The notes beneath the pieces were generated by a model. That model saw only the letters and a list, made by a program, of their open reading frames with translations. It had not been told where the DNA came from and ran no database searches. Positions 1 through 64,000 of a DNA stretch of 64,000 nt are shown here, in pieces. The stretch spans positions 19,450-83,449 of the forward strand of contig CAMDKK010000010.1 in NCBI GenBank assembly GCA_945901045.1, written 5' to 3'. The stretch comes from Limnohabitans sp. Rim8 (lineage in GTDB: Bacteria; Pseudomonadota; Gammaproteobacteria; Burkholderiales; Burkholderiaceae_C). The translations under genes and the position numbers were made by a program. Positions within the stretch are counted from its first letter, which is position 1. Each line of letters begins with the position of its first letter.

Positions 1-1
1 G

Positions 2-457
2 GAAGGAGAGCCAAGGTTTCTACCCCTGTTCCCCAAAGTGCTTACGCGCGAGCGCATCGACGAGCGTGGACCATGGTCGGAATGGCTGCATCCGTCTGGC
101 GGTGCGGTTGTGTGCATCGCGCGGCGGATCAGCGTCAACGCGGAGTTCAACCTCTTCAATCGCTTTTACTTCCGCGCGGACGCTTTCCCGGGCATCGCAG
201 CGGCGCCCCTAGAGACGCTCGACGGTGCCAACCTCAAGCAACTGCTCAGTGGGGAAAGCAACATGCTGGTGACCGAAATGCGTCAGCGCATCTCCTTTGT
301 CAAGTTCTCCCAGGTCGCTGCGGGCGCTGCGGGCGTCAAGTCAGGCACGGGTGGTATGTTGCTGCAAAGCGCGGCGTTCGCGGGCCGTGAACCGCTCTAC
401 TACCTCGAGTCGTTCATCCCACCAAACAATCGGCGCTTAGACGTGTCCGCATCCTGA
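2..457 (+). CDS. Unidentified protein, 5' end cut off by window edge
   Basis: The frame is open from the left edge to a TGA at 455-457, giving about 151 visible residues. The first possible start inside the window is a GTG at 38, but the frame continues upstream of it, so this is probably the C-terminal part of a longer gene. The protein reads as a globular, soluble sequence with many Arg and Ala residues and segments such as NLFNRFYFRADAFPG and LLQSAAFAGREPLYYLESF. I see no membrane segment, signal peptide, cysteine cluster or nucleotide-binding motif, and I do not recognise the family. The following 500 bases hold no gene, so this may be the end of an accessory or mobile region. Confidence 0.4.
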   Translation, partial: EGEPRFLPLFPKVLTRERIDERGPWSEWLHPSGGAVVCIARRISVNAEFNLFNRFYFRADAFPGIAAAPLETLDGANLKQLLSGESNMLVTEMRQRISFVKFSQVAAGAAGVKSGTGGMLLQSAAFAGREPLYYLESFIPPNNRRLDVSAS

Positions 458-957
458 CGTCGTTAAAGGGCTTGGGAAACTTTTTCGTGCGAGGCCCACG
501 TCCCTCATTACGATCACCGTGACTTAGCGGTCAATGACGATCGACAGCTACTCGATTGTGAACGCACGCAGAATCGTTTCCGTCCCTTACATCAACAGTA
601 ACGTGCATTTCTCGCCAGAAATGAGGAGCCCCGGCAGGCTTGACAGCCGCCGTTTCATAACAACTAACTCGCTGCTGCACTGCGCGCCGCTGCTCAGTCC
701 AGCGACATCCTGGCACGGCTGATCGGTTAATTTTTGGCGTGGCAATGGGGTCAACCGCTGATCGTCAACAACTCAAACTTCTCAAAATTTCGTGACTCGT
801 CAATTCAATGCGCGATTAACAGTTAGATCCATAGTCAAAATCATAGCTATTGCCAAGTGCAGCTGCTCGAAAAGCCTTGGTTATGCGTTCGGTTTTGTGC
901 CTACGTTGCTCATTATTTAAGGCAAACACGGCCTCAGTTTGACTCGCTAATCAACGC
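458..957. other. Intergenic stretch with no supported gene
   Basis: About 500 bases between the truncated first gene and the end of the spermidine-synthase-like gene. Only short frames of about 60 codons occur on each strand near 531-722; they overlap each other and have neither a ribosome-binding site nor recognisable protein character. No tRNA cloverleaf, clear terminator or long repeat was seen. The stretch from about 720 to 957 is more AT-rich than the neighbouring genes. Confidence 0.5.
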
Positions 958-3162
958 TCACCGGACAATCGGCGCAATGCTGCTGAACTGGTCCGTCCAC
1001 AATCTCAAACCCGGTTGGTCGTAAGGCTCGGATCTGAGCAAAAGACCCTGCTCGTCCTGGACTTCGCGATTGACCGATGGGTACGCCTTCAGGTAGGCTT
1101 GGTCCTTCGTCATGATGAAATGCAAATTCCTTCTTACGTTGCGCACCTCATCCAAGGCCTGGTATTTATGCCGGTAGGCGATACCCAAAACCTCGGCTTG
1201 GGCTTTCACAATGGGGTACAGGTTCAAATAAGCATTGGTGATGTTGATCGCGATGTGACCATCGGGCTTCAGATGATCGCGGTAAATCTGAAATGCCTCA
1301 CGGGTCAACAAGTGGATGGGCACCGATCCGCCTGTGAAAGCGTCCAGCACAATCACGTCGTACAACTTGTCTTTGGGCAATTGCTCCATGCGCAACCGGG
1401 CATCACCCAACACAATATTTTGCTCACCCGCTTTACAGGTCGACAAGTTGTCAAACCACCCCTGCGCAATCCGCACGGCCGCAGGGTTGATTTCATAAAA
1501 GTCATAGGCATCGGCTTGGCGTGCATAGTTGGCCAAGGTGCCAGCACCCAAACCAATCAAGGCTACCGAAAGCGACGGTTTTTGGTCCATGGCCCACAGC
1601 AAAGTCTCTCCGATACCACTGTCTCGTGCATAGTAGGTGGTCGGCACATGACGCAGCGCGTCAGAAAGAAACTGCTGACCATGGGTCACATTGCCGCTGA
1701 AAAAAATCCGGTCATTGCGCTCGGGCTCCAATACAAACCGCCGCTCCTTCACGGACACAGTGCCATAAAAATTTCGGACTTGTTCGAGCACAACTTCGGT
1801 TCGGTCGTCCATTCGGACATCACGCCAAGACCACGGGTTTTGCATGGCGTACAACAAAGCCACCATGACCACTGCCGTCAAAGCACCCGCGGCATGACGT
1901 ACACGACCACGGGATTGCCCCTCAAAGCGAAACAAGACATGGCAAGCCAACAAGGCCACCAGGACCAAGGCCATCAACCACTCGTGGTAATCGTCAAAAA
2001 ATTGGGTGGCCACGAGGGTCACAAACAAGCCCCCGCATGCCCCCCCAATCGACATGCACAGGTAAAACTCGGTCAACCGACGCGTATCCACCGGCCTGCG
2101 GCGGTAAAGTTCGCCATGGCACAGCATGCACACCGCAAACAACAAAGCGTAATGCGACCAACGCACTTCATTGACGCCATAGTCCCACTCGATACCGAGC
2201 CAACTCGGTATGTCGCTCAAGCCTGAAGTCGCCAGCAACAAAACCAGCGTGAGGAACGCAAACAACTTGGGGCGGTACCACCGGGGGTGGTCAAAAGTCA
2301 GAATGAAAGTGACCAAATACAAGCCCAGCGTCGACACCCAAAGTCTTGGCTCGGGTGCCACATCGTGGCTGATCTGATCGGTGGCCGCAATGAAAACCAA
2401 TGAGGCCAATGCCGGCAAGGCCACCCAGGATATGCGCTGGGCCCACGAAGGTTTCTGCACGCTGGCTGCTTCCCCTTGCAGGGGTGGCACACCATCTGCG
2501 TCATCTGGTTGAACTACGCCGACGGGAGAATTGTTTTGCCACGCGCCCAAAGCCAACGGCAAACACAGCAAGGCAAACACCCAAAATCCAGCGGTCCAAA
2601 GTCGCCCCATTTCCTGCTGCTCCAGCCAAGGCTCCAGCACGTACGGAAAAGACAAAAGAGCCAAGAAGGAACCCACATTGGACAAAGCGTACAAACGGAA
2701 AACCGATGAGGCGTGTGCCGTGCTGGTGAACCAGTGCTGAACCAAAGGCCCGGTGGTTGCCAAACAAAAATACGGCAAGCCCACACTGGCCCCCAAAATC
2801 AGCAGTACCTGAAAGACTGGAGAATCAGGTGAATCAGGCCGAAGTTCTGCCTCGGGCAGCACTCTGGCAGCCAACAAGGCCGCCAGCACCAGCAAGACCA
2901 CATGGATTTGCGCCTGGGTTTTACGGGAGGGCAAGGCGGCCAAAGCATGCGCATACAGGTAGCCCAAGCACAACAGGGTTTGGAAAAACAGCATGGCCGT
3001 GGTCCAAACTGCGGGACTGCCGCCAAACCATGGCAGGATTTGTTTGCTCAGCAGGGGCTGAACCTGAAACAACAAAAAAGCGCTCGTGAATATCGTCAGT
3101 GCGAATGGCAAGAAACTCCACGGATTGGGAGATTGCTCTTTTGGGGGATGGGTCGTGATCAC
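958..3162 (-). CDS. Membrane-fused spermidine-synthase-like protein
   Basis: A 734-residue protein with two parts. Roughly residues 15-430 form many hydrophobic segments like the membrane part of fused MFS/spermidine-synthase proteins. The rest is a Rossmann-type class I methyltransferase-fold domain like spermidine synthase, with a SAM/dcSAM-binding GLGAGT near residue 533 and LDAFTGGSVP near 604, where the aspartate occupies the catalytic position of aminopropyltransferases. The family is widespread, but its substrate is mostly unknown. The start is a GTG with no obvious Shine-Dalgarno sequence; no better start lies in the N-terminal region. It stands alone, with about 400 bases of gene-poor sequence upstream. 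An authentic aminopropyltransferase role is not proven from sequence alone. Confidence 0.85.
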   Translation of the reverse strand: MITTHPPKEQSPNPWSFLPFALTIFTSAFLLFQVQPLLSKQILPWFGGSPAVWTTAMLFFQTLLCLGYLYAHALAALPSRKTQAQIHVVLLVLAALLAARVLPEAELRPDSPDSPVFQVLLILGASVGLPYFCLATTGPLVQHWFTSTAHASSVFRLYALSNVGSFLALLSFPYVLEPWLEQQEMGRLWTAGFWVFALLCLPLALGAWQNNSPVGVVQPDDADGVPPLQGEAASVQKPSWAQRISWVALPALASLVFIAATDQISHDVAPEPRLWVSTLGLYLVTFILTFDHPRWYRPKLFAFLTLVLLLATSGLSDIPSWLGIEWDYGVNEVRWSHYALLFAVCMLCHGELYRRRPVDTRRLTEFYLCMSIGGACGGLFVTLVATQFFDDYHEWLMALVLVALLACHVLFRFEGQSRGRVRHAAGALTAVVMVALLYAMQNPWSWRDVRMDDRTEVVLEQVRNFYGTVSVKERRFVLEPERNDRIFFSGNVTHGQQFLSDALRHVPTTYYARDSGIGETLLWAMDQKPSLSVALIGLGAGTLANYARQADAYDFYEINPAAVRIAQGWFDNLSTCKAGEQNIVLGDARLRMEQLPKDKLYDVIVLDAFTGGSVPIHLLTREAFQIYRDHLKPDGHIAINITNAYLNLYPIVKAQAEVLGIAYRHKYQALDEVRNVRRNLHFIMTKDQAYLKAYPSVNREVQDEQGLLLRSEPYDQPGLRLWTDQFSSIAPIVR

Positions 3163-3566
3163 GCTTTGACTGGAGGCTCTGAATTAATGTGTGTAAGTTC
3201 TAGCGGCCCCCCTCTTGCTTGAGGAACCGTCTCTTGGGTGCTCAGTTGGATCGTACCAAACTTCAAACTCTTCTGAACTGCCGTTAATTAGGCGCTTGAT
3301 AAATTTTGCTTCGTCCTTTCCAAAGGACACCTGTTCACAAACTGTGAAAAAACAAACTTTCATTAAAGGAAGATTACCGAAGACGCAGAAGGCCTGGCTT
3401 TTGAAAACGTGCCAGCAACTCTTGCTTCACGGAACACGTCAGTGCGATCTGTCACCGAATTGAAACTCGCCCCAATTACAGTGTCTATGAAACAGTGCGA
3501 ACCACTGTCAATGAGGTTAGCAGCCTGTTGCATTTCACCCGTTGGTTGATGAAAGGCGTTTCCCAA
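3163..3566. other. Gene-poor AT-rich intergenic stretch
   Basis: About 400 bases between the GTG of the spermidine-synthase-like gene and a decayed gene. A frame of 82 codons at 3215-3463 exists, but it has no ribosome-binding site and its sequence looks non-coding. Promoters for the leftward gene should lie at its left end; no convincing -35/-10 pair could be assigned by eye. No RNA gene was recognised. Confidence 0.45.
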
Positions 3567-3960
3567 ATGAACATTCGGCCTGTCACCCTGGCAGCATCTG
3601 ATGCTGTCCTGTTGAGCGCTTGGGGTGGCGATTCAGCCGTCACTGCAATGATTCCCCCCACCGCAGCTTACCCCTCCAACGATGGCAACACCCGCTTATG
3701 GGCAGTGGGAGGTTCTGGAACAGCGGGTTATTTGCATACGTATACCCTTGGCTGTTGAGCGCATGCTGTTGTTGGGCAAAGAGAGAAATTACAATGGTTT
3801 TTGGCGATCTGACCCTGCGCTCTTGCTTGTGAAAGCCGGGCGCTTAATCGATGCGCAAAATGAATTCAAAAAGGCATTGCGAGAAACCATGGACATTGAG
3901 ACTGCGGCTGTATCTGAATTGAGCTTGAAAATCAATCGACAACTGGCGCCGTTGAAATAA
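3567..3960 (+). pseudogene. Decayed small lipoprotein-like gene with frameshift
   Basis: An ATG at 3567 preceded by AAAGGCG opens a frame to 3758 whose N-terminus contains LSAWGGDS, which looks like a lipoprotein signal box (LSAC-GGD) with the essential cysteine changed to tryptophan. After that frame stops, the frame one base further on stays open to a TAA at 3958-3960 and reads as plausible protein, including AGRLIDAQNEFKKALRETM, a helical TPR-like stretch. The simplest reading is one small exported protein broken by a frameshift and a lost lipobox. Alternatively, two unrelated short genes or chance frames are possible. It ends 4 bases before the next gene. Confidence 0.35.
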
Positions 3961-3963
3961 GGC

Positions 3964-4818
3964 GTGTCGGGCATGACCAACCTACATTCACCCCACCCAG
4001 TGGCCTTGATCACCGGCGCCAACGTAGGCATTGGTCGGGTTACAGCCATAGCCTTGGCCACATCGGGCTACCAAGTGGTTATTGCGGGCAGATCGCTTGA
4101 GCGCACCCAAGCCGTGTTGAACGAAATTCAAGCGCTACCGAACAGCATACCCGCCATTTTTATCCCCTTGAACCTGGCGAGTTTGGCTTCTGTGCGCGAA
4201 TGTGTGCGTCAATTTTTGGACTTGAATTTGCCGCTGCACCTGCTGATTAACAATGCAGGTGTTGCTGGCCTTCGAGGCCTGACTGAAGACGGCTTTGAAA
4301 TGATGTTTGGCGTCAACCATCTGGGACATTTTTTACTCACTCAATTGCTTGAGCCACACCTGCATGCGAGCGGGCAGACAAGGGTCATCACGGTCTCAAG
4401 CCGGGCGCACAAGCGCACACCCGGCTGGGATTGGGCGGACTTGCAAAGACCTACGCGCAGTTGGACGGGGATTCGCGAATACGCCAATTCCAAATTGGCC
4501 AATTTACTCTTCAGCGCAGAACTGGCAAGACGCAACCAAGGCACAGGTTTATCTTGTTATTCACTGCATCCTGGCATTGTGGACACCGAAATTTGGCGGG
4601 CCCTGCCCTCTTGGGCCCGTCCCTTGTTGCGTTTGCGTGGCTTGATCTCAGCGCAAGAAGGCGCCCAAACCACTTTGCATTGCGCCCTGTATGCGCCGCA
4701 TCATGAATCTGGTTTGTATTATTCGAACAGCACCCCTATACAACCCGCGTTGCTGGGGCAAAACGCTGAACTGGCCTCACAACTGTGGGCGCACAGCACC
4801 CAATGGGCAGGTCTTTGA
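3964..4818 (+). CDS. Short-chain dehydrogenase, retinol-dehydrogenase-like
   Basis: A classical SDR fold oxidoreductase of 284 residues. The dinucleotide-binding motif TGANVGIG is at 17-24, NNAG follows near residue 96, and the catalytic pair is Tyr173 and Lys177 (YANSK) after a VSSRAH segment. The sequence resembles the retinol dehydrogenase/WW-domain oxidoreductase group, which usually uses NADP(H); the substrate in bacteria is generally unknown. The start may be GTG 3964 or ATG 3973. It lies directly after the decayed gene and is convergent with the Bug receptor gene downstream. Function beyond oxidoreductase is not inferred. Confidence 0.85.
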   Translation: MSGMTNLHSPHPVALITGANVGIGRVTAIALATSGYQVVIAGRSLERTQAVLNEIQALPNSIPAIFIPLNLASLASVRECVRQFLDLNLPLHLLINNAGVAGLRGLTEDGFEMMFGVNHLGHFLLTQLLEPHLHASGQTRVITVSSRAHKRTPGWDWADLQRPTRSWTGIREYANSKLANLLFSAELARRNQGTGLSCYSLHPGIVDTEIWRALPSWARPLLRLRGLISAQEGAQTTLHCALYAPHHESGLYYSNSTPIQPALLGQNAELASQLWAHSTQWAGL

Positions 4819-4902
4819 TTTGACGGACACCTTTTCGACCTTCTCGTCAAGCCAAGAAGGGGCCCCGATGGTTCAGAACAGCAACCCAAACCGCCCATCG
4901 GT

Positions 4903-5880
4903 TCAGGCATCCACCTGAACTTTGGCTTCTTTGACCACCTTGGCCCACTTTTGGGTCTCGCTGCGGATGAACTCTGCAAAGCGCTCGGGGGTTCCGCCGC
5001 CGTCTTCTGCGCCGTATTGGTCAAATTTTTCCATCACGTCAGACATGGCCATGACGCGGTTCATGTCTTCGTTGATGCGTTTGACAAAGGACGGGTTCAG
5101 TTTGGCGGGTCCAACAAGACCGTACCAGGTGGTGGCGTCAAAACCCGCAAAGCCTTGCTCGTCCATGGTGGGTACGTTCGGATGGCCTTTGGCCCGCTTG
5201 GTGCGGGTTTGCGCCAGCGCCACCGCCTTGCCACTTTTGACATGCGGGGTGGCCGAGGTCATGGTCTCAAAACAATATTGCACTTGGCCACCGATCAAAT
5301 CGATCAACGCCGGACCTGAGCCTTTGTAGGGCACGTGCAGCGCATCGATGCCGGCACGCAGTTTGAACATTTCGAGTGCCAAATGTTGTGCAGAGCCACC
5401 ACCAGCGGATGCAAAGCTGATTTGCCCCGGGCTGCGTTTGCACAAGGCCACCAAATCTTTGACCGTCTTGGCGGCTTGGTTTTCATTGCAAATCAGCAAA
5501 TTGGGGGTCACGCCCACCAGGCCAATGGGCGTGAAGTCGCGCTCTACGTTGTAGCCCAATTTGGGCTGCAAGCTGGTGGCCAAGGCATGGCTGTTGATGT
5601 GGGCCATGAGCAAGGTGTTGCCATCTGCGGGTTGTTTGGCCACGTAGTCGGCCGCAATCACACCCGCTGCGCCGGCTTTGTTGTCGATCACGATGGTGAG
5701 GTTCCACATGGCTTGCAGTTTTTGCGCCAAGACCCGGGCCAGCGCGTCGGTGCCGCCCCCTGGCGGAAAGCCCACCACGATGCGAATCGGTCCGTTGGGC
5801 AAACTCTGCGCTTTGATCATGGGCGCCGCCAAAGTCACTGCGGTGGCTGCACTGGCTTGAAGAATCGTTCTGCGTTGCAT
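4903..5880 (-). CDS. Bug-family (TctC) periplasmic binding protein
   Basis: A 325-residue tripartite tricarboxylate transporter receptor. The N-terminus (MQRRTILQ, then a hydrophobic stretch ending near APMIKAQ) is an export signal. The mature part has the family marks IRIVVGFPPGGGTD, KPGAAG-like DNKAGAAG, and HVPYKGSGPAL. The start at 5880 was preferred over an in-frame start 39 bases upstream because AAGGAAA lies about 9 bases before it. It follows the aminotransferase gene on the same strand with a 39-base gap, so it probably belongs to that operon. No TctA/TctB membrane partners occur in the window, as is common for orphan Bug proteins. The ligand is unknown. Confidence 0.9.
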   Translation of the reverse strand: MQRRTILQASAATAVTLAAPMIKAQSLPNGPIRIVVGFPPGGGTDALARVLAQKLQAMWNLTIVIDNKAGAAGVIAADYVAKQPADGNTLLMAHINSHALATSLQPKLGYNVERDFTPIGLVGVTPNLLICNENQAAKTVKDLVALCKRSPGQISFASAGGGSAQHLALEMFKLRAGIDALHVPYKGSGPALIDLIGGQVQYCFETMTSATPHVKSGKAVALAQTRTKRAKGHPNVPTMDEQGFAGFDATTWYGLVGPAKLNPSFVKRINEDMNRVMAMSDVMEKFDQYGAEDGGGTPERFAEFIRSETQKWAKVVKEAKVQVDA

Positions 5881-5919
5881 GGTGGTATTTCCTTTAAATT
5901 GGAGACCGAGATTTGTCAA

Positions 5920-7134
5920 TCATGACCGAATCAAAGCGGGGATGGGGTGTGCCGAAAAATAGTCCATCGCCGCCAGAACGCCCGAGCCTGCCAGCGAAAC
6001 GCCGCTGAGCTTGAGGCCCATCTCGCATGCGGCCAAGGCGGCAATCAAGGTCAGGTCATTGCAGTCACCCAAATGCCCGATGCGAAACATGCGGCCTTTG
6101 ACTTTGCCCAAGCCTGTGCCCAGTGAGCAATCAAAACGTTCGTAAATCAGCTTGCGAACGGCATCCGCATCTACGCCTTCGGGGGTCATCACACCGGTCA
6201 AGATGGGCGAATAGAGTGCCGGGTCGGCGCACTGAATCGGCAGGCCCCAAGCGTTGACCGCGGCGCAGGCGCCTTGAGACCAACGTTTGTGCCGGGCAAA
6301 CACCACCTCGAGTCCTTCGCCCAGGATCATGTCGCAGGCCTCGCTCAGTCCGTACATCAGGTTGGTGTTGGGGGTGTACGGAAAGTAGCCTGTTTTGTTC
6401 ATCTCCAACATTTCGTCCCACGCCCAGAACGACTTGGGCAAGGTCGCTGATTTGCTGGCCTCAATGGCCTTGGGTGACAAGGCGTTGAAGCTGATGCCGG
6501 GGGGCAGCATCAAGCCTTTTTGGGAGCCGCTGACTGTCACGTCAACGCCCCATTCATCATGGCGGTAGTCGGCCGAGGCCAGGCCGGATATGGTGTCGAC
6601 CAACAACAGTGCGGGATGATTAGCGTTGTCCATGGCGCGGCGCACAGCGGCTATGTCGCTGGTCACGCCGGTGGATGTTTCGTTGTGCACCACGCAGACC
6701 GCTTTGATGGTGTGGCCGGTATCGGCTTTGAGGCGGGTTTCAATCATGTCCGCTTGGATGCCGTGGCGCCAGCCTTCGACACCGGGCAAACCCAAAAACT
6801 CGCTCTTGAGCCCTAAACGTGTGGCCAGTTTTTGCCAGAGTGCGGCGAAATGCCCGGTTTCAAACATCAGCACAGCGTCGCCCGCACTCAAGGTATTGAC
6901 CAAGGCGGCTTCCCACGCGCCGGTGCCCGAGGCCGGGTAAATCATGACCGGGTGCTGGGTTTTGAAAATCTTTTGCATGTCGGCCAAAACCTTCCTGCCC
7001 AAAGCGCCAAATTCCGGTCCCCGATGGTCAATGGTGGGCAGACTCATGGCCCGCAGAACGCGGTCGGGCACGGGGGATGGCCCGGGGATTTGCAAAAAAT
7101 GGCGGCCTGAGGGGTGAAAGTCTAGCTTGAGCAT
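5920..7134 (-). CDS. Serine-glyoxylate aminotransferase family protein
   Basis: A 404-residue class V, fold type I PLP-dependent aminotransferase. The N-terminal HFLQIPGPSPVPDRVL and ASGTGAWEA segments and the PLP lysine in VSGSQKGLM (near residue 200) match the serine-glyoxylate / alanine-glyoxylate aminotransferase group, which transfers an amino group to glyoxylate in photorespiration-like and serine-cycle metabolism. ATG 7134 was chosen because GGAGA lies about 8 bases upstream and the family N-terminus begins there; an upstream extension reaches into the operator region. It is transcribed divergently from a GntR regulator, with two operator-like sites in between. The exact amino donor cannot be read from the sequence. 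Confidence 0.88.
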   Translation of the reverse strand: MLKLDFHPSGRHFLQIPGPSPVPDRVLRAMSLPTIDHRGPEFGALGRKVLADMQKIFKTQHPVMIYPASGTGAWEAALVNTLSAGDAVLMFETGHFAALWQKLATRLGLKSEFLGLPGVEGWRHGIQADMIETRLKADTGHTIKAVCVVHNETSTGVTSDIAAVRRAMDNANHPALLLVDTISGLASADYRHDEWGVDVTVSGSQKGLMLPPGISFNALSPKAIEASKSATLPKSFWAWDEMLEMNKTGYFPYTPNTNLMYGLSEACDMILGEGLEVVFARHKRWSQGACAAVNAWGLPIQCADPALYSPILTGVMTPEGVDADAVRKLIYERFDCSLGTGLGKVKGRMFRIGHLGDCNDLTLIAALAACEMGLKLSGVSLAGSGVLAAMDYFSAHPIPALIRS

Positions 7135-7160
7135 GTTGAGAAATCTCCAGAGATACCCTA

Positions 7161-7176
7161 TTTTTTGCATACAAAA
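7161..7176. promoter_or_regulatory. Operator-like site, copy 1 (GntR type)
   Basis: The 16-mer TTTTTTGCATACAAAA occurs here and again at 7227-7242. Its reverse complement TTTTGTATGCAAAA has the shape of GntR/FadR-family operators (GTnTnC core with A/T flanks). This copy sits 27 bases before the aminotransferase start on the other strand, so bound repressor would cover its promoter or leader. Assignment to the adjacent GntR protein is an inference from position. Confidence 0.6.
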
Positions 7177-7226
7177 ATAAAACGTCAACTATCGTTACCC
7201 CTAACAAGCCCGAGTTGACCTGTGAA

Positions 7227-7242
7227 TTTTTTGCATACAAAA
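7227..7242. promoter_or_regulatory. Operator-like site, copy 2 (GntR type)
   Basis: This is an exact second copy of the 16-mer at 7161-7176, 66 bases (about six helical turns) away. It ends 8 bases before the ATG of the GntR gene, so a bound protein would block the regulator's own translation-initiation region or promoter. That placement suggests autoregulation together with control of the divergent aminotransferase operon. Confidence 0.6.
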
Positions 7243-7250
7243 TAGGCGAC

Positions 7251-7982
7251 ATGACTGCTGACATCTTGTCCCTGCCTCGTACCGCCTTGCACAGCCATGT
7301 GACCCACAGACTGCGCCAAATGCTGGTCGAAAACCAGATTGCGCCCGGCGCCAAGCTCAACGAGCGGGCGCTGTGCGAATCGCTGAGCGTCTCGCGCACG
7401 CCGCTGCGTGAGGCCATCAAGACGCTGGCCGCAGAAGGTTTGGTGGTCCTGCTGCCCAACCGAGGGGCTGTGGCGGTGTCGCTCAGCCTGGACGATGTTC
7501 GGCACACCTTTGAGGTGATGGCGGGCCTGGAAGGCCTCTCAGGCCAATTGGCGGCCGAGCGCATCACCGAAACCGAGTTGATGGAGATCCAAGCGCTGCA
7601 TTTTGAAATGATGGCGGCCTTTACCCGGCGCGATCTGTCGAGTTACTATCGGCTCAATGCCCAGATCCACAGCGCCATCAACACTGCGGCCAAAAACCCG
7701 GTGCTCAGCAGCACCTATGAACAAGTCAATGCACGCTTGCAAGCGCTGCGTTTCAAATCGAACCAAGACGACGAAAAGTGGCACAGCGCGATGCAAGAGC
7801 ATGCACGCATGATAGAAGCCTTGCAGGCACGCCAGCCTCAGGTCTTGCGCGATCTGCTGGTGCGTCACCTGGAACACAAACGCGACGTGGTACTGGCCCA
7901 GTTGCAAGCCAGCCCCAGCGACAACACCAGCCACAACACCAGCCACAGCGTCGCCCCCCTCAAAACAACCCGCAAAGCCTGA
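7251..7982 (+). CDS. GntR-family (FCD) transcriptional regulator
   Basis: A 243-residue regulator with an N-terminal winged helix (about residues 15-78; LNERALCESLSVSRTPLREA carries the recognition helix) and a C-terminal all-helical FCD ligand/metal-binding domain. ATG 7251 is preferred; a longer reading would start inside the operator. The C-terminus carries an unusual repetitive tail, NTSHNTSHS, before KTTRKA. The gene is divergent from the aminotransferase and is followed 2 bases later by the FAD/Fe-S dehydrogenase, so it probably controls both directions, perhaps in response to a small carboxylic or 2-hydroxy acid. That effector is an inference from FCD relatives and neighbours. Confidence 0.9.
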   Translation: MTADILSLPRTALHSHVTHRLRQMLVENQIAPGAKLNERALCESLSVSRTPLREAIKTLAAEGLVVLLPNRGAVAVSLSLDDVRHTFEVMAGLEGLSGQLAAERITETELMEIQALHFEMMAAFTRRDLSSYYRLNAQIHSAINTAAKNPVLSSTYEQVNARLQALRFKSNQDDEKWHSAMQEHARMIEALQARQPQVLRDLLVRHLEHKRDVVLAQLQASPSDNTSHNTSHSVAPLKTTRKA

Positions 7983-7984
7983 CC

Positions 7985-10900
7985 ATGAACGCCCCCTTGC
8001 CCCGCCAAGTCACCGAATCCGCCAGCCAACTCTACGAACGCGTGGCCAGTGCCAGCAACGAAGTGGCGGGCCGCTTGGCCGCTCGGCTGCGGGCCGAGAC
8101 CGAGGGGGAGGTGTTGTTCTCTGCCGCCGACCGTGGCCGCTATGCAACGGATGCGTCGATCTACCAAGTCACGCCGGTGGGTGTTTTTGTGCCGCGCCAT
8201 GACCACGAAGTGCCCACCGCCATGGCCATTTGCCGCGACTTGGGCGTGCCCCTCGTACCACGTGGCGGCGGCACCAGCCAGTGCGGTCAGACCACGGGCG
8301 CGGGCTTGGTGATTGACCACAGCAAACACATCCGCCACATCGTTCAACTTGACGTTGAACACCGCACGGTAGAGGTCCAGCCCGGCATGGTGTTGGACCA
8401 CCTGAACGCCCAACTCAAAGCACATGGTTTGTGGTTTCCGGTCGATGTCTCCACCAGCGCCCAGGCCAGTTTGGGCGGTATGGCTGGCAACAACTCGTGC
8501 GGCAGTCGTTCCATTGCCTACGGCAACATGGTGCACAACGTCGAAGGCGCCAGGGCCTGGTTGAGTGATGGTGATCTGCTGCAATGGGGCCGCTATGACA
8601 GCGCAACTGGACGCGCCCGTCAGATTGGCGATTTTGTGAAACAACTGGCGGACGACTTGCGTCCGGAAATTCAAGTCCATTGGCCCAAAATCTTGCGCCG
8701 TGTGGCCGGTTACAACCTGGATATTTTTTGCAACCAGAATGAGCGCCCCTACACCAGCGATGGCGCCGTCAACCTGGCGCATTTGCTGGTGGGCAGTGAG
8801 GGCACCTTGGCCATGACGAAGTCCCTTACCCTTCGCTTGAGCGCACTCCCCCGTGCCAAGGTGTTGGGCGTGGTGAACTTCCCCAGCTTCTACAAAGCCA
8901 TGGATGCTGCGCAGCACATCGTTCAGTTGGGTGATGGCACCCTGACAGCGGTGGAGTTGGTAGACCGCACCATGATTGATTTGTCGCTGCAAAATCCGGC
9001 CTTTGCACCCACCATACGCAGTGCGCTGATCGGCCAGCCTGAAGCCGTTTTGTTGGTGGAATTTGCGGGTACGGACAAAGAAAGCCTCCAACCCAAGATG
9101 CGCCAACTGGTGGAGCTGATGGGGGACCTGGGTTTGCCCGGCAGTGTGGTTGAAATGGTTGACGATGCACCGCAAAAAAATCTGTGGAATGTGCGTAAAG
9201 CTGGCTTGAACATTATGATGAGCCTGAAAGGTGACGGCAAACCGGTCAGCTTCATTGAAGACTGCGCTGTGCCCTTGGCCAATCTGGCCGAGTACACCGA
9301 GGCTTTGACAGGTGTCTTCAGAAAACACGGCACCAAAGGCACCTGGTACGCCCATGCGTCGGTGGGAACGCTGCATGTGCGCCCGATTCTCGATATGCGC
9401 CGTGATGGTGCGACCAAGATGCGCGCTATAGCCGAAGAGGCCAGCGCCTTGGTGCGGCAATACAAAGGCGCTTACAGCGGGGAACACGGAGACGGCTTGT
9501 GCCGCGGCGAATGGATATCATGGCAGTTTGGCCCCAAGATCACCGATGCACTGGGCCAGATCAAACAGGCCTTGGACCCCTTGCAGTTGTTGTCGCCTCA
9601 GCGCATGGTCAATCCCCCCAAGATGGACGACACAGGGCTGATGCGCTACGGCCATCCACAGGGCAAGGCCTACCAGATCATCCCCATCCAGACCGCACTC
9701 GACTGGAGCGTCTGGAACGTGCACAACGATCCGGCCACCGAACAAACCACAGCCCCGGGCACAGGCGGGGATCCGGCCTTGGGTTTTGCCAAGGCGGTGG
9801 AGATGTGCAACAACAACGGCACCTGCCGTCAATTTGATGTGGGCACCATGTGCCCGAGTTACCGCGTCACGCGTGATGAAAAGCACCTGACGCGCGGGCG
9901 CGCCAACACCTTGCGTTTGGCCCTGAGCGGTCAGCTCGGTGCCGATGCGCTGACCAGTGACGAGATGCTGGAAACCATGGACTTGTGCGTGGGCTGCAAG
10001 GGCTGCAAACGGGACTGCCCGACTGGTGTGGACATGGCGCGCATGAAAATAGAAACCTTGTACCACTACAAGCGCCGCCATGGTCACACACTGAAAGACC
10101 GGCTGATTGGCTACTTGCCCCGCTACGCGCCGCTTGCTGCGCGTTGGGCCGGTCTGCTCAACCTGCGCAATCGCATGCCCTTTTTGGCCAAACTGGCCGA
10201 GGCCGTGACCGGCTTGTCGGCCCAGCGCAGTTGGCCTGCGTGGCGACGCGACCACTTTTTCAACAGCACCACGGTAGGTGTTTCGGCACAGTCCGTGCTG
10301 ACCGCCCTGAAACCGGTGGTGCTGTTTGTGGACACCTTCAACGGCTACTTTGAATCAGACAACGCACACGCCGCCATGCGCGTGCTGCAAGCGGCGGGCT
10401 ACCAAGTGCATGTAGCCTCTAAAAGCCAGCAAGGGCACGGCAGCGGCCAAGGTCATTTGTGCTGTGGCCGCACGTTTTTGGCCCATGGCATGGTGGACCA
10501 GGCCCGCGAGCATGCGCAAGCGCTGCTCGAGGCGCTGCTGCCGTTTGCCGAACGCGGCATTCCGATTGTGGGCTTGGAGCCCTCGTGCTTGCTGACCCTG
10601 CGCGACGAAGCCTTGGTGCTGGGGCTGGGCGACATGGCGCACACGGTGAGCGCGCAGGCGGTGTTGTTTGAAGAATTTTTAGCCCGCGAGGCGCACGCCG
10701 GACAACTGGAACTTCTCAAGTCCAAACTGCAGGCTTCGCGCCATCCCATCTTGCTGCACGGCCATTGCCACCAAAAAGCTTTTGGCCTCATGCCTCCAGT
10801 GCTGGAGGTGATTCGCTTGATTCCGCACGCCAAGCCGCGCTTGATTGAAAGCAGCTGCTGCGGCATGGCGGGCAGCTTTGGTTACGAGGCCGCGCACCTG

Positions 10901-11068
10901 GACGTGTCCCAGCAAATGGCCGAGCTGAGTTTGTTGCCGGCCGTGCGTGCTGAACCCGACGCCCTGGTGGTGGCCGACGGCACCAGCTGCCGCCATCAAA
11001 TTGCCGATGGTGCGCAGCGCCAAGCGGTGCATGTGGCGCAGTTGTTGAGCGATCATCTCAACACTTAA
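7985..11068 (+). CDS. FAD/Fe-S 2-hydroxyacid dehydrogenase (YdiJ-like)
   Basis: A 1027-residue fusion of a FAD-linked oxidase and a GlpC-like iron-sulfur protein. The FAD-binding part (about 60-290) has PRGGGTS at 92-98 and SLGGMAGNNSCGS; the FAD-oxidase C-terminal domain follows to about 550. Two cysteine sets, CNNNGTC from residue 608 and LCVGCKGCKRDC near 668, should hold 4Fe-4S clusters, and two CCG domains carry LCCG at 826 and SCCG at 957. The architecture matches YdiJ-type enzymes and relatives that oxidise D-2-hydroxyacids and pass electrons to quinone or a carrier. The start, 2 bases after the regulator stop, excludes a long spurious N-terminal extension. Lactate, glycolate and 2-hydroxyglutarate are all possible substrates. 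Confidence 0.88.
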   Translation: MNAPLPRQVTESASQLYERVASASNEVAGRLAARLRAETEGEVLFSAADRGRYATDASIYQVTPVGVFVPRHDHEVPTAMAICRDLGVPLVPRGGGTSQCGQTTGAGLVIDHSKHIRHIVQLDVEHRTVEVQPGMVLDHLNAQLKAHGLWFPVDVSTSAQASLGGMAGNNSCGSRSIAYGNMVHNVEGARAWLSDGDLLQWGRYDSATGRARQIGDFVKQLADDLRPEIQVHWPKILRRVAGYNLDIFCNQNERPYTSDGAVNLAHLLVGSEGTLAMTKSLTLRLSALPRAKVLGVVNFPSFYKAMDAAQHIVQLGDGTLTAVELVDRTMIDLSLQNPAFAPTIRSALIGQPEAVLLVEFAGTDKESLQPKMRQLVELMGDLGLPGSVVEMVDDAPQKNLWNVRKAGLNIMMSLKGDGKPVSFIEDCAVPLANLAEYTEALTGVFRKHGTKGTWYAHASVGTLHVRPILDMRRDGATKMRAIAEEASALVRQYKGAYSGEHGDGLCRGEWISWQFGPKITDALGQIKQALDPLQLLSPQRMVNPPKMDDTGLMRYGHPQGKAYQIIPIQTALDWSVWNVHNDPATEQTTAPGTGGDPALGFAKAVEMCNNNGTCRQFDVGTMCPSYRVTRDEKHLTRGRANTLRLALSGQLGADALTSDEMLETMDLCVGCKGCKRDCPTGVDMARMKIETLYHYKRRHGHTLKDRLIGYLPRYAPLAARWAGLLNLRNRMPFLAKLAEAVTGLSAQRSWPAWRRDHFFNSTTVGVSAQSVLTALKPVVLFVDTFNGYFESDNAHAAMRVLQAAGYQVHVASKSQQGHGSGQGHLCCGRTFLAHGMVDQAREHAQALLEALLPFAERGIPIVGLEPSCLLTLRDEALVLGLGDMAHTVSAQAVLFEEFLAREAHAGQLELLKSKLQASRHPILLHGHCHQKAFGLMPPVLEVIRLIPHAKPRLIESSCCGMAGSFGYEAAHLDVSQQMAELSLLPAVRAEPDALVVADGTSCRHQIADGAQRQAVHVAQLLSDHLNT

Positions 11069-11077
11069 AGGACAACG

Positions 11078-12070
11078 ATGAACACCACAATCTCACCCGC
11101 CATCGCGCCACGCCTGCTGGGTGATATCGGTGGCACCCACGCCCGTTTTGCCCTGGTGCATGGGGATGGCACACCGATCACACAAGAAGTCACTCTCTCC
11201 ACTGGTCAGTACCCGGACTTGGCCACTGCCGCGCAAGCCTACTTGCAGCAAGCCGGTCATCCCGCAGTGCGCCAAGCCTGCATCGCGATCGCCAACCCCA
11301 TCGACGGCGATGTGCTCAAGATGACCAACAACCACTGGCAATTCTCAATCGAGGCTACACGCAAGCAACTGGGTCTGGACAGTCTGCTGATGCTCAACGA
11401 CTGGGAAGCCATGGCCATGGCCGCTTTAGCCTTGAAGGGCGCTGACCTGGAGCAGATCGGCTCGGGCGAAGCGGTGCCCGATGCGCCCAAAGGCCTGATC
11501 GGGCCCGGCACGGGGCTGGGCGTTTCTTCTTTGGTGCGATCACGCCGGGGCGATTGGGTGCCCATTGCGGGCGAGGGCGGGCACGTGAGCCTGTCGCCTA
11601 CATGCGCACGCGAAGCAGACATCCTGCGGGTCTTGTGGCGCAGCCATCCGCATGTGTCGGCCGAACGGGCCATCTCGGGCATGGGGCTTGAAAACCTGTA
11701 CCGCGCCATTTGCGAACTCAACGGCACAGAAGCCGAGCCCTTGGTGGCCGCCCAAGTGACCGCACGCGCCCTCGCGGGCCAAGATGTGGCCTGCGAAGAA
11801 GCGCTCGAATGCATGTGCCGCCTGTTGGGTAACGCGGCGGCCAACCTGGCCGTGACGCTGGGCGCACGGGGCGGCATTTACATTGGCGGCGGCATCATTG
11901 AGCGACTGGGCGACTACTTCGCACAGTCGGGTTTTCGCGCCGCGTTTGAAGCCAAAGGCCGCTTTGAAAACTACATGCAGCGCATCCCGACCTATGTGAT
12001 TCGCGCCAAGCAACCGGCCCTGATGGGCTGCGCCATGGCTTTGGGCGTGCTGCATGGCCAGCCACAATGA
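11078..12070 (+). CDS. glk: Glucokinase
   Basis: A 330-residue proteobacterial glucokinase of the ROK-independent Glk family, which phosphorylates glucose with ATP in the cytoplasm. The phosphate-binding motif GDIGGTHARF is at 15-24, the catalytic Asn107-Asp108 (LNDWEA) is present, and GPGTGLGVS near 142 and EGGHVSLSP follow in the usual order. AAAGGA precedes the ATG. It begins 9 bases after the FAD/Fe-S dehydrogenase stop, so it is probably co-transcribed with it and the GntR gene. No glucose transporter gene is visible nearby. Confidence 0.93.
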   Translation: MNTTISPAIAPRLLGDIGGTHARFALVHGDGTPITQEVTLSTGQYPDLATAAQAYLQQAGHPAVRQACIAIANPIDGDVLKMTNNHWQFSIEATRKQLGLDSLLMLNDWEAMAMAALALKGADLEQIGSGEAVPDAPKGLIGPGTGLGVSSLVRSRRGDWVPIAGEGGHVSLSPTCAREADILRVLWRSHPHVSAERAISGMGLENLYRAICELNGTEAEPLVAAQVTARALAGQDVACEEALECMCRLLGNAAANLAVTLGARGGIYIGGGIIERLGDYFAQSGFRAAFEAKGRFENYMQRIPTYVIRAKQPALMGCAMALGVLHGQPQ

Positions 12071-12087
12071 CGCCCTAGTTCATCGGC

Positions 12088-13116
12088 TTAAACGCTCAAG
12101 CAAGGCTCGCTCATCTGCTCCATTTGCTCTTGCAACATGAGCACCTGGCCACGCCAATAGTCCGGCGTGCCGAACCAGGGAAAGTTGATCGGAAAAATCG
12201 GATCGTCCCAGCGGCGTGCCAACCAAGCGCTGTAATGGACCAGGCGCAAAGTGCGCAGGGGCTCGATCCAGTTCAACTCCCGACGATCGAAGTCGCGCAC
12301 CTGTTCGTAGCCGTCCAGCAGCGCAGACAATTGCAAGGACCGCTGCCTGCGGTCACCCGACAACAGCATCCACAGGTCTTGCACGGCAGGGCCCATGCGG
12401 GCGTCGTCCAGGTCCACAAAATGCGGACCAGCACCAGGGAGGTCGGTCGGCGTCCACAAGATGTTGCCGGGGTGGCAGTCACCGTGCAACCGAATCCGGC
12501 CTGCGGCCTCGGCTTGCGTCAGCACCGGGTGCGTACCGATCATTGCCAAGGCCTGGTCCAAGGTGTCAAACCATTCGCGCTCAACCTCGAGCGGAATCAT
12601 GCGGTGCTGCGCTAACCATTGCCGGGGCTCCATGGCAAAACTGCCGAGATCCAGTGCGGGGCGCACCGCAAAGGGCTGGGCCGCGCCGACGGTATGAATG
12701 CGTGCCAGGAAACGGCCAATCCATTCCAGCACCTCCATGTCATCCAACTCGGGGGCACGCCCGCCCCGTCGGGGACTGACCGAAAAGGCGAAACCCTCGG
12801 CCTGGTGCAGCGTTGCACCCTGCAGCCGCAAAGGGGCCACCACCGGCACTTCGCCGAAAAGCAGCTCGGCAGCAAAATCATGTTCTTCTTGAATTTGCGC
12901 TGGGCTCCAGCGCTGCGGGCGGTAGAACTTGACGACCACGGCAGCATGGCCTTCGTGGGGGTCTTCCAGATGCACTTGGTAGACCCGGTTTTCATAAGAA
13001 CTTAAAGCGGTCAGGCGGCCATCGCCATACAGTCCCACCGAGGCCAATGCATCCAGCACCACATCCGGCGTCAACTGGGCATAGGGGTGTCGGGCGATGT
13101 CGGGCGTTTCGTGCAT
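12088..13116 (-). CDS. srkA: Stress response kinase A (YihE/RdoA family)
   Basis: A 342-residue Ser/Thr kinase of the aminoglycoside-phosphotransferase fold. The catalytic loop HGDCHPGN lies near residue 214 and the metal-binding VDLDDA near 238, with the N-terminal YENRVYQV segment typical of SrkA. In E. coli, SrkA protects stressed cells and antagonises MazF-linked death. The gene is convergent with glk (17-base gap), and its upstream side is shared with the short region before the enoyl-CoA hydratase gene. ATG 13116 gives the normal family N-terminus. Confidence 0.9.
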   Translation of the reverse strand: MHETPDIARHPYAQLTPDVVLDALASVGLYGDGRLTALSSYENRVYQVHLEDPHEGHAAVVVKFYRPQRWSPAQIQEEHDFAAELLFGEVPVVAPLRLQGATLHQAEGFAFSVSPRRGGRAPELDDMEVLEWIGRFLARIHTVGAAQPFAVRPALDLGSFAMEPRQWLAQHRMIPLEVEREWFDTLDQALAMIGTHPVLTQAEAAGRIRLHGDCHPGNILWTPTDLPGAGPHFVDLDDARMGPAVQDLWMLLSGDRRQRSLQLSALLDGYEQVRDFDRRELNWIEPLRTLRLVHYSAWLARRWDDPIFPINFPWFGTPDYWRGQVLMLQEQMEQMSEPCLSV

Positions 13117-13195
13117 GCATCGATTGTCGGCGAGTTCACTGCCGCATTCACCTGGCGATCGCCAAAGGTCTCGGAGATTCGATTGAGCCCCGAAG

Positions 13196-14002
13196 TCAGC
13201 GCCCAGTGAATCGCGCAGCGCGTTTTTCTACAAACGACTTCACACCTTCGGCTGCATCCTCGCTGTTGGACAGGTTTTGCTGCACGGGGATGAAGTCGAG
13301 CATGGCTACCACAGGGCCATATTCCACGGCCTTGAGCACATTCAGCCGAGTCGCCTCGATGGCCAAGGGCGCTTGCGCGGCAATGGTGTTGGCAATGCGC
13401 AAAGCTTCGGCCAGTTGTTGACCGGCAGGCACCACGCGCTGCACAAAGTTCAGGCGCAAAGCTTCGGTACTGCCAAATTCATCGCCGGTCAACAGGTGCA
13501 ACAAGGCATTGCCCGAGCCGGCGCGCTCGGCCATGCGCAGCGTGGCACCGCCCGTGGCCATGATGCCGCGTTTGACTTCGAGTTGCGAGAACCGGCAGTC
13601 GTCAGCAGCCACCACAATGTCGGCCGCCAGCATCAACTCGATTCCCAGGGTGTAAGTGATGCCTTGCACCGCTACCACCATGGGTTTGCGGCGACGCCGG
13701 TAGCCTTCCATGCCGAGGTTGAGCGGGTCCACCAGGCCCAGGGGCACGGACTTTTCACCCCGTTTCATCATGGGGGCTATGGTGGGCAAATCCAGCCCGG
13801 CCGTGAAATGCTCACCCTCGGCGCACAGGACGCCAACGCGCAGTGCGGGCTCGTCATCCAGCCGGCAATAGGCCTCGCCCAATTCCCGAAACATTTTGGG
13901 TGTGAAACCGTTGCGCTTGGCAGGACGGTTGATGCTGATCTGAAGGATTGCGCCGAGCACGGTGCAGTCGATCTGGCCTTCGGGGTGCGTTGGGATGTTC
14001 AT
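13196..14002 (-). CDS. Enoyl-CoA hydratase/isomerase (crotonase) family
   Basis: A 268-residue crotonase-fold protein. Oxyanion-hole segments EHFTAGLDL (near 68) and ITYTLGIELMLAAD (near 117) are present, as is the family stretch RFSQLEVKRGIMATGGATLR. It resembles the crotonase/enoyl-CoA hydratase subgroup that acts on acyl-CoA thioesters. The specific reaction (hydration, isomerisation or hydrolysis) cannot be read from the motifs. It lies about 170 bases downstream of the hydroxybutyryl-CoA dehydrogenase gene on the same strand, consistent with a role in acyl-CoA metabolism. Confidence 0.82.
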   Translation of the reverse strand: MNIPTHPEGQIDCTVLGAILQISINRPAKRNGFTPKMFRELGEAYCRLDDEPALRVGVLCAEGEHFTAGLDLPTIAPMMKRGEKSVPLGLVDPLNLGMEGYRRRRKPMVVAVQGITYTLGIELMLAADIVVAADDCRFSQLEVKRGIMATGGATLRMAERAGSGNALLHLLTGDEFGSTEALRLNFVQRVVPAGQQLAEALRIANTIAAQAPLAIEATRLNVLKAVEYGPVVAMLDFIPVQQNLSNSEDAAEGVKSFVEKRAARFTGR

Positions 14003-14073
14003 CTCCCCATGTTAGAGGCTCCGCTAGAGCCTGTGTTTCACCGAAGTGACAATCTGTGTAGGGCCAGGGATTG

Positions 14074-14161
14074 TGTAGAAGCCTGGAATTTTTAGGAGAG
14101 GCCTGCAAGCGACAGCTTTGTGAGTCCCAGCGCCCTGATCGCCAGCAGGTTGGCTTCTACA
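14074..14161. repeat. Inverted repeat pair between two acyl-CoA genes
   Basis: TGTAGAAGCC at 14074-14083 and its exact reverse complement GGCTTCTACA at 14152-14161 bracket 68 bases. The left arm also sits in an imperfect tandem duplication (TGTGTAGGGCCAGG / TGTGTAGAAGCCTGG, starting near 14056). The element lies in the gap between hbd and the enoyl-CoA hydratase gene and overlaps neither. It could be a remnant of a small mobile element, a REP-like sequence, or chance. Confidence 0.35.
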
Positions 14162-14173
14162 ACAGTCCTCCAA

Positions 14174-15022
14174 TCAATACGTATAAACACCCTGCTTGGT
14201 CTTACGACCCAAACGACCTGCGGCGACCATTTCTTTGAGCAAGGGGCAAGGGCGGTATTTGCTGTCGCCGAACTCCTTGAGGTAGACCTCCATCACAGCC
14301 AGACACACGTCAAGGCCAATCATGTCGGCCAGCGCCAGCGGGCCAATCGGCTGGTTGCAACCGAGCTTCATTCCGGCATCAATGGCTTCGGCTTCGGCCA
14401 GGCCCTCAGCCAAGACAAAGAAGGCTTCATTGATCATCGGCACCAAAATGCGGTTGACCACAAAGCCAGGGGCGTTCTTCACCGTGATGGGCGTTTTTCC
14501 AAGCGCCAGCGCCATGTCGTGCACCGCGTCATGTGTCGCGTCGCTGGTTTGCAGGCCGCGAATGATCTCCACCAAAGCCATCATCGGCACGGGGTTGAAA
14601 AAGTGCATGCCAATGAAACGGTCAGCGCGTTGCGTGGCGGCAGCCAGTTGCGTGATTGAAATCGAAGAAGTGTTGGAGGCGATGATCACATGCGGTGCCA
14701 GCAGCCCATCGAGTTGCTTCAGTATCTTGACCTTGAGATCCTGGTTCTCGGTGGCCGCTTCGATCACCAACTGGGTCGACTTCAGGTCCTCATAGCTGGA
14801 GCTGCCTTGGATGCGGGCCAGCGCTGCGGTTTTGTCGGCCCCGCTGATTTTTTCTTTCTTGACCAAACGGTCCAGACTGCTCTCGACGTTGGCAATGCCC
14901 TTGGCCACAGCCGCGTCCGAAATGTCCACCATCACGACGGAGATGCCGGAGACGGCGCATGCCTGTGCTATGCCATTGCCCATGGTGCCGGCGCCAATGA
15001 TGCCTACGGATTGAATGCTCAT
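14174..15022 (-). CDS. 3-hydroxybutyryl-CoA dehydrogenase
   Basis: A 282-residue NAD(P)-dependent 3-hydroxyacyl-CoA dehydrogenase of the stand-alone short type (Hbd/PaaH). The Rossmann motif GAGTMGNGIAQ is at 10-20, HFFNPVPMM (catalytic His) lies near 142, and the conserved PGFVVNRIL and GCNQPIGPLALADMIG segments are present. It reversibly oxidises (S)-3-hydroxybutyryl-CoA in butyrate/PHB and beta-oxidation pathways. The length is normal for the family and the start ATG is preceded by AAGGAAG. Whether it serves phenylacetate or PHB metabolism cannot be decided here, so no symbol is given. Confidence 0.92.
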   Translation of the reverse strand: MSIQSVGIIGAGTMGNGIAQACAVSGISVVMVDISDAAVAKGIANVESSLDRLVKKEKISGADKTAALARIQGSSSYEDLKSTQLVIEAATENQDLKVKILKQLDGLLAPHVIIASNTSSISITQLAAATQRADRFIGMHFFNPVPMMALVEIIRGLQTSDATHDAVHDMALALGKTPITVKNAPGFVVNRILVPMINEAFFVLAEGLAEAEAIDAGMKLGCNQPIGPLALADMIGLDVCLAVMEVYLKEFGDSKYRPCPLLKEMVAAGRLGRKTKQGVYTY

Positions 15023-15104
15023 CGCTGAAACTTCCTTAAAACGGTTGAAATCGGATCTGGCCTTATCTTAGCGGTGCCAGGTGCCTTAAGACGACTTTTT
15101 GCGC

Positions 15105-15400
15105 CTGCTGCAGGTGTCCACCGTACACGTGTTCCGGACCTACCCCTTTGTGCTCAGCTGGAGCCTGCTTGAAGCCCAAAGCGCGAGCTGCCTTTTGTGC
15201 CCAGCGACACCACGCCGGTGCGCGAAGACATTCGCCATGGAGAAACGGGTAAGTTGATGGACTTCTTTGGTCCTGCGGCTTTGGCGCAGCAAGTCATTGA
15301 CCTGTGCAACAACCCCGCCAAACGGTCACGGCTCGGGGCCCGTGTCGGTACTGAATCAGTGGTGGAATGCGCCCATGCAATGCCAGACTTCATGACCTAA
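15105..15400 (+). pseudogene. Remnant of a family-4-like glycosyltransferase
   Basis: In frame from 15105 the sequence reads VSTVHVFRTYPFVLSWSLLE, the typical nucleotide-sugar-site region of GT4 glycosyltransferases. The similarity then jumps to another frame at about 15188, giving LPFVPSDTTPVREDIRHGE and TGKLMDFFGPAALAQQVIDL and ending at a TAA near 15400. The pieces are in the right order and are separated by one frameshift. The N-terminal two thirds of the gene are absent. The last 45 bases overlap the metzincin-like gene on the other strand. This is a dead fragment, probably left by loss of a polysaccharide or lipopolysaccharide gene. Confidence 0.7.
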
Positions 15401-15760
15401 AACCGAAAGCCGTTTGTCGTCATCGAAATTAGCGGGTTGAACTGCATAGATAAGACAGTTGGTTTGGCGGGTCTCATTGTTGCGTTTGACCACAGCACAA
15501 GCGTTGTAAGGCTTGGTGGCGGTGCCAAAGCTGTCGCCATCGCTCATTTGTAAGCTTTGGCAAATTTCATTGACCCGTCTGGGGTGCATGAATCTGACCT
15601 CTACATTGGCCTTATTCCAGCCTTCAATGCGGGGATCCTGATAGCTTCCTGCAAAGCCCGCCTCAGTTAATAAAAATGACCCCAGCAGCAAAACAAGGCT
15701 ATTTCCAACTGAATTAAAGCGTTCTTTTTTTGAGCCTTCCTTCGTTCTAAAAAAGTTCAT
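15356..15760 (-). CDS. Small exported protein with metzincin-type zinc motif
   Basis: A 134-residue protein. After a basic start (RTKEGSKKER) comes a hydrophobic segment at about 17-38, ending near EAGFAGSYQ, likely a signal peptide. The mature part has an EVRFMHPRRVNEIC stretch and several cysteines. It ends with HEVWHCMGAFHH: His123-Glu124-x-x-His127-x-x-Gly130-x-x-His133, a full HExxHxxGxxH metzincin zinc site one residue from the C-terminus. I do not recognise a characterised family. A metzincin normally has a Met-turn after this motif, which is absent here, so activity is uncertain. The gene sits in an AT-rich pocket next to a glycosyltransferase remnant. Confidence 0.7.
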   Translation of the reverse strand: MNFFRTKEGSKKERFNSVGNSLVLLLGSFLLTEAGFAGSYQDPRIEGWNKANVEVRFMHPRRVNEICQSLQMSDGDSFGTATKPYNACAVVKRNNETRQTNCLIYAVQPANFDDDKRLSVLGHEVWHCMGAFHH

Positions 15761-15975
15761 TTAAGCACCGTTAAAGTAATAAATATTTTTAATATTAAAA
15801 CTTTATAAGTGTTAAATTTGATTTTTTTCTATTTATTTTGTAACAATTTTACCCAAGCAACTGGGGAATTTAATGCAATCCGGTTCTGGCCGTCATTGCT
15901 GTGACTACGGCCTTGTGAAGTTTGAAGCCACCCCAATAAGGCTTCGCCGTCCACATCAGCAGACCCACAGCAACC
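15761..15975. other. AT-rich intergenic island
   Basis: About 215 bases; the first 100 are strongly AT-rich (runs such as AATATTTTTAATATTAAAAC) and form the upstream region of the leftward metzincin-like gene. Its promoter probably lies here, but several TATAAT-like boxes overlap and none can be chosen. The composition contrasts with the GC-rich neighbours and fits acquired DNA. Confidence 0.5.
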
Positions 15976-16812
15976 TCAACTCCTGAACCGCTTGCGCGTC
16001 AGCGCCAAGGCCACCCAAAACGACATGCCCGCAAAAGCCGCGAGTACCAAGCTTTGCTGCAGCGCGTGCTCGGGCCAGCGGTCCAGAAACAGCGGCCGCA
16101 CCAGATCCACCGAAACAGACAAAGGCAGCCAGTCGGCGATCGCGCGCACCAGCGTCGGCAATTGATCTCGCGGAAAGAAGATGCCTGACAAAAACATCAT
16201 CGGCGTGAGAAACAGCGTGAAGTAGTAGGTGAAAAAGTCGTAACCCTTGGCCAGCGCGTTGAAGATCAGTGCCATGCAACTGAACGTGATGCCCACGCCC
16301 AGCAGCACAGGCCAGGCCACCAAGAGTTTCCAACTGTGGCTGATGCCCAGAGCCAGCATGACGCCCAGAATGGCCGTGACCGTGAACAGGGCCTTGAACG
16401 CGGCCCACAGCATTTCAGCCATCACGATATCGTCCAGGCGCACCGGGGCGTTCATGATGCCATCCCATGTTTTTTGCACATGCATGCGCGAAAACGCCGA
16501 ATACAAGGCTTCAAAGGTGGCCGCGTTCATGGCGCTCATGCAGATGCTGCCACTGGCCAGAAACAAGATGTAGGGCACCTTCTCACCGTCCAATTCAATC
16601 TGGCCAATCAGCGAACCCATGCCATAGCCAAAGGCGACCAGCCACATCAGCGGCTCGGCAATATTGCCCACCAGGCTGGGGATGGCCAGCTTGCGCCACA
16701 CCAAAAGATTGCGCAAAAACACGGGCCACCAGCGCATGGACAACTGCGGGGCTCGCCACACAGAGGGGGCGGTGTTGAAAGCGGGCGTCAAAGGTGTTTT
16801 TAAAGTGCTCAT
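15976..16812 (-). CDS. nodJ: ABC-2 type exporter permease, NodJ-like
   Basis: A 278-residue permease with about six membrane spans and the NodJ/DrrB features [31 protein letters not shown] and [17 protein letters not shown]. It pairs with the ATPase encoded just upstream: the ATPase TGA and this ATG overlap as ATGA at 16809-16812, which fixes the start. In rhizobia NodIJ exports Nod factors; in non-symbiotic Burkholderiales homologues are common and the cargo is unknown, probably a glycolipid or drug-like molecule. The symbol reflects homology only. Confidence 0.85.
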
Positions 16813-17738
16813 GCGTCTTCCCTGATTTGCCGACCGGTGAGTTTGAGGAACAGGTCTTCTAAATTCGCGGGACGGTGCAAGGTGCGCAGCTGCGGCCAAG
16901 GCTGCAGCGCCAGCAGCAAGGGCTGGGCTTGTGCGGTATAGAAAAACACGGTCTCGCCGCTGACCTCCACGCGCGCAGCCAAAGGCCTGAGCGCAACATC
17001 TTGCGCCAGCGCCAAAGCCCCCGCACCGTAGACCTCGACCACATCGGGCTCCAAGTGTTCGGCAATCAAATCACGGGGCTTGCCTTCGGCAATTTTGCGG
17101 CCATGGTCGAGCACCAAAAGGCGGTCGCACAAACGCTCGGCTTCGTCCATGAAGTGGGTGGTGAGCAAAATGGATTTGCCTTGCTGGAGCAGGTTTTGCA
17201 AGCGCTCCCACATCAGGTGCCGCGCTTGCGGGTCCAGGCCGGTGGTGGGCTCGTCAAGCATCAGCATGCTGGGATGGTTGATCAGCGCGCGCGACAAACT
17301 CAGGCGCCGTTTCATGCCGCCCGACAACTCGCCGGGCTTGGCGTTTGCTTTGCTGGTCAAGGCACCAAACTCGAGCAAAGGCGCAATCCGTTCGCGAATT
17401 TGTGAGTCTTTCAGGCCAAAGTAACGGCCATAGACCAACAAGTTCTCGGCACACGAAAAATCAGGGTCCAGCGTGTCCATTTGGCTGACCACGCCCAAAC
17501 GGGTTTTGATGGCCAAAGCATCTTGCGGCATGTGCAGTCCGTCGAAATAATCGATCTGACCGCCGTCGGGCGAGGTCAAGCCCAGGCACATGCGCAAGGT
17601 GGTGGTTTTGCCTGCGCCGTTGGGGCCAATCACGCCCAGACATTCGCCGGGATCAATGTGAAATGACAGGTCGTTGACCACCGTAGCATCGCCGTAGCGC
17701 TTGACCAGGTGGCTGACCGATAACAGGGGTTTATTCAT
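16809..17738 (-). CDS. nodI: ABC exporter ATPase, NodI-like
   Basis: A 309-residue ABC ATPase. Walker [10 protein letters not shown] is at 38-46, the signature [10 protein letters not shown] near 139, Walker [13 protein letters not shown] near 158, and the switch His lies in [10 protein letters not shown]. The C-terminal extension after the nucleotide-binding domain is of NodI/DrrA type. It energises the NodJ-like permease with which it overlaps by 4 bases. The gene is divergent from psd; a threefold 13-bp tandem repeat lies 13 bases upstream of its start. Confidence 0.9.
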
Positions 17739-17750
17739 GTCCCCTATTGT

Positions 17751-17789
17751 GCCTTCGGTCTTTGCCTGCGGACTTTGCCTTCGGTCTTT
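17751..17789 (+). repeat. Three tandem 13-bp repeats upstream of nodI/psd
   Basis: Units GCCTTCGGTCTTT (17751-17763), GCCTGCGGACTTT (17764-17776) and GCCTTCGGTCTTT (17777-17789) follow one another without gaps; units 1 and 3 are identical and unit 2 differs at two positions. They lie in the short divergent region between nodI and psd, immediately upstream of the nodI start. They could change promoter spacing by slippage or bind a regulator; neither is shown. Confidence 0.7.
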
Positions 17790-17895
17790 CCATGTGGCCA
17801 GCGCAAGGCCTTACGCCCCTCGCTTCAAGCGTGCGAACCGATCCTTTTTCGAGATCGCCCGATACAATGCGCTGACTTTCTCTTTGGAGCCCGAT

Positions 17896-18741
17896 TTGTC
17901 TGACCGTTTGGCCGTCTGGCCGCAATATGTGATGCCCAAACGCGCCTTGACCGTTTTGGCCGGGCGAATGGCCGGAGCCTCATTGGGCAAGTTGACACAC
18001 TGGTTCATCAACTGGTTTGTGGCACGCTACCAAGTGGACATGTCGCAAGCCGCCGTGGCTGACACATCCACTTACGCCAGTTTCAATGAATTTTTTACAC
18101 GACCGCTGCGCGAAGGCGCCCGTCCTTTGGCCGATGCGGCTTTTGTCAGTCCGGTGGACGGCGCCATCAGCCAATGCGGCCCCATTGACCGTGACCAAAT
18201 TTTCCAGGCCAAGGGCCACCACTTTTCGAGTCGCGCCCTGGTGGGCGGCGACGCCCCACTGGCCGCTTTGTTCGAGAATGGCCAATTTGCCACGCTGTAC
18301 CTGAGTCCGCGGGACTACCACCGCATCCACATGCCCTGCGATGGTCGCTTGTTGCGCATGATTTATGTGCCGGGTGATTTGTTTTCGGTCAATCCAACCA
18401 CAGCGCGTGGGGTGCCAGGCCTGTTTGCGCGCAATGAAAGGGTGGTCTGTGTGTTTGAGGGCGCGCAAGGTCCGTTTGTGCTGACCTTGGTGGGGGCCAC
18501 CATTGTGGGCAGCATGCAAACCGTGTGGCATGGCCTGGTCAACCCACCGCGCCCTGGGGTGATGCAAGAGTGGCGTTACGAAACGCAAAACATTCAACTG
18601 CAGCAAGGCCAGGAAATGGGACGATTCTTACTGGGCTCGACTGTAGTGATGCTGTTCCCGCAAGGGGTCATGCAGTTCAACCCAGATTGGACACCCTCAC
18701 GCCCCATACTGATGGGCGAGGCGATGGGCAAGCGCATTTAA
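17896..18741 (+). CDS. psd: Phosphatidylserine decarboxylase
   Basis: A 281-residue inner-membrane enzyme that makes phosphatidylethanolamine from phosphatidylserine. The proenzyme is cut at the LGST motif (in GRFLLGSTVVM, near residue 251) to form the pyruvoyl group, and the YLSPRDYHRIHMP and FSVNP segments are diagnostic. A TTG start at 17896 is chosen because GGAG lies 6 bases upstream and it yields SDRLAVWPQYVMPKRALT, which matches the usual N-terminus; the first ATG (17932) would cut into it. A TACAAT box at 17863-17868 could be a -10 element. The gene ends in a hairpin shared with convergent kup. Confidence 0.93.
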   Translation: MSDRLAVWPQYVMPKRALTVLAGRMAGASLGKLTHWFINWFVARYQVDMSQAAVADTSTYASFNEFFTRPLREGARPLADAAFVSPVDGAISQCGPIDRDQIFQAKGHHFSSRALVGGDAPLAALFENGQFATLYLSPRDYHRIHMPCDGRLLRMIYVPGDLFSVNPTTARGVPGLFARNERVVCVFEGAQGPFVLTLVGATIVGSMQTVWHGLVNPPRPGVMQEWRYETQNIQLQQGQEMGRFLLGSTVVMLFPQGVMQFNPDWTPSRPILMGEAMGKRI

Positions 18742-18762
18742 TCGGGATCTGACCCCGATTAA
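18738..18762. terminator. Hairpin between convergent psd and kup
   Basis: TTAATCGGG (18738-18746) and CCCGATTAA (18754-18762) form a perfect 9-bp stem with a 7-base loop, overlapping the psd stop codon. It is followed by further CGATTAA repeats up to about 18780. There is no long T-run on either side, so it may act as a weak or bidirectional terminator or an mRNA 3' stabiliser rather than a classical intrinsic terminator. Confidence 0.5.
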
Positions 18763-18789
18763 ACCGATTAAACGATTAACCCCGATCAA

Positions 18790-20697
18790 CTAAATTTCAA
18801 TCTTCGAGCCGAGTTCGACCACCGCGTTGGTTGGCAAGTTCAGGAACTCTGCTGCTGCGCTGGCGTTGTGGTGCATGGATGAAAACAGTTTTTCCCGCCA
18901 ATTGGCCATCCCGCCGCCGATGGTCGGGATCACGATGTCACGCGACAAGAAGTAGCTGGTGCTCATGGGGTCCAACTCACAACCCTGGCCTTTGAGCTGC
19001 TCCAAGGCTTTGGGCAAATCCGGGTCGTTTTTAAAACCATAGTTCACAATCACTTGCCAGCAGTCATGGCCTAGGGCGTCAAACTCCAAACGCTTGTCCA
19101 GACCAATCCAGGGCACCTCGTGGGATCTGACGGTAACAAACAGGTTTTGTCGGTGCAGCACTTTGTTGTGCTTCAGGTTGTGCAACAAGGCATTGGGCAC
19201 ATTGCCGCTTTCCGCCGTCATGAAAACGGCCGTGCCTTCAACCCGTGCAGGAGGCGCCACAAAAACCGCTTCCAGAAAATCGGTCAGCTTGAAAGCGTCG
19301 ATTTCGGCGGCCTGTTTCATCAGTTGACGCCCATCGTGCCATGTGATCATCAAAATAAATATGGCACCACCCAACAGCAAAGGGAACCAACCGCCGTCGA
19401 ACAGTTTCATCAGGTTGGAGGCCCAAAACGCCAAGTCCACCAGAAAGAAAAAACCAGTCGCTCCAATACACAAGGCCAGAGGGTACTTCCAGCTGTAACG
19501 GATGACATAAAACGTCAGCACCGTGGTGATCAGCATGTCTGTGCACACCGCAATGCCATAGGCGCCGGCCAGGTTGCTGGAGGATCGGAACATGCCGACC
19601 GCCAAAACGATCAAGACAAACAAGCCCCAATTGACAAAAGGTATGTAAATCTGACCCGTGTCCCTGACACTGGTATGCAGCACCTGCAAGCGCGGCAAAT
19701 AACCCAGTTGTATGACCTGCTTGGTGACGCTGAAAGCGCCTGAAATCAGTGCCTGCGAAGCAATCACTGTGGCCATGGTGGCTAGAATCACCAAAGGCAA
19801 CAAGGCCCAATCCGGCGCCATCATGAAGAAGGGGTTTTTCACCGCCTCAGGATTCGCCAACAGCAAGGCCCCTTGCCCGAAATAGTTCAAGGTCAAAGAG
19901 GGCATGACCACTGAGAACCAGGCCACACGAATAGGTTTTTTGCCAAAGTGTCCCATGTCCGCGTAGAGTGCCTCTCCCCCAGTCACGCACAACACCACAG
20001 CGCCCAGAATGATGAAGGTAATGCCCGGATGGTCCCACATGAACATCACGGCATAGTGCGGGCTGATGGCCCACAAAATCGAAGGATTCTCTGCGATGTG
20101 GTAAAGGCCAAGCACCGCGATCACCGCAAACCAAACCACCGTGATGGGGCCGAAAAATTGACCAATGCCCGCCGTACCGCGTTTTTGAACTGCAAACAAA
20201 CAGAACAAAATCACCAGCGTCAAGGGGATCACGTAGCCTTTGAATGCCGGCGAGATCACCTCCAGGCCCTCGACAGCCGAAAGCACGGATATGGCCGGTG
20301 TGATCACCCCATCCCCATAAAACAGGCAGGTGCCAAAAATACCCACCATCAACAAACGCCGACGCAGCACAGGCCGGTCTTTGACCGATTGCGAGGCCAG
20401 GGCCAGCATGGCCACCAAGCCGCCCTCGCCATGGTTATCGGCCCGAAGTACCAAGGTGACGTATTTCACAGATACGATGGTGGTCAGGGTCCAAAAGAAA
20501 ATGGACAGAATGCCAAAAATGTTTTCAGGAGTAAAAGGAACGTGTCCGGAGCCAAAAACTTCTTTGACTGCATACAGGACACTGGTGCCGATGTCGCCGT
20601 AGACAACACCGATGGCGCCCAGGGTGAGCGCGGTGAGAGATGATTTTGTGGCTGACACAGATTCGTCAACCGCAAGGGTCGACTCCAAAACAGACAA
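18790..20697 (-). CDS. kup: Low-affinity potassium transporter Kup
   Basis: A 635-residue KUP/HAK/KT-type K+:H+ symporter. About twelve membrane segments are followed by a C-terminal cytoplasmic domain of about 170 residues. The first helix carries [19 protein letters not shown]; the usual proline after GDIGTS is a valine. [18 protein letters not shown] and [13 protein letters not shown] match the family. The first codon is TTG at 20697 with a poor ribosome-binding site; GTG at 20658 would give a more typical N-terminus. It is convergent with psd. Confidence 0.93.
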
Positions 20698-20794
20698 GTT
20701 TCGTATTCTGCGCCTGTCTTAAGGCCTTCTCTGTGTTGCGATCACTCAAAAAATGCTGAATTTGTCAATTGTTGCATTGCAGCAACTGATCGCT

Positions 20795-22090
20795 TCAGTC
20801 GTAGACCTCGGCCAGGGGGTCCGTGGCTTCCAATTCGTAGCTGGCGGCCAGCATGGCCAGTCGGCCAATCACGCCGTACATGTAAAAACGGTTGGGCGCG
20901 CTGGCGCCGGGCTTGACACCAGGTTGTGGCAAATGCGGGCTGTCTGCAAACGCCAGCGGCACAAAACTCGCGCCGGGGGCGTTGAGGTTTTCGTCGATGC
21001 CCCGCTCGGCGTGCACACGGTAAAAGCCGCCGACCACATAGCGGTCCATCATGTAGACCACGGGTTCGGCCACCGCGTCGTTGATGCGTTCATGGGTGAT
21101 GACACCCTCTTGGATGATCACATCACTGACGGTCTGCCCGTCCTTGATGACGCTCATTTTGTTGCGTGTTTTGCGGTTGAGCACGTCCAGGTCAGCCACA
21201 TCGCGCACGGTCATGATGCCCATGCCGTAGGTGCCGTTGTCGGCCTTGACGATGACAAACGGTTTTTCGTTGATACCGTACTCTTTGTATTTGCGCTTGA
21301 TCTTTGTCAGTAGCGCATCCACATTGCTTTGCAGGCATTCAATGCCCACGCCTTCGGAGAAGTTCACATCGCCACACTGGTTGAACATCGGATTGATCAG
21401 CCAAGGGTCGACCCCCAGCAATTTGCCAAAACGCTTGGTCACCTCTTCGTAACTCTGGAAGTGCTGGCTCTTGCGGCGCACACTCCAGCCCGCATGCAAG
21501 GGCGGCAGCACATACTGCTCGTGCAGTTCTTCAATGATGCCCGGGGCGCCAGCAGACAAATCGTTGTTCAGCAAGATGGTGCAGGGGTCAAAGTCTTTCA
21601 AACCCAAACGATGGCGGGTTCGGATCACGGGCTCCAAGGTGACCGATTCACCATTGGGCAGTTCGATGAGCGTCGTGTCCTTGATTTCGGGGTTGATTGA
21701 GCCTATCCGTACATTCAAACCCGCCATGTGAAAGATGCGCTGCAACTGCACCACATTGCTCAGGTAAAAAGGGTTTCGGGTGTGGTTCTCGGGAATGATC
21801 AGCAGGTTTTTGGCCTCGGGGCAGATCTTCTCAATGGCTGCCTGCGCGGCTTGCACCGCCAGAGGCAGCATTTCGGGCGTCAGGTTGTTCCAGCCACCGG
21901 GGTAAAGATTGGTGTCCACAGGCGCCAGTTTGAAACCGGCGTTGCGAATGTCCACCGACGAGTAAATGGGCGGCGTGTGCTCCATCCACTCTAAACGAAA
22001 CCAGCGTTCAATGGCGGGCATCGAATCCAGAATGCGCTGCTCCAGCTCATTGATAGGGCCAGTCAGGGCAGTGACGAGATGGGGAACCAT
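20795..22090 (-). CDS. gshA: Glutamate-cysteine ligase, proteobacterial type
   Basis: A 431-residue ATP-dependent ligase for the first step of glutathione synthesis, of the type found in beta- and some gammaproteobacteria rather than the E. coli type. Distinct stretches are NTNLYPGGWNNL, LIIPENHTRNPFYLSNV, ADNGTYGMGIMTV and ERGIDENLNAPGA. ATG 22090 (VPHLVTALTG) is preferred over a start 72 bases upstream because AAAGG lies about 10 bases before it and it fits the family. It lies 114 bases downstream of proA on the same strand; gshB is not in the window. Confidence 0.92.
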   Translation of the reverse strand: MVPHLVTALTGPINELEQRILDSMPAIERWFRLEWMEHTPPIYSSVDIRNAGFKLAPVDTNLYPGGWNNLTPEMLPLAVQAAQAAIEKICPEAKNLLIIPENHTRNPFYLSNVVQLQRIFHMAGLNVRIGSINPEIKDTTLIELPNGESVTLEPVIRTRHRLGLKDFDPCTILLNNDLSAGAPGIIEELHEQYVLPPLHAGWSVRRKSQHFQSYEEVTKRFGKLLGVDPWLINPMFNQCGDVNFSEGVGIECLQSNVDALLTKIKRKYKEYGINEKPFVIVKADNGTYGMGIMTVRDVADLDVLNRKTRNKMSVIKDGQTVSDVIIQEGVITHERINDAVAEPVVYMMDRYVVGGFYRVHAERGIDENLNAPGASFVPLAFADSPHLPQPGVKPGASAPNRFYMYGVIGRLAMLAASYELEATDPLAEVYD

Positions 22091-22204
22091 GGCGAGGACC
22101 TTTGAACAGGTGGTGTGAGAGATCAGAATGCCTTTATATGGGGAGCACACTGACAATTGCAAGCGCTGTTGCGACAGCGAATGATGAGGGGCGGGTGTGA
22201 ATCT

Positions 22205-23521
22205 TCAGTGACGCACTTCGCCCTCGCCCAGCACCACGTACTTCAGCGAGGTCAGGCCTTCCATTCCGACGGGGCCACGGGCATGGAATTTGTCGGTGGA
22301 AATACCGATTTCAGCCCCCAAACCGAACTCAAAACCGTCGGCAAAGCGGGTGCTGGTGTTGACCATGACGCTGGCAGAGTCCACTTCGCGCAAAAAGCGC
22401 TGCGCATGCAGGTGGTCACGGGTCAAGATGGCATCGGTATGGTGGCTGGAGTAATGGTTGATGTGGGCAATCGCCGCATCCACCCCGTCCACCACCTTGA
22501 TGCTGATGATTGGGGCCAGGTATTCTTCAAACCAGTCTTGCTCAGTGGCGTCAACCAACTTGGCGCCGGTCACATTGGCCAAAATAGCCTTGGATTCAGG
22601 GCAACAACGCATCTCAACGCCTTTGGCAGCATAGACCGCGCCAATGGCCGGCAAAAAGCTGGCCGCTGAAGCCCGCGCCACCAGCAAGCCTTCACTGGCA
22701 TTACAAGGGCTGTATTTTTGGGTCTTGGCGTTGTCTGCCACCTTGACGGCCATGGCCAGGTCAAAGGGATCGTCGATGTACGTGTGGCAATTGCCGTCCA
22801 GGTGCTTGATCACCGGCACTTTGGCATCGCGGCTGATGCGCTCAATCAAACCCTTGCCGCCGCGCGGAATGATCACGTCCACATACGCGGGCATGGCAAT
22901 CAAATGGCCCACCGCTTCGCGGTCGGTGGTTTGCACCAGTTGCACCGCCTCGGCAGGCAAACCGTTTTCGGTGAGCGCTTGTTGCACCAACAAGGCCAGC
23001 GCTTTGTTGGACTCGATGGCTTCCGAGCCACCGCGCAAAATACAGGCGTTGCCGCTCTTCAGGGACAGGCTGGCCGCCTCGATGGTCACGTTGGGGCGGC
23101 TTTCGAAAATCATGCCGAATACCCCGATCGGCACCCGCATCTGGCCCACGCGAATGCCGCTGGGCATCTGCTTCATGCCAATGATCTCGCCAATCAAATC
23201 AGGCATGGCGGCCAGTTGCTCACAGCCTTGCGCGCAAATTTCGAGCACCTGCGGACTGAGCTTGAGTCGGTCCACCATCGGGCCAGACAAGCCAGCCGCT
23301 TTGGCGCGGTCCAGGTCTTTGGCGTTGTCGATTTGCAAACGATCGGTGTTTTCTCGCAGCAAAGCCGCCAAGCGTTTGAGCGCTGCGCACTTGACCGCCA
23401 CCGACGCCTTGGCCATCAAAGCCGAAGCGGCCTTGGCCTGCTGGCCAAGCATGTGCATCTGTGCTGCGACGCTGTCTGCAGCAGCTGGCTGGGAAGAGGG
23501 GGCAGTCAAAGGGACATTCAT
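22205..23521 (-). CDS. proA: Gamma-glutamyl phosphate reductase
   Basis: A 438-residue NADPH-dependent enzyme of proline synthesis, in the aldehyde dehydrogenase superfamily. The catalytic cysteine is in [10 protein letters not shown] (around residue 280), and [16 protein letters not shown] and HHTDAI are the usual ProA motifs. ATG 23521 starts the family N-terminus; an in-frame upstream start 45 bases earlier is less likely. The gene follows holA on the same strand after a 127-base gap, an arrangement common in Burkholderiales. proB is not nearby. Confidence 0.95.
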
Positions 23522-23648
23522 GGGCGTTATTTTCGCATTGTCTCGCCCTTCGGGGTCATTGCACAAAACGCCGGCTTGTTTTGCGCTCAGGCGATAAGCC
23601 CAAAGGGCTGGGTGTGAGCAGGTCTCACATCGCTGGCAAACAGCCCCG

Positions 23649-24701
23649 CTAACGGGCTGTGCAGGCTCGGCTCATGCGCATGGCCAAGCGCTGCAATGCC
23701 TGCCAACCGTCCGTTGGCCACTCGGGCACTTTCAGGCCTTTGACGATGCCATCGACTTGGTGCGCGGCCAAAAGCATGCGCGCCAGGTTGGCCTGCGACA
23801 AGCGGGGCAATATGCGCTCATAGAGCTTTTCTTTCGCACCCCAGATCCTGTTTTCTCGCAAAGCCATGGGCATCGGACGGCCTTGGGCGATGGCGTCTTT
23901 GACACGTTTGAGTGCGCGTATGTCTTCGGCCAAGGTGTAGTGGACCAAAACCGCTGCCTCGCCTTCAGCCTGCAATCCCTCGAGCATGCGCTGCACTCGG
24001 GCCACTTGACCCGACAGCACCGCCTCAGAGAGCTTGAAAACGTCATAGCGGGCCACATTGAGCACCGCGCCCTCCACCTGGGCATGACTCAACTCGCCTT
24101 GGGGGTAGAGCAAACCCAGTTTTTGAATTTCTTGATGCGCCGCCAGCAAATTGCCTTCCACCCGATCGGCAAAAAATTGCAAGCTGCGTTGACCTTCTTC
24201 GCCCCCTGCCACACGCTGACCCTGCAATTGCAAGCGCTGCGCAATCCACATCGGCAAAGCTTGCCGATCTACAGGTTCAACTTGAAGCATCACACCAAAG
24301 TTATCGAGCGCACCGAACCAGGCGCCTTTTTTGGTCGGGGCATCCACTCGCGGCAGCACCACCAAAGTCAAGGTGTCTTGATTGCCCTGCGCCGCTTCGG
24401 CCAATTGCTGAATCGCTGCGCTGCCCTCTTTGCCGGGCTTGCCTGTGGGGATTCGGATTTCAAGAATCTGGCGCTCAGCAAACAAACTGAGTGAGCTGCC
24501 ACTGGCCAGCACTTCGCTCCAGTCGAAATGTGCACCCGACACCGTGTGCACTGAGCGTTCGGTATAGCCCTGGGCGCGGGCTGTGGCGCGGATCGCATCT
24601 GCCGCTTCTTGTGCCAACAAAGGCTCATCGCCATGCAAGGTATAAAGGCTGCGCAAGCCTTTTTGCAAATGTGCATCCAGCTGCGGCAGTCCCAGTTGCA
24701 T
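23649..24701 (-). CDS. holA: DNA polymerase III delta subunit
   Basis: A 350-residue clamp-loader subunit that opens the beta clamp. The N-terminal region has [14 protein letters not shown] (a degenerate Walker-like loop, since delta does not bind ATP), followed by the domain II stretch [20 protein letters not shown] and a helical C-terminal domain. The length and order match bacterial HolA. It starts 3 bases after the lptE stop in the leuS-lptE-holA order that is typical of proteobacteria. Confidence 0.93.
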
Positions 24702-24704
24702 GGT

Positions 24705-25223
24705 TTACAGCTCGCGCACTGCGCCCAAGCGACGCATGATTTGTTGCACGATGTCGGTTTGCATTTCTCGGTAAAGCGACGCTTCTTCAATTTCTTTGGA
24801 CAGGGCCGCTGTCTCGGTGAAACTCAAGTCGCGCTGCTGGAAAATTTCCACATCCTGAATCAAGTTCTTGCCGGCAGGGGTGCGCAGCCTGAATTTGATA
24901 CGCAAGCGCAGTTGTTGGTCACGCACCTGCCCCGACGCGTTCATGCCCACCACCACGCGTTCGCGCAGTTCAGAAAAGACATCCAGCACCACATCGGCCT
25001 TGAACAAGTCAGCTGCGTCCTTGAGAATCACCAACTGTCCACTGCCCAACAGGTAGCGACGCATCTCCACGCCCAACGCCGAATTGGCAGGCAAGGTCAG
25101 GTAAACCGTTTTGAATGCAAAGCGCTGGGGTTGGCGCAGCCCAAAACCGCAACCGCTCAAAGCCAACGCTCCGCTGCTCGAAAGCGCGAGGGCAAGGTGG
25201 CGCAAGAGGCTGCGGCGGTTCAT
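24705..25223 (-). CDS. lptE: LPS-assembly lipoprotein LptE
   Basis: A 172-residue outer-membrane lipoprotein that plugs LptD and helps place lipopolysaccharide in the outer leaflet. A signal peptide ends in the lipobox ALSGC with Cys25, followed by GFGLR and the LptE pattern. ATG 25223 is preferred to a TTG 6 bases earlier, since the TTG would overlap the leuS stop. It lies between leuS and holA with gaps of 2 and 3 bases, so it must be co-transcribed and probably translationally coupled. Confidence 0.92.
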   Translation of the reverse strand: MNRRSLLRHLALALSSSGALALSGCGFGLRQPQRFAFKTVYLTLPANSALGVEMRRYLLGSGQLVILKDAADLFKADVVLDVFSELRERVVVGMNASGQVRDQQLRLRIKFRLRTPAGKNLIQDVEIFQQRDLSFTETAALSKEIEEASLYREMQTDIVQQIMRRLGAVREL

Positions 25224-25225
25224 CT

Positions 25226-27946
25226 TCAAATCACCAGGTTGACCAAGCGGCCCGGCACCACAATCACCTTTTTGGGTTCAACCCCAGCCGCTTGCTTTTG
25301 AAACTCTTCGCTGGCAATGGCGGCCTGTTCAATGAAGGCTTTGTCGGCCGTGGCAGGGACCACAATCGCGCCACGCAATTTGCCATTGATCTGCAACATG
25401 AGCTCTATCTCGTCGCGCACCAAAGCAGTCTCGTCCACATCAGCCCAAGCCACGTCGAGCAAATCACCACCGCACGCGGCATAACCCAAGTCTGCCCACA
25501 AAGTGAATGCAATGTGCGGACACACCGGGTAAAGCACGCGAAGCAGAACCGAGAAGCATTCGGCCAAGGCGGCCGCATCTTCGGCACTGCCTGTCAAGAC
25601 CACATCTTCCAGCGTGTTGAGCATCTTCATCAGCGCCGAGACAACGGTGTTGTATTGCATCCGCTCGTAATCGTAATTGGCCTGCTTGAGCACCGTATGA
25701 ATGTCTCGGCGCAAGTCTTTGGCGACCTTGCCAAACGCCAGCGGTTGACTGCGGTCCACAGCGATACCTGCCTGGATGACGGCTTCTTGCTTGACGGCAA
25801 AGTTCCACACCCGGCGCAAGAAACGGTAACTGCCTTCAACGCCTGCATCATTCCACTCCAGCGTCGCCTCGGGTGGCGCGGTGAACATGGTGTACAGGCG
25901 AGCGGTGTCGGCACCGTATTTTTCAATCAGGTCTTGCGGGTCCACGCCATTGCTTTTCGACTTGGACATGGTGCCCACGCCTTCGTAGTCGATGGCCGTG
26001 CCCACAGGCAACTCCCCATCCCCACTGCCAGCGGCTTTGATCAGCTTGGCGCCCACAATTTTTCCGGTGTCATCGAACACATGCTCCACATCGTGCGGCC
26101 AGAAGTAATCTTTGCCGCCTTTAGCCGCGCGGCGCGAATAAATGTGGTTGAGCACCATGCCTTGGGTGAGTAATTTAGTAAAGGGCTCATCGACCTTGAC
26201 CAGACCCAAATCGCGCATCACCTTGGTCCAAAAGCGTGCATACAGCAGATGCAAGATGGCGTGCTCGATGCCCCCAATGTACTGGTCCATGCCGCTGCCG
26301 CCAGTGGCCTTGCTCTGGTCCCGCATCCAGTAATCTGTGCCACCCGCCACCATCGCCTCGGCGTTGGTCGGGTCGCAATAGCGCATGAAATACCAGGACG
26401 AATCCACGAAGGTGTCCATCGTGTCGGTCTCGCGGCGGGCAGGTTTGCCGCACACCGGGCAAGTCACGCCCGCATGAAAGCCTTCGTGCTTATGAAGCGG
26501 ATTGCCCGAGCCGTCGGGAATGCAGTCTTGCGGCAACACCACCGGCAGGTCTTTTTCGGGCACCGGCACAGCGCCATGTTCATCGCAATGGATGATCGGG
26601 ATCGGCGTACCCCAGTAGCGCTGACGGCTAACGCCCCAATCACGCAATCGCCAAGTGGTCTTTTTCTCGCCCAGGCCTTTGGACGCGAGCAGTTCGGCCA
26701 CTTGGTGGGTGGCCTCTTTCTGGTTCAAACCGTCCAATGCACCGGAGTTCACACAGACGCAGTTTTGTTTGTCCGCATACCATTCGTGCCAGATCTTTTC
26801 GTCAAAATGTTGGCCCTTAACGGACACCACCTGCCGAATCGGCAAGTCATATTTCAGCGCAAATTCAAAATCGCGCTCGTCGTGCGCCGGCACACCCATG
26901 ACCGCGCCGTCGCCATAAGACATCAGCACATAGTTGCCGACCCAAACCTCGACGTTCGCGCCCGTCAAGGGGTGCGTGACGAACAAACCCGTGGCCATAC
27001 CCTTTTTCTCTTGCGTGGCCATCTCGGCTTCGGTGGTGCCACCGGTTTGACAGTCCTCAATGAATGACGCCAAAGCAGCATTGGTCCTTGCAGCGTGCGC
27101 AGCCAAGGGGTGCTCGGCCGCTACAGCGCAAAACGTCACTCCCATGAGGGTGTCGGCACGGGTGGTGAAGACATGCATCTTGCCATCACCAATCAAAGCG
27201 CCATCAGCACCTTGAATCGCATGCGGAAAGGCAAAGCGCACACCTTCGGATTTGCCGATCCAGTTCTCTTGCATCAAGCGCACTTTGTCGGGCCAGCCGT
27301 TCAAGGTGGCTTTGGCGTTACCGATCTGCACATGGTCCAGCAGCTCTTGTGCGTAGTGGGTGATGTTCAGGTAGTAGCCAGGGATTTCGCGCTTTTCAAC
27401 CGGTGCCCCTGTGCGCCAGCCTTTGCCATCAATCACCTGCTCGTTGGCCAACACCGTTTGGTCCACCGGGTCCCAGTTCACCACCTGGGTCTTGCGGTAG
27501 GCGATGCCTTTTTCGAGCATCTTCAAGAACAACCACTGGTTCCACTTGTAATAGGTCGGATCGCAGGTGGCCACTTCGCGCGACCAATCGATGGCCAAGC
27601 CCATCGACTGCATCTGCTGCTTCATGTAAGCAATGTTCTCGTAAGTCCATTTGGCGGGGGGCACCCCATTTTTCAAAGCCGCATTCTCGGCGGGCAAACC
27701 AAATGCATCCCAGCCCATGGGCATCAACACATTGAAGCCCTTCATGCGCAGATGGCGCGTGAGCATGTCGTTGATGGTGTAGTTGCGCACATGACCCATG
27801 TGCAGCTTGCCGCTGGGGTAAGGCAGCATGGAACAGGCGTAATACTTCTTTTTGGAAGCGTCTTCGGTTACGCGGTAAACGTCACGCGCCGTCCATTGGC
27901 TTTGGGCCAACTGTTCAATTTCAATGTGCTTGTACTTGTCTTGCAT
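25226..27946 (-). CDS. leuS: Leucyl-tRNA synthetase
   Basis: A 906-residue class Ia aminoacyl-tRNA synthetase. The HIGH motif is present as HMGH at 49-52, the CP1 editing domain lies in the middle, and the KMSKS motif appears as TMSKS near residue 658, with the usual downstream [16 protein letters not shown] and the C-terminal anticodon-binding region complete the family order. It lies 61 bases after exbD and 2 bases before lptE. Confidence 0.97.
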
Positions 27947-28007
27947 GGGGCAAATTGTAGGGGCTAGCCTGCGCCTGCTCGGCGGGGGCTGCGGTTTTCA
28001 AGGGGTT

Positions 28008-28439
28008 TCAGCGTGCCGGCATCGCCACAGGCGCATCCGCGACAAAGCCGATGCGGGACAAACCGGCTTTTTGGGCCGCCCCCATGACCTCGACCACACG
28101 GCCATAGGGCACAGACTGATCCGCACGCAACTGCACTTCGGTGTCAGGTCTGTGTGAGGCGACAGCTTTCAATTGGGTGGCCAATTCGGGCAAGAGAATT
28201 GACTTGTCGTTTAAATAAATTTGGCCTTGCCCGTCCACCACCAAGGTGACCGCCAAAGGGGCTTCACCGGCTTGCGCGCTCTCCGCCTTGGGCAGATCCA
28301 GCCTGATGGCGCTGGTCAACAAAGGGGCAGTCAAAATGAAAATCACCAGCAAGACCAACATCACGTCCACCAAAGGGGTCACATTGATGTCGCTCATGGG
28401 CGCATCGGTCCGGGTGCGTTCGAGTCGGCCAAAGGCCAT
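28008..28439 (-). CDS. exbD: ExbD/TolR-family proton-channel protein
   Basis: A 143-residue inner-membrane protein with one transmembrane helix (about 20-42) carrying the essential Asp25 (TPLVDVMLVLL) and a periplasmic domain with SVPYGRVVEVM. Together with the upstream ExbB/TolQ homologue it uses the proton gradient to energise an outer-membrane system. With no tonB or tolA in the window, TonB- versus Tol-type cannot be settled; the symbol is the broad one. It starts 2 bases after the exbB stop. Confidence 0.88.
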   Translation of the reverse strand: MAFGRLERTRTDAPMSDINVTPLVDVMLVLLVIFILTAPLLTSAIRLDLPKAESAQAGEAPLAVTLVVDGQGQIYLNDKSILLPELATQLKAVASHRPDTEVQLRADQSVPYGRVVEVMGAAQKAGLSRIGFVADAPVAMPAR

Positions 28440-28441
28440 GT

Positions 28442-29083
28442 TCAGTCCTGGCCTGTCAGCAAGGCGCGCAGGTCGTGGGCAAAGCCTTCGAGTTGGACCT
28501 CGATGCGACCCACATACCGCCCCATCACGTTGTAGGCCAACACGGCCGGAATGGCCACAGCCAAACCCGCTGCCGTCATGATCAAGGCTTCGCCGACCGG
28601 TCCCGCCACTTTATCGATGGTGATTTGCCCCGCTTCGGCCATGCCGGTGAGTGCGTTGAAAATGCCCCAAACCGTGCCCAATAATCCGATAAACGGTGAC
28701 ACAGATCCGGCCGTGGCCAACAGCAGTTGTCCCCATTGCAAGCGCAACACCACGCCATTAAGCGCATCGCGTAACACACGGGTCAGCTGTGAAGATCGAT
28801 CACCCGCGGCCCCCAATGTGCCGCCCAGTGGCAACAAAGTGGACGCCAACAAGGGGCTCACGCAGCCATCGCGGTCAAAATGCGCAACCTGTTGCGTGGC
28901 CTGCTCAAAATCAGGGGCTTGCCAGAATGCTGCAACGCTGCGACCCACATCGGTTTTGACACGCCGTAACAAGCGCCATTTCCAGACAATAACCACCCAG
29001 CAACTCACCGAAAGCGCCAGCAACAAACAGGCCAAGGTTTGGGTCAACGCATCCCCATGCACCACAGATTCAAGCCAGCTCAC
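28442..29083 (-). CDS. exbB: ExbB/TolQ-family proton-channel protein
   Basis: A 213-residue polytopic inner-membrane protein with three membrane segments. The conserved region is VSPFIGLLGTVWGIFNALTGM plus GEALIMTAAGLAVAIPAVLAYN (helices 2 and 3). It forms the pentameric channel around the ExbD dimer. The gene lies 21 bases after dapB and just before exbD and leuS, the usual order in Burkholderiales. Confidence 0.9.
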   Translation of the reverse strand: MSWLESVVHGDALTQTLACLLLALSVSCWVVIVWKWRLLRRVKTDVGRSVAAFWQAPDFEQATQQVAHFDRDGCVSPLLASTLLPLGGTLGAAGDRSSQLTRVLRDALNGVVLRLQWGQLLLATAGSVSPFIGLLGTVWGIFNALTGMAEAGQITIDKVAGPVGEALIMTAAGLAVAIPAVLAYNVMGRYVGRIEVQLEGFAHDLRALLTGQD

Positions 29084-29104
29084 AGCGTGTTGTCCTGTGC
29101 GCGC

Positions 29105-29929
29105 TCAGCGCAAACTGAGCACGTCGAACATGTCGAACAACCCACGCTCTTGGGTGGCCAAAAAACGCGTCGCGCGCAGACTGCCTTGCACGTAAGTGGC
29201 GCGACTCGACGACTTGTGGGTCAGCTCGATGCGCTCGCCCGTCCCCGCAAACAACACCGTGTGGTCGCCTACAATATCGCCCCCGCGGATGGTGGCAAAG
29301 CCGATGCTGGAAGGATCGCGCTCGCCGGTCACGCCTTCACGGGCGTAGACGGCGCAATCCTTCAGATCACGCCCAAGCGCATGGGCAATCACTTCGCCCA
29401 TTTTGAGGGCGGTGCCCGAAGGCGCATCCACCTTGTGGCGATGGTGCGCCTCAATGATTTCGATGTCGTATCCGGTCGACATGGCTTTGGCTGCCATTTC
29501 AAGCAATTTGAGCGTCACGTTCACGCCCACACTCATGTTGGGCGCCATCACGACGGCGATGTCTTTGGCAATCTCTGCGATTTCTGCTTTTTGCGTATCG
29601 CTGAAACCGGTGGTGCCAATGATCACTTTCACCCCTGAAGCGCGGCAAACATGCAAATGGGCCATGGTGCCTTCAGGGCGTGTGAAATCAATCAGGAACT
29701 GCGCGTTGTGCAGGCCTTGCTGGAGATCAGCCGTCACATTCACACCGCTGGTTTTGCCCAACCAGGCAGTGGCGTCGTGGCCCAGCGCGGGGCTTGTGGC
29801 CAAGTCCAGGGCACCGGTTAAGCGGTAATCGTCAGACTGCGTGATCGCCTCAATCAGCATATGACCCATGCGACCAGTGGCGCCCGCCACCGCTATGGCC
29901 AAGGGAGAAAGTGAGTGGGCTGCGTTCAT
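29105..29929 (-). CDS. dapB: 4-hydroxy-tetrahydrodipicolinate reductase
   Basis: A 274-residue NAD(P)H-dependent enzyme of the lysine/diaminopimelate pathway. The nucleotide motif GATGRMG is at 16-22, and the signature [15 protein letters not shown] lies near 161-175, with the catalytic His-His and Lys. IDFTRPEGT and GTTGF are also in place. It follows bamE after 61 bases and precedes exbB, a conserved betaproteobacterial order. Confidence 0.96.
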
Positions 29930-29990
29930 GGTGTCAAAAAAGGAAAAACCAGAAGTTCACAGGCAAAAGCATCAGGCGCGAGCCCTGAAC

Positions 29991-30542
29991 TTATCGACCG
30001 GCGGGCTCCAAGGGGGGGTAACTGGCGGGCAATGGCGCTTGAGGGGCGACTGAGGAGGAAGCCGAATTGCTTGCGGGGTATTTGCGCAGATCTTCTTCGC
30101 TGGCTTGCAAAAAGGGCGGTTGGAAAGTTTTCTTTTCGCCCACCAAACGTTTCACGAATTCGTTTTCACTCGGCAAATCATCACTTTCAATAGCTGAAAG
30201 TACATCGGCATTGAACTTTAGGCTCAATTTAAAGCTTTGGGGTGCCACACCTTGACGCCGAATGGTAAACACATAATCCCAACGATCGGCATGGAACACG
30301 CTGGCCATCAAAGGCGTCCCCAAAATGTCTTTGACTTGTGCACGGGGCATGCCCATTTTCAAAGCTTGGCGCTGCTCATTGGAAACAAAGTTGCCCTGGA
30401 CAATTTCAGGCTTGTACAACAACCCGCCCGTCAGGTCAAAAGAAGCAAAAGGATTTGCACAGCCCGTCAGGCTGAAAGGTGCGCCAACAAGCAGCGCCAA
30501 GCCAAGTACGGAAGAAATGCGAAAAGACTGATAATCTGTCAT
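29991..30542 (-). CDS. bamE: Outer membrane assembly lipoprotein BamE
   Basis: A 183-residue SmpA/OmlA-family lipoprotein of the BAM complex. The signal peptide ends in SLTGC with Cys28, and the mature domain has IVQGNFVSNEQ, KMGMPRAQVKDILGTPL and WDYVF, all typical of BamE. The C-terminal tail after about residue 150 is low-complexity and Ser/Pro-rich, longer than in E. coli. It is divergent from fur, and no ribosome-binding site is obvious before its ATG. Confidence 0.92.
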   Translation of the reverse strand: MTDYQSFRISSVLGLALLVGAPFSLTGCANPFASFDLTGGLLYKPEIVQGNFVSNEQRQALKMGMPRAQVKDILGTPLMASVFHADRWDYVFTIRRQGVAPQSFKLSLKFNADVLSAIESDDLPSENEFVKRLVGEKKTFQPPFLQASEEDLRKYPASNSASSSVAPQAPLPASYPPLEPAGR

Positions 30543-30625
30543 GAGTGGGTGCGGGCCAAATGATCAGTTCATTGTAACGGCACACATGCCCTTGAACGAC
30601 CACCTCCACAATTGCCTTATTCTCT

Positions 30626-31057
30626 ATGGACCAATCAGACGAACTCAAAAGTACCGGTTTGAAGGTCACCTTGCCGCGCCTGAAAATCCTAGAGATTTTT
30701 CAAAAGGGCGTTCAGCGCCACATGACCGCGGAAGATGTGTTTCGCCATTTGCTGTCCGAGAACGCCGATATTGGCCTGGCCACTGTTTACCGGGTGCTGA
30801 CCCAGTTCGAGCAAGCGGGCATTTTGAGCCGCAACCATTTTGAAAGCGGAAAAGCCGTCTACGAACTCAATGAGGGTAAGCACCACGATCACATGGTGTG
30901 CCTCGATTGCGGCAAAGTTGAAGAGTTCTACGATGCCGAAATTGAACAGCGCCAACAAGCTGTTGCCTTGGCTAAGGGCTTTGAGATCGCCGACCATGCC
31001 CTGAGTTTGTACGCCCACTGCACCCGCAACCCCTGCCCTCACCGCGTAGCGAGATAA
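30626..31057 (+). CDS. fur: Ferric uptake regulator
   Basis: A 143-residue Fe(II)-sensing repressor. The winged-helix recognition region is [17 protein letters not shown], the metal sites include [10 protein letters not shown] at 86-95, and the second zinc-type pair is CTRNPC at 132-137. The length is normal for Fur. It is divergent from bamE and convergent with hprK, the bamE-fur pairing being usual in betaproteobacteria. No clear 19-bp Fur box could be seen in the 83-base divergent region. Confidence 0.94.
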
Positions 31058-31068
31058 CTGAACAAGGC

Positions 31069-32010
31069 TTATTCCATGGCGCGGCGTTGCCGCACGATGA
31101 AGTCCTGGTAAGTGTCGATACCGCGCATTTGCAAGATGGTGTTGCGCACCGCGGCTTCAACCAACACAGCAATGTTGCGGCCCGCCACCACCTGAATCAC
31201 CACCTTGCGCACCGGAATGTCCAACACATCCTGCATCAAAGGGTCTGAGGGCAGTCGCTCGTAATCGCGTTCAAAGTTTTCTTTGCGCACCAAGTGCACG
31301 ATCAACTTCAAGCGCATTTTTCGGCGCACGGCGGTTTCGCCAAAAATGCCGCGAATATCAAGCAGGCCAATGCCCCGCACTTCCAACAAGTTTTGCAGCA
31401 AATCGGGGCACCGACCTTCAATGGTGGTTTGGTTGATGCGGAACAAATCGACGGCATCGTCAGCCACCAATCCGTTGCCACGCGAAATCAACTCCAGGCC
31501 CAATTCACTCTTGCCCAAACCCGACTCGCCGGTGATCAATACGCCCAGACCCAAAATGTCCATGAACACACCATGCATGGTCGTGCGGTCAGCGAAATGC
31601 TTGGACAAGTAAGCCCGCAACACATCGATCACAAAAGCCGAAGACTCTTTGGTAGAGAACATTGGCAGCTGCGCACGCTCGCACATCGAGAGCAAGGCGT
31701 CGGGTGCGGTTTGGCCATCGGCCAACACCAAAACGGGCGGCTCCAAAGTGACGATACGGGCAATGCGCCGGGCGCAATCTTCGGGCGTGGCGTTGGTCAG
31801 ATACGTGATTTCGCGTTCACCCAAAATCTGTACACGATAAGGGTGGATGTAATTCAAATAACCCACCAAATCGGCGCCTGAGCGGGCGGCGCGAACCGCC
31901 ACCTCATCGAATCGGCGCTCTGAGGCTCCAAGGCCTGCAATCCATTGCCACTTCAGTTTGCCCCGATGGTCTTCAAACAAGACGTCAGCGCTGACAACGG
32001 TAGGTTTCAT
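31069..32010 (-). CDS. hprK: HPr kinase/phosphorylase
   Basis: A 313-residue bifunctional enzyme that phosphorylates and dephosphorylates a serine of HPr. The catalytic HGVFMDILG (His146) precedes the Walker A loop GESGLGKS at 161-168, and the HPrK signature [10 protein letters not shown] is near 213. ATG 32010 gives the family N-terminus; an in-frame extension of 28 residues upstream runs into ptsN and is rejected. It is the last gene of the hpf-ptsN-hprK group and presumably acts in an incomplete, regulatory phosphotransferase system. Confidence 0.95.
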
Positions 32011-32027
32011 GGCGAACCTGCGAAAAA

Positions 32028-32495
32028 TTAAACGGTTTGAGACGACTGCCAGCGGGCAATCAGTTGATGCAGCGACTCTTGGCTGGCGCTGCATTTGATG
32101 TTTTCACGCAAAGCGGCGTCACTGAGCAATTCTGCGATTTCTGACAAAATTTCCAAATGCTTTTGGGTCGCCGTTTCGGGCACCAGTAAAAAGATCAGCA
32201 AGTTGACGGGTTGCTCATCCGGCGCGTCAAAGCCGATGGGGCTGGCCAGCTGAAAAACAGCTGCCATGGGGGATTTGAGTCCTTTGATCCGACCGTGCGG
32301 AATGGCCACGCCATGTCCCAGACCGGTAGAACCCAAGCGTTCCCGCGCAAACAGACTGTCGGTGACCAAAGCCCGAGACAAGCCATGCAGATTTTCAAAC
32401 AAAAGCCCAGCCTCTTCAAAGGCTCTTTTTTTGCTCGTGGCTTCAAGTCCAACAAGGACTTGCGCAACAGGAAGGATGGAGGAGAGGCGGTTCAT
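32028..32495 (-). CDS. ptsN: Nitrogen-regulatory PTS IIA protein
   Basis: A 155-residue EIIA-Ntr protein, the terminal phosphate acceptor of the regulatory PTS. The phosphorylated histidine is His67 in [13 protein letters not shown] 32495 (NRLSSILP) is preferred to an ATG 18 bases upstream because GGAGGAGAGG lies close before it. It sits between hpf (111-base gap) and hprK (17-base gap), the conserved order. Confidence 0.93.
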
Positions 32496-32606
32496 GCGAA
32501 GCGAATTATGCACCTACGAGGGTCTTCCCGCATATCAGAACAGTCTCTTTGCTGTCGCGCACATGAAAAAGCCGCTTGACAGCGGCCTTGGAGAGCTTAA
32601 AAAAAC

Positions 32607-32936
32607 TTACACCATTCGTTTGGTCGCCTCATGGTGATGCTCAGTCAACTTGGTCTTGTGCCGAACCACTTGGCGGTCCAATTTGTCCATCAACTCGTCC
32701 ACGGCGGCATACAGATCCTGATGGGCACTTTCGGCAAACAAATCATTGCCTTTGACGTGGATGTTGCATTCAGCTCGTTGTCGTTTTTCCTTCTCCTTTT
32801 GTTTTTCTACCGTCAACAGAACTTTGACATCCACCACTTGGTCAAAGTGTCGGGTGATGCGATCCAATTTGCCGGTCACGTAAGAACGTAATGCCGGGGT
32901 GACCTCAAGGTGGTGTCCACTGATCGTCAAATTCAT
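32607..32936 (-). CDS. hpf: Ribosome hibernation promoting factor, short form
   Basis: A 109-residue HPF/RaiA-type protein that binds the 30S subunit and helps form inactive ribosomes in stationary phase. It has [17 protein letters not shown] at the start and [21 protein letters not shown] near the end, without the extra C-terminal domain of long HPF. Two ATGs are in phase; the inner one (32936) is chosen because AGGAGG lies 8 bases before it but only 2 bases before the outer one. Confidence 0.94.
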
Positions 32937-32970
32937 ATGCATAGCCTCCTGCTATCTACGGGTTGAAATA

Positions 32971-32986
32971 CCCCCCTTGCGGAGGG
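32971..32986 (-). promoter_or_regulatory. GC-rich hairpin in the hpf leader
   Basis: On the minus strand CCCTCC-GCAA-GGGGGG folds into a six-pair stem (one G-U) with a GNRA-type GCAA loop, 35 bases before the hpf start and upstream of its AGGAGG. It lies in the untranslated leader or just upstream of it. There is no following T-run, so a leader structure or mRNA stabiliser is as likely as a terminator. Confidence 0.35.
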
Positions 32987-33158
32987 CGGGGAAACACAGA
33001 AATTCAAACCATTGCGCTCACTATGCGCCCCCGTTTTGTGGAAAGCAACAGCCCCCAGCTTAACCTGCTAAAGCACTCATGAATCAAACTGAAAACAACA
33101 ATTCAGTGCTAAGCTGTCGGGTGATGTTGGATTTGATCTTTTGGCGGGAGCAAGCACT

Positions 33159-34349
33159 GTGCATCTGGACGCTTTGACGGCACCCCGCTCACCCGACAGT
33201 CCGCCCCGCAGAGCCTTGGTGCTGATGGGTGGTGGTGCACGCACCGCTTACCAGGCGGGCGCACTGCAAGCCTTGGCCCAGTTGCTGCCCGATACAAAGG
33301 CCTTTCCTTTTGATATTTTGGTGGGCACTTCAGCCGGCGCGCTCAACGCCAGTTTTCTGGCGGGGCAAGCGAGCTATGGCCCGCAGGCCTTTCACCATCT
33401 GGCCGATTTTTGGTCACAGCTTCGCTCCCATGCCGTCTACCGCTTACCCCGCACCCCACTGAGCCAATGGAGCCGTTGGGCCACGGCATTGGGCGTGACC
33501 TTGTCGGCCCGGACCCAGGGCGCCGTGCTGGACAGCATGCCCTTGGTGGACACCTTGCACCGTGCAATCGACCTGACAGGCATCGACCGGGCCTTGTCCA
33601 GCGGTGCGCTTCATGCCTTGGCCATCACGGCGTCGAGTTACTCCAGCGGCGTGCATTGGACTTTTTGCCAATCTGCTGAGGACACGGGGGCCAGCCCCTG
33701 GAGCCGACCCGGACGCCGGGCCGAAATGCAACCCGTCACCATCGAACACCTGATGGCCTCAAGTGCTATTCCCTTCATTTTCCCGGCCACACCCTTGTGG
33801 GTGGATGGCCGGCTCGAGTATTTTGGCGACGGCTCGATGCGACAAACCTCCCCCTTGGCGCCTGCCGTCCACATGGGCGCCAGCCAAGTGCTGGCGATTG
33901 GCGTGGGGCAACCCCAGCGAGGGGCACTGACCCTCAATGCCGCGCCGCACCACCCGCCGTCGTTGGGCACCATCGCCGGGCACGCCATGGCCAGCGTTTT
34001 CCACGATACCTTGCAAGCCGATGTCGAACAGCTTGAACGCGTCAACGCCACCGTGGCGGCGCTGTCCAAAAGCGTGCGTGAAGCGCTGCCGTTCAAACAG
34101 GTCCAGGTGCTGTCATTGCAACCCAGCGCCTCTTTGGATGGGCTGGCCCAAGCCCATGTGCACGAATTGCCGTCCGACCTGTACCGGGTACTGGACGGGC
34201 TGGGGGCCTTGACGGGGGGCGGCGCGGCCTTGAGCAGTTATTTGCTGTTCGAGCCGGGCTTTGTGCAGGCCTTGATGCAATTGGGCGCAGCCGATGTGAT
34301 GGCCCGTCGGAACGAGTTTTTGGCATTTTTCATCGCTAATCCGACATGA
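33159..34349 (+). CDS. Patatin-like phospholipase
   Basis: A 396-residue patatin-fold acyl hydrolase. The oxyanion loop is GGGARTAYQAG at 24-34, the nucleophile Ser58 lies in GTSAG, and the catalytic Asp224 is in DGSMR; together these form the Ser-Asp dyad. A GTG at 33159 is chosen because GGGAG lies 8 bases upstream; a TTG at 33141 would add six residues. No signal peptide is seen, so it is probably cytoplasmic or peripheral, acting on phospholipids or related esters. A 10-bp hairpin follows before corA. Confidence 0.88.
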   Translation: MHLDALTAPRSPDSPPRRALVLMGGGARTAYQAGALQALAQLLPDTKAFPFDILVGTSAGALNASFLAGQASYGPQAFHHLADFWSQLRSHAVYRLPRTPLSQWSRWATALGVTLSARTQGAVLDSMPLVDTLHRAIDLTGIDRALSSGALHALAITASSYSSGVHWTFCQSAEDTGASPWSRPGRRAEMQPVTIEHLMASSAIPFIFPATPLWVDGRLEYFGDGSMRQTSPLAPAVHMGASQVLAIGVGQPQRGALTLNAAPHHPPSLGTIAGHAMASVFHDTLQADVEQLERVNATVAALSKSVREALPFKQVQVLSLQPSASLDGLAQAHVHELPSDLYRVLDGLGALTGGGAALSSYLLFEPGFVQALMQLGAADVMARRNEFLAFFIANPT

Positions 34350-34397
34350 AGCGGTGCGATAATCCGGCCACATTGTTTGATGGAGACACCTTCCGTG

Positions 34398-34423
34398 GAA
34401 AGCTACCCCAGTTGGTAGCTTTC
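34398..34423 (+). promoter_or_regulatory. Perfect hairpin between patatin gene and corA
   Basis: GAAAGCTACC (34398-34407) and GGTAGCTTTC (34414-34423) pair perfectly over 10 bp with a six-base loop. It starts 49 bases after the patatin stop and ends 97 bases before the corA start. There is no T-run directly after it, so it may be a terminator of an unusual kind or part of a corA leader. It does not resemble the M-box magnesium riboswitch. Confidence 0.5.
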
Positions 34424-34519
34424 GGATGATTCAGGTTTGACCCGCGTCGTTCGAAAGCTGCCGTGCCCCTTTTGCCGCCTTTTTGAATCACTCGGGTCTT
34501 TGACCTTTGTTCATCTGCC

Positions 34520-35506
34520 ATGCTCAATATTTTTACCTTGGCCAATGGCCGCCTCTTCCAAGAAGAGATCGAATCACTCGAAGAACTCTCCAAATTTCAA
34601 CCCATCTGGGTGGACTTGGAGTCCCCTACGGTCGAAGAAAAACGCTGGATAAAACAGTACTACGGCTTGGCCATTCCCGAAGACGCGATGGACGAGGACA
34701 TCGAAGAGTCGGCCCGCTTTTACGAAGAAGACAACGGCGAGTTGCACATTCGCAGTGACTTCTTGATTGCCGATGCGGACGCGCCCCGCACCGTGCGCTG
34801 CGCTTTTATTTTGAACCAGCACAACGATAACTTGCGCAGCAAAGGCGTGTTGTTTTCGATTCACGACGAAGACGTGCCGGTGTTTCGTCTGCTGCGCTTG
34901 CGTGCAAGACGCGCCCCTGGCTTGATCGAGGACGACAAAGACGTGCTGCTTAAACTCTTTGACGCCGATGCCGAATATTCCGCCGACACCCTCGAAGGCA
35001 TTTACGACGAGCTGGAAATCTCTGGCAAACAAGTGCTCTCAGGGGATGTGACCGACGCCTTGGCCGGCGAGGTGCTGGGTGCGATTGCACGGCAAGAAGA
35101 CTTGAATGGCCGCATCCGCCGCAACGTGATGGACACTCGCCGTGCGGTCAGCTTCATGATGCGCTCCAAAATGCTCAACGCCGAACAGTTTGAAGAAGCC
35201 CGTCAAATTTTGCGCGACATTGAATCATTGGACTCGCACACCGCGTTCTTGTTCGATAAGATCAACTTCTTGATGGACGCCACCGTCGGTTTCATCAACA
35301 TCAACCAGAACAAGATCATCAAAATTTTCTCGGTGGCCAGCGTGGCTTTGCTGCCGCCCACCTTGATTGCCAGCATCTACGGCATGAACTTCCAGTACAT
35401 GCCCGAACTGGCGCAAACCTGGGGCTACCCCTATGCTTTGGTGCTCATGGCCGCCAGCGCGGTGGTGCCCATGTGGTACTTCCGCAAGCGCGGTTGGCTG
35501 AAATAA
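34520..35506 (+). CDS. corA: Magnesium/cobalt transporter CorA
   Basis: A 328-residue CorA-family channel. A long N-terminal cytoplasmic domain is followed by two C-terminal transmembrane helices with the signature YGMN (Gly288-Met289-Asn290) between them and a basic end (FRKRGWLK). It forms a pentameric Mg2+ (and Co2+/Ni2+) channel in the inner membrane. No clear ribosome-binding site precedes the ATG. The stop is directly adjacent to that of convergent mtnN. Confidence 0.94.
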   Translation: MLNIFTLANGRLFQEEIESLEELSKFQPIWVDLESPTVEEKRWIKQYYGLAIPEDAMDEDIEESARFYEEDNGELHIRSDFLIADADAPRTVRCAFILNQHNDNLRSKGVLFSIHDEDVPVFRLLRLRARRAPGLIEDDKDVLLKLFDADAEYSADTLEGIYDELEISGKQVLSGDVTDALAGEVLGAIARQEDLNGRIRRNVMDTRRAVSFMMRSKMLNAEQFEEARQILRDIESLDSHTAFLFDKINFLMDATVGFININQNKIIKIFSVASVALLPPTLIASIYGMNFQYMPELAQTWGYPYALVLMAASAVVPMWYFRKRGWLK

Positions 35507-36256
35507 TCAGGCCCGCGCAGCAAAAAACCGGGCCAAAATGGCCGCACTGTAGCGGCTGGCCACGTGGGTAACGAACTTTAAAAAGTCGGCATGCGCATCG
35601 TCATCGGCGCGGTCCGATACCGTGCGCATGGCAGCAAAGGGCACGCCGTAATCGTGACAGACCTGGGCCACCGCTGCGCCCTCCATTTCAACGGCCAGTG
35701 CATCGGGCAAGGACTGCTGCAGCTGCTGACTCTCGCGGCGATTTGACACAAAACGGTCCCCGCTCACAATCAAACCTTGGTGCATCTGCGGCCGGGTGAT
35801 GCCAAAGTCCTGCAATCTGGCAGCATCCAACACGCCCTGCTGCAACACCGATTGCGCCGCCAGCGCCAAGGCTGCGGTCAAGGCCGGATCGGTGCCAAAG
35901 CGTGCGCGGCCATAGAGCGGCACTTCGTAGGCCGGAAACAAAGGGGACGCGTCCATATCGTGTTGCAAAAATTCGGTCGCCACCACCACGTCGCCCACCC
36001 TTGCATCGCTTGCCAGCCCACCGGCCACGCCTGTGAACAAAACTTGCGCCACACCAAATCGCTCCATCAAAACCGTTGCCGTGGTGGCTGCAGCCACCTT
36101 GCCAATGCGCGACAGCACCACCACCACCTCGTGCCCGTTTAAATGGCCCAAAGCAAAGGAGCGACCTGCCACCATTTGCTTGTGCTCATCGGGCATCAAG
36201 GCCAGCACCGCCGCCAGCTCTTCGTGCATGGCGCTGACGATCGCGATGCGTCCCAT
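35507..36256 (-). CDS. mtnN: 5'-methylthioadenosine/S-adenosylhomocysteine nucleosidase
   Basis: A 249-residue Pfs/MtnN-type enzyme that cleaves MTA and SAH to adenine plus a thioribose or ribosylhomocysteine. The N-terminus IAIVSAMHEELAAVL, the GVAGG segment, the substrate glutamate in AVEMEGAAVAQV and the catalytic aspartate in VSDRADDDA are in place. The upstream fadD stop overlaps this ATG by one base (TGATG), suggesting translational coupling. Confidence 0.93.
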   Translation of the reverse strand: MGRIAIVSAMHEELAAVLALMPDEHKQMVAGRSFALGHLNGHEVVVVLSRIGKVAAATTATVLMERFGVAQVLFTGVAGGLASDARVGDVVVATEFLQHDMDASPLFPAYEVPLYGRARFGTDPALTAALALAAQSVLQQGVLDAARLQDFGITRPQMHQGLIVSGDRFVSNRRESQQLQQSLPDALAVEMEGAAVAQVCHDYGVPFAAMRTVSDRADDDAHADFLKFVTHVASRYSAAILARFFAARA

Positions 36257-37938
36257 CAGACTTTGTCGCGCAATTCCCGCCGCAAGATTTTGCCGACCGG
36301 TGTTTTGGGCAGGTCGGTGCGGAACTCGATCACGCGGGGTTGTTTGTAGCCGGTCAGGTTGGCGCGGCAGTAGTCTTGAATCTGCGCCTCGGTGAGTGAC
36401 GGGTCTTTTTTGACCACCACCAGCTTGACGGCTTCGCCGGTTTTTTCATCCGGCACGCCAATCGCCGCGCACTCGAGTACGCCGGGGCAACTGGACACGA
36501 CTTCTTCCACCTCGTTGGGGTAGACGTTGAAGCCGCTGACCAAAATCATGTCTTTCTTGCGGTCCACAATCTTGAAGAAACCGCGCTCGTCCACAATGCC
36601 GATGTCGCCCGACTTGAAGTACCCATCGGGCGTCATGACGCGGGCCGTTTCGTCCGGCCGCTGCCAGTAACCGGCCATCACCTGCGGGCCTTTGATGGCG
36701 ATCTCACCGGGGGTGCCGAGCGCAGTGACATCGTGGCCTTCGTCGTCGATCAACTTCATCCAGGTGCTGGGAATCGGCACGCCAATGGTCCCCGAAAACT
36801 CGGTGCTGGTGGTTGGGTTGCAACTCGCCGAGGGGCTGGTTTCAGACAGACCATAGCCTTCGCAAATCGGGCAGCCGGTTTTGGCCAGCCACAACTCGGC
36901 CACCGCACGGGTCACGGCCATGCCGCCGCCGACCGAGGCTTTCAGGTTGCGCCAGTTGACGGTATCGAAATCGGGGTGGTTGGCCAAGCCATTGAACAAG
37001 GTGTTGACCGCCGGTAAGCTGTGAAACGTGTGTTTGGACAGCTCTTTGAGCACCGCCGGAATATCGCGCGGATTGGGAATCAAAATCGTCTTGGCACCGG
37101 TGCGCATGCTGAGCATCATGTTCACCGTGAAGGCAAAAATATGGTACAGCGGCAAGGCACACACCGAGGTCGGCTGCTCATTGGCAGGCACCCGTTTCAT
37201 CACGGGTTGATTCCAGGCCTCAGACTGCAACACATTGGCCACCACATTGCGGTGCAACAACACGGCCCCCTTGGACACGCCCGTGGTGCCACCGGTGTAC
37301 TGCAGCACGGCAATATCGTCAGGCCCGATGACCGGCGACGTAAAGGGCAAACCTTCACCCTGTGACAAAGCGCTGTTGAAGCGCACCGCTTGCGGCAAGT
37401 CGAAGGCAGGCACCATTTTTTTGACGTTGCGCACCACGTAATTGACCAAGCTGCCTTTGAGCAAACCCAATCGATCGCCCATGGCGCACATCACCACATG
37501 CTTGACCGCTGTTTGCGCGATGCATTTGTCCAGCGTGGAGGCAAAGTTCTCAATGATCACGATGGCCTGCGAGCCCGAGTCCTTGAGCTGATGCTCCAGC
37601 TCCCGCGGGGTGTACAAGGGATTCACGTTCACCACCACATAGCCTGCCCGCAAAATGGCCGCCACCGCAATCGGGTACTGCGGCACATTGGGCATCATGA
37701 TGGCAATGCGGTCGCCCTTGGCCAAACCGAGCGACTGAAAATAAGCCGCCATGGCCTGACTCTGCGTGTCCAGGTCGGCGTAACTCAAGTCCTTGCCCAT
37801 GAAGCTGAACGCCGTGCGATCAGCAAACTGGCTAAAGCCTTCTTGCATGAGCGTCACGAGCGAGCTGTAACGGCTGGCATCGATGTCCGAAGGCACACCT
37901 TCGGGATAACTGCTCAACCAAATGCGATCTGAGGTCAT
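36256..37938 (-). CDS. fadD: Long-chain fatty-acid-CoA ligase
   Basis: A 560-residue ANL-superfamily AMP-forming ligase. The phosphate loop YTGGTTGVSKGAV lies near 215, EGYGLSETSP near 365, then YFKSGDIG, and the C-terminal catalytic lysine in PKTPVGKILRREL. It activates fatty acids as acyl-AMP and then acyl-CoA. A strong AAGGAGA precedes ATG 37938. Chain-length preference cannot be read from sequence; the length and FadD-like segments favour long chains. Confidence 0.88.
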   Translation of the reverse strand: MTSDRIWLSSYPEGVPSDIDASRYSSLVTLMQEGFSQFADRTAFSFMGKDLSYADLDTQSQAMAAYFQSLGLAKGDRIAIMMPNVPQYPIAVAAILRAGYVVVNVNPLYTPRELEHQLKDSGSQAIVIIENFASTLDKCIAQTAVKHVVMCAMGDRLGLLKGSLVNYVVRNVKKMVPAFDLPQAVRFNSALSQGEGLPFTSPVIGPDDIAVLQYTGGTTGVSKGAVLLHRNVVANVLQSEAWNQPVMKRVPANEQPTSVCALPLYHIFAFTVNMMLSMRTGAKTILIPNPRDIPAVLKELSKHTFHSLPAVNTLFNGLANHPDFDTVNWRNLKASVGGGMAVTRAVAELWLAKTGCPICEGYGLSETSPSASCNPTTSTEFSGTIGVPIPSTWMKLIDDEGHDVTALGTPGEIAIKGPQVMAGYWQRPDETARVMTPDGYFKSGDIGIVDERGFFKIVDRKKDMILVSGFNVYPNEVEEVVSSCPGVLECAAIGVPDEKTGEAVKLVVVKKDPSLTEAQIQDYCRANLTGYKQPRVIEFRTDLPKTPVGKILRRELRDKV

Positions 37939-38286
37939 TGTTGGATCTCCTTTTCGGGGCAGTCTACAGCAACTCTGACGGGGAACTGACAGGGAAAACG
38001 TGAGGTCTCTCAGAGCGGTATTTGATGGGCATTTGCCGATTGAAGCCCAGTTTGATGTCCGGTCTTCATGCTTTGTTCAGCCCATGGGCTACGGCTTCGA
38101 ACAGAGCCGCGTTGATGGGTCTTATAGGCCATCGGCAGCGGCATGTGCAATGGGCAGTTTTTGCGTGGCTTCACGTTGAACGCGTCAGACAATGAAAGCG
38201 CATTAACCGTTTGGCTGATCACCCTGCTGAAGCATTTGCCCATGCAATGTTCTAAGATCCGTGTTACCCAAACGCCCCCGTTGCCC
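37939..38286. other. Intergenic stretch before caspase-FGE gene
   Basis: About 350 bases between divergent fadD and the caspase-FGE gene. It must contain both promoters, but no convincing boxes were assigned. An in-frame extension of the caspase gene reaches back to an ATG at 38143, but its 48 extra residues precede a good signal peptide and are probably untranslated. A short leftward frame here has a weak integrase-like stretch, which I do not accept as a gene. Confidence 0.4.
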
Positions 38287-39975
38287 ATGTTCCACCGTTG
38301 GCTTTTCTTTTTGTTGATCGTTTTCAGTAGCGCCAGCTTCGCCCAGCCCAAAGAAAACCGGGTGGCGCTGGTTGTGGGCAACAGCGCCTACAAATCGGCC
38401 CCCTTGCGCAACCCCACCAATGACGCCCAGGACATGGCCGTCAAGCTCAAAGGCATGGGCTTCACGGTCATTGAGCGCAGCAACCTGACCGTCAAACAAA
38501 TCGGCAGTACCCTGCGCGAGTTCCGCTCCAAGCTCACGCCGGGCAGCGTAGCGCTGGTGTTTTATGCTGGGCACGGGGTGCAGATCAAAGGCGAGAACTA
38601 CCTGCCTGCGGTGGACGCAGACATCAGCAGTGAAGAAGACGTGCCCACCCAAAGTCTGGCCATGCGCCAGATCATGGACGTGCTGGGTGATGCCAAGACA
38701 CGGCTGAACCTGGTGTTTTTGGACGCTTGCCGCAACAACCCCTACGCCCGCAGCTTCCGGTCGGCGTCGTATGGTTTGAATCGGGTCAATGCACCCTCAG
38801 GGACTTTGATCTCTTTTGCCACCCGCCCCGGGAGCGTGGCGGCCGATGGCACGGAGCGCAATGGCCTTTACACAGGCGCCCTGTTGGCGCAAATGAACAA
38901 CCCTCACCAGCCGATTGAGCAGATTCTCAAGAAGGTGGTCAGCCAAGTCAAAGCCGGCTCCAACAGCCAGCAAGAGCCATGGATGGAGGGCAGCATTGAG
39001 GGTGAGTTTTGTTTTGGGGAATGCGGCAAGCAAATGGCGCAAAGTGGCGTGAGTGATGACCGCGCACTTTGGGATTCGGTCAAAGAAAGCCGAGATGCCA
39101 ATGAAGTCAGGGCTTATTTAGAGCGGTTCCCGCGTGGATTGTTCTCAGGTGTTGCACGCGCAAGGGTGGCGGCCTTGGACAAAGCGGAACCTCAAATGGC
39201 CATGGCCAGGCCACCGCAAACCTCTGCACCCACACCCACACCACCGTCGTCTGCCTTCAAGGTGGGCAGCGTTTTCAAGGACTGCGAGGACTGCCCTGAG
39301 ATGGTGGTTATTCCCGCTGGGACTTTCTGGATGGGTTCTAAAGCAAACCCCATTGCGGCAACGCAGCCCAGTCATGATGAGCAGCCTCAACACGCTGTGT
39401 CCATCCGGTCTTTTGCTTTGGGCAAGTTGGAAGTCACGCAAGAACAGTGGTACGCAATGATGGGTAACTTGCCCAGCAACTTCAAAGGTCGCACCTTGCC
39501 TGTGGAGCAGGTCTCTTGGCATGATGCACAAGAATTTATCAGGCGGTTGAACGCCAAGTCGGGTCAGAATTACAGACTACCCTCTGAGGCCGAATGGGAA
39601 TATGCCGCCAGAGCAGGCAGCCCAGCAAACTATTCATTTGGCGATGACCCTAAGCAGTTGGGTCGGTTTGCTTGGTTTGCCGGTAACTCGGGCAATATGA
39701 CACAGCCTGTTGGCGAGAAAATGGCCAACAATTTTGGCTTATATGACATGCACGGGAATGTCTGGGAGTGGACGCAGGATTGTTGGAATGACAACTATGC
39801 TGGCGCACCGGCAGACGGCAGTGCCTGGACTACAGGGGACTGTTCCACACGGGTTGCGCGGGGCGGTTCTTGGTTCGTCAATCCGCAAGACTTGCGTGTC
39901 ACGAACCGCGGCAGATACGCATCTGCTTTCCGGCTCTTAAGCAGCGTCGGCTTGCGTGTTGCCAGAACGCTTTGA
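38287..39975 (+). CDS. Exported caspase (C14) fused to FGE-sulfatase domain
   Basis: A 562-residue protein with three parts. An export signal (FHRWLFFLLIVFSSASFAQ) comes first. Then a caspase-like p20 region with the dyad His96 (FYAGHGVQ) and Cys148 (LDACRNNPY), running to about 250. After a region with a WDSVKESRDANEVRAYLERF motif and a Pro-rich linker, an FGE-sulfatase/SUMF1-type domain runs from about 335 to the end (CPEMVVIPAGTFWMGS, LPSEAEWEYAARAG, GNVWEWTQDCW, RVARGGSW). This is an orthocaspase with a C-type-lectin-like FGE module; formylglycine-generating activity is doubtful and a binding role is plausible. The start at 38287 is chosen for the signal peptide. Confidence 0.88.
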   Translation: MFHRWLFFLLIVFSSASFAQPKENRVALVVGNSAYKSAPLRNPTNDAQDMAVKLKGMGFTVIERSNLTVKQIGSTLREFRSKLTPGSVALVFYAGHGVQIKGENYLPAVDADISSEEDVPTQSLAMRQIMDVLGDAKTRLNLVFLDACRNNPYARSFRSASYGLNRVNAPSGTLISFATRPGSVAADGTERNGLYTGALLAQMNNPHQPIEQILKKVVSQVKAGSNSQQEPWMEGSIEGEFCFGECGKQMAQSGVSDDRALWDSVKESRDANEVRAYLERFPRGLFSGVARARVAALDKAEPQMAMARPPQTSAPTPTPPSSAFKVGSVFKDCEDCPEMVVIPAGTFWMGSKANPIAATQPSHDEQPQHAVSIRSFALGKLEVTQEQWYAMMGNLPSNFKGRTLPVEQVSWHDAQEFIRRLNAKSGQNYRLPSEAEWEYAARAGSPANYSFGDDPKQLGRFAWFAGNSGNMTQPVGEKMANNFGLYDMHGNVWEWTQDCWNDNYAGAPADGSAWTTGDCSTRVARGGSWFVNPQDLRVTNRGRYASAFRLLSSVGLRVARTL

Positions 39976-40008
39976 GTTTTGCATCTTGGCTACAACAGCG
40001 GTTTCCCT

Positions 40009-40248
40009 GTGACATCTCCCAAACTCAACCCCAAGCTCTGCCCACTTTGCGGCAAGTCCAACCTGTGCGCGATGGAGATTGCCAAAGCCACAGGCCAAGC
40101 GCTGGAACCTTGCTGGTGCGTGAATGCCTATTTCACGCCAGAACTTCTGGCCAAGTTGCCTGAAGAATCCAAGGGCCAAGCCTGCATCTGCGCTGGCTGT
40201 GCGGCCAAAGCCGCCTGGCAGCGCAACCCCCTCACTCAATCGCCTTGA
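40009..40248 (+). CDS. Cysteine-rich CWC-family small protein
   Basis: A 79-residue protein with nine cysteines arranged as CPLCGKSNLC, CWC and CICAGC, matching the cysteine-rich CWC family of unknown function. The paired CxxC and CxC motifs suggest zinc binding. GTG 40009 is the likely start, although a TTG at 39979 is possible. It begins about 30 bases after the caspase-FGE stop, so the two may share a transcript. Its end overlaps that of convergent pntB by 17 bases. Confidence 0.7.
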   Translation: MTSPKLNPKLCPLCGKSNLCAMEIAKATGQALEPCWCVNAYFTPELLAKLPEESKGQACICAGCAAKAAWQRNPLTQSP

Positions 40249-41671
40249 CCATGTCCTCCACGACCTTCTTGGCGTCGCCGAACACCATCATGGTTTTGTC
40301 CATGTAAAAGAGTTCGTTGTCCAGGCCGGCGTAACCCGCGGCCATAGAGCGTTTGTTGACGATGATGGTTTTGGCTTTGTAGGCTTCCAAGATCGGCATG
40401 CCGTAGATGGCGCTGCCCTTGATGTGCGCGGCGGGGTTGACCACGTCGTTGGCGCCCAGAATGATGGCCACGTCGGCCTGGCCGAATTCACCGTTGATGT
40501 CTTCCATCTCAAACACCTGGTCGTAGGGCACTTCGGCCTCGGCCAAGAGCACGTTCATGTGGCCGGGCATGCGGCCCGCCACGGGGTGGATGGCGTATTT
40601 GACGGTGATGCCTTTTTCGGTGAGCTTGGCGGCCAGTTCTTTGACCGCATGCTGTGCACGCGCCACCGCCAACCCGTAACCGGGCACGATGACCACGGTT
40701 TCGGCATTGCCCAGCACAAAGGCGGCGTCGTCGGCGCTGCCGGTTTTCACGGGGCGCTGCTCGGCACTGCCCACACTGGCCGTGGTGGCGTCGCCACCAA
40801 AGCCGCCCAAAATCACATTGAAAAAGCTGCGGTTCATGGCCTTGCACATGATGTAGCTCAATATGGCGCCCGAGCTGCCCACCAAGCTGCCCGCAATAAT
40901 CAGCATGCTGTTGTTCAGGCTGAAGCCAATGCCAGCGGCGGCCCAACCCGAGTAGCTGTTGAGCATGGACACCACCACTGGCATGTCGGCCCCACCGATC
41001 GGGATGATGATCAACACGCCCATCACAAAGGCCAGCGCCAGCATGGCAAAGAAGGCGGTCCAGCTTTCAGTGGCCGTAAAGACCAGTCCCAGACCCAAGG
41101 TGGCCAAACCCAAAATCAAATTGAGTTTGTGCTGACCGGCAAACTGCACCGGCGCGCCTTGGAACAACCTGAACTTGTATTGGCCCGACAACTTGCCAAA
41201 TGCAATCACCGAGCCACTGAAGGTGACCGCGCCAATGGCCGCGCCCAAGAACAGCTCCAAGCGGTTACCGGCCGGAATCGGTGGCACCGTGCCGTCGGCG
41301 GCTTTTTGCACAATCTGGAAGGCGTAGGGCTCGGCCACCGCCGCAATGCCAATAAACACCGCCGCCAAGCCGATCATGCTGTGCATAAAGGCCACCAACT
41401 CGGGCATCTTGGTCATCTCGACTTTGTTGGCCATGTAGGCGCCCATGCCGCCGCCCAGCACCAAGCCACCCAAGACCAAGACCATGCCCTGGGCTTTGCC
41501 GCCGGACAGCTCCACGATCAAGGCGGCGGTGGTCAAGGCGGCAATCGCCATGCCGACCATGCCAAACAGGTTGCCACGGATCGAGGTGGTCGGGTGCGAC
41601 AGGCCTTTGAGGGCCTGAATAAAGCAAACGCTGGCAATCAAATACAGCAGCGTGACGAGGTTCATGCTCAT
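40232..41671 (-). CDS. pntB: NAD(P) transhydrogenase subunit beta
   Basis: A 479-residue subunit with about nine membrane segments followed by the NADP(H)-binding domain III (VIVPGYGLAVARAQHAV, GRMPGHMNVLLAEA, GANDVVNP). It couples proton flow to hydride transfer from NADH to NADP+. Its first ATG overlaps the pntAB stop as ATGA (41668-41671). The split arrangement with separate alpha-1, alpha-2 and beta genes is typical of many proteobacteria. Confidence 0.95.
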   Translation of the reverse strand: MSMNLVTLLYLIASVCFIQALKGLSHPTTSIRGNLFGMVGMAIAALTTAALIVELSGGKAQGMVLVLGGLVLGGGMGAYMANKVEMTKMPELVAFMHSMIGLAAVFIGIAAVAEPYAFQIVQKAADGTVPPIPAGNRLELFLGAAIGAVTFSGSVIAFGKLSGQYKFRLFQGAPVQFAGQHKLNLILGLATLGLGLVFTATESWTAFFAMLALAFVMGVLIIIPIGGADMPVVVSMLNSYSGWAAAGIGFSLNNSMLIIAGSLVGSSGAILSYIMCKAMNRSFFNVILGGFGGDATTASVGSAEQRPVKTGSADDAAFVLGNAETVVIVPGYGLAVARAQHAVKELAAKLTEKGITVKYAIHPVAGRMPGHMNVLLAEAEVPYDQVFEMEDINGEFGQADVAIILGANDVVNPAAHIKGSAIYGMPILEAYKAKTIIVNKRSMAAGYAGLDNELFYMDKTMMVFGDAKKVVEDMVKAIE

Positions 41672-41991
41672 GCTTTGTCTCCCTCAACAGCCACGGTTTT
41701 CTTCTCTTTTTTCCTGAACATCTCGAGCATGCGGCGGGTCACCAAAAAGCCGCCGAACACGTTCACTGCGGCCAAAGCCACGGCCAGAGTGCCCATGGTT
41801 TGACCCAAGGTGGTTTCGGTCAAGGCCGCAGCCAACATGGCACCGACGATGACGATGGCCGAGATCGCATTGGTCACCGCCATCAACGGCGTGTGCAAAG
41901 CGGGAGTCACTGTCCAGACCACATGGAAACCCACGTAAATGGCCAAGACAAAAATGATCAGATTCAGAAGGGTGGGGGATACGGCTTCCAT
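41668..41991 (-). CDS. pntAB: NAD(P) transhydrogenase subunit alpha, part 2
   Basis: A 107-residue membrane protein with three hydrophobic segments and the conserved HVVWTVTPALHTPLMAVTNAISAIVIVGA region, the membrane half of the alpha subunit. It lies between pntAA (35-base gap) and pntB (4-base overlap). The C-terminal tail is Lys/Glu-rich (FRKKEKK). Confidence 0.93.
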   Translation of the reverse strand: MEAVSPTLLNLIIFVLAIYVGFHVVWTVTPALHTPLMAVTNAISAIVIVGAMLAAALTETTLGQTMGTLAVALAAVNVFGGFLVTRRMLEMFRKKEKKTVAVEGDKA

Positions 41992-42026
41992 GTTGTGTCC
42001 TTGTTTTTTTATGTTTGATGTGCGCT

Positions 42027-43157
42027 TTATTTGCGCTTGATTTCGCCAGCCTGCGTCATCAGGCAGGCGGCCACAATGTCGTCTTCCATGTCGACTTTGA
42101 ATTCACCTTCTTTGGTGAATACCAGTTTCAAAAAGTCGAGCACGTTGCGGGCATACAGCGCAGAGGCATCGGCCGCCACCAAGGCGGGCAGGTTGGTCTC
42201 GCCAATGATGTTCACGCCATGCTTTTGCACGGTTTTACCAGCCTCGGTCAACACGCAATTGCCCGCCACGCCGTCGGCGGCTTTGCCCGCAGCAATGTCC
42301 ACAATCACAGAGCCGGGCTTCATGCTTTGCACCATCTCGGCGGTGACCAGCACGGGGGCTGCACGGCCCGGAATCAAGGCGGTAGAAATGACCACGTCGG
42401 CCAGCGCCACGCGTTTGGCGACTTCGGTCTTTTGGCGGTCCAGCCAGCTTTGCGGCATCGGGCGGGCGTAACCGCCGACGCCTTCGGCGGCTTCTTTCTC
42501 TTCGGCGGTTTCGTAAGGCACGTCAATGAACTTGCCGCCCAAGGATTCGACTTGCTCTTTCACGCTGGGGCGCACGTCAGAGGCTTCGATCACCGCGCCC
42601 AAACGCTTGGCGGTGGCAATGGCTTGCAAGCCGGCCACACCCACACCCAAAATGACCACACGCGCCGCCTTGACGGTACCGGCAGCAGTCATCAGCATCG
42701 GGAAAAAGCGTTGGTACTGGTTGGCCGCCACCATCACCGCCTTGTAGCCGGCAATGTTGGCTTGCGATGACAACACGTCCATGCTTTGCGCACGGGTGGT
42801 GCGCGGGGCCGCCTCCAACGCAAAAGCGGTCAAACCTGCGCTGGCCATGCTTTGCAGACCAGCGGCATCAAAGGGGTTAAGCATGCCGACCAAGGCGGCG
42901 CCGGACTTCATCAGCGCCAACTCTGCAACGGTGGGGGCGCTGACTTTGAGCACCATGTCGCAGGCCAAAGCACTTGCGGCATCGGTCACTTCGGCGCCAG
43001 CGGCCAAGTAAGCCTCGTCGGTCACGCTGGCGGCCAAGCCTGCGCCTGACTGCACATGCAAGCTGTGCCCTTGGGCTTTGAGTTTTTTGGCCGTCTCGGG
43101 CGTTAAGGCCACACGGGTTTCACCAGGCCGAGTTTCGGCGGGGACTCCAATACGCAT
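42027..43157 (-). CDS. pntAA: NAD(P) transhydrogenase subunit alpha, part 1
   Basis: A 376-residue cytoplasmic NAD(H)-binding subunit, related to alanine dehydrogenase. It has RIGVPAETRPGETRVALTP at the N-terminus, the Rossmann motif ILGVGVAGLQAIATAKRLG and SDVRPSVKEQVESLGG. ATG 43157 is chosen because GGAGAG lies 7 bases before it; a longer frame upstream adds 20 non-conserved residues. First gene of the pntAA-pntAB-pntB operon, divergent from nudJ. Confidence 0.95.
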   Translation of the reverse strand: MRIGVPAETRPGETRVALTPETAKKLKAQGHSLHVQSGAGLAASVTDEAYLAAGAEVTDAASALACDMVLKVSAPTVAELALMKSGAALVGMLNPFDAAGLQSMASAGLTAFALEAAPRTTRAQSMDVLSSQANIAGYKAVMVAANQYQRFFPMLMTAAGTVKAARVVILGVGVAGLQAIATAKRLGAVIEASDVRPSVKEQVESLGGKFIDVPYETAEEKEAAEGVGGYARPMPQSWLDRQKTEVAKRVALADVVISTALIPGRAAPVLVTAEMVQSMKPGSVIVDIAAGKAADGVAGNCVLTEAGKTVQKHGVNIIGETNLPALVAADASALYARNVLDFLKLVFTKEGEFKVDMEDDIVAACLMTQAGEIKRK

Positions 43158-43323
43158 CTGCGCTCTCCATTTTTTTGAGAACTCACCCACGTGCCAAGAC
43201 CCGCAAGCTTTGTCCAAACATCAACCTACCGCATTGTGCTTGAATTTTAAGACCATCCGCGAAGAAACTAATTGGCATTGATGTACAAGCGATTTGGCAC
43301 GAATTACTGTGATAATTTCGAGC

Positions 43324-43800
43324 ATGGACTTACGCTGGAAACCCAATGTGACTGTTGCAGCCATCATGGCGCAAGGCGGTCGTTACCTGTTGATTGAAGA
43401 GCACACGCCCGAGGGCTTGCGGCTGAACAACCCGGCAGGCCATTTGGACCCCGGTGAGTCCTTTGTAGAAGGCTGCGCCAGAGAAGCTTTGGAAGAAACG
43501 GCACACGCCTTCAAGCCCGAGGCCTTGGTGGGGGTGTATTTGTCGCGCTTTCAAAGAGCCGCAACGGGCGAAGACATTACCTATGTGCGCTTTGCCTTTT
43601 GTGGCGAAGTGGGTCAGGCTGATCCGGCCTTGCAACTCGACACCGGCATTGTGCGCACTCTGTGGATGACGCCCGAAGAAATTCGCGCCAGCGCAGACCG
43701 CCACCGCAGCCCGTTGGTGCTGCGCTGCATTGAAGACCATCTGGCGGGGCAGCGCTTCAGTCTGGACACGCTGTACACCGACCCTTCTGTCAAGGCTTGA
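43324..43800 (+). CDS. nudJ: Nudix phosphatase NudJ-like
   Basis: A 158-residue Nudix hydrolase. The Nudix box is GHLDPGESFVEGCAREALEE followed by TAHAF, with the Mg2+-binding glutamates of the REALEE helix intact. The N-terminal PNVTVAAIMAQGGRYLLIEE and C-terminal HRSPLVLRCIEDHL resemble E. coli NudJ (YmfB), which acts on HMP-PP and nucleoside di- and triphosphates. In many proteobacteria nudJ precedes mnmA directly; here a leftward operon of about 4.7 kb lies between them. Its end overlaps the SGNH gene end by 11 bases. Confidence 0.85.
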   Translation: MDLRWKPNVTVAAIMAQGGRYLLIEEHTPEGLRLNNPAGHLDPGESFVEGCAREALEETAHAFKPEALVGVYLSRFQRAATGEDITYVRFAFCGEVGQADPALQLDTGIVRTLWMTPEEIRASADRHRSPLVLRCIEDHLAGQRFSLDTLYTDPSVKA

Positions 43801-45349
43801 GGTCCGGCAGCAACAGGCGGGCCTCCCAGCCCATGTCGTTGGCAAACTGCTGCGCCAATTGCTGGTAGCCGGGCACGGTGAAGTGGATCAAGTCACGCGC
43901 CATCAGTGGCGGGTTTTGTCGCACCCAGCGGTACGCCCCACCCTGCCCGCCCATGGCGTTGAGCATGCTCCAGACTTTGCACCCGTTTTCTTGCCCCACG
44001 GCGTTTTGAATCTGGCCGATTTCTTGATGAACAGCGGTGTACTGCAACAGGTTTTTAGCCATGCCGCCCACGTTGTCCTGACTCGGTTTGACGCTCACTT
44101 GGCGTGCGGGGGTTTTGCCTGCACTGGACTTTTTTGCATTGCCATGAGCCGGTGCGCGCGAGCCGTTTTTACGTGGGTTAACAGCAGGGGCTTGGCGCAG
44201 CTTTTCTGAACGTCTGACCAGCACCCCGCGGTCACCTGGGGCAATCAGCACACAGGCCGCATCCGGAAACACCGTCCGCATTTGTTTGAGTGAGGCACGC
44301 AAGCTGAGTTCGTAAGCCATCGCGTCAAAGGGTTTGACATTGCCTTCGTTGGTGCCAAACGCCATCATCACCAAGTTGTAGCGCGTCTGCGCAAACCATG
44401 CGGCCATGTAATCAGGCTGCGCGTTTTTCCAAGCTGCCACGGTGGCGCCCGGGTAGCCGAACACATCCATTTGCAACGCCGTTAAGGGGCCGACCGGCAA
44501 GGCCAGCCCATGCAAACGCATGTCGCCAGACACCAAGCGCACCCGAACCACCGAGAGGGGTGCATCGCCCAACAACTCCAGAACAGCAGGGCCCTCGGCA
44601 GCCGACAGCGTCACCTCCACCTCAGGGCCCCCGTCGACGCTGATGGCGAGTTGCAAAGGCCTGGCCGTTTGCTGATAAAGCACACGCACTTGGCGCAGCT
44701 CAGCAACACCTGAGGCATTGCGCAGATCCCACGCCAAGCTGGCACCGGATTGGGTGGTCAAAAGATTCACCAAACCTGGTCCTGGTGCCGCCGCGCCGGC
44801 CGCGAGGGCGTGCGCAGGCTCGTAACGCCAGTGCGGCGATATGCAGCTTTTACGCAAAGGCAGTCGCACCCCGGGGCGGTTCATGTTGGCTGGGATCAAG
44901 GCCGAGCGAACCTGGTCGGACTCGAGTTTGAGAATTTTGACCAACTCTTGCGTGAAAAAACCTGCAGCCAAATGGCTGTCACCCCAAACGGCGACGCGGT
45001 AAGGCTCGCCGGGCAAGGCTTGCCCCAAAAGCCCCACGCTGGGCTGATCTGCAGTGGCTTGCGGGGCGGCAACTTGACGCGCCGCATTCAATGCAGCTTG
45101 CACATCTTTATCATCCGGAATTTCACGCGGATCCATGTCCACAGGGGCCGTGGCTGCAGCAGTACGGGGGAATGCTGCGCATTGCAGATCTGGCACCGCG
45201 GGCTGTGCCACCACACGCAACACCGTAGGCACTGGCCCTTGGGCGAAAGCGCTCTGGACGGCCATGGCCAGGCCAAAAGACAAGACCGCGACCCGTGCAG
45301 CAAAGACGCTACGGATCAAAGACGGATTCAACTTCAACTTCAACTTCAT
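43790..45349 (-). CDS. Exported SGNH hydrolase with beta-sandwich insert
   Basis: A 519-residue protein with a signal peptide (to about AQSAFAQ, residue 37) and an SGNH/GDSL esterase fold: block I VWGDSHLA with Ser125, block III GTNEGN near 346, and block V DLIHF with Asp486 and His489. Between blocks I and III a segment of about 130 residues (WDLRNASGVAELRQVRVLY and following) looks like a carbohydrate-binding beta-sandwich, as in peptidoglycan O-acetylesterases of the Ape1 type. A Lys/Arg/Pro-rich insert near 385-425 looks disordered. It is the last gene of the transglycosylase-MBOAT-SGNH operon, overlapping the previous gene as ATGA. Acetyl transferase or esterase roles are both possible. 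Confidence 0.8.
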   Translation of the reverse strand: MKLKLKLNPSLIRSVFAARVAVLSFGLAMAVQSAFAQGPVPTVLRVVAQPAVPDLQCAAFPRTAAATAPVDMDPREIPDDKDVQAALNAARQVAAPQATADQPSVGLLGQALPGEPYRVAVWGDSHLAAGFFTQELVKILKLESDQVRSALIPANMNRPGVRLPLRKSCISPHWRYEPAHALAAGAAAPGPGLVNLLTTQSGASLAWDLRNASGVAELRQVRVLYQQTARPLQLAISVDGGPEVEVTLSAAEGPAVLELLGDAPLSVVRVRLVSGDMRLHGLALPVGPLTALQMDVFGYPGATVAAWKNAQPDYMAAWFAQTRYNLVMMAFGTNEGNVKPFDAMAYELSLRASLKQMRTVFPDAACVLIAPGDRGVLVRRSEKLRQAPAVNPRKNGSRAPAHGNAKKSSAGKTPARQVSVKPSQDNVGGMAKNLLQYTAVHQEIGQIQNAVGQENGCKVWSMLNAMGGQGGAYRWVRQNPPLMARDLIHFTVPGYQQLAQQFANDMGWEARLLLPDLKP

Positions 45350-46320
45350 TGTGGCTGAGCTTTCTCTATGTGTGCCACCAAGGCTTGTTTAATTCTGTGC
45401 TGACCTGAGGGTGTGAAATGGATCCCGTCTTCGGTGCGCAAATTGATGGGCAAGCCGTTTTCATCCGGCATGAATTTTTTGAAAGGCAATGAGACCCATC
45501 CGATCAAGGCTTCGGTCGCCAAGTAATCGGTCCCAAACGCTTGCGCCCGATCGTGAAAAACGTGGTTGGACACACTTGCACCGCGGTGCAAGAGCTCATC
45601 GCGCATAGCAGGCAAGCCCAGCCAGATCACGCGAACCTGGTTTTGTACGGCGTTGGCCAGGATTTCGTCGACACGCGCAGCGTAATTCTCAAGCCATTCC
45701 GGCTTGCCAAAAGACACCCTTTTATCGGGCAAGTACATGTCTCTCGGGTCGTTGGGGCCCAGAAAAATAACCACCAAGCTCAGGTTCTGGGCTTGAATTT
45801 CTTGTTGAATGGTGCGCGGCCAGTCAAAGAATTTTCTGGACGTCAAACCTGTGCTCTGCTTACTCAGGTCGGTCATTTGCCAATCCGGGTGCTTGAGGCT
45901 CAAGTCGCGGATCACCAAAGGGGCAATGCCTTGCATCATCGAGTCGCCGGCAAACATTATTCTTTGCGGGCCAGCGCTCAGTTGCTGAACCGCCAGGCTG
46001 GGCAAAAACCCGCCCGCTGGCAGCGCCCGAAAGGCCAATTGCATGGCCGACGGCGCAGGTTTTGCTGAAGGTGCAGGTATTTCTTGGCCCGTCTGGGTCC
46101 ATTCTTTGGCGCGGCGACCGATTTGTGAAACCAAGTTGCCGGCCCCTTCGGCCAAGCGGCGAGACGGTTCAAACCAATCAGCAGGCCCATGGGACGACAG
46201 GCTCCACTGAAACCGGGCATCCAGGTAGTTGTCCAAAGCGTCCAACCACAGCAAGGTGTTGCTCAGACCCACAGCACACAGCATCCAGCCCAGTTGGCGC
46301 GCAGAAAAAGAAACTTTCAT
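45346..46320 (-). CDS. Membrane-anchored SGNH hydrolase (DUF459-like)
   Basis: A 324-residue protein with one N-terminal hydrophobic segment (about 8-28) that probably anchors it in the inner membrane facing the periplasm. The SGNH triad is FAGDSMMQG (Ser127), LGPNDPRDM (block III Asn) and DGIHFT (Asp298, His301). It starts 4 bases after the MBOAT stop, so it is surely co-transcribed. In PatA/PatB- and Alg-type systems an MBOAT protein hands acetyl groups to an SGNH transferase; this protein is a good candidate for that partner. Confidence 0.8.
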   Translation of the reverse strand: MKVSFSARQLGWMLCAVGLSNTLLWLDALDNYLDARFQWSLSSHGPADWFEPSRRLAEGAGNLVSQIGRRAKEWTQTGQEIPAPSAKPAPSAMQLAFRALPAGGFLPSLAVQQLSAGPQRIMFAGDSMMQGIAPLVIRDLSLKHPDWQMTDLSKQSTGLTSRKFFDWPRTIQQEIQAQNLSLVVIFLGPNDPRDMYLPDKRVSFGKPEWLENYAARVDEILANAVQNQVRVIWLGLPAMRDELLHRGASVSNHVFHDRAQAFGTDYLATEALIGWVSLPFKKFMPDENGLPINLRTEDGIHFTPSGQHRIKQALVAHIEKAQPQ

Positions 46321-46324
46321 ATCT

Positions 46325-47725
46325 TCAAAAACGGTAATAAATAAAACCAGGCACACCACTGGGGCCCAAGGCAATGACCAGATAAATCAGAACAGCCATC
46401 ACAGGGGTCACCCGCCAAGGCGACATCGACTGTATCCGGGCTACCACCCGTGTTTGTAAGTCCACCGCGTGCCGACACAACACCAAAAAAACCCCCGTAA
46501 AGACCGCCAATAGCACCACTTGTCCGAAGTCAGCATGCCAAAACCCATGCGCGTTATGCCACAGACCTTGCAACAGGTTCAACGCGCCTGTGAGCGTGTC
46601 GGCCCTGAAAAACACCCAGGCCACAGTGACAAACAGCAGCGTCAGTGTGTGTGCCAACCAAGCAGGCAAAACAGGCCCGCGGGCTTGCCTGTAGAAATTG
46701 AGGCCCACCACCCCAAGTCCATGCAGCAAGCCCCAGACCACGAAGGTCCAATTCGGCCCGTGCCAGACACCACTGATCAGCATGCCCAGCATCACATTGC
46801 ATTGCGTCCGGTTAAACCCCAAGCGGTTGCCACCCATGGGAATGTAAATATAGTCACGGATGAAACTGGACAGTGACACATGCCAACGGGTCCAGAAGTC
46901 CTGCAGGTTGCGAGCCACATAGGGCTGCCGGAAATTGACCGGTAATTCATAGCCCAGCAGGCGAGCCAAACCGGTGACGATCAACGTGTAACCTCCAAAG
47001 TCCAGCGCAATCTGCAAGCTGTAGCCCACCATGGCGGCCAACAAAGTCAGTCCACCCTGCTGTTCAGGGTATTTGAAAACCGGGTCCACAAAGGTATCGC
47101 CCAACCACGTGGCAAAGATCAGTTTTTGCGCGGCCCCCAACACGATCCAGTACAAGGCCAAGCTGACCTCCAAAGGTCGCCCTGTCGTTCCTGCGTCCAA
47201 CTGGGCGAAGAACTTTTCTGCTCTCTCGATGGGGCCTGCAAACAAGCTGGGCCAGAAACACAAAAACAGCAACACGTCGGGCAAGACGCGCACCTGACCA
47301 GGCTGCTGTGCGGCCATCACCAAGTACGTGACCGCCTGGAAGGTGAAAAACGAAACGCCGACCGGGGTGACCAGGTCCATGAGCGGTAAAGACGTTTGAA
47401 AGCCCAAATGCACGAGTCCATCGGACAGGCTGGCGCGCAAAAATTCGTAGTATTTGAAGTACACCAAAAAGCTGGCGCACAGCACCAAAGCCAACACCGT
47501 CGGCAAGCGCTCTTTGGCATGACGCGACACCCACGCACCCAAGAGCCAAATACCCACGCTGTAGGCGAACAAGACGCCCGCAAAAGTCAAAGACCACGTG
47601 GCATACAGCCCATAACCAGACAGCAGCAGCAAAGCCCGTTGCAACTTGGGGCGGTCGACCAACTGCCAATACAAAGGGAAAAACAACAGGCACAGCAACG
47701 CGAACTCGGGCGAGACAAAACTCAT
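46325..47725 (-). CDS. MBOAT-family O-acyltransferase
   Basis: A 466-residue polytopic membrane protein of the AlgI/DltB/PatA type. The catalytic-His region is SGVWHGPNWTFVVWGLLHG near residue 320, preceded by FWTRWHVSLSSFIRDYIYIPMGGNR-type sequence (split over 275-300) and QIALDFGGYTLIVTGLARLLG. The family moves acyl groups from cytoplasmic acyl-CoA across the membrane to an extracytoplasmic glycan. It lies 9 bases after the transglycosylase stop and 4 bases before the SGNH start. The acceptor (peptidoglycan or exopolysaccharide) is inferred only from its neighbours. Confidence 0.9.
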   Translation of the reverse strand: MSFVSPEFALLCLLFFPLYWQLVDRPKLQRALLLLSGYGLYATWSLTFAGVLFAYSVGIWLLGAWVSRHAKERLPTVLALVLCASFLVYFKYYEFLRASLSDGLVHLGFQTSLPLMDLVTPVGVSFFTFQAVTYLVMAAQQPGQVRVLPDVLLFLCFWPSLFAGPIERAEKFFAQLDAGTTGRPLEVSLALYWIVLGAAQKLIFATWLGDTFVDPVFKYPEQQGGLTLLAAMVGYSLQIALDFGGYTLIVTGLARLLGYELPVNFRQPYVARNLQDFWTRWHVSLSSFIRDYIYIPMGGNRLGFNRTQCNVMLGMLISGVWHGPNWTFVVWGLLHGLGVVGLNFYRQARGPVLPAWLAHTLTLLFVTVAWVFFRADTLTGALNLLQGLWHNAHGFWHADFGQVVLLAVFTGVFLVLCRHAVDLQTRVVARIQSMSPWRVTPVMAVLIYLVIALGPSGVPGFIYYRF

Positions 47726-47734
47726 GGCAAGCCG

Positions 47735-48466
47735 TCAGGGAACAGCAACCCATTGGCCTGCGGCGACAGCATCTATGTTGGTCTGCTCCGCTTTCACGCG
47801 GGCGATGTAGCCGTCCGCCCCGGCCGCTGCGCTGTCACCCCCCAAATAGAACCGCAAACCATCATCGACATTGCCGCCTTTGAGTTTGATGCAATCGACC
47901 AAGACACTCACGCCCACCCGCAGGTTGGTGATCGGATCAAAGGCGGCCAGCTTGCCGCCAAACTCTTCGTATCGTTTGGCATGCACCTTGGGCATCACCT
48001 GCATCAAACCCTGCGCACCCGCTTTACTTTGAACGTAGGGGTGAAAACTCGACTCAATGGCCATCACCGCCAAAATCAAATGCGCCGGCAATTTGGACGA
48101 CACTGCCAACACATGCGCTTCGGCCACCAGTGCGCCCAGCGGCTCAGGCGCGACCCGGTATTTGCGGGCCAACCAAGTGGCCACATCGGCCTGCGACTTG
48201 GGCAGGATGGACAGGTCAGCGGCGGTGACCCTGTCCACCGCGTTATCGGGCATCCACCACAAGCTGACATGGCGCTCACGAAGCCAGTTGTAGACAAACG
48301 CCTCGCCTTCGACCAGGTAGTCGGGCCGCAAAGCCAACACCACCATACACACCGACACCGCAAGACCCACCATGGCCAAGCCGCTGTGCGTCACCGTCAC
48401 AATGCCATTGCCCATGTCAGCCAAAAGCGTCTGGATGTTTTTGCGAAATAGAGCGAGTTGTTTCAT
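47735..48466 (-). CDS. Membrane-anchored lytic transglycosylase (SLT)
   Basis: A 243-residue protein with one N-terminal membrane helix (about 27-47) and a periplasmic SLT lysozyme-like domain. The catalytic Glu138 is in [12 protein letters not shown], followed by [13 protein letters not shown], the usual family signature. It cuts peptidoglycan between MurNAc and GlcNAc with formation of anhydro-MurNAc. It is the first gene of an operon with MBOAT and SGNH genes and divergent from mnmA by 72 bases. GAGGG precedes the ATG. Confidence 0.9.
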
Positions 48467-48538
48467 AGGTGCCCTCGAATTTTAAGTCTTTCGCATAGCG
48501 CAAATGGATTCAATGATTGCTTAGGGATAATTGGGCTC

Positions 48539-49690
48539 ATGACCCAACAACGTGTCGTCGTCGGACTCTCCGGCGGCGTGGACTCCGCAGTGACCGCTCA
48601 TTTGCTCAAAGCGCAAGGCTATGAGGTGATCGGCATCTTCATGAAAAACTGGGAAGACGATGACGACAGCGCGTTCTGCGCGTCCAACATCGACTTCGTG
48701 GATGCCGCCGCCGTGGCCGATGTGCTGGGCATTGAAATCGAGCATGTCAACTTTGCGGCCGACTACAAAGACCGTGTGTTTGCCGAGTTTGTGCGCGAGT
48801 ACCAAGCGGGACGCACACCCAATCCGGACATCTTGTGCAATGCCGAGATCAAGTTCAAATCTTTTCTCGACCATGCCATGCGCCTAGGTGCAGAAAAAAT
48901 CGCCACAGGTCATTACGCCCGCGTCAGGCGCAATGCCGCGACCGGCTTGCATGAACTGCTCAAAGGCCTGGACGCGAGCAAAGATCAAAGCTATTTTTTG
49001 CACCGGCTGAATCAGGCGCAGCTCGCCAAAACCTTGTTTCCGGTCGGCGAGTTGCAAAAAACTGAAGTGCGCCGCATTGCACATGAGATCGGTCTGCCCA
49101 ATGCCAAAAAGAAAGATTCGACCGGCATCTGCTTCATCGGGGAGCGGCCATTTCGCGAATTTTTGAACCGCTACATCTCCAAAGAGCCGGGTCCGATCAA
49201 AGACCCGACAGGGCGCACCATCGGTCAGCATGTGGGCTTGAGTTTCTACACCTTGGGACAGCGCCAAGGCTTGGGCATTGGGGGCATCAAGGCCAAAGGG
49301 GCTGACATGAAAGCGCTGCAAGCGCGGGGCTTGCGCGGCGCTGGCGAGCACACACCTTGGTTTGTGGCCCGCAAAGACATGGCCCGCAATATTTTGTGGG
49401 TGGTGCAAGGCCATGACCATCCTTGGCTGCTGTCACCGCAATTGTCTGCTGATGATGCCAGCTGGTGTTCAGGCCAAGCGCCCACACCGGGCAGCTACGC
49501 CGCCAAAACACGTTACCGCCAAGCCGATGCACCCTGCGCTCTGGGTGCTTCAGACGACCAGCATTTCAAGCTCGACTTTGTCGATGCGCAGTGGGCTGTC
49601 ACGCCCGGTCAGAGCGCGGTGCTCTATGACGGCGAAGTGTGCTTGGGCGGTGGCGTGATTGCATCTGCCAGCGCCACCACCATGGCTTGA
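48539..49690 (+). CDS. mnmA: tRNA-specific 2-thiouridylase MnmA
   Basis: A 383-residue ATP-dependent enzyme that thiolates U34 of Lys, Glu and Gln tRNAs. The PP-loop SGGVDSA is at 11-17, catalytic Cys100 lies in ILCNAEIKF, and the second Cys198 in GICFIGE. The C-terminal beta-barrel region ends at ASATTMA. ATG 48539 is the family start; an in-frame extension 27 residues upstream overlaps the divergent gene and is rejected. It is convergent with tcuB. Confidence 0.96.
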
Positions 49691-49696
49691 GCGGAC

Positions 49697-50869
49697 TCAG
49701 TCGCTGCCCAAGGCCAATCGGCTGGGTTGGCGTTTTTCAACAGCGAAGCGCAACAGCGCAGCGGTCCTGAAAATGCCGTGCGCAAACTTGCCATAGGGCA
49801 GGGTCAAAAACAGCGCCATCACCGCGCCCAGATGCAAGGCGAGCAAAAGTGGCATGCCCACCGTAGCGCCCATCAGCCACAGCAACAAGCCCGTCAAACT
49901 GATGAAAAACAGCAAGGCGATGAAGCCCAGGTCCATCGGTTTTTGGGCGGCGTCGCCGTGCATGGGGTGTCGCTGCAGGTTCAAACGCCACAAACCCGCC
50001 GTGCCTATCAACAGGCTGACGCCGCCGACCGCGCCCAAAAGTTTGGGCACACTGGGCAAGGCATAGGGCGCTGACCAGCCGAAGGCATAGTGGTAAATCG
50101 TGGCCACGCTGGTGGCGGCAAAGCACAGCATAAAACCGTAGAAGGTCAGATGGTGGCAACGCTTGCGTGATTGCGTCCACGCATCGTCTTCGTTGTGACA
50201 GCCCTCGCCATGCCCGCCGTCGAGGTAGGTGAGTTTCAGCGCATGCTGCGCCGCCTCGGCAGCAGCCGGTGAGGTGAGGGGCGCACCACTGGTCGCGGGT
50301 GTCAGGTCTTGCCAAAATCGCCACACACCCAGCGACAGTGCCAACATCGAAAACACAAAGATCGGGGCAAACAGACTGACCATCAGGTTGTGCGGAAACA
50401 GGGCATAAAAACCACCCGCCACAGGACCTCCGAACAATGAGCCCTGCTGCAACATGACCAGCACGAGGAACAAGGCCAAACCTGCCGCCAGCGCCAAAGA
50501 CACCGTCAGTCCGTTGCGTTTGTACAGCGCGCCCAAGGCGGGCGGCCAAGCGTAATCGGCATACGTCTGCCCCCGAACAACTGCCAGGGATTGCGGCACA
50601 TTGACCGCAAACTCATGGGGCGGTGCGTACTGGCAGGCATGCAAACAAGCGCCACAGTTGTGGCACAGATTGGCCAGGTAATGGATGTCGGCTTTGCCAA
50701 AATCAAGGCGCCGGGTCATGGCTGGAAAAACCGCGCAAAAACCTTCGCAATAGCGACAAGCGTTGCAGATTTGCATTTGCCGCGCGACTTCGGATTCTGC
50801 TGCCGTCAAGGGCAAGGCGCCATTCGCCAAAGCGACGGCTTCGCGGGTCAAAGCGTCAAGCGATGTCAT
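49697..50869 (-). CDS. tcuB: Tricarballylate/citrate utilisation protein TcuB
   Basis: A 390-residue membrane Fe-S protein that reoxidises the flavin of TcuA. The cysteine sets [11 protein letters not shown] (near 35) and [11 protein letters not shown] (near 70) should hold 4Fe-4S clusters, and about six membrane helices follow, with histidines for haem. The gene overlaps the end of tcuA by 14 bases. ATG 50869 is preferred over a longer N-terminus that lies inside tcuA. It is convergent with mnmA. Confidence 0.9.
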
Positions 50870-52301
50870 GCACGTCTCCTGCAAAGGCAACGCCCAAAGC
50901 CGCCTTGGCTGCATGGCGTCCGGCGATGCGGCCAAATGCGGTACCGATGGTCATGCCCACGCCGGCGGTGTAACCTTTGCCCAGCACGTTACCGGCCATC
51001 ATTTCACCCGCCACAAAGAGGTTATCGCTCGGCTGCCCGCCAAAATGGACTGCGGTGGTTTCATTGGTTTTCATGCCCAGGTAAGTGAAGGTGATGCCTG
51101 GCTTGACGGCATAGCCGTAAAAAGGCGCCGTATCGATGAGCCTCGCCCAATGGGTTTTGACAGGATGCAGTCCCTCGGTATGACAGTCGTCCAGCCTTGT
51201 ATGGTCGAAGGTGCCCACGCGGCACGCCTGATTGAAGTCGTTCAAGGTCTGCATGAAAGTCGGCTCATCGAGGCCCAGTTTATGTGCCAGTTCGGACAGG
51301 GTGTCGGCTTTGACGCCGGGGAACACTGGCGGCATGAATCGACCGATCGCTTTGGCATCGATGATGGAGTAGCCGATTTGCCCCGGCTGCATGGCCACGA
51401 GCCGGCCCCAGATCGCATAGCGCTTGGGCCAGAAGTCTTCGCCCTCGTCATAAAAGCGTTTCGCCTCTCGGTTGACCACCACGCCCAAAGACACGCAGTC
51501 GATGCGGGTGCAAATGCCCCCGTCGTACAGCGGGGCGCGGGCATCAATGGCCACCATGTGCGCTTGGGTCGGGTCGCCAATCGAGTCGGCACCGCGGTCC
51601 ATCATGTGCTTGATGAGCGTGCCTTGGTTGTAGCGCGAACCCCGAATCAAAAAATTGTCCGCCGGCCATTCGCCCAAAGCGTTTTGCCCCCAAGCCTCGC
51701 GCAGCCAATCGATGTTCGACTCAAAGCCACCCGCCGCCAGCACACAAGCCTTGGCGGTGACGCGTTCGCGTCTTACCGCGCCATCGGCGCCTTTGTGCAA
51801 GACATGGGCAGCCACAAAATGGCCGTCGGTCATTTCAAGTTCTTGGACCTCGGCGTTGTATTGAATCTGAACCCCCAGGTTCTCGGCACTTCGGTAATAC
51901 GCATTGACCAGGGCTTTGCCGCCGCCCATGAAGAAAGCATTGGTCCGAGCGGTATGCAAAGCGCCCGACAAGGAGGGCTGAAAGCGCACGCCGTGCTTGA
52001 ACATCCAGGGCCGGCAAGTGGCAGAACGGCGGATGGCCAGGCGGGCCATGTGTTCATCGGTGATACCGCCCGTGACTTTGAGCAAGTCTTGCCAGAATTC
52101 TTCTTCCGGGTAGGACTCAACCAACACATCTTGCGGGGCATCATGCATGCAGCGCAAGTTGCGGGTGTGCATGGAGTTACCGCCGCGCCAATCGCGTGGG
52201 GCGGACTCCAAAACCTTGACCGAAGCGCCCGCTTCCCGAGCCATCAGCGCGGCGCACAGTGCGGCATTGCCGCCACCAATGATCAACACGTCTACGGTCA
52301 T
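50856..52301 (-). CDS. tcuA: FAD-dependent tricarballylate dehydrogenase TcuA
   Basis: A 481-residue flavoprotein of the fumarate reductase/succinate dehydrogenase flavoprotein family. The FAD motif [19 protein letters not shown] is at 6-24 and [25 protein letters not shown] lies near the C-terminus. In Salmonella TcuA oxidises tricarballylate to cis-aconitate. ATG 52301 is chosen; upstream sequence belongs to the Bug gene. The upstream Bug protein may deliver a related tricarboxylate. A different dicarboxylate or tricarboxylate substrate is possible. Confidence 0.88.
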
Positions 52302-52311
52302 AAGGGTTTCT

Positions 52312-53298
52312 TTAATCTGGCTTGATCTGCGCACGTTTGACAATGTCACTCCATATGCGCTGTTCGTTCTTGATGAAATTGGCGAAGTCACTCGAAGGCC
52401 CGCCGCCGCCCACCGCGTTGTCGGTGGCAAACCGCTCGGTCACCGCGCTCGAGCGCAGGGCTTTGTAAGACTCTTCTTGCAAGCGTTTAACGATCTCAGG
52501 CGGGGTGCCCGCAGGCGTCAAAATGCCGTACCACTGAGCGGTTTCAAAATCCTTGAAACCCAACTCGGCAATGGTGGGGACATCGGGCAAGGCCGCAATG
52601 CGCTGGGTGGTGCCCACGGCGATGGCCCGCAATTTACCCGCCCTAATGTGCGCCCCCAACGCCGGCATGCCGGCAGACGACGCTTGCGTGCGACCGGCCA
52701 ACAAGTCGGTCAATTGCGGACCGGTGCCCCGGTAAGGAATGTGCGTGATGTACATGCCCGTGACCAGCTTGAGGTATTCCATCGCCAGATGGCCCGCACT
52801 CGCGTTGCCTGCCGAGCCGTAGTTCAGTTGACCTGGGTTCTTTTTGGCATAGTCCACAAACTCCTTGAAATTTTTAGCGGGCACGTCGGGATGAATCACA
52901 AACACGTTGGGGACTTTGGCCAACAAGGTCACCGGCATGAAGTCTTTGTTCACATCGTAAGGCTGGTTCTTCAGCATGTAGGGGTTGACCGCCAAAGTGC
53001 CCACATGGCCCAGGATGATGGTGTGCCCATCCGGCGCGGCCTTGGCCACGTCCTGCATGGCCGTGACGCCTGCACCACCGGGTTTGTTTTCGACATACAC
53101 GCTGACGCCCAATTGCTTGGTCAACTCGGCGGCCACAGAGCGAGCGACGATCTCGCTGGTCCCGCCGGGTGCAAAAGGGACTACAAAACGAATGGCTTTG
53201 GAAGGCCAAGTGACATCGGCATGGGCCAGCCCCATGAGAAAGCAGCCCCACAAGGCCATCCCCGCGATGAGCGTGTGGCGACGTATTAAAAAATTCAT
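52312..53298 (-). CDS. Bug-family (TctC) binding protein, tcu operon
   Basis: A 328-residue periplasmic solute receptor. After a signal peptide ending near GLAHA come IRFVVPFAPGGTSEIVAR, ENKPGGAGVTAMQ and HIPYRGTGPQLTDLLAG, the family marks. ATG 53298 has AGGAG 8 bases upstream. It ends 10 bases before the tcuA start and so is co-transcribed with it; this suggests a ligand linked to the TcuA substrate, perhaps tricarballylate, citrate or aconitate. No TctAB permease is present in the window. Confidence 0.9.
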   Translation of the reverse strand: MNFLIRRHTLIAGMALWGCFLMGLAHADVTWPSKAIRFVVPFAPGGTSEIVARSVAAELTKQLGVSVYVENKPGGAGVTAMQDVAKAAPDGHTIILGHVGTLAVNPYMLKNQPYDVNKDFMPVTLLAKVPNVFVIHPDVPAKNFKEFVDYAKKNPGQLNYGSAGNASAGHLAMEYLKLVTGMYITHIPYRGTGPQLTDLLAGRTQASSAGMPALGAHIRAGKLRAIAVGTTQRIAALPDVPTIAELGFKDFETAQWYGILTPAGTPPEIVKRLQEESYKALRSSAVTERFATDNAVGGGGPSSDFANFIKNEQRIWSDIVKRAQIKPD

Positions 53299-53347
53299 GC
53301 AGTGACTCCTAAAGTCGAAGCCCACAGTGTGGGGTTTAGAAAATTTT

Positions 53348-54103
53348 TTAGAATTGGTATTTACGCAAGCCACCATCGACCGGAATCACTGCGCCGGTGA
53401 TGTAGCTGGCCAAGGGTGAGGCCAAAAAGCTCACCAGGTTGGCCATGTCTTCGGGCTCACCGTAGCGGCCCATTGGGATTTCATTTTCGCACTGCCACTG
53501 ACGGTATTCCGGCGTGTAGTTGCGAAAGATTTGCTCCGAGTGAATGCGCCCGGGTGGTACGCAATTGACCGTGATGCCGTGCGGCCCAACCATGCGCGAA
53601 AGGCCTTTGGCCCAGCTGTGCAGGCCCGCCTTGGCACAAAACGCACCGTTGGTGTGCTCGGGCTCGCTCTTGCCGGTGATGTTGATGATGCGACCCCATC
53701 GGTTTGCGATCATCTGATCGATCAAAGCGTCGGCCACTTGGCGCGGGCGATGAAAGTTAAGCGTGATGGCTTCTTGCCAAGCCTCTTCGCTCACATGCAA
53801 ATTCTTGAAACTGCGCGAACCGCCGGCGTTGTTGACCAGAATGTCCACCCGGCCCAAACCGGCCATGGCTGCGGCTGCCAGCTTTTGTGCGGCATCCTCG
53901 GGGTACAAGTCCGACTCGATGATGATGGGGCGGTGGCCGCCAGCGGCCACAATTTCATTCGCCAGTTCTTCCAGTTTGTCGACGCGACGGGCGGACACAG
54001 CCAAACGCACGCCTTCGGCGGCCAAGGCCTTGGCAATGCCGCGCCCAATGCCCACGCTGGCACCTGTCACGAGCGCTGTTTTGTTATTGAGTTGCAGGTC
54101 CAT
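53348..54103 (-). CDS. SDR-family protein lacking the catalytic tyrosine
   Basis: A 251-residue short-chain dehydrogenase fold. TGASVGIG at 13-20 and NNAGG at 91-95 are intact, as are NITGKSEPEH and the C-terminal DGG. The YxxxK motif reads AFCAK: Lys158 is kept but the tyrosine position is Ala154. Thus the normal proton-transfer triad is broken, and the protein may use another mechanism or act as a non-catalytic partner. It heads the tcu operon (49 bases before the Bug gene) and is divergent from the caspase gene. ATG 54103 is chosen. Confidence 0.85.
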   Translation of the reverse strand: MDLQLNNKTALVTGASVGIGRGIAKALAAEGVRLAVSARRVDKLEELANEIVAAGGHRPIIIESDLYPEDAAQKLAAAAMAGLGRVDILVNNAGGSRSFKNLHVSEEAWQEAITLNFHRPRQVADALIDQMIANRWGRIINITGKSEPEHTNGAFCAKAGLHSWAKGLSRMVGPHGITVNCVPPGRIHSEQIFRNYTPEYRQWQCENEIPMGRYGEPEDMANLVSFLASPLASYITGAVIPVDGGLRKYQF

Positions 54104-54203
54104 ACAGGTCAGGTCTCCTTCAAAAAATGACATTCCAAATCATCTCATGCCTTCAAGGCCATTTATTACTAGAATCTCAGATCAAAGGTCATTTGGAGTT
54201 TCT

Positions 54204-55859
54204 ATGTCGTGGGTGAAATTGCTGGCTGGATTTGCCCTTTGCGCCAACCTGCCCTGGGCCTTGGCGCAAAACAATGCCAGTCAACGCACGGCGCTGATTG
54301 TGGGCATTGGCCAATACGGTTCGCCCGACATCCCCTCACTCAGCGGCGTGGTGCATGACTTCGACAGCGCGCGCAAAATGGCTTTGGCCATGGGCATCGA
54401 CGAAAAAAACATCACCGTGCTGCGCGACGCTGCAGCCACCAAGGCCAATATCCTGAGTCAATTCAAACGACTGAGCGACATCACACCCGAAGGCGCCCGT
54501 GCCTTCATTTACTTTTCGGGACACGGCACCCGCTGGCAAGATCCGCAAGCCGGTGGTTGCGTTGAAGGTTTACTTACCTACGATGGCCAGACTTTGACCC
54601 ACAAAGAAATTGCCCAGGCGACCGATAAGCTCAGTCAAAAGGCAGATAAAGTCATTGCCCTGTTTGACGCCTGCCATTCGGGCGGCGTCACCAATGCAGG
54701 GACGCGGAGTATGACTGCACCCCTGAGTGCGCCCCTTTTTGCACCCAAATTTTTCCTCAAAGCGGGCGCGGGGCAAGACATGTGCAGTCAACCCTCCAAC
54801 ATGGTCTCGCGCAGCCTCTTCGGTGAGGCCACCCGACTCAATGCACTGGCCGAAAACTTTGTGCAGATCACTTCTTCAAGGCCCGATGAAGTGAGTTTCG
54901 ACGAGCCCGGCAAAGGCGGATTGGCCACGCAAGGCATTCGCGACTGCCTGCTGGGTAAGGCCAAAGACCTGGACGGATCGGGTGCAGTGTCGATGACCGA
55001 AATTCAAATCTGCGCACAAAACACCATCAATGCCAAGTTGAAAAACGTGGCCGGTCTGACGCCACACCATGTCTCTGTGCGGGGTGCACGCAACTTGATT
55101 CCTGTGGCCGTGGTAAAGCCTCCGCCAGAACCCGAAAAACCCGTTGCGATTTCCTTGGCACTCGTGGCCCCGGCCGCGACCCCATTCACACCTGCACCCG
55201 CACCCTTACCCGCGCTCTCACCGGTCAAGCCTGCACCTTCGGCACAGCCCCCCAAACCGACTGCGCTCAAGCCACCGCCAGCGCCACCCGCACCGGTGGT
55301 CGCATGGGTGGACGAACCCCTGGAGGAGCCCCGCATGACCGAGACGGACGCGACACCTTGGTCGGTCTCGGTGGCCACTTTACGCGATGTAGAGCAGCAA
55401 AAAAATCCACGCCGCAAGCTGGATGTTCAACTGAGCAAAAGCAGGCTTCAAATTGGCAAAGATACACTGGACCTGAGCATTAAATCCAGTCACGACGGCT
55501 ATGTCTACCTGGTCTTACTTGGCAGTGATGCGCAGAGTTTCTATGTGCTGTTCCCCAACGGTTTGGACAAAGCCAACCGGATCAAAGCCAACCAGACACT
55601 GCGCCTGCCCAAACCCGATTGGCAAGTCAAAGCCGCCGGTCCCGCAGGCACTGATCAGCTTTTGGTCATCGTCTCTGACACGCCGCGCCAGATGGACAGT
55701 TTGACCTTGGCCGAGCCCACCAGCGCTGCCCCTTTTACCTACTCACTCAACAATTTGCAAGGCCGCACGGCCTTGATCCGGTATTTAACGGGTGCCAACA
55801 CCCGCGCCCGCTCTGAAAGCTTTGGCGCCAAGCTCTTGAGCATCCAAGAGGTCTTATGA
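54204..55859 (+). CDS. Exported caspase (C14) with DUF4384 domain
   Basis: A 551-residue protein. The signal peptide ends near LPWALAQ. The caspase p20 region has its dyad at His107 (YFSGHGTRW) and Cys157 (FDACHSGG), the canonical metacaspase/orthocaspase sequences. A loop at 255-266 (DLDGSGAVSMTE) fits the EF-hand calcium-binding pattern D-x-D-x-S-G-x-V-x-x-x-E. A long Pro/Ala-rich linker (about 295-375) joins it to a C-terminal DUF4384 domain (about 412-500; GYVYLVLLGSD, LFPNGLDKANRI, LLVIVSDTPR). ATG 54204 has GGAG upstream. The stop overlaps the OmpA-like start as ATGA. Confidence 0.9.
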   Translation: MSWVKLLAGFALCANLPWALAQNNASQRTALIVGIGQYGSPDIPSLSGVVHDFDSARKMALAMGIDEKNITVLRDAAATKANILSQFKRLSDITPEGARAFIYFSGHGTRWQDPQAGGCVEGLLTYDGQTLTHKEIAQATDKLSQKADKVIALFDACHSGGVTNAGTRSMTAPLSAPLFAPKFFLKAGAGQDMCSQPSNMVSRSLFGEATRLNALAENFVQITSSRPDEVSFDEPGKGGLATQGIRDCLLGKAKDLDGSGAVSMTEIQICAQNTINAKLKNVAGLTPHHVSVRGARNLIPVAVVKPPPEPEKPVAISLALVAPAATPFTPAPAPLPALSPVKPAPSAQPPKPTALKPPPAPPAPVVAWVDEPLEEPRMTETDATPWSVSVATLRDVEQQKNPRRKLDVQLSKSRLQIGKDTLDLSIKSSHDGYVYLVLLGSDAQSFYVLFPNGLDKANRIKANQTLRLPKPDWQVKAAGPAGTDQLLVIVSDTPRQMDSLTLAEPTSAAPFTYSLNNLQGRTALIRYLTGANTRARSESFGAKLLSIQEVL

Positions 55860-56371
55860 GTAACCCCGCTTTATGGGCCAGCGTCATGATCTTTGCAAGC
55901 TTGCATCTGTCTTTGCTTGCACAGCCACTGAGCAAGGCCTCGGTGGCTGACATCGAGCAACAACTGGCCCCCAACGCACCCAACGCACCCAAGACTCGCA
56001 GCTTGAATGGCACGCGCAATTTGGTGCCTGAAGTGCGCAGCATCGATCTGGTGATTCAGTTCGATCTGGGCTCTGCTAAATTGCAAGAAGACAGCAAACC
56101 GCTGCTCGACAAACTGGCGCAGGCCATGAAAGGCGAGCGGCTGAAAGAGATGAAGTTCAAGATTGAAGGCCACACCGATGCCAAAGGCAGCGCCAGTTTC
56201 AACGACAAGTTGTCGCTTGAGCGTGCCCAAACGGTGGTGAAATTCATTCATGACAAGCAAATCACACCCGAACGCCTGGTGGCAGAAGGCAAAGGCTTTC
56301 GCGAATTGCTGATGCCCGACAAGCCGCAAGCGATGGAAAATCGGCGCGTGCGCATCACCACACTCCCATGA
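55856..56371 (+). CDS. OmpA-family peptidoglycan-binding protein
   Basis: A 171-residue exported protein. An N-terminal hydrophobic signal (ASVMIFASLHLSLLAQ) is followed by a short linker with NAPNAP repeats and an OmpA C-terminal-type domain (about 62-171). Peptidoglycan-binding residues are in IEGHTDAKGSASFNDKLSLERA. It lacks the OmpA beta-barrel and a lipobox, so it is likely periplasmic and tied to the cell wall. The 4-base overlap with the caspase gene indicates tight coupling. Confidence 0.88.
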   Translation: MSNPALWASVMIFASLHLSLLAQPLSKASVADIEQQLAPNAPNAPKTRSLNGTRNLVPEVRSIDLVIQFDLGSAKLQEDSKPLLDKLAQAMKGERLKEMKFKIEGHTDAKGSASFNDKLSLERAQTVVKFIHDKQITPERLVAEGKGFRELLMPDKPQAMENRRVRITTLP

Positions 56372-56375
56372 AAGC

Positions 56376-56825
56376 ATGAACATGAAAATTGGACTCTGGG
56401 TTGCTCTGGCACTGACTTGCGGCGCAGCCTGCGCGCAAAACGCCTATTTGGTCACCCCTGCTGAAATGCAAGCCTCCATCGCCGCACCGCCCAGACTGAG
56501 CGCCAAAGCCGCAACCGTCAAAGACGCACCGGCCATCCAGGTGACAGCGCCGACGCTGACCGGACCCGTCAAATCACCCACACCCATCAGTGTGAAATTC
56601 CAGTCCACAGCGCCCAGCGCGATCAAACCTGAAAGTTTCAGGGTTCTGTATGGCAGCTTTGAAATCGACATCACCAAACGCTTGCTGAACGTGGCCAAAG
56701 TCACCGAGCAAGGCATGCAAGTCAGCGAAGCGAGCCTGCCCAATGGCAAACACAAACTGCTTCTGGAAGTCGAAGACACAGCGGGCCGCAAAGCCAGCAA
56801 GTTGCTTGAATTTGAGGTGAATTGA
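56376..56825 (+). CDS. Exported Ig-like protein of unknown function
   Basis: A 149-residue protein with a signal peptide (LWVALALTCGAACAQ) and a mature part of about 130 residues rich in Ala, Pro, Thr and Val. From about residue 60 the pattern (SPTPISVKFQS, FRVLYGSFEIDITKRLL, GKHKLLLEVEDTAGRKAS) resembles a bacterial Ig-like or cadherin-like beta-sandwich. I do not recognise a named family. It starts 4 bases after the OmpA-like stop and completes a three-gene operon. ATG 56382 is an alternative start. Confidence 0.75.
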   Translation: MNMKIGLWVALALTCGAACAQNAYLVTPAEMQASIAAPPRLSAKAATVKDAPAIQVTAPTLTGPVKSPTPISVKFQSTAPSAIKPESFRVLYGSFEIDITKRLLNVAKVTEQGMQVSEASLPNGKHKLLLEVEDTAGRKASKLLEFEVN

Positions 56826-56826
56826 A

Positions 56827-57819
56827 ATGACAAACATGCTCCCTGTTTCTCGTCGCCAGTGGATCACCTGCGCCTTCGCTGCAGGTGCACCCGCCCTGGC
56901 AGGTCTTGCGCTGGCGCAGGACGCGACTTACCCGTCTAAGCCGATCCAGCTTATCCACGGATTCGGTGCTGGCGGCAATGCCGATGTGGTCGCCCGACTG
57001 GTCGGACAACGCCTGCAGACACTGCTCAAGCAGCCCGTGGTGATCGACATCAAGAGCGGCGCGGGCGGCAGCATTGCCACCAACTTTGTGGCCAAGGCCA
57101 AGCCCGATGGTTACAGCCTCGTCATGCTGACGGGGGCGCACACCGTGTCGGCCGCGCTCACGCGCTCGCTGCCTTATGACCCGGTCAAGGACTTTGCCTT
57201 CATCTCCACCGTCTCATCCTTCCCGTTCGTGGTGGCCGTGCGCGCGGAACATCCAGCCAAGACACTGGCCGATCTGATGGCCATGGCCCGCCAAGAACCC
57301 GGCAAGATCACCTTCACCTCGGTGGGTGTGGGGTCGACTCAGCACATGGTCGGTGAGTTGCTGGGCGCCAGTGCCGGTGTGAAGCTGCTGCACGTGCCTT
57401 ACCGAGGTGGCGGCGCGCCGGTGCAGTCGGTACTGGCTGGCGATGTCGACATCTTGGCCGACACGCTCACGGTGGCCACGGCGCACATCCGCTCAGGCCG
57501 TCTCAGGGCCTTGGGTGTCACCAGTGCCCAGGCCTGGCCGAGCTTGCCCGGCGTGCTGCCGGTCGCAGCCGCCTTGCCAGGATTTGAAGTCCTGTCCTGG
57601 TTGGGGCTGGCAGCGCCAGCAGGAACACCCGAGGCCGTCGTCAGGTTGCTCAATACTGAAACCCGTCGCGCTCTGCAGGACCCGGACCTGCTCAAGACTC
57701 TGGCAGACTTGGGCAGCCAGGCCGCACCGAACAGCTCGCTTGAAATGCGCAACACGGTCGAGCAAGACATCGTGCGCTGGCGCGGTGTCGTCGACAAAGC
57801 CGGCATTGTGCGGCAGTAG
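56827..57819 (+). CDS. Bug-family (TctC) binding protein
   Basis: A 330-residue periplasmic receptor with a Tat-like N-terminus (SRRQW, then a hydrophobic run to about GLALAQ) and the family motifs IQLIHGFGAGGNADVVAR, KSGAGGSIA and HVPYRGGGAPVQSVLAG. The ATG is one base after the stop of the Ig-like gene, so transcription from the caspase operon could run into it. It more probably belongs with the enoyl-CoA hydratase and following genes by function. Confidence 0.9.
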   Translation: MTNMLPVSRRQWITCAFAAGAPALAGLALAQDATYPSKPIQLIHGFGAGGNADVVARLVGQRLQTLLKQPVVIDIKSGAGGSIATNFVAKAKPDGYSLVMLTGAHTVSAALTRSLPYDPVKDFAFISTVSSFPFVVAVRAEHPAKTLADLMAMARQEPGKITFTSVGVGSTQHMVGELLGASAGVKLLHVPYRGGGAPVQSVLAGDVDILADTLTVATAHIRSGRLRALGVTSAQAWPSLPGVLPVAAALPGFEVLSWLGLAAPAGTPEAVVRLLNTETRRALQDPDLLKTLADLGSQAAPNSSLEMRNTVEQDIVRWRGVVDKAGIVRQ

Positions 57820-57853
57820 AGATTCTGCAACATTCGATCAAAGCGGAGAAACC

Positions 57854-58588
57854 ATGGGCAGTCATATCAAAAGCAGTTGGGACGGAAAAGTCGCCACCCT
57901 GACCCTCAGCCGCGCCGATCAGGGCAACCGCCTGAGCAATGCCATGGCGTTGGACCTCATTGCCGCGCTGGACGCCGCGCAGGCTTGTCCGGTTGTTGTT
58001 TTACGCGCCGAAGGCAGTGACTTCTGCCTTGGCCGCGACATGCAGCCGCCACCGCCCGGCTCCAACGTCAGAGCCATCGATGTGTTGCGCGATGACGCTG
58101 CACCCATGATGGCTTTGTATGAAGCCTTTCGCAGACGCAAAGACCCTGTGATGGGCTTGGTCCAAGGCAAGGCCTGGGGTATCGGCATGGTGCTCTCTTC
58201 CCTTTGCGATCTGACCCTCGCAGAAGCGGGAAGCAGTTTTCGTCTGCGTGAACTCGAGCGCGGCATTCCGCCTTGCATCGCCATGGCGCCCCTGCTCGAC
58301 AAGATGCCGTCCAAGGCACTCGGCTACCTGGTCTTGTCCGCCGAAGAAATGGATGCGCATACCGCCTTGATGTTTGGTGTCGTCAGCACCATCGTCCCCG
58401 CCGGTCATCTCGAAGCAAGTGCCGCCAACTTGGCGCAGCGTCTGTTGGCCTTTCCGCCCGAGGCGGTGGCCGCCGTCAAGCTGTACCTCGCTACTGCACC
58501 TCGGCAAAATTCAGTCAGCGCGGAGAACTACGGCGCCAGCTTGCTGGCGAATGTTCTGGCTTCTAGGGCAGCCAATTCGCCAACTTGA
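57854..58588 (+). CDS. Enoyl-CoA hydratase/isomerase family protein
   Basis: A 244-residue crotonase-fold protein with the oxyanion-hole segments SDFCLGRDM (near 57) and QGKAWGIGMVLSSLCDLTLA (near 105-125) and RLRELERGIPPCIAMAPL. ATG 57854 is preceded by CGGAGAA. A longer in-frame reading exists upstream but overlaps the Bug gene and is rejected. It is probably one step in catabolism of a CoA-linked acid imported with the help of the flanking Bug receptors. Confidence 0.82.
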   Translation: MGSHIKSSWDGKVATLTLSRADQGNRLSNAMALDLIAALDAAQACPVVVLRAEGSDFCLGRDMQPPPPGSNVRAIDVLRDDAAPMMALYEAFRRRKDPVMGLVQGKAWGIGMVLSSLCDLTLAEAGSSFRLRELERGIPPCIAMAPLLDKMPSKALGYLVLSAEEMDAHTALMFGVVSTIVPAGHLEASAANLAQRLLAFPPEAVAAVKLYLATAPRQNSVSAENYGASLLANVLASRAANSPT

Positions 58589-58668
58589 TGCGCCGATGTG
58601 ATTGACCAAACCAACGCGCAAGGCTACAACCTGCGTTGCAACCCGACTTAAGAATCCAAGGAAACCCC

Positions 58669-59214
58669 ATGTTGTGCAAGAAACTTCACCACGCCGCCTT
58701 CCGCTGCCGCGACGCCGCCGAGACCACGGCCTTCTACACCGAGATGCTTGGCCTGACTTTTGCCCACGCCATGGGCGAAGACCATGTGCCCTCCACCGGC
58801 AAGTACAGCCCGCATGTGCATATCTTTTTTGAGATGGAAGATGGCAGCAACATCGCCTTCTTCGAATGCCCTAAGGACCCCGGCAACATGAAAGATCTGG
58901 CATCACCCGACTGGATCCAACACTTCGCCTTTGAGGTTGAAGACGTCGAGACCTTGCTCGCGGCCAAAGCCCGCCTGCAAGCCAAGGGCTTGGAGGTGGT
59001 CGGGCCGACCAACCACGACGACATCATGCTGTCGATCTACTTTTTTGACCCTTCCGGTCATCGGCTCGAGCTCACGGTGCGAACCTGCGAGCCAGAGCGT
59101 GCCAAACGCTTTGTTCAAGAGGCACACGGTGTACTGGACATCTGGAACAAGACGCACGACTGGTCACAGCGCGAACAGGCCTTCGGCTCGAAGACCGGCT
59201 ACGCACACAAATAG
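58669..59214 (+). CDS. VOC-family (glyoxalase/dioxygenase-like) protein
   Basis: A 181-residue protein of the vicinal-oxygen-chelate superfamily with paired beta-alpha-beta-beta-beta modules. Likely metal ligands are the His in LHHAAFRC, the glutamate in EMEDGSNIAFFE, the His in WIQHFAFEVED and the glutamate in GHRLELTV. This set fits glyoxalase I or extradiol-dioxygenase-like enzymes. AAGGAAA precedes ATG 58669. Which reaction it performs is not clear; the neighbours point to a catabolic pathway. Confidence 0.82.
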   Translation: MLCKKLHHAAFRCRDAAETTAFYTEMLGLTFAHAMGEDHVPSTGKYSPHVHIFFEMEDGSNIAFFECPKDPGNMKDLASPDWIQHFAFEVEDVETLLAAKARLQAKGLEVVGPTNHDDIMLSIYFFDPSGHRLELTVRTCEPERAKRFVQEAHGVLDIWNKTHDWSQREQAFGSKTGYAHK

Positions 59215-59275
59215 ACACAAATCAAAGTAAGTAAGAGCAAGCAAGAACAAACGCGACCACCCACCGGAGACCACC

Positions 59276-60244
59276 ATGCATGCAAATCGTCGTCAAACCC
59301 TGGCCATGCTGACCGGTCTGGGCGTCGGGCACGCCTGGGCGCAAGCGGGCTATCCGAACAAGCCGGTGCGCGTGGTCATTGGTTTTCCGGCGGGAACCAC
59401 CGGCGATGTGGTGATGCGGATCTTGGCGCCCTTGCTGGGCGATGTGATGGGGCAAGCCGTGATCGTTGAAAACAGGCCTGGCGCGGGCAGCAGCATTGCA
59501 GCCGAGGCCATAGCGCGTGCACGGCCCGATGGCTACACGCTCTTGCTCAGCACCACGGCGAACGTCATCAACCCCAGTTTGTACCCGGGTTTGAGCTTTG
59601 ACTTTCTGCGCGATCTCACGCCTGTGACGATGCTGGGCGAAGCGCCTGCGCTGCTGGTCGGGCACCCCAGCTTGAATGCCAAGTCACTTACCGAACTCGT
59701 GGCACTGGCCAAGACCCGGCCAGACAGCATGAGTTTTGCCTCCTCTGGCAATGGCACCTTCACCCATCTTTATGGCGAACTGTTCAACCAAACCCAAGGG
59801 GTTCGCTTGACCCATATTCCCTACAAAGGCAGCTCGCAAGCACTGACCGACTTGTTGGCCGGTCGCGTCTCTCTGCTGTTCTCTCCGGCATCCACCGTGA
59901 TGGCGCATGTAAAGGCAGGTACCCTCAAGGCCTTCGGGCTGATCGGTCGACAGCGCTTGGCGGCATTGCCCGATGTCCCATCATTTGCCGAAGTCGGCAT
60001 CGCCGATTTCGAGTCTGCGCTCTGGTTTGGCCTGAATGCCCCGGCAGGTACGCCAGCCGATATCGTCGAGCGCCTTGGAAAGGACCTGGCCACGGTTCTG
60101 GCCAGGCCCGATGTGCGTGCACAACTGACCGCGCAAAGTTTCAACACGCTGCCCGGTGGTGTCGCCCCGTTTGCCGATCTGCTGAGCAAAGAGACCGGCA
60201 AATGGAGCCGTATCGTCAAGGCCGCCAACATCAAACCCGACTGA
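59276..60244 (+). CDS. Bug-family (TctC) binding protein
   Basis: A 322-residue periplasmic receptor with a short signal peptide (to about GHAWAQ) and the motifs VRVVIGFPAGTTGDVVMR, ENRPGAGSSIAAEA and HIPYKGSSQALTDLLAG. It lies between the VOC gene (61-base gap) and the alpha/beta hydrolase gene (9-base gap). It is the second Bug receptor within 3.5 kb and the fourth in the window. Confidence 0.9.
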   Translation: MHANRRQTLAMLTGLGVGHAWAQAGYPNKPVRVVIGFPAGTTGDVVMRILAPLLGDVMGQAVIVENRPGAGSSIAAEAIARARPDGYTLLLSTTANVINPSLYPGLSFDFLRDLTPVTMLGEAPALLVGHPSLNAKSLTELVALAKTRPDSMSFASSGNGTFTHLYGELFNQTQGVRLTHIPYKGSSQALTDLLAGRVSLLFSPASTVMAHVKAGTLKAFGLIGRQRLAALPDVPSFAEVGIADFESALWFGLNAPAGTPADIVERLGKDLATVLARPDVRAQLTAQSFNTLPGGVAPFADLLSKETGKWSRIVKAANIKPD

Positions 60245-60253
60245 GGAAAGATC

Positions 60254-61015
60254 ATGAAAATTGGACACAAACTGCTGGGTACGGGGCCGCACAAAGTCAT
60301 GGTGCTGCATGGCTGGTTCGGTGACCACGCGGTGTGGGACCCTTGCATGCCATTTATGAACCTCACGCACTTTACCTACGCCTTCATGGACTACCGTGGC
60401 TATGGCAGCTCACGTGACATCAGCGGCGAACACACCATGAAGGAAATTTCAGCCGATGCGCTGGCCCTGGCTGCCGAGCTGGGCTGGACCGAATGGAGCG
60501 TAGTGGGCCACTCCATGGGCGGTATGGCCGCTCAGCGCGTGGCCATCGATGCCGGCCCCAAGGTGCGTGCGGTCGTGGGCGTGACGCCTGTACCGGCCAG
60601 CGGCGTGCCATTTCCACCCGAAGTGCGGCAACTGTTTGAAACCGCCTGTACCGACGACGCCGCAGCGCGCATGGTAATTGACAGCTCACTGGGCCAGCGG
60701 CACACCGCCGCCTTGGCAAGTTTCGTGCTGGCGCATGCCCGCAAGACAGCCGCGCCAGATGCCTTTGCCCACTACCTGCAGGCATTTTCGCGCAGCGACT
60801 TTTCAGGCGAGGCACCGGCCATGCAAGCGCCGATGCTGGTGCTGATCGGCCAGTACGACGGCGGCGTGAGCGAGGACTTTGTCCGCGCCACCTTCCCGAA
60901 CCTGTACCCCTCAGTCCAGCTGGAAATCCTGCCCAATTCAGGCCATTACCCGATGCTCGAGACACCCGCATGGCTGGTCACAGTGACAGAGAAATTTCTT
61001 CAGCAGCACGGCTGA
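60254..61015 (+). CDS. Alpha/beta hydrolase
   Basis: A 253-residue alpha/beta-fold hydrolase with the oxyanion HGWFGDH motif, nucleophile Ser87 in GHSMGG, an acid in LIGQYDGG and catalytic His in NSGHYPML. It is likely an esterase, C-C bond hydrolase or lactonase. It ends the catabolic cassette (Bug, crotonase, VOC, Bug, hydrolase). The substrate is not inferable. Confidence 0.85.
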
Positions 61016-61056
61016 GAGGGTCGGAATTGAAGGGCTTTATGGGCCCTCAGAAGGGT

Positions 61057-61548
61057 CTAAAAGGGAATGTCATCGTCCATGTCGTCAAACCCGCTCGACG
61101 CGGCCGGCTTGCCGGCAGGGGCGGTGGCACGGGGTGCTGAGTCAGGACGCTGCGCAGGCCCAGCCTGGCGTGGGGCATAGCCAGCACCTTCATCGGACGG
61201 GGCGCCCATGCCCTGGCGACCGCCCAACATCTGCATGGTTTCGCCACGAATTTCAGTGGCAAATTTCTCGACACCATCTTTGTCGGTGTATTTGCGTGTG
61301 CGCAGGCTGCCTTCGACATAGACCTGCGAACCCTTTTTGAGATACTGACCTGCGATTTCGGCCAATTTGCCAAAAAAGCTGATCCGGTGCCATTCGGTGG
61401 CTTCCTTCATCTCGCCGGTCGCTTTGTCCTTGTAGCGATCGGTGGTGGCCACGTTGATGTTGCTCACGGCATCGCCAGAGGGCAAGTAGCGTGTTTCGGG
61501 GTCGCGGCCCAGATTGCCGACGATGATGACTTTGTTGACGGATGCCAT
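61057..61548 (-). CDS. ssb: Single-stranded DNA-binding protein
   Basis: A 163-residue SSB with an N-terminal OB fold ([53 protein letters not shown]), a Gly/Pro/Ala-rich linker and the acidic interaction tip DDDIPF. ATG 61548 follows GAGGAA and is the family start. It lies 27 bases downstream of the MFS gene, an arrangement common in betaproteobacteria. Confidence 0.96.
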
Positions 61549-61575
61549 GGAACGATTCCTCAGAATAAGATGCAA

Positions 61576-62805
61576 TTATGGGGCTTTATGGGCAGAATTT
61601 TCAGGTACTTTCATGGGCCAGGCCAGCACCAGCCAAACCAGCATCGCACAAGCACAAGCCAAGAACAAGGCTGGGGTGCCGTAATTTTTGACCAACAGCC
61701 CGCCCGAGAGGCCGCCCGCAAAGAAACCCAGCGATTGCAAGGTGTTGTAAACACCCAAGGCGGTACCGCGCACAGCAGCAGGGGCCATGCGCGAAGCCAT
61801 GCTGGGCTGTGAAGCCTCCAAAATATTGAAGCCGCAGAGAAAGACAAACAACAAAGCGCTCAAATTGACCCAGCTGGTGGTGCCCGAGGCTTGCATCAAA
61901 AAGCCGACTTGCACCAAGGCAATCAGGCCCACGGCCGATAAAAAGAGAGCGCGAAGACAGCCCCTGCGCTCCAGCTTAAACAAAGTGCCTCCCATCACAA
62001 AAAACGAGGCCAAAACGGCTGGTAAATAAACCCACCAATGGTGCTCCTTGGGCAGGCCAGACTGCACCAACAAGGCCGGCACCGCCACCCACATGGCCAT
62101 TAGGACCGCATGCAGCACAAACACGCCCAGATTCAAGCGCATCAAACCCGCGTGAAGCAAAACTTCAGACAATGCGCCACGGGGCTGGTGTTTGTGCTGG
62201 GCAGGCTCAGGCGGTACGCGCCACAACACCACCGTTATACCGGTCAGGGCCAACAAGCCAGTCAAGGTAAACAAGCCCGAAAATCCGACCCTGTCCACCA
62301 GGATCGGCGCCAGCACCAAAGACAATGCAAACATCAAACCGGTGCTGGCGCCCACCTGCGCCATGGCTTTGGTACGAACCTCGTCACGCGTCAGGTCGGC
62401 CAAAAGGGCGGTCACCGCCGCAGACACCGCGCCCGCGCCTTGCAAGCTGCGCCCCATCAACAACCACTGCAAGCTCGGGGCGGCAGCCGCCACAAAACTG
62501 CCAGCGGCAAAAATCAACAAACCCAAAACGATGACCCGCTTGCGACCAAAACGGTCAGATGCCATGCCGAAAGGCAGCTGCAGAAGTCCTTGCGTCAAAC
62601 CATAAATGCCCATGGCCAAACCCAGCATGACAGTGTCGTCGCCCCCGGGGTATTTGCCCGCCTCCAGCGCAAACACCGGCAAGACCAGAAACAGGCCCAG
62701 CATGCGCAGCGCAAAAATAGCGGCCAGCGAGGCACTTGCCCGCCGCTCGAGGGCGGTCATGGCCGCGGCGGCAAGGGCACGGGAGTCGGTCACAGAAGAA
62801 TTCAC
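61576..62805 (-). CDS. MFS transporter, YajR-like drug-efflux type
   Basis: A 409-residue major facilitator with twelve predicted membrane helices. The MFS signature between helices 2 and 3 reads GMASDRFGRKRVI, and GRSLQGAGAVSAAVTALLADLT lies in helix 4-5. In betaproteobacteria this gene is usually found between uvrA and ssb; uvrA is not present upstream here, where a gene-poor gap and a large surface protein are found instead. The cargo is unknown. Confidence 0.87.
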   Translation of the reverse strand: MNSSVTDSRALAAAAMTALERRASASLAAIFALRMLGLFLVLPVFALEAGKYPGGDDTVMLGLAMGIYGLTQGLLQLPFGMASDRFGRKRVIVLGLLIFAAGSFVAAAAPSLQWLLMGRSLQGAGAVSAAVTALLADLTRDEVRTKAMAQVGASTGLMFALSLVLAPILVDRVGFSGLFTLTGLLALTGITVVLWRVPPEPAQHKHQPRGALSEVLLHAGLMRLNLGVFVLHAVLMAMWVAVPALLVQSGLPKEHHWWVYLPAVLASFFVMGGTLFKLERRGCLRALFLSAVGLIALVQVGFLMQASGTTSWVNLSALLFVFLCGFNILEASQPSMASRMAPAAVRGTALGVYNTLQSLGFFAGGLSGGLLVKNYGTPALFLACACAMLVWLVLAWPMKVPENSAHKAP

Positions 62806-63066
62806 GTGCGGGATTCAGTTCAGCAGTTCGATGGCTTAATTGTCCCCGATTGACAAAACGGGGCCATCTGGGAGATTGACATCTCATGCATAACAGTGCA
62901 AGGTACAACCGTCGATGCCCAATCAGAATTATTCGCAGAATTTTCTGTTTTAAGCAGCCAAGCACTCATATTCCGGTCTTTATGAGTGCCACCAGGGTTA
63001 CTACGCCATTCGTTATCCCGTTTTGCACTTCGTGCTTGAATCCGCCATTATTTATAAAGCTTAGCA
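62806..63066. other. Gene-poor intergenic stretch
   Basis: About 260 bases between the divergent MFS gene and the Ig-repeat protein. A short frame near 62886-63095 is not supported. Composition shifts to AT-rich towards the right end. TATAAA at 63052-63057 is too close to the ATG to be sure as a -10 box. No RNA gene was recognised. Confidence 0.4.
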
Positions 63067-64000
63067 ATGTCAAATCCTACAACGCCATATATTAGCACTT
63101 ACGCTGCGCAGGTTTATCCAAGCTATAAATCTTCCTTGGATGAGAGCATTACGTCAATTAAAAGTAGTTTTACAATCAGCGGCGCATATGGCAGCGGGCG
63201 TATGTATATGTATATTGGTGAGGCTATTCTGTCTAGTGAAAAATCTTTCTATTCAGATATTTTGGGCGCAGTAAAATACTATTATTCTCAGTACGAGATC
63301 ACCATATCCGAAGTTTATTCAATATACGGCTTGTATCAAAATAATTTTGCATCATACGCTGCAGGCTTGGGATCGCTGTCTGCAAATTACAACAATTTAA
63401 TATTACAAACTTATATAGACCAAAAAGGGTATTTAATTGCCCTTACTACTCCCTGGGTGGTGATATCAAGTAGCCGAAATTCAATATCCACAGGCGAAAC
63501 AGCTGATCTTGCCTTCAATCTGAGTGAGTCGTCAATAAGTTTTGATATTAGTGATATTTCAGTCTCTGGTGGTTTGATATCTGATTTTTATGGATCTGGC
63601 TATCTCTACCATGCAAAATTCGCTCCAAATAATAATTATTCTGGCATAGCAACAATTGGAGTTGCCAATGAGAAATTTACGGATTTAGTTGGTAACCCTA
63701 ATTTAGATGAGGCGTACAACACAATCAATTTAACATTAAATACAACCAATGTTGTTCAAGACACCGCCGCACCAACGGTCACCACCTTCAGCCCCGCTAA
63801 CGAGGCGCTTGGCGTCGCAATCGGCAGTAACATTGTTCTGAGCTTTAACGAAGCCATCGCCAAAGGCACTGGCAACATCGTTCTAAAGACCAGCGCAGGC
63901 CTGGTGGTGGCCACCTATGACGCAGCGACCAGCACCAACCTGAGCATCTCGGGCAGCACGCTGACGATCAACCCAACGGCTGATCTGGGCTACAGCACTG
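63067..64000 (+). CDS. Large Ig-repeat surface protein, 3' end beyond window
   Basis: The frame is open from ATG 63067 to the right edge (about 311 residues). Residues 1-135 are rich in Tyr and Ser with no signal peptide (STYAAQVYPSYKSS, YSDILGAVKYYYS). Residues 135-230 resemble a bacterial Ig-like domain (STGETADLAFNLSES, DISDISVSGG, VANEKFTDLVGNPN). From DTAAPTVTTFSPANEALGVA a Big_5/SbsA-like Ig domain begins (ILSFNEAIAKGTGNI-type sequence). Such proteins are often very long, carry RTX or Ig repeats and are exported by type I systems using a C-terminal signal. Absence of an N-terminal signal fits that. No clear ribosome-binding site is seen. Confidence 0.75.
   Translation, partial: MSNPTTPYISTYAAQVYPSYKSSLDESITSIKSSFTISGAYGSGRMYMYIGEAILSSEKSFYSDILGAVKYYYSQYEITISEVYSIYGLYQNNFASYAAGLGSLSANYNNLILQTYIDQKGYLIALTTPWVVISSSRNSISTGETADLAFNLSESSISFDISDISVSGGLISDFYGSGYLYHAKFAPNNNYSGIATIGVANEKFTDLVGNPNLDEAYNTINLTLNTTNVVQDTAAPTVTTFSPANEALGVAIGSNIVLSFNEAIAKGTGNIVLKTSAGLVVATYDAATSTNLSISGSTLTINPTADLGYST

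Follow-up and report, generated by a model that had tools for sequence, protein, structure and literature searches.

Three genes form a tight operon in a 64,000-nucleotide stretch of the genome of Limnohabitans sp. Rim8 (hereafter the window). They encode a caspase-family protease with a C-terminal DUF4384 domain, an OmpA-type peptidoglycan-binding protein, and a small Ig-like protein. We propose, with a probability of about 0.55, that together they make up an extracytoplasmic caspase module, i.e., a protease for Arg/Lys that is exported, armed by calcium, and tethered to the wall, and that works with a shared Ig-like adaptor; its tethering, calcium gating, and adaptor role are what we infer. 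All three proteins would be exported from the cytoplasm, where low calcium and reducing conditions would keep the caspase inactive. Once in the periplasm, the caspase would form two disulfides and load calcium in an EF-hand-type loop, and would so become an active protease specific for Arg/Lys. Its DUF4384 tail would dock on the OmpA-type partner, which would hold the complex on the wall, and the Ig-like protein would serve as a docking or sensing adaptor. The likely role of such a module would be the conditional cleavage of envelope proteins upon envelope disturbance, for which we considered repair, surface-protein processing, and self-destruction as outcomes.

Layout and surroundings of the operon

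The caspase and OmpA-type genes overlap by 4 bases, and a 4-base gap separates the OmpA-type gene from the Ig-like gene (Table 1). These coordinates confirm the three genes, their strand, and their spacing of at most 4 bases as given in a preliminary description of this DNA. A promoter scan found no sigma-70-like site in positions 53900-57100. A gene that by eye resembles a TctC-type binding protein begins at 56827, 3' of the Ig-like gene, and the neighbours of the operon look by eye either metabolic or like such binding proteins. In one relative (G008, locus L052), a different gene follows the Ig-like gene, on the opposite strand. A contig search retrieved two public relatives of the locus, both from Comamonadaceae and 91% and 82% identical over their best segments; this family belongs to the Burkholderiales, and the source bacterium is related to it. 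A plasmid search with the locus returned 21 records, of which none covered 80% of the query and five were examined further. Compared with two relatives, the three genes have dN/dS values of 0.05-0.23, with a high dS (0.95-2.1) for the more distant relative. The gene set exceeds what chance would give, because it recurs in relatives and because of these dN/dS values.

Table 1. Positions in the window of the genes, domains, and residues discussed in the text
Feature	Position	Strand	Basis or conservation
GGAG, ribosome-binding-site-like, 5' of the caspase start	54195..54198	+	read from sequence
Caspase-family protease gene with C-terminal DUF4384 (551 aa)	54204..55859	+	ORF and Pfam
Caspase predicted signal peptide, residues 1-21 (ALA/Q)	54204..54266	+	read from sequence
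Asp52, predicted acidic S1-pocket residue	54357..54359	+	35/35 rows covering the position
Catalytic His107	54522..54524	+	35/35 alignment rows covering the position
Cys119, non-catalytic	54558..54560	+	35/35 rows covering the position
Asp155, second predicted acidic S1-pocket residue	54666..54668	+	35/35 rows covering the position
Catalytic Cys157	54672..54674	+	35/35 alignment rows covering the position
Cys194, non-catalytic	54783..54785	+	34/35 rows covering the position
Cys248, non-catalytic, 5' of the EF-type loop	54945..54947	+	36/36 rows
EF-hand-type loop DLDGSGAVSMTE, residues 255-266	54966..55001	+	key positions in 36/36 rows (35 genes)
Cys270, non-catalytic, after the EF-type loop	55011..55013	+	36/36 rows
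Pro/Ala-rich linker, length varies among relatives	55107..55358	+	alignment
DUF4384 domain	55452..55685	+	PF14326, 2e-16
OmpA-type peptidoglycan-binding protein gene, no barrel (171 aa)	55856..56371	+	ORF, Pfam, and structure matches
OmpA-type protein predicted signal peptide, residues 1-22 (LLA/Q)	55856..55921	+	read from sequence
Asp108, diaminopimelate-contact position	56177..56179	+	32/32 distinct genes
Arg123, diaminopimelate-contact position	56222..56224	+	32/32 distinct genes
Small exported Ig-like protein gene (149 aa), family without a Pfam model above cut-off	56376..56825	+	
Ig-like protein predicted signal peptide, residues 1-20 (ACA/Q)	56376..56435	+	read from sequence

All three proteins are predicted to be exported. 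Their N-termini, examined by eye, each read as a signal peptide, as the preliminary description had it, and show no lipobox. A crude hydrophobicity script, which was applied to the relatives, flagged signal peptides in many, but not all, of their proteins.

The caspase and its predicted specificity

The first protein belongs to family C14 (Peptidase_C14, PF00656: 4.4e-17, 63 bits for a gathering threshold of 21.4) and carries the DUF4384 domain (60.3 bits for a threshold of 27). Orthocaspases are defined by a p20 without a p10; here, the PF00656 match extends to profile position 198 of 233. We counted conserved residues in an alignment of 36 rows that represent 35 genes, one of them being split over two contigs; L051 and L052 were left out of the counts as duplicates of L124 and L031. 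The intact His107/Cys157 pair and the DUF4384 tail that the preliminary description had reported are both present. The invariant Asp52 and Asp155 align, in printed alignments, with the S1-pocket Asp positions of Metacaspase-4 and Metacaspase-9, and give the caspase the acidic S1 pocket for Arg/Lys that is a trait of orthocaspases and metacaspases. By motif, and independently of any alignment with MCA2, they would correspond to Asp95 and Asp211 of TbMC2; the S1-pocket role of this Asp pair in metacaspases is given in passages of PMC6426788. By sequence, the protein is a caspase-family protease with an intact dyad and a predicted specificity for Arg/Lys. Two AF2 models, built on an input alignment of the window, L051, and L052 rows, were rejected as too poor (mean pLDDT of 34.9 and 43.5).

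A conserved EF-hand-type loop flanked by cysteines

Cys248 and Cys270 flank a loop of 12 residues that follows the canonical EF-hand loop pattern in all of the 35 aligned caspase genes. Among other ORFs longer than 100 aa (336,928 aa in total, many of the frames being spurious), the strict pattern appears twice; shuffling the caspase protein 20,000 times produced it in 16 cases. No Pfam EF-hand family matches above its cut-off: the loop fragment of the window gives an E-value of 0.13 with EF-hand_5, and two Azospirillum loop fragments give 0.0004 and 0.02, both also below the cut-off. A search of the PDB with the loop fragment yielded seven matches, none of them significant (best 0.14); calcium binding protein 2, calmodulin, and EPS15 are three of the seven. 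The conserved extra cysteines, four in number, are as expected of an exported enzyme, and 24 out of 26 partner-type caspase domains show a single cysteine. The invariance of the loop and the near-invariance of the cysteines would fit an arming of the enzyme by calcium and disulfides after export.

An EF-type loop that stands alone may have a structural role, and one explanation that competes with ours is that loop and cysteines only stabilise the fold, the caspase being constitutively active or activated by cleavage, with no calcium gate. We consider this unlikely. It draws on the weak Pfam score of the loop and on non-orthologous caspases, in which the strict loop is present in two of the eight examined (both from Azospirillum) and absent in six (one each from Deinococcus, Sulfitobacter, Rhizobium, and Tolypothrix, and two from G627, one of which misses the strict loop by a single position). 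A set drawn from the phylum gives a similar picture, with the strict loop in 5 of 13 C14-scoring ORFs and absent in 8. Periplasmic calcium, moreover, tracks the medium and would keep an EF-type site loaded. Against the lack of a gate stand the loop positions, kept in 35 of 35 genes, and the calcium dependence of eukaryotic type III metacaspases, which passages of PMC6426788 attribute to an Asp of p10, hence to a different site.

The OmpA-type partner and the link to the wall

The second protein matches OmpA (PF00691) at 5.2e-17 (62.4 bits, gathering threshold 27.2) and, in structure-sequence comparison, Pal, OprF, YfiB, and similar structures. This match and the retention of both the contact Asp and the contact Arg in every partner gene (Table 1) identify an OmpA peptidoglycan-binding domain. 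By motif, Asp108 and Arg123 probably correspond to the two residues that bind diaminopimelate in the OmpA of A. baumannii, according to passages of PMC5974059. The barrel-less, peptidoglycan-binding OmpA-type protein of the preliminary description is therefore borne out at the level of sequence.

Other loci also place OmpA domains beside DUF4384. In G885, the two domains are fused in one protein, whose frame overlaps the following caspase gene, and this caspase has an EF-type loop. An Azospirillum plasmid carries two caspase-DUF4384 genes, each with an EF-type loop, and an OmpA gene that overlaps the first of them. On a Deinococcus plasmid, a caspase-DUF4384 gene without EF-type loop is followed by genes encoding a hypothetical protein, a protein with S-layer homology, and a PKD (Ig-fold) protein. 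Of 299 genomes searched in the phylum, 32 contain DUF4384; from 46 places we fetched 29 loci, most of them selected for their long reading frames. Twelve of these 29 have an OmpA-domain gene nearby, and 5 of the 12 also have a caspase match, by profiles that were trained on this lineage and may miss distant caspases. In two loci (L047 and L048), the neighbour of the OmpA gene is a DUF4384-type protein that lacks the caspase dyad by motif patterns. Because of these two loci and the share of 5 in 12, OmpA may track DUF4384 as much as it tracks the caspase.

Distribution and variants of the locus

Of 90 genomes of the genus searched with a caspase profile, 30 carry the caspase (22 of the 56 more complete ones); in the remaining 60 it was not detected. 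In 27 of these carriers, the caspase gene has OmpA and Ig genes as neighbours, so the co-occurrence in relatives on which the preliminary description had staked its proposal holds. The order caspase-OmpA-Ig of the window recurs in 22 carriers; among these, the locus of G833 spans two contigs, and the Ig gene of G844 is cut by a contig end. G026 and G800, also among the 22, have a gap of about 220-240 bases before the Ig gene. Five carriers (G004, G015, G017, G806, and G809) have the order OmpA-CHASE2-caspase-Ig, followed by CHAT-TPR genes. As for the other three, G024 has caspase and OmpA genes and then a contig end, G016 has a contig cut at the caspase, and G820 has the caspase alone, with neither an OmpA nor an Ig partner in 16 kb.

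The relatives keep the same gene set, some with additional caspase-like proteases. In one clade, the caspase comes after an Ig paralogue and a zinc-ribbon-like membrane protein, with a second caspase gene, transcribed divergently, adjoining them. The zinc-ribbon-like cysteine pattern was recognised by eye (Pfam 0.0041, below the cut-off). In another clade, there are partner caspases with M23-like domains (one match above the cut-off, at 2.3e-17, and one below, at 1.2e-4) and a small lipoprotein-like gene. The caspase of the CHASE2/CHAT clade has an SH3_3-like N-terminus that stays below the cut-off (25.2 versus 27 bits). The M23-like and SH3_3-like matches, like the DUF4384-OmpA fusion of G885, speak for a link to the wall. 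Four genomes of another family (L035 and L083-L085) show the order Ig, zinc-ribbon-like, second caspase, caspase, OmpA. The window genome itself has four C14 places. Its gene of the second-caspase type lies on contig C41, apart from the operon, and resembles the linked ones outside the caspase domain as well; there is one CHAT gene besides a weak CHAT match on this C41 caspase.

The Ig-like family

The label of Ig-like protein, taken over from the preliminary description, is a weak one, since its best Pfam match, Big_13 (PF19077), falls below the cut-off (0.0012, 19.7 bits versus 27), and of 27 family members only 2 have a Pfam match at an E-value of 0.01. Residues invariant in the 27 members include Tyr92, Asp98, Arg102, Pro122, Gly124, His126, Asp134, and Arg138.

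Searches with Ig-like profiles found the family in 13 of 399 genomes of the order (15 places) and in 3 of 369 genomes of the class, the window genome included. Subtracting the window genome and G013 from these finds leaves 15 loci, and 13 of them have a C14 or CHAT gene within 2.3 kb. The loci from the caspase search are biased towards such linkage, so that only these 15, from outside that set, bear on it, and the profiles themselves were built from protease-linked members. The two loci with no detected protease are L079, whose neighbouring fragment is cut by a contig end and shares 78% identity with the beginning of the L080 CHAT-TPR protein, and L135, which adjoins a DUF4384 protein.

Because the family accompanies caspases and CHAT proteases alike, we consider an adaptor or sensor role for the Ig-like protein more likely than that of a substrate or inhibitor. 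A substrate or inhibitor of this one caspase, as the preliminary description had also envisaged, fits less well with a family that pairs with CHAT proteases and other caspases. The overall picture given there, of a periplasmic, wall-tethered protease complex, stands in part: co-occurrence, the extra cysteines of the caspase, and, by sequence, wall binding speak for it.

Competing explanations and wider meaning

The operon might instead be an envelope self-destruct or anti-phage device, in which the tethered caspase, with the further caspases and CHAT proteases of relatives, would cleave envelope proteins on infection or damage and kill the cell. We regard this as quite unlikely. The patchy distribution in the genus is compatible with such a device, as is the change of protease, CHASE2, and membrane partners between clades, and the caspase matches the PADLOC caspase model at 1e-20; however, this model appears to be a general caspase profile, the operon neighbours look metabolic or TctC-type by eye, and whole-gene dN/dS against two relatives is low. 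Searching the three proteins with PADLOC models revealed no known caspase anti-phage gene set; the OmpA-type protein matches ZorB/MotB models (best 1.5e-10). The contrast with cytoplasmic caspase defence drawn in the preliminary description is fair as regards the predicted location.

A housekeeping role is doubtful to the same degree. The enzyme would then work outside the cytoplasm, either processing surface proteins by trimming or releasing them or scavenging protein, and the OmpA-type and Ig-like partners would provide a scaffold. The invariance of the catalytic residues and the low dN/dS would agree with this, and passages of PMC4933709 speculate on extracellular protein degradation by betaproteobacterial metacaspases, but the 60 genus genomes in which the caspase was not detected indicate that it is dispensable there, and relatives have several kinds of partners of a more signalling-like character. 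That the three genes are mere neighbours without a functional link is most improbable, as the solitary caspase of G820 is set against 27 of 30 carriers with all three genes, five of which have them rearranged, and against the DUF4384-OmpA fusion of G885.

The preferred reading, that of an extracytoplasmic caspase module, may extend to a general bacterial platform in which clan CD proteases of the caspase and CHAT types would be armed by calcium and disulfides after export, held by peptidoglycan, and recruited by shared Ig-like adaptors. We put this forward tentatively, as possible but rather doubtful; if true, adaptor-driven caspase activation would have a counterpart in the periplasm. The role of most bacterial caspases is unclear, and an exported, wall-linked caspase with a calcium-type loop leads to a precise prediction of site and trigger. 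The operon is small and can be transferred into laboratory strains. With the Ig-like family as a marker, related exported modules of the caspase and CHAT kinds can be sought, and because the two protease types share the family, the adaptor question lends itself to direct testing.

Comparison with known systems

The closest known proteins to the caspase are orthocaspases and bacterial metacaspases with DUF4384, with which it shares the caspase domain, the His/Cys dyad, the acidic S1 pocket, and DUF4384 itself. Passages of PMC8283722 list DUF4384 with 23 cyanobacterial orthocaspases, and passages of PMC6426788 list it with an alphaproteobacterial pseudo-orthocaspase clade. Features of the window caspase that set it apart are the EF-type loop, four conserved extra cysteines, and the operon with OmpA-type and Ig-like genes, along with its predicted signal peptide. 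Passages of PMC6426788 also report archaeal orthocaspases with EF-hand motifs (7 proteins) and with an Ig-like Big_7 motif (15).

Among solved structures, Metacaspase-4, Metacaspase-9, and MCA2 are the closest to the caspase by sequence. Unlike the window caspase, eukaryotic metacaspases lack DUF4384 and a comparable operon or signal peptide, and their calcium sites differ from the EF-type loop.

OmpA domains are shared with the metacaspase operons of a 2012 survey, passages of which (PMC3501461) report the domain in 14 operons; these passages are silent on any Ig-like partner, calcium loop, or model of tethering. The main text of that survey has 0 occurrences of DUF4384. Among the literature matches listed, which cover their sources in part, we did not find the Ig-like partner family, the EF-type loop of this caspase, or the tethering model.

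With the family of Pal, the OmpA C-terminal domain, YfiB, and PA0833, the OmpA-type protein shares the peptidoglycan-binding fold and the diaminopimelate-contact Asp and Arg; it differs in having neither a beta-barrel nor a visible lipobox and in having a caspase as operon partner. The CHAT-TPR proteins with signal peptides are other clan CD proteases whose genes neighbour members of this Ig-like family; one clade has them in a single operon together with CHASE2, whereas the window operon has neither CHAT nor CHASE2. The presence of OmpA in metacaspase operons (2012) and the association of DUF4384 with orthocaspases are therefore already known; new here are the conserved EF-type loop with its four cysteines, the Ig-like family that Pfam misses, and the DUF4384-OmpA fusion.

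Other caspase genes and neighbours of the operon

In the window there is one more caspase gene besides that of the operon, and its product is a fusion with an FGE-sulfatase domain; three genes around the operon resemble, by eye, those of TctC-type binding proteins. Elsewhere in the same genome, contig C117 encodes a protein in which SLT (lytic transglycosylase) and FGE-sulfatase domains are fused to a caspase, a further case of a caspase combined with a part that acts on the cell wall. Contig C41 carries a caspase of the second-caspase type; relatives have this type beside the three-gene module, whereas here it lies away from it.

Related loci

M23-like domains are found in partner caspases, the additional caspases beside the module in relatives; those of locus L034 appear, on visual inspection of their sequences, to be catalytically degenerate. 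The second subfamily of the small exported Ig-like proteins adjoins a family of membrane proteins with a zinc-ribbon-like cysteine pattern (L032, L081, and others). Consecutive caspase-DUF4384, subtilase, Ig-like, and caspase-FGE genes occur in a genome outside the order, and a Deinococcus plasmid has a gene row encoding caspase-DUF4384, S-layer-homology, and PKD proteins.

Coordinates of the features, local to each locus
Locus	Positions	Feature
Window	38143-39975	Caspase-FGE-sulfatase
Window	52312-53376, 56827-57819, 59276-60244	TctC-like
L058 (C117)	379-2826	Caspase-SLT-FGE-sulfatase
L057 (C41)	5280-7685	Second-caspase type
L034	6692-9673, 1492-3507	Partner caspases
L032	10491-11321	Membrane protein
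L081	9387-10175	Membrane protein
L134 (outside order)	4914-11038	Gene row
L139 (plasmid)	3902-8708	Gene row
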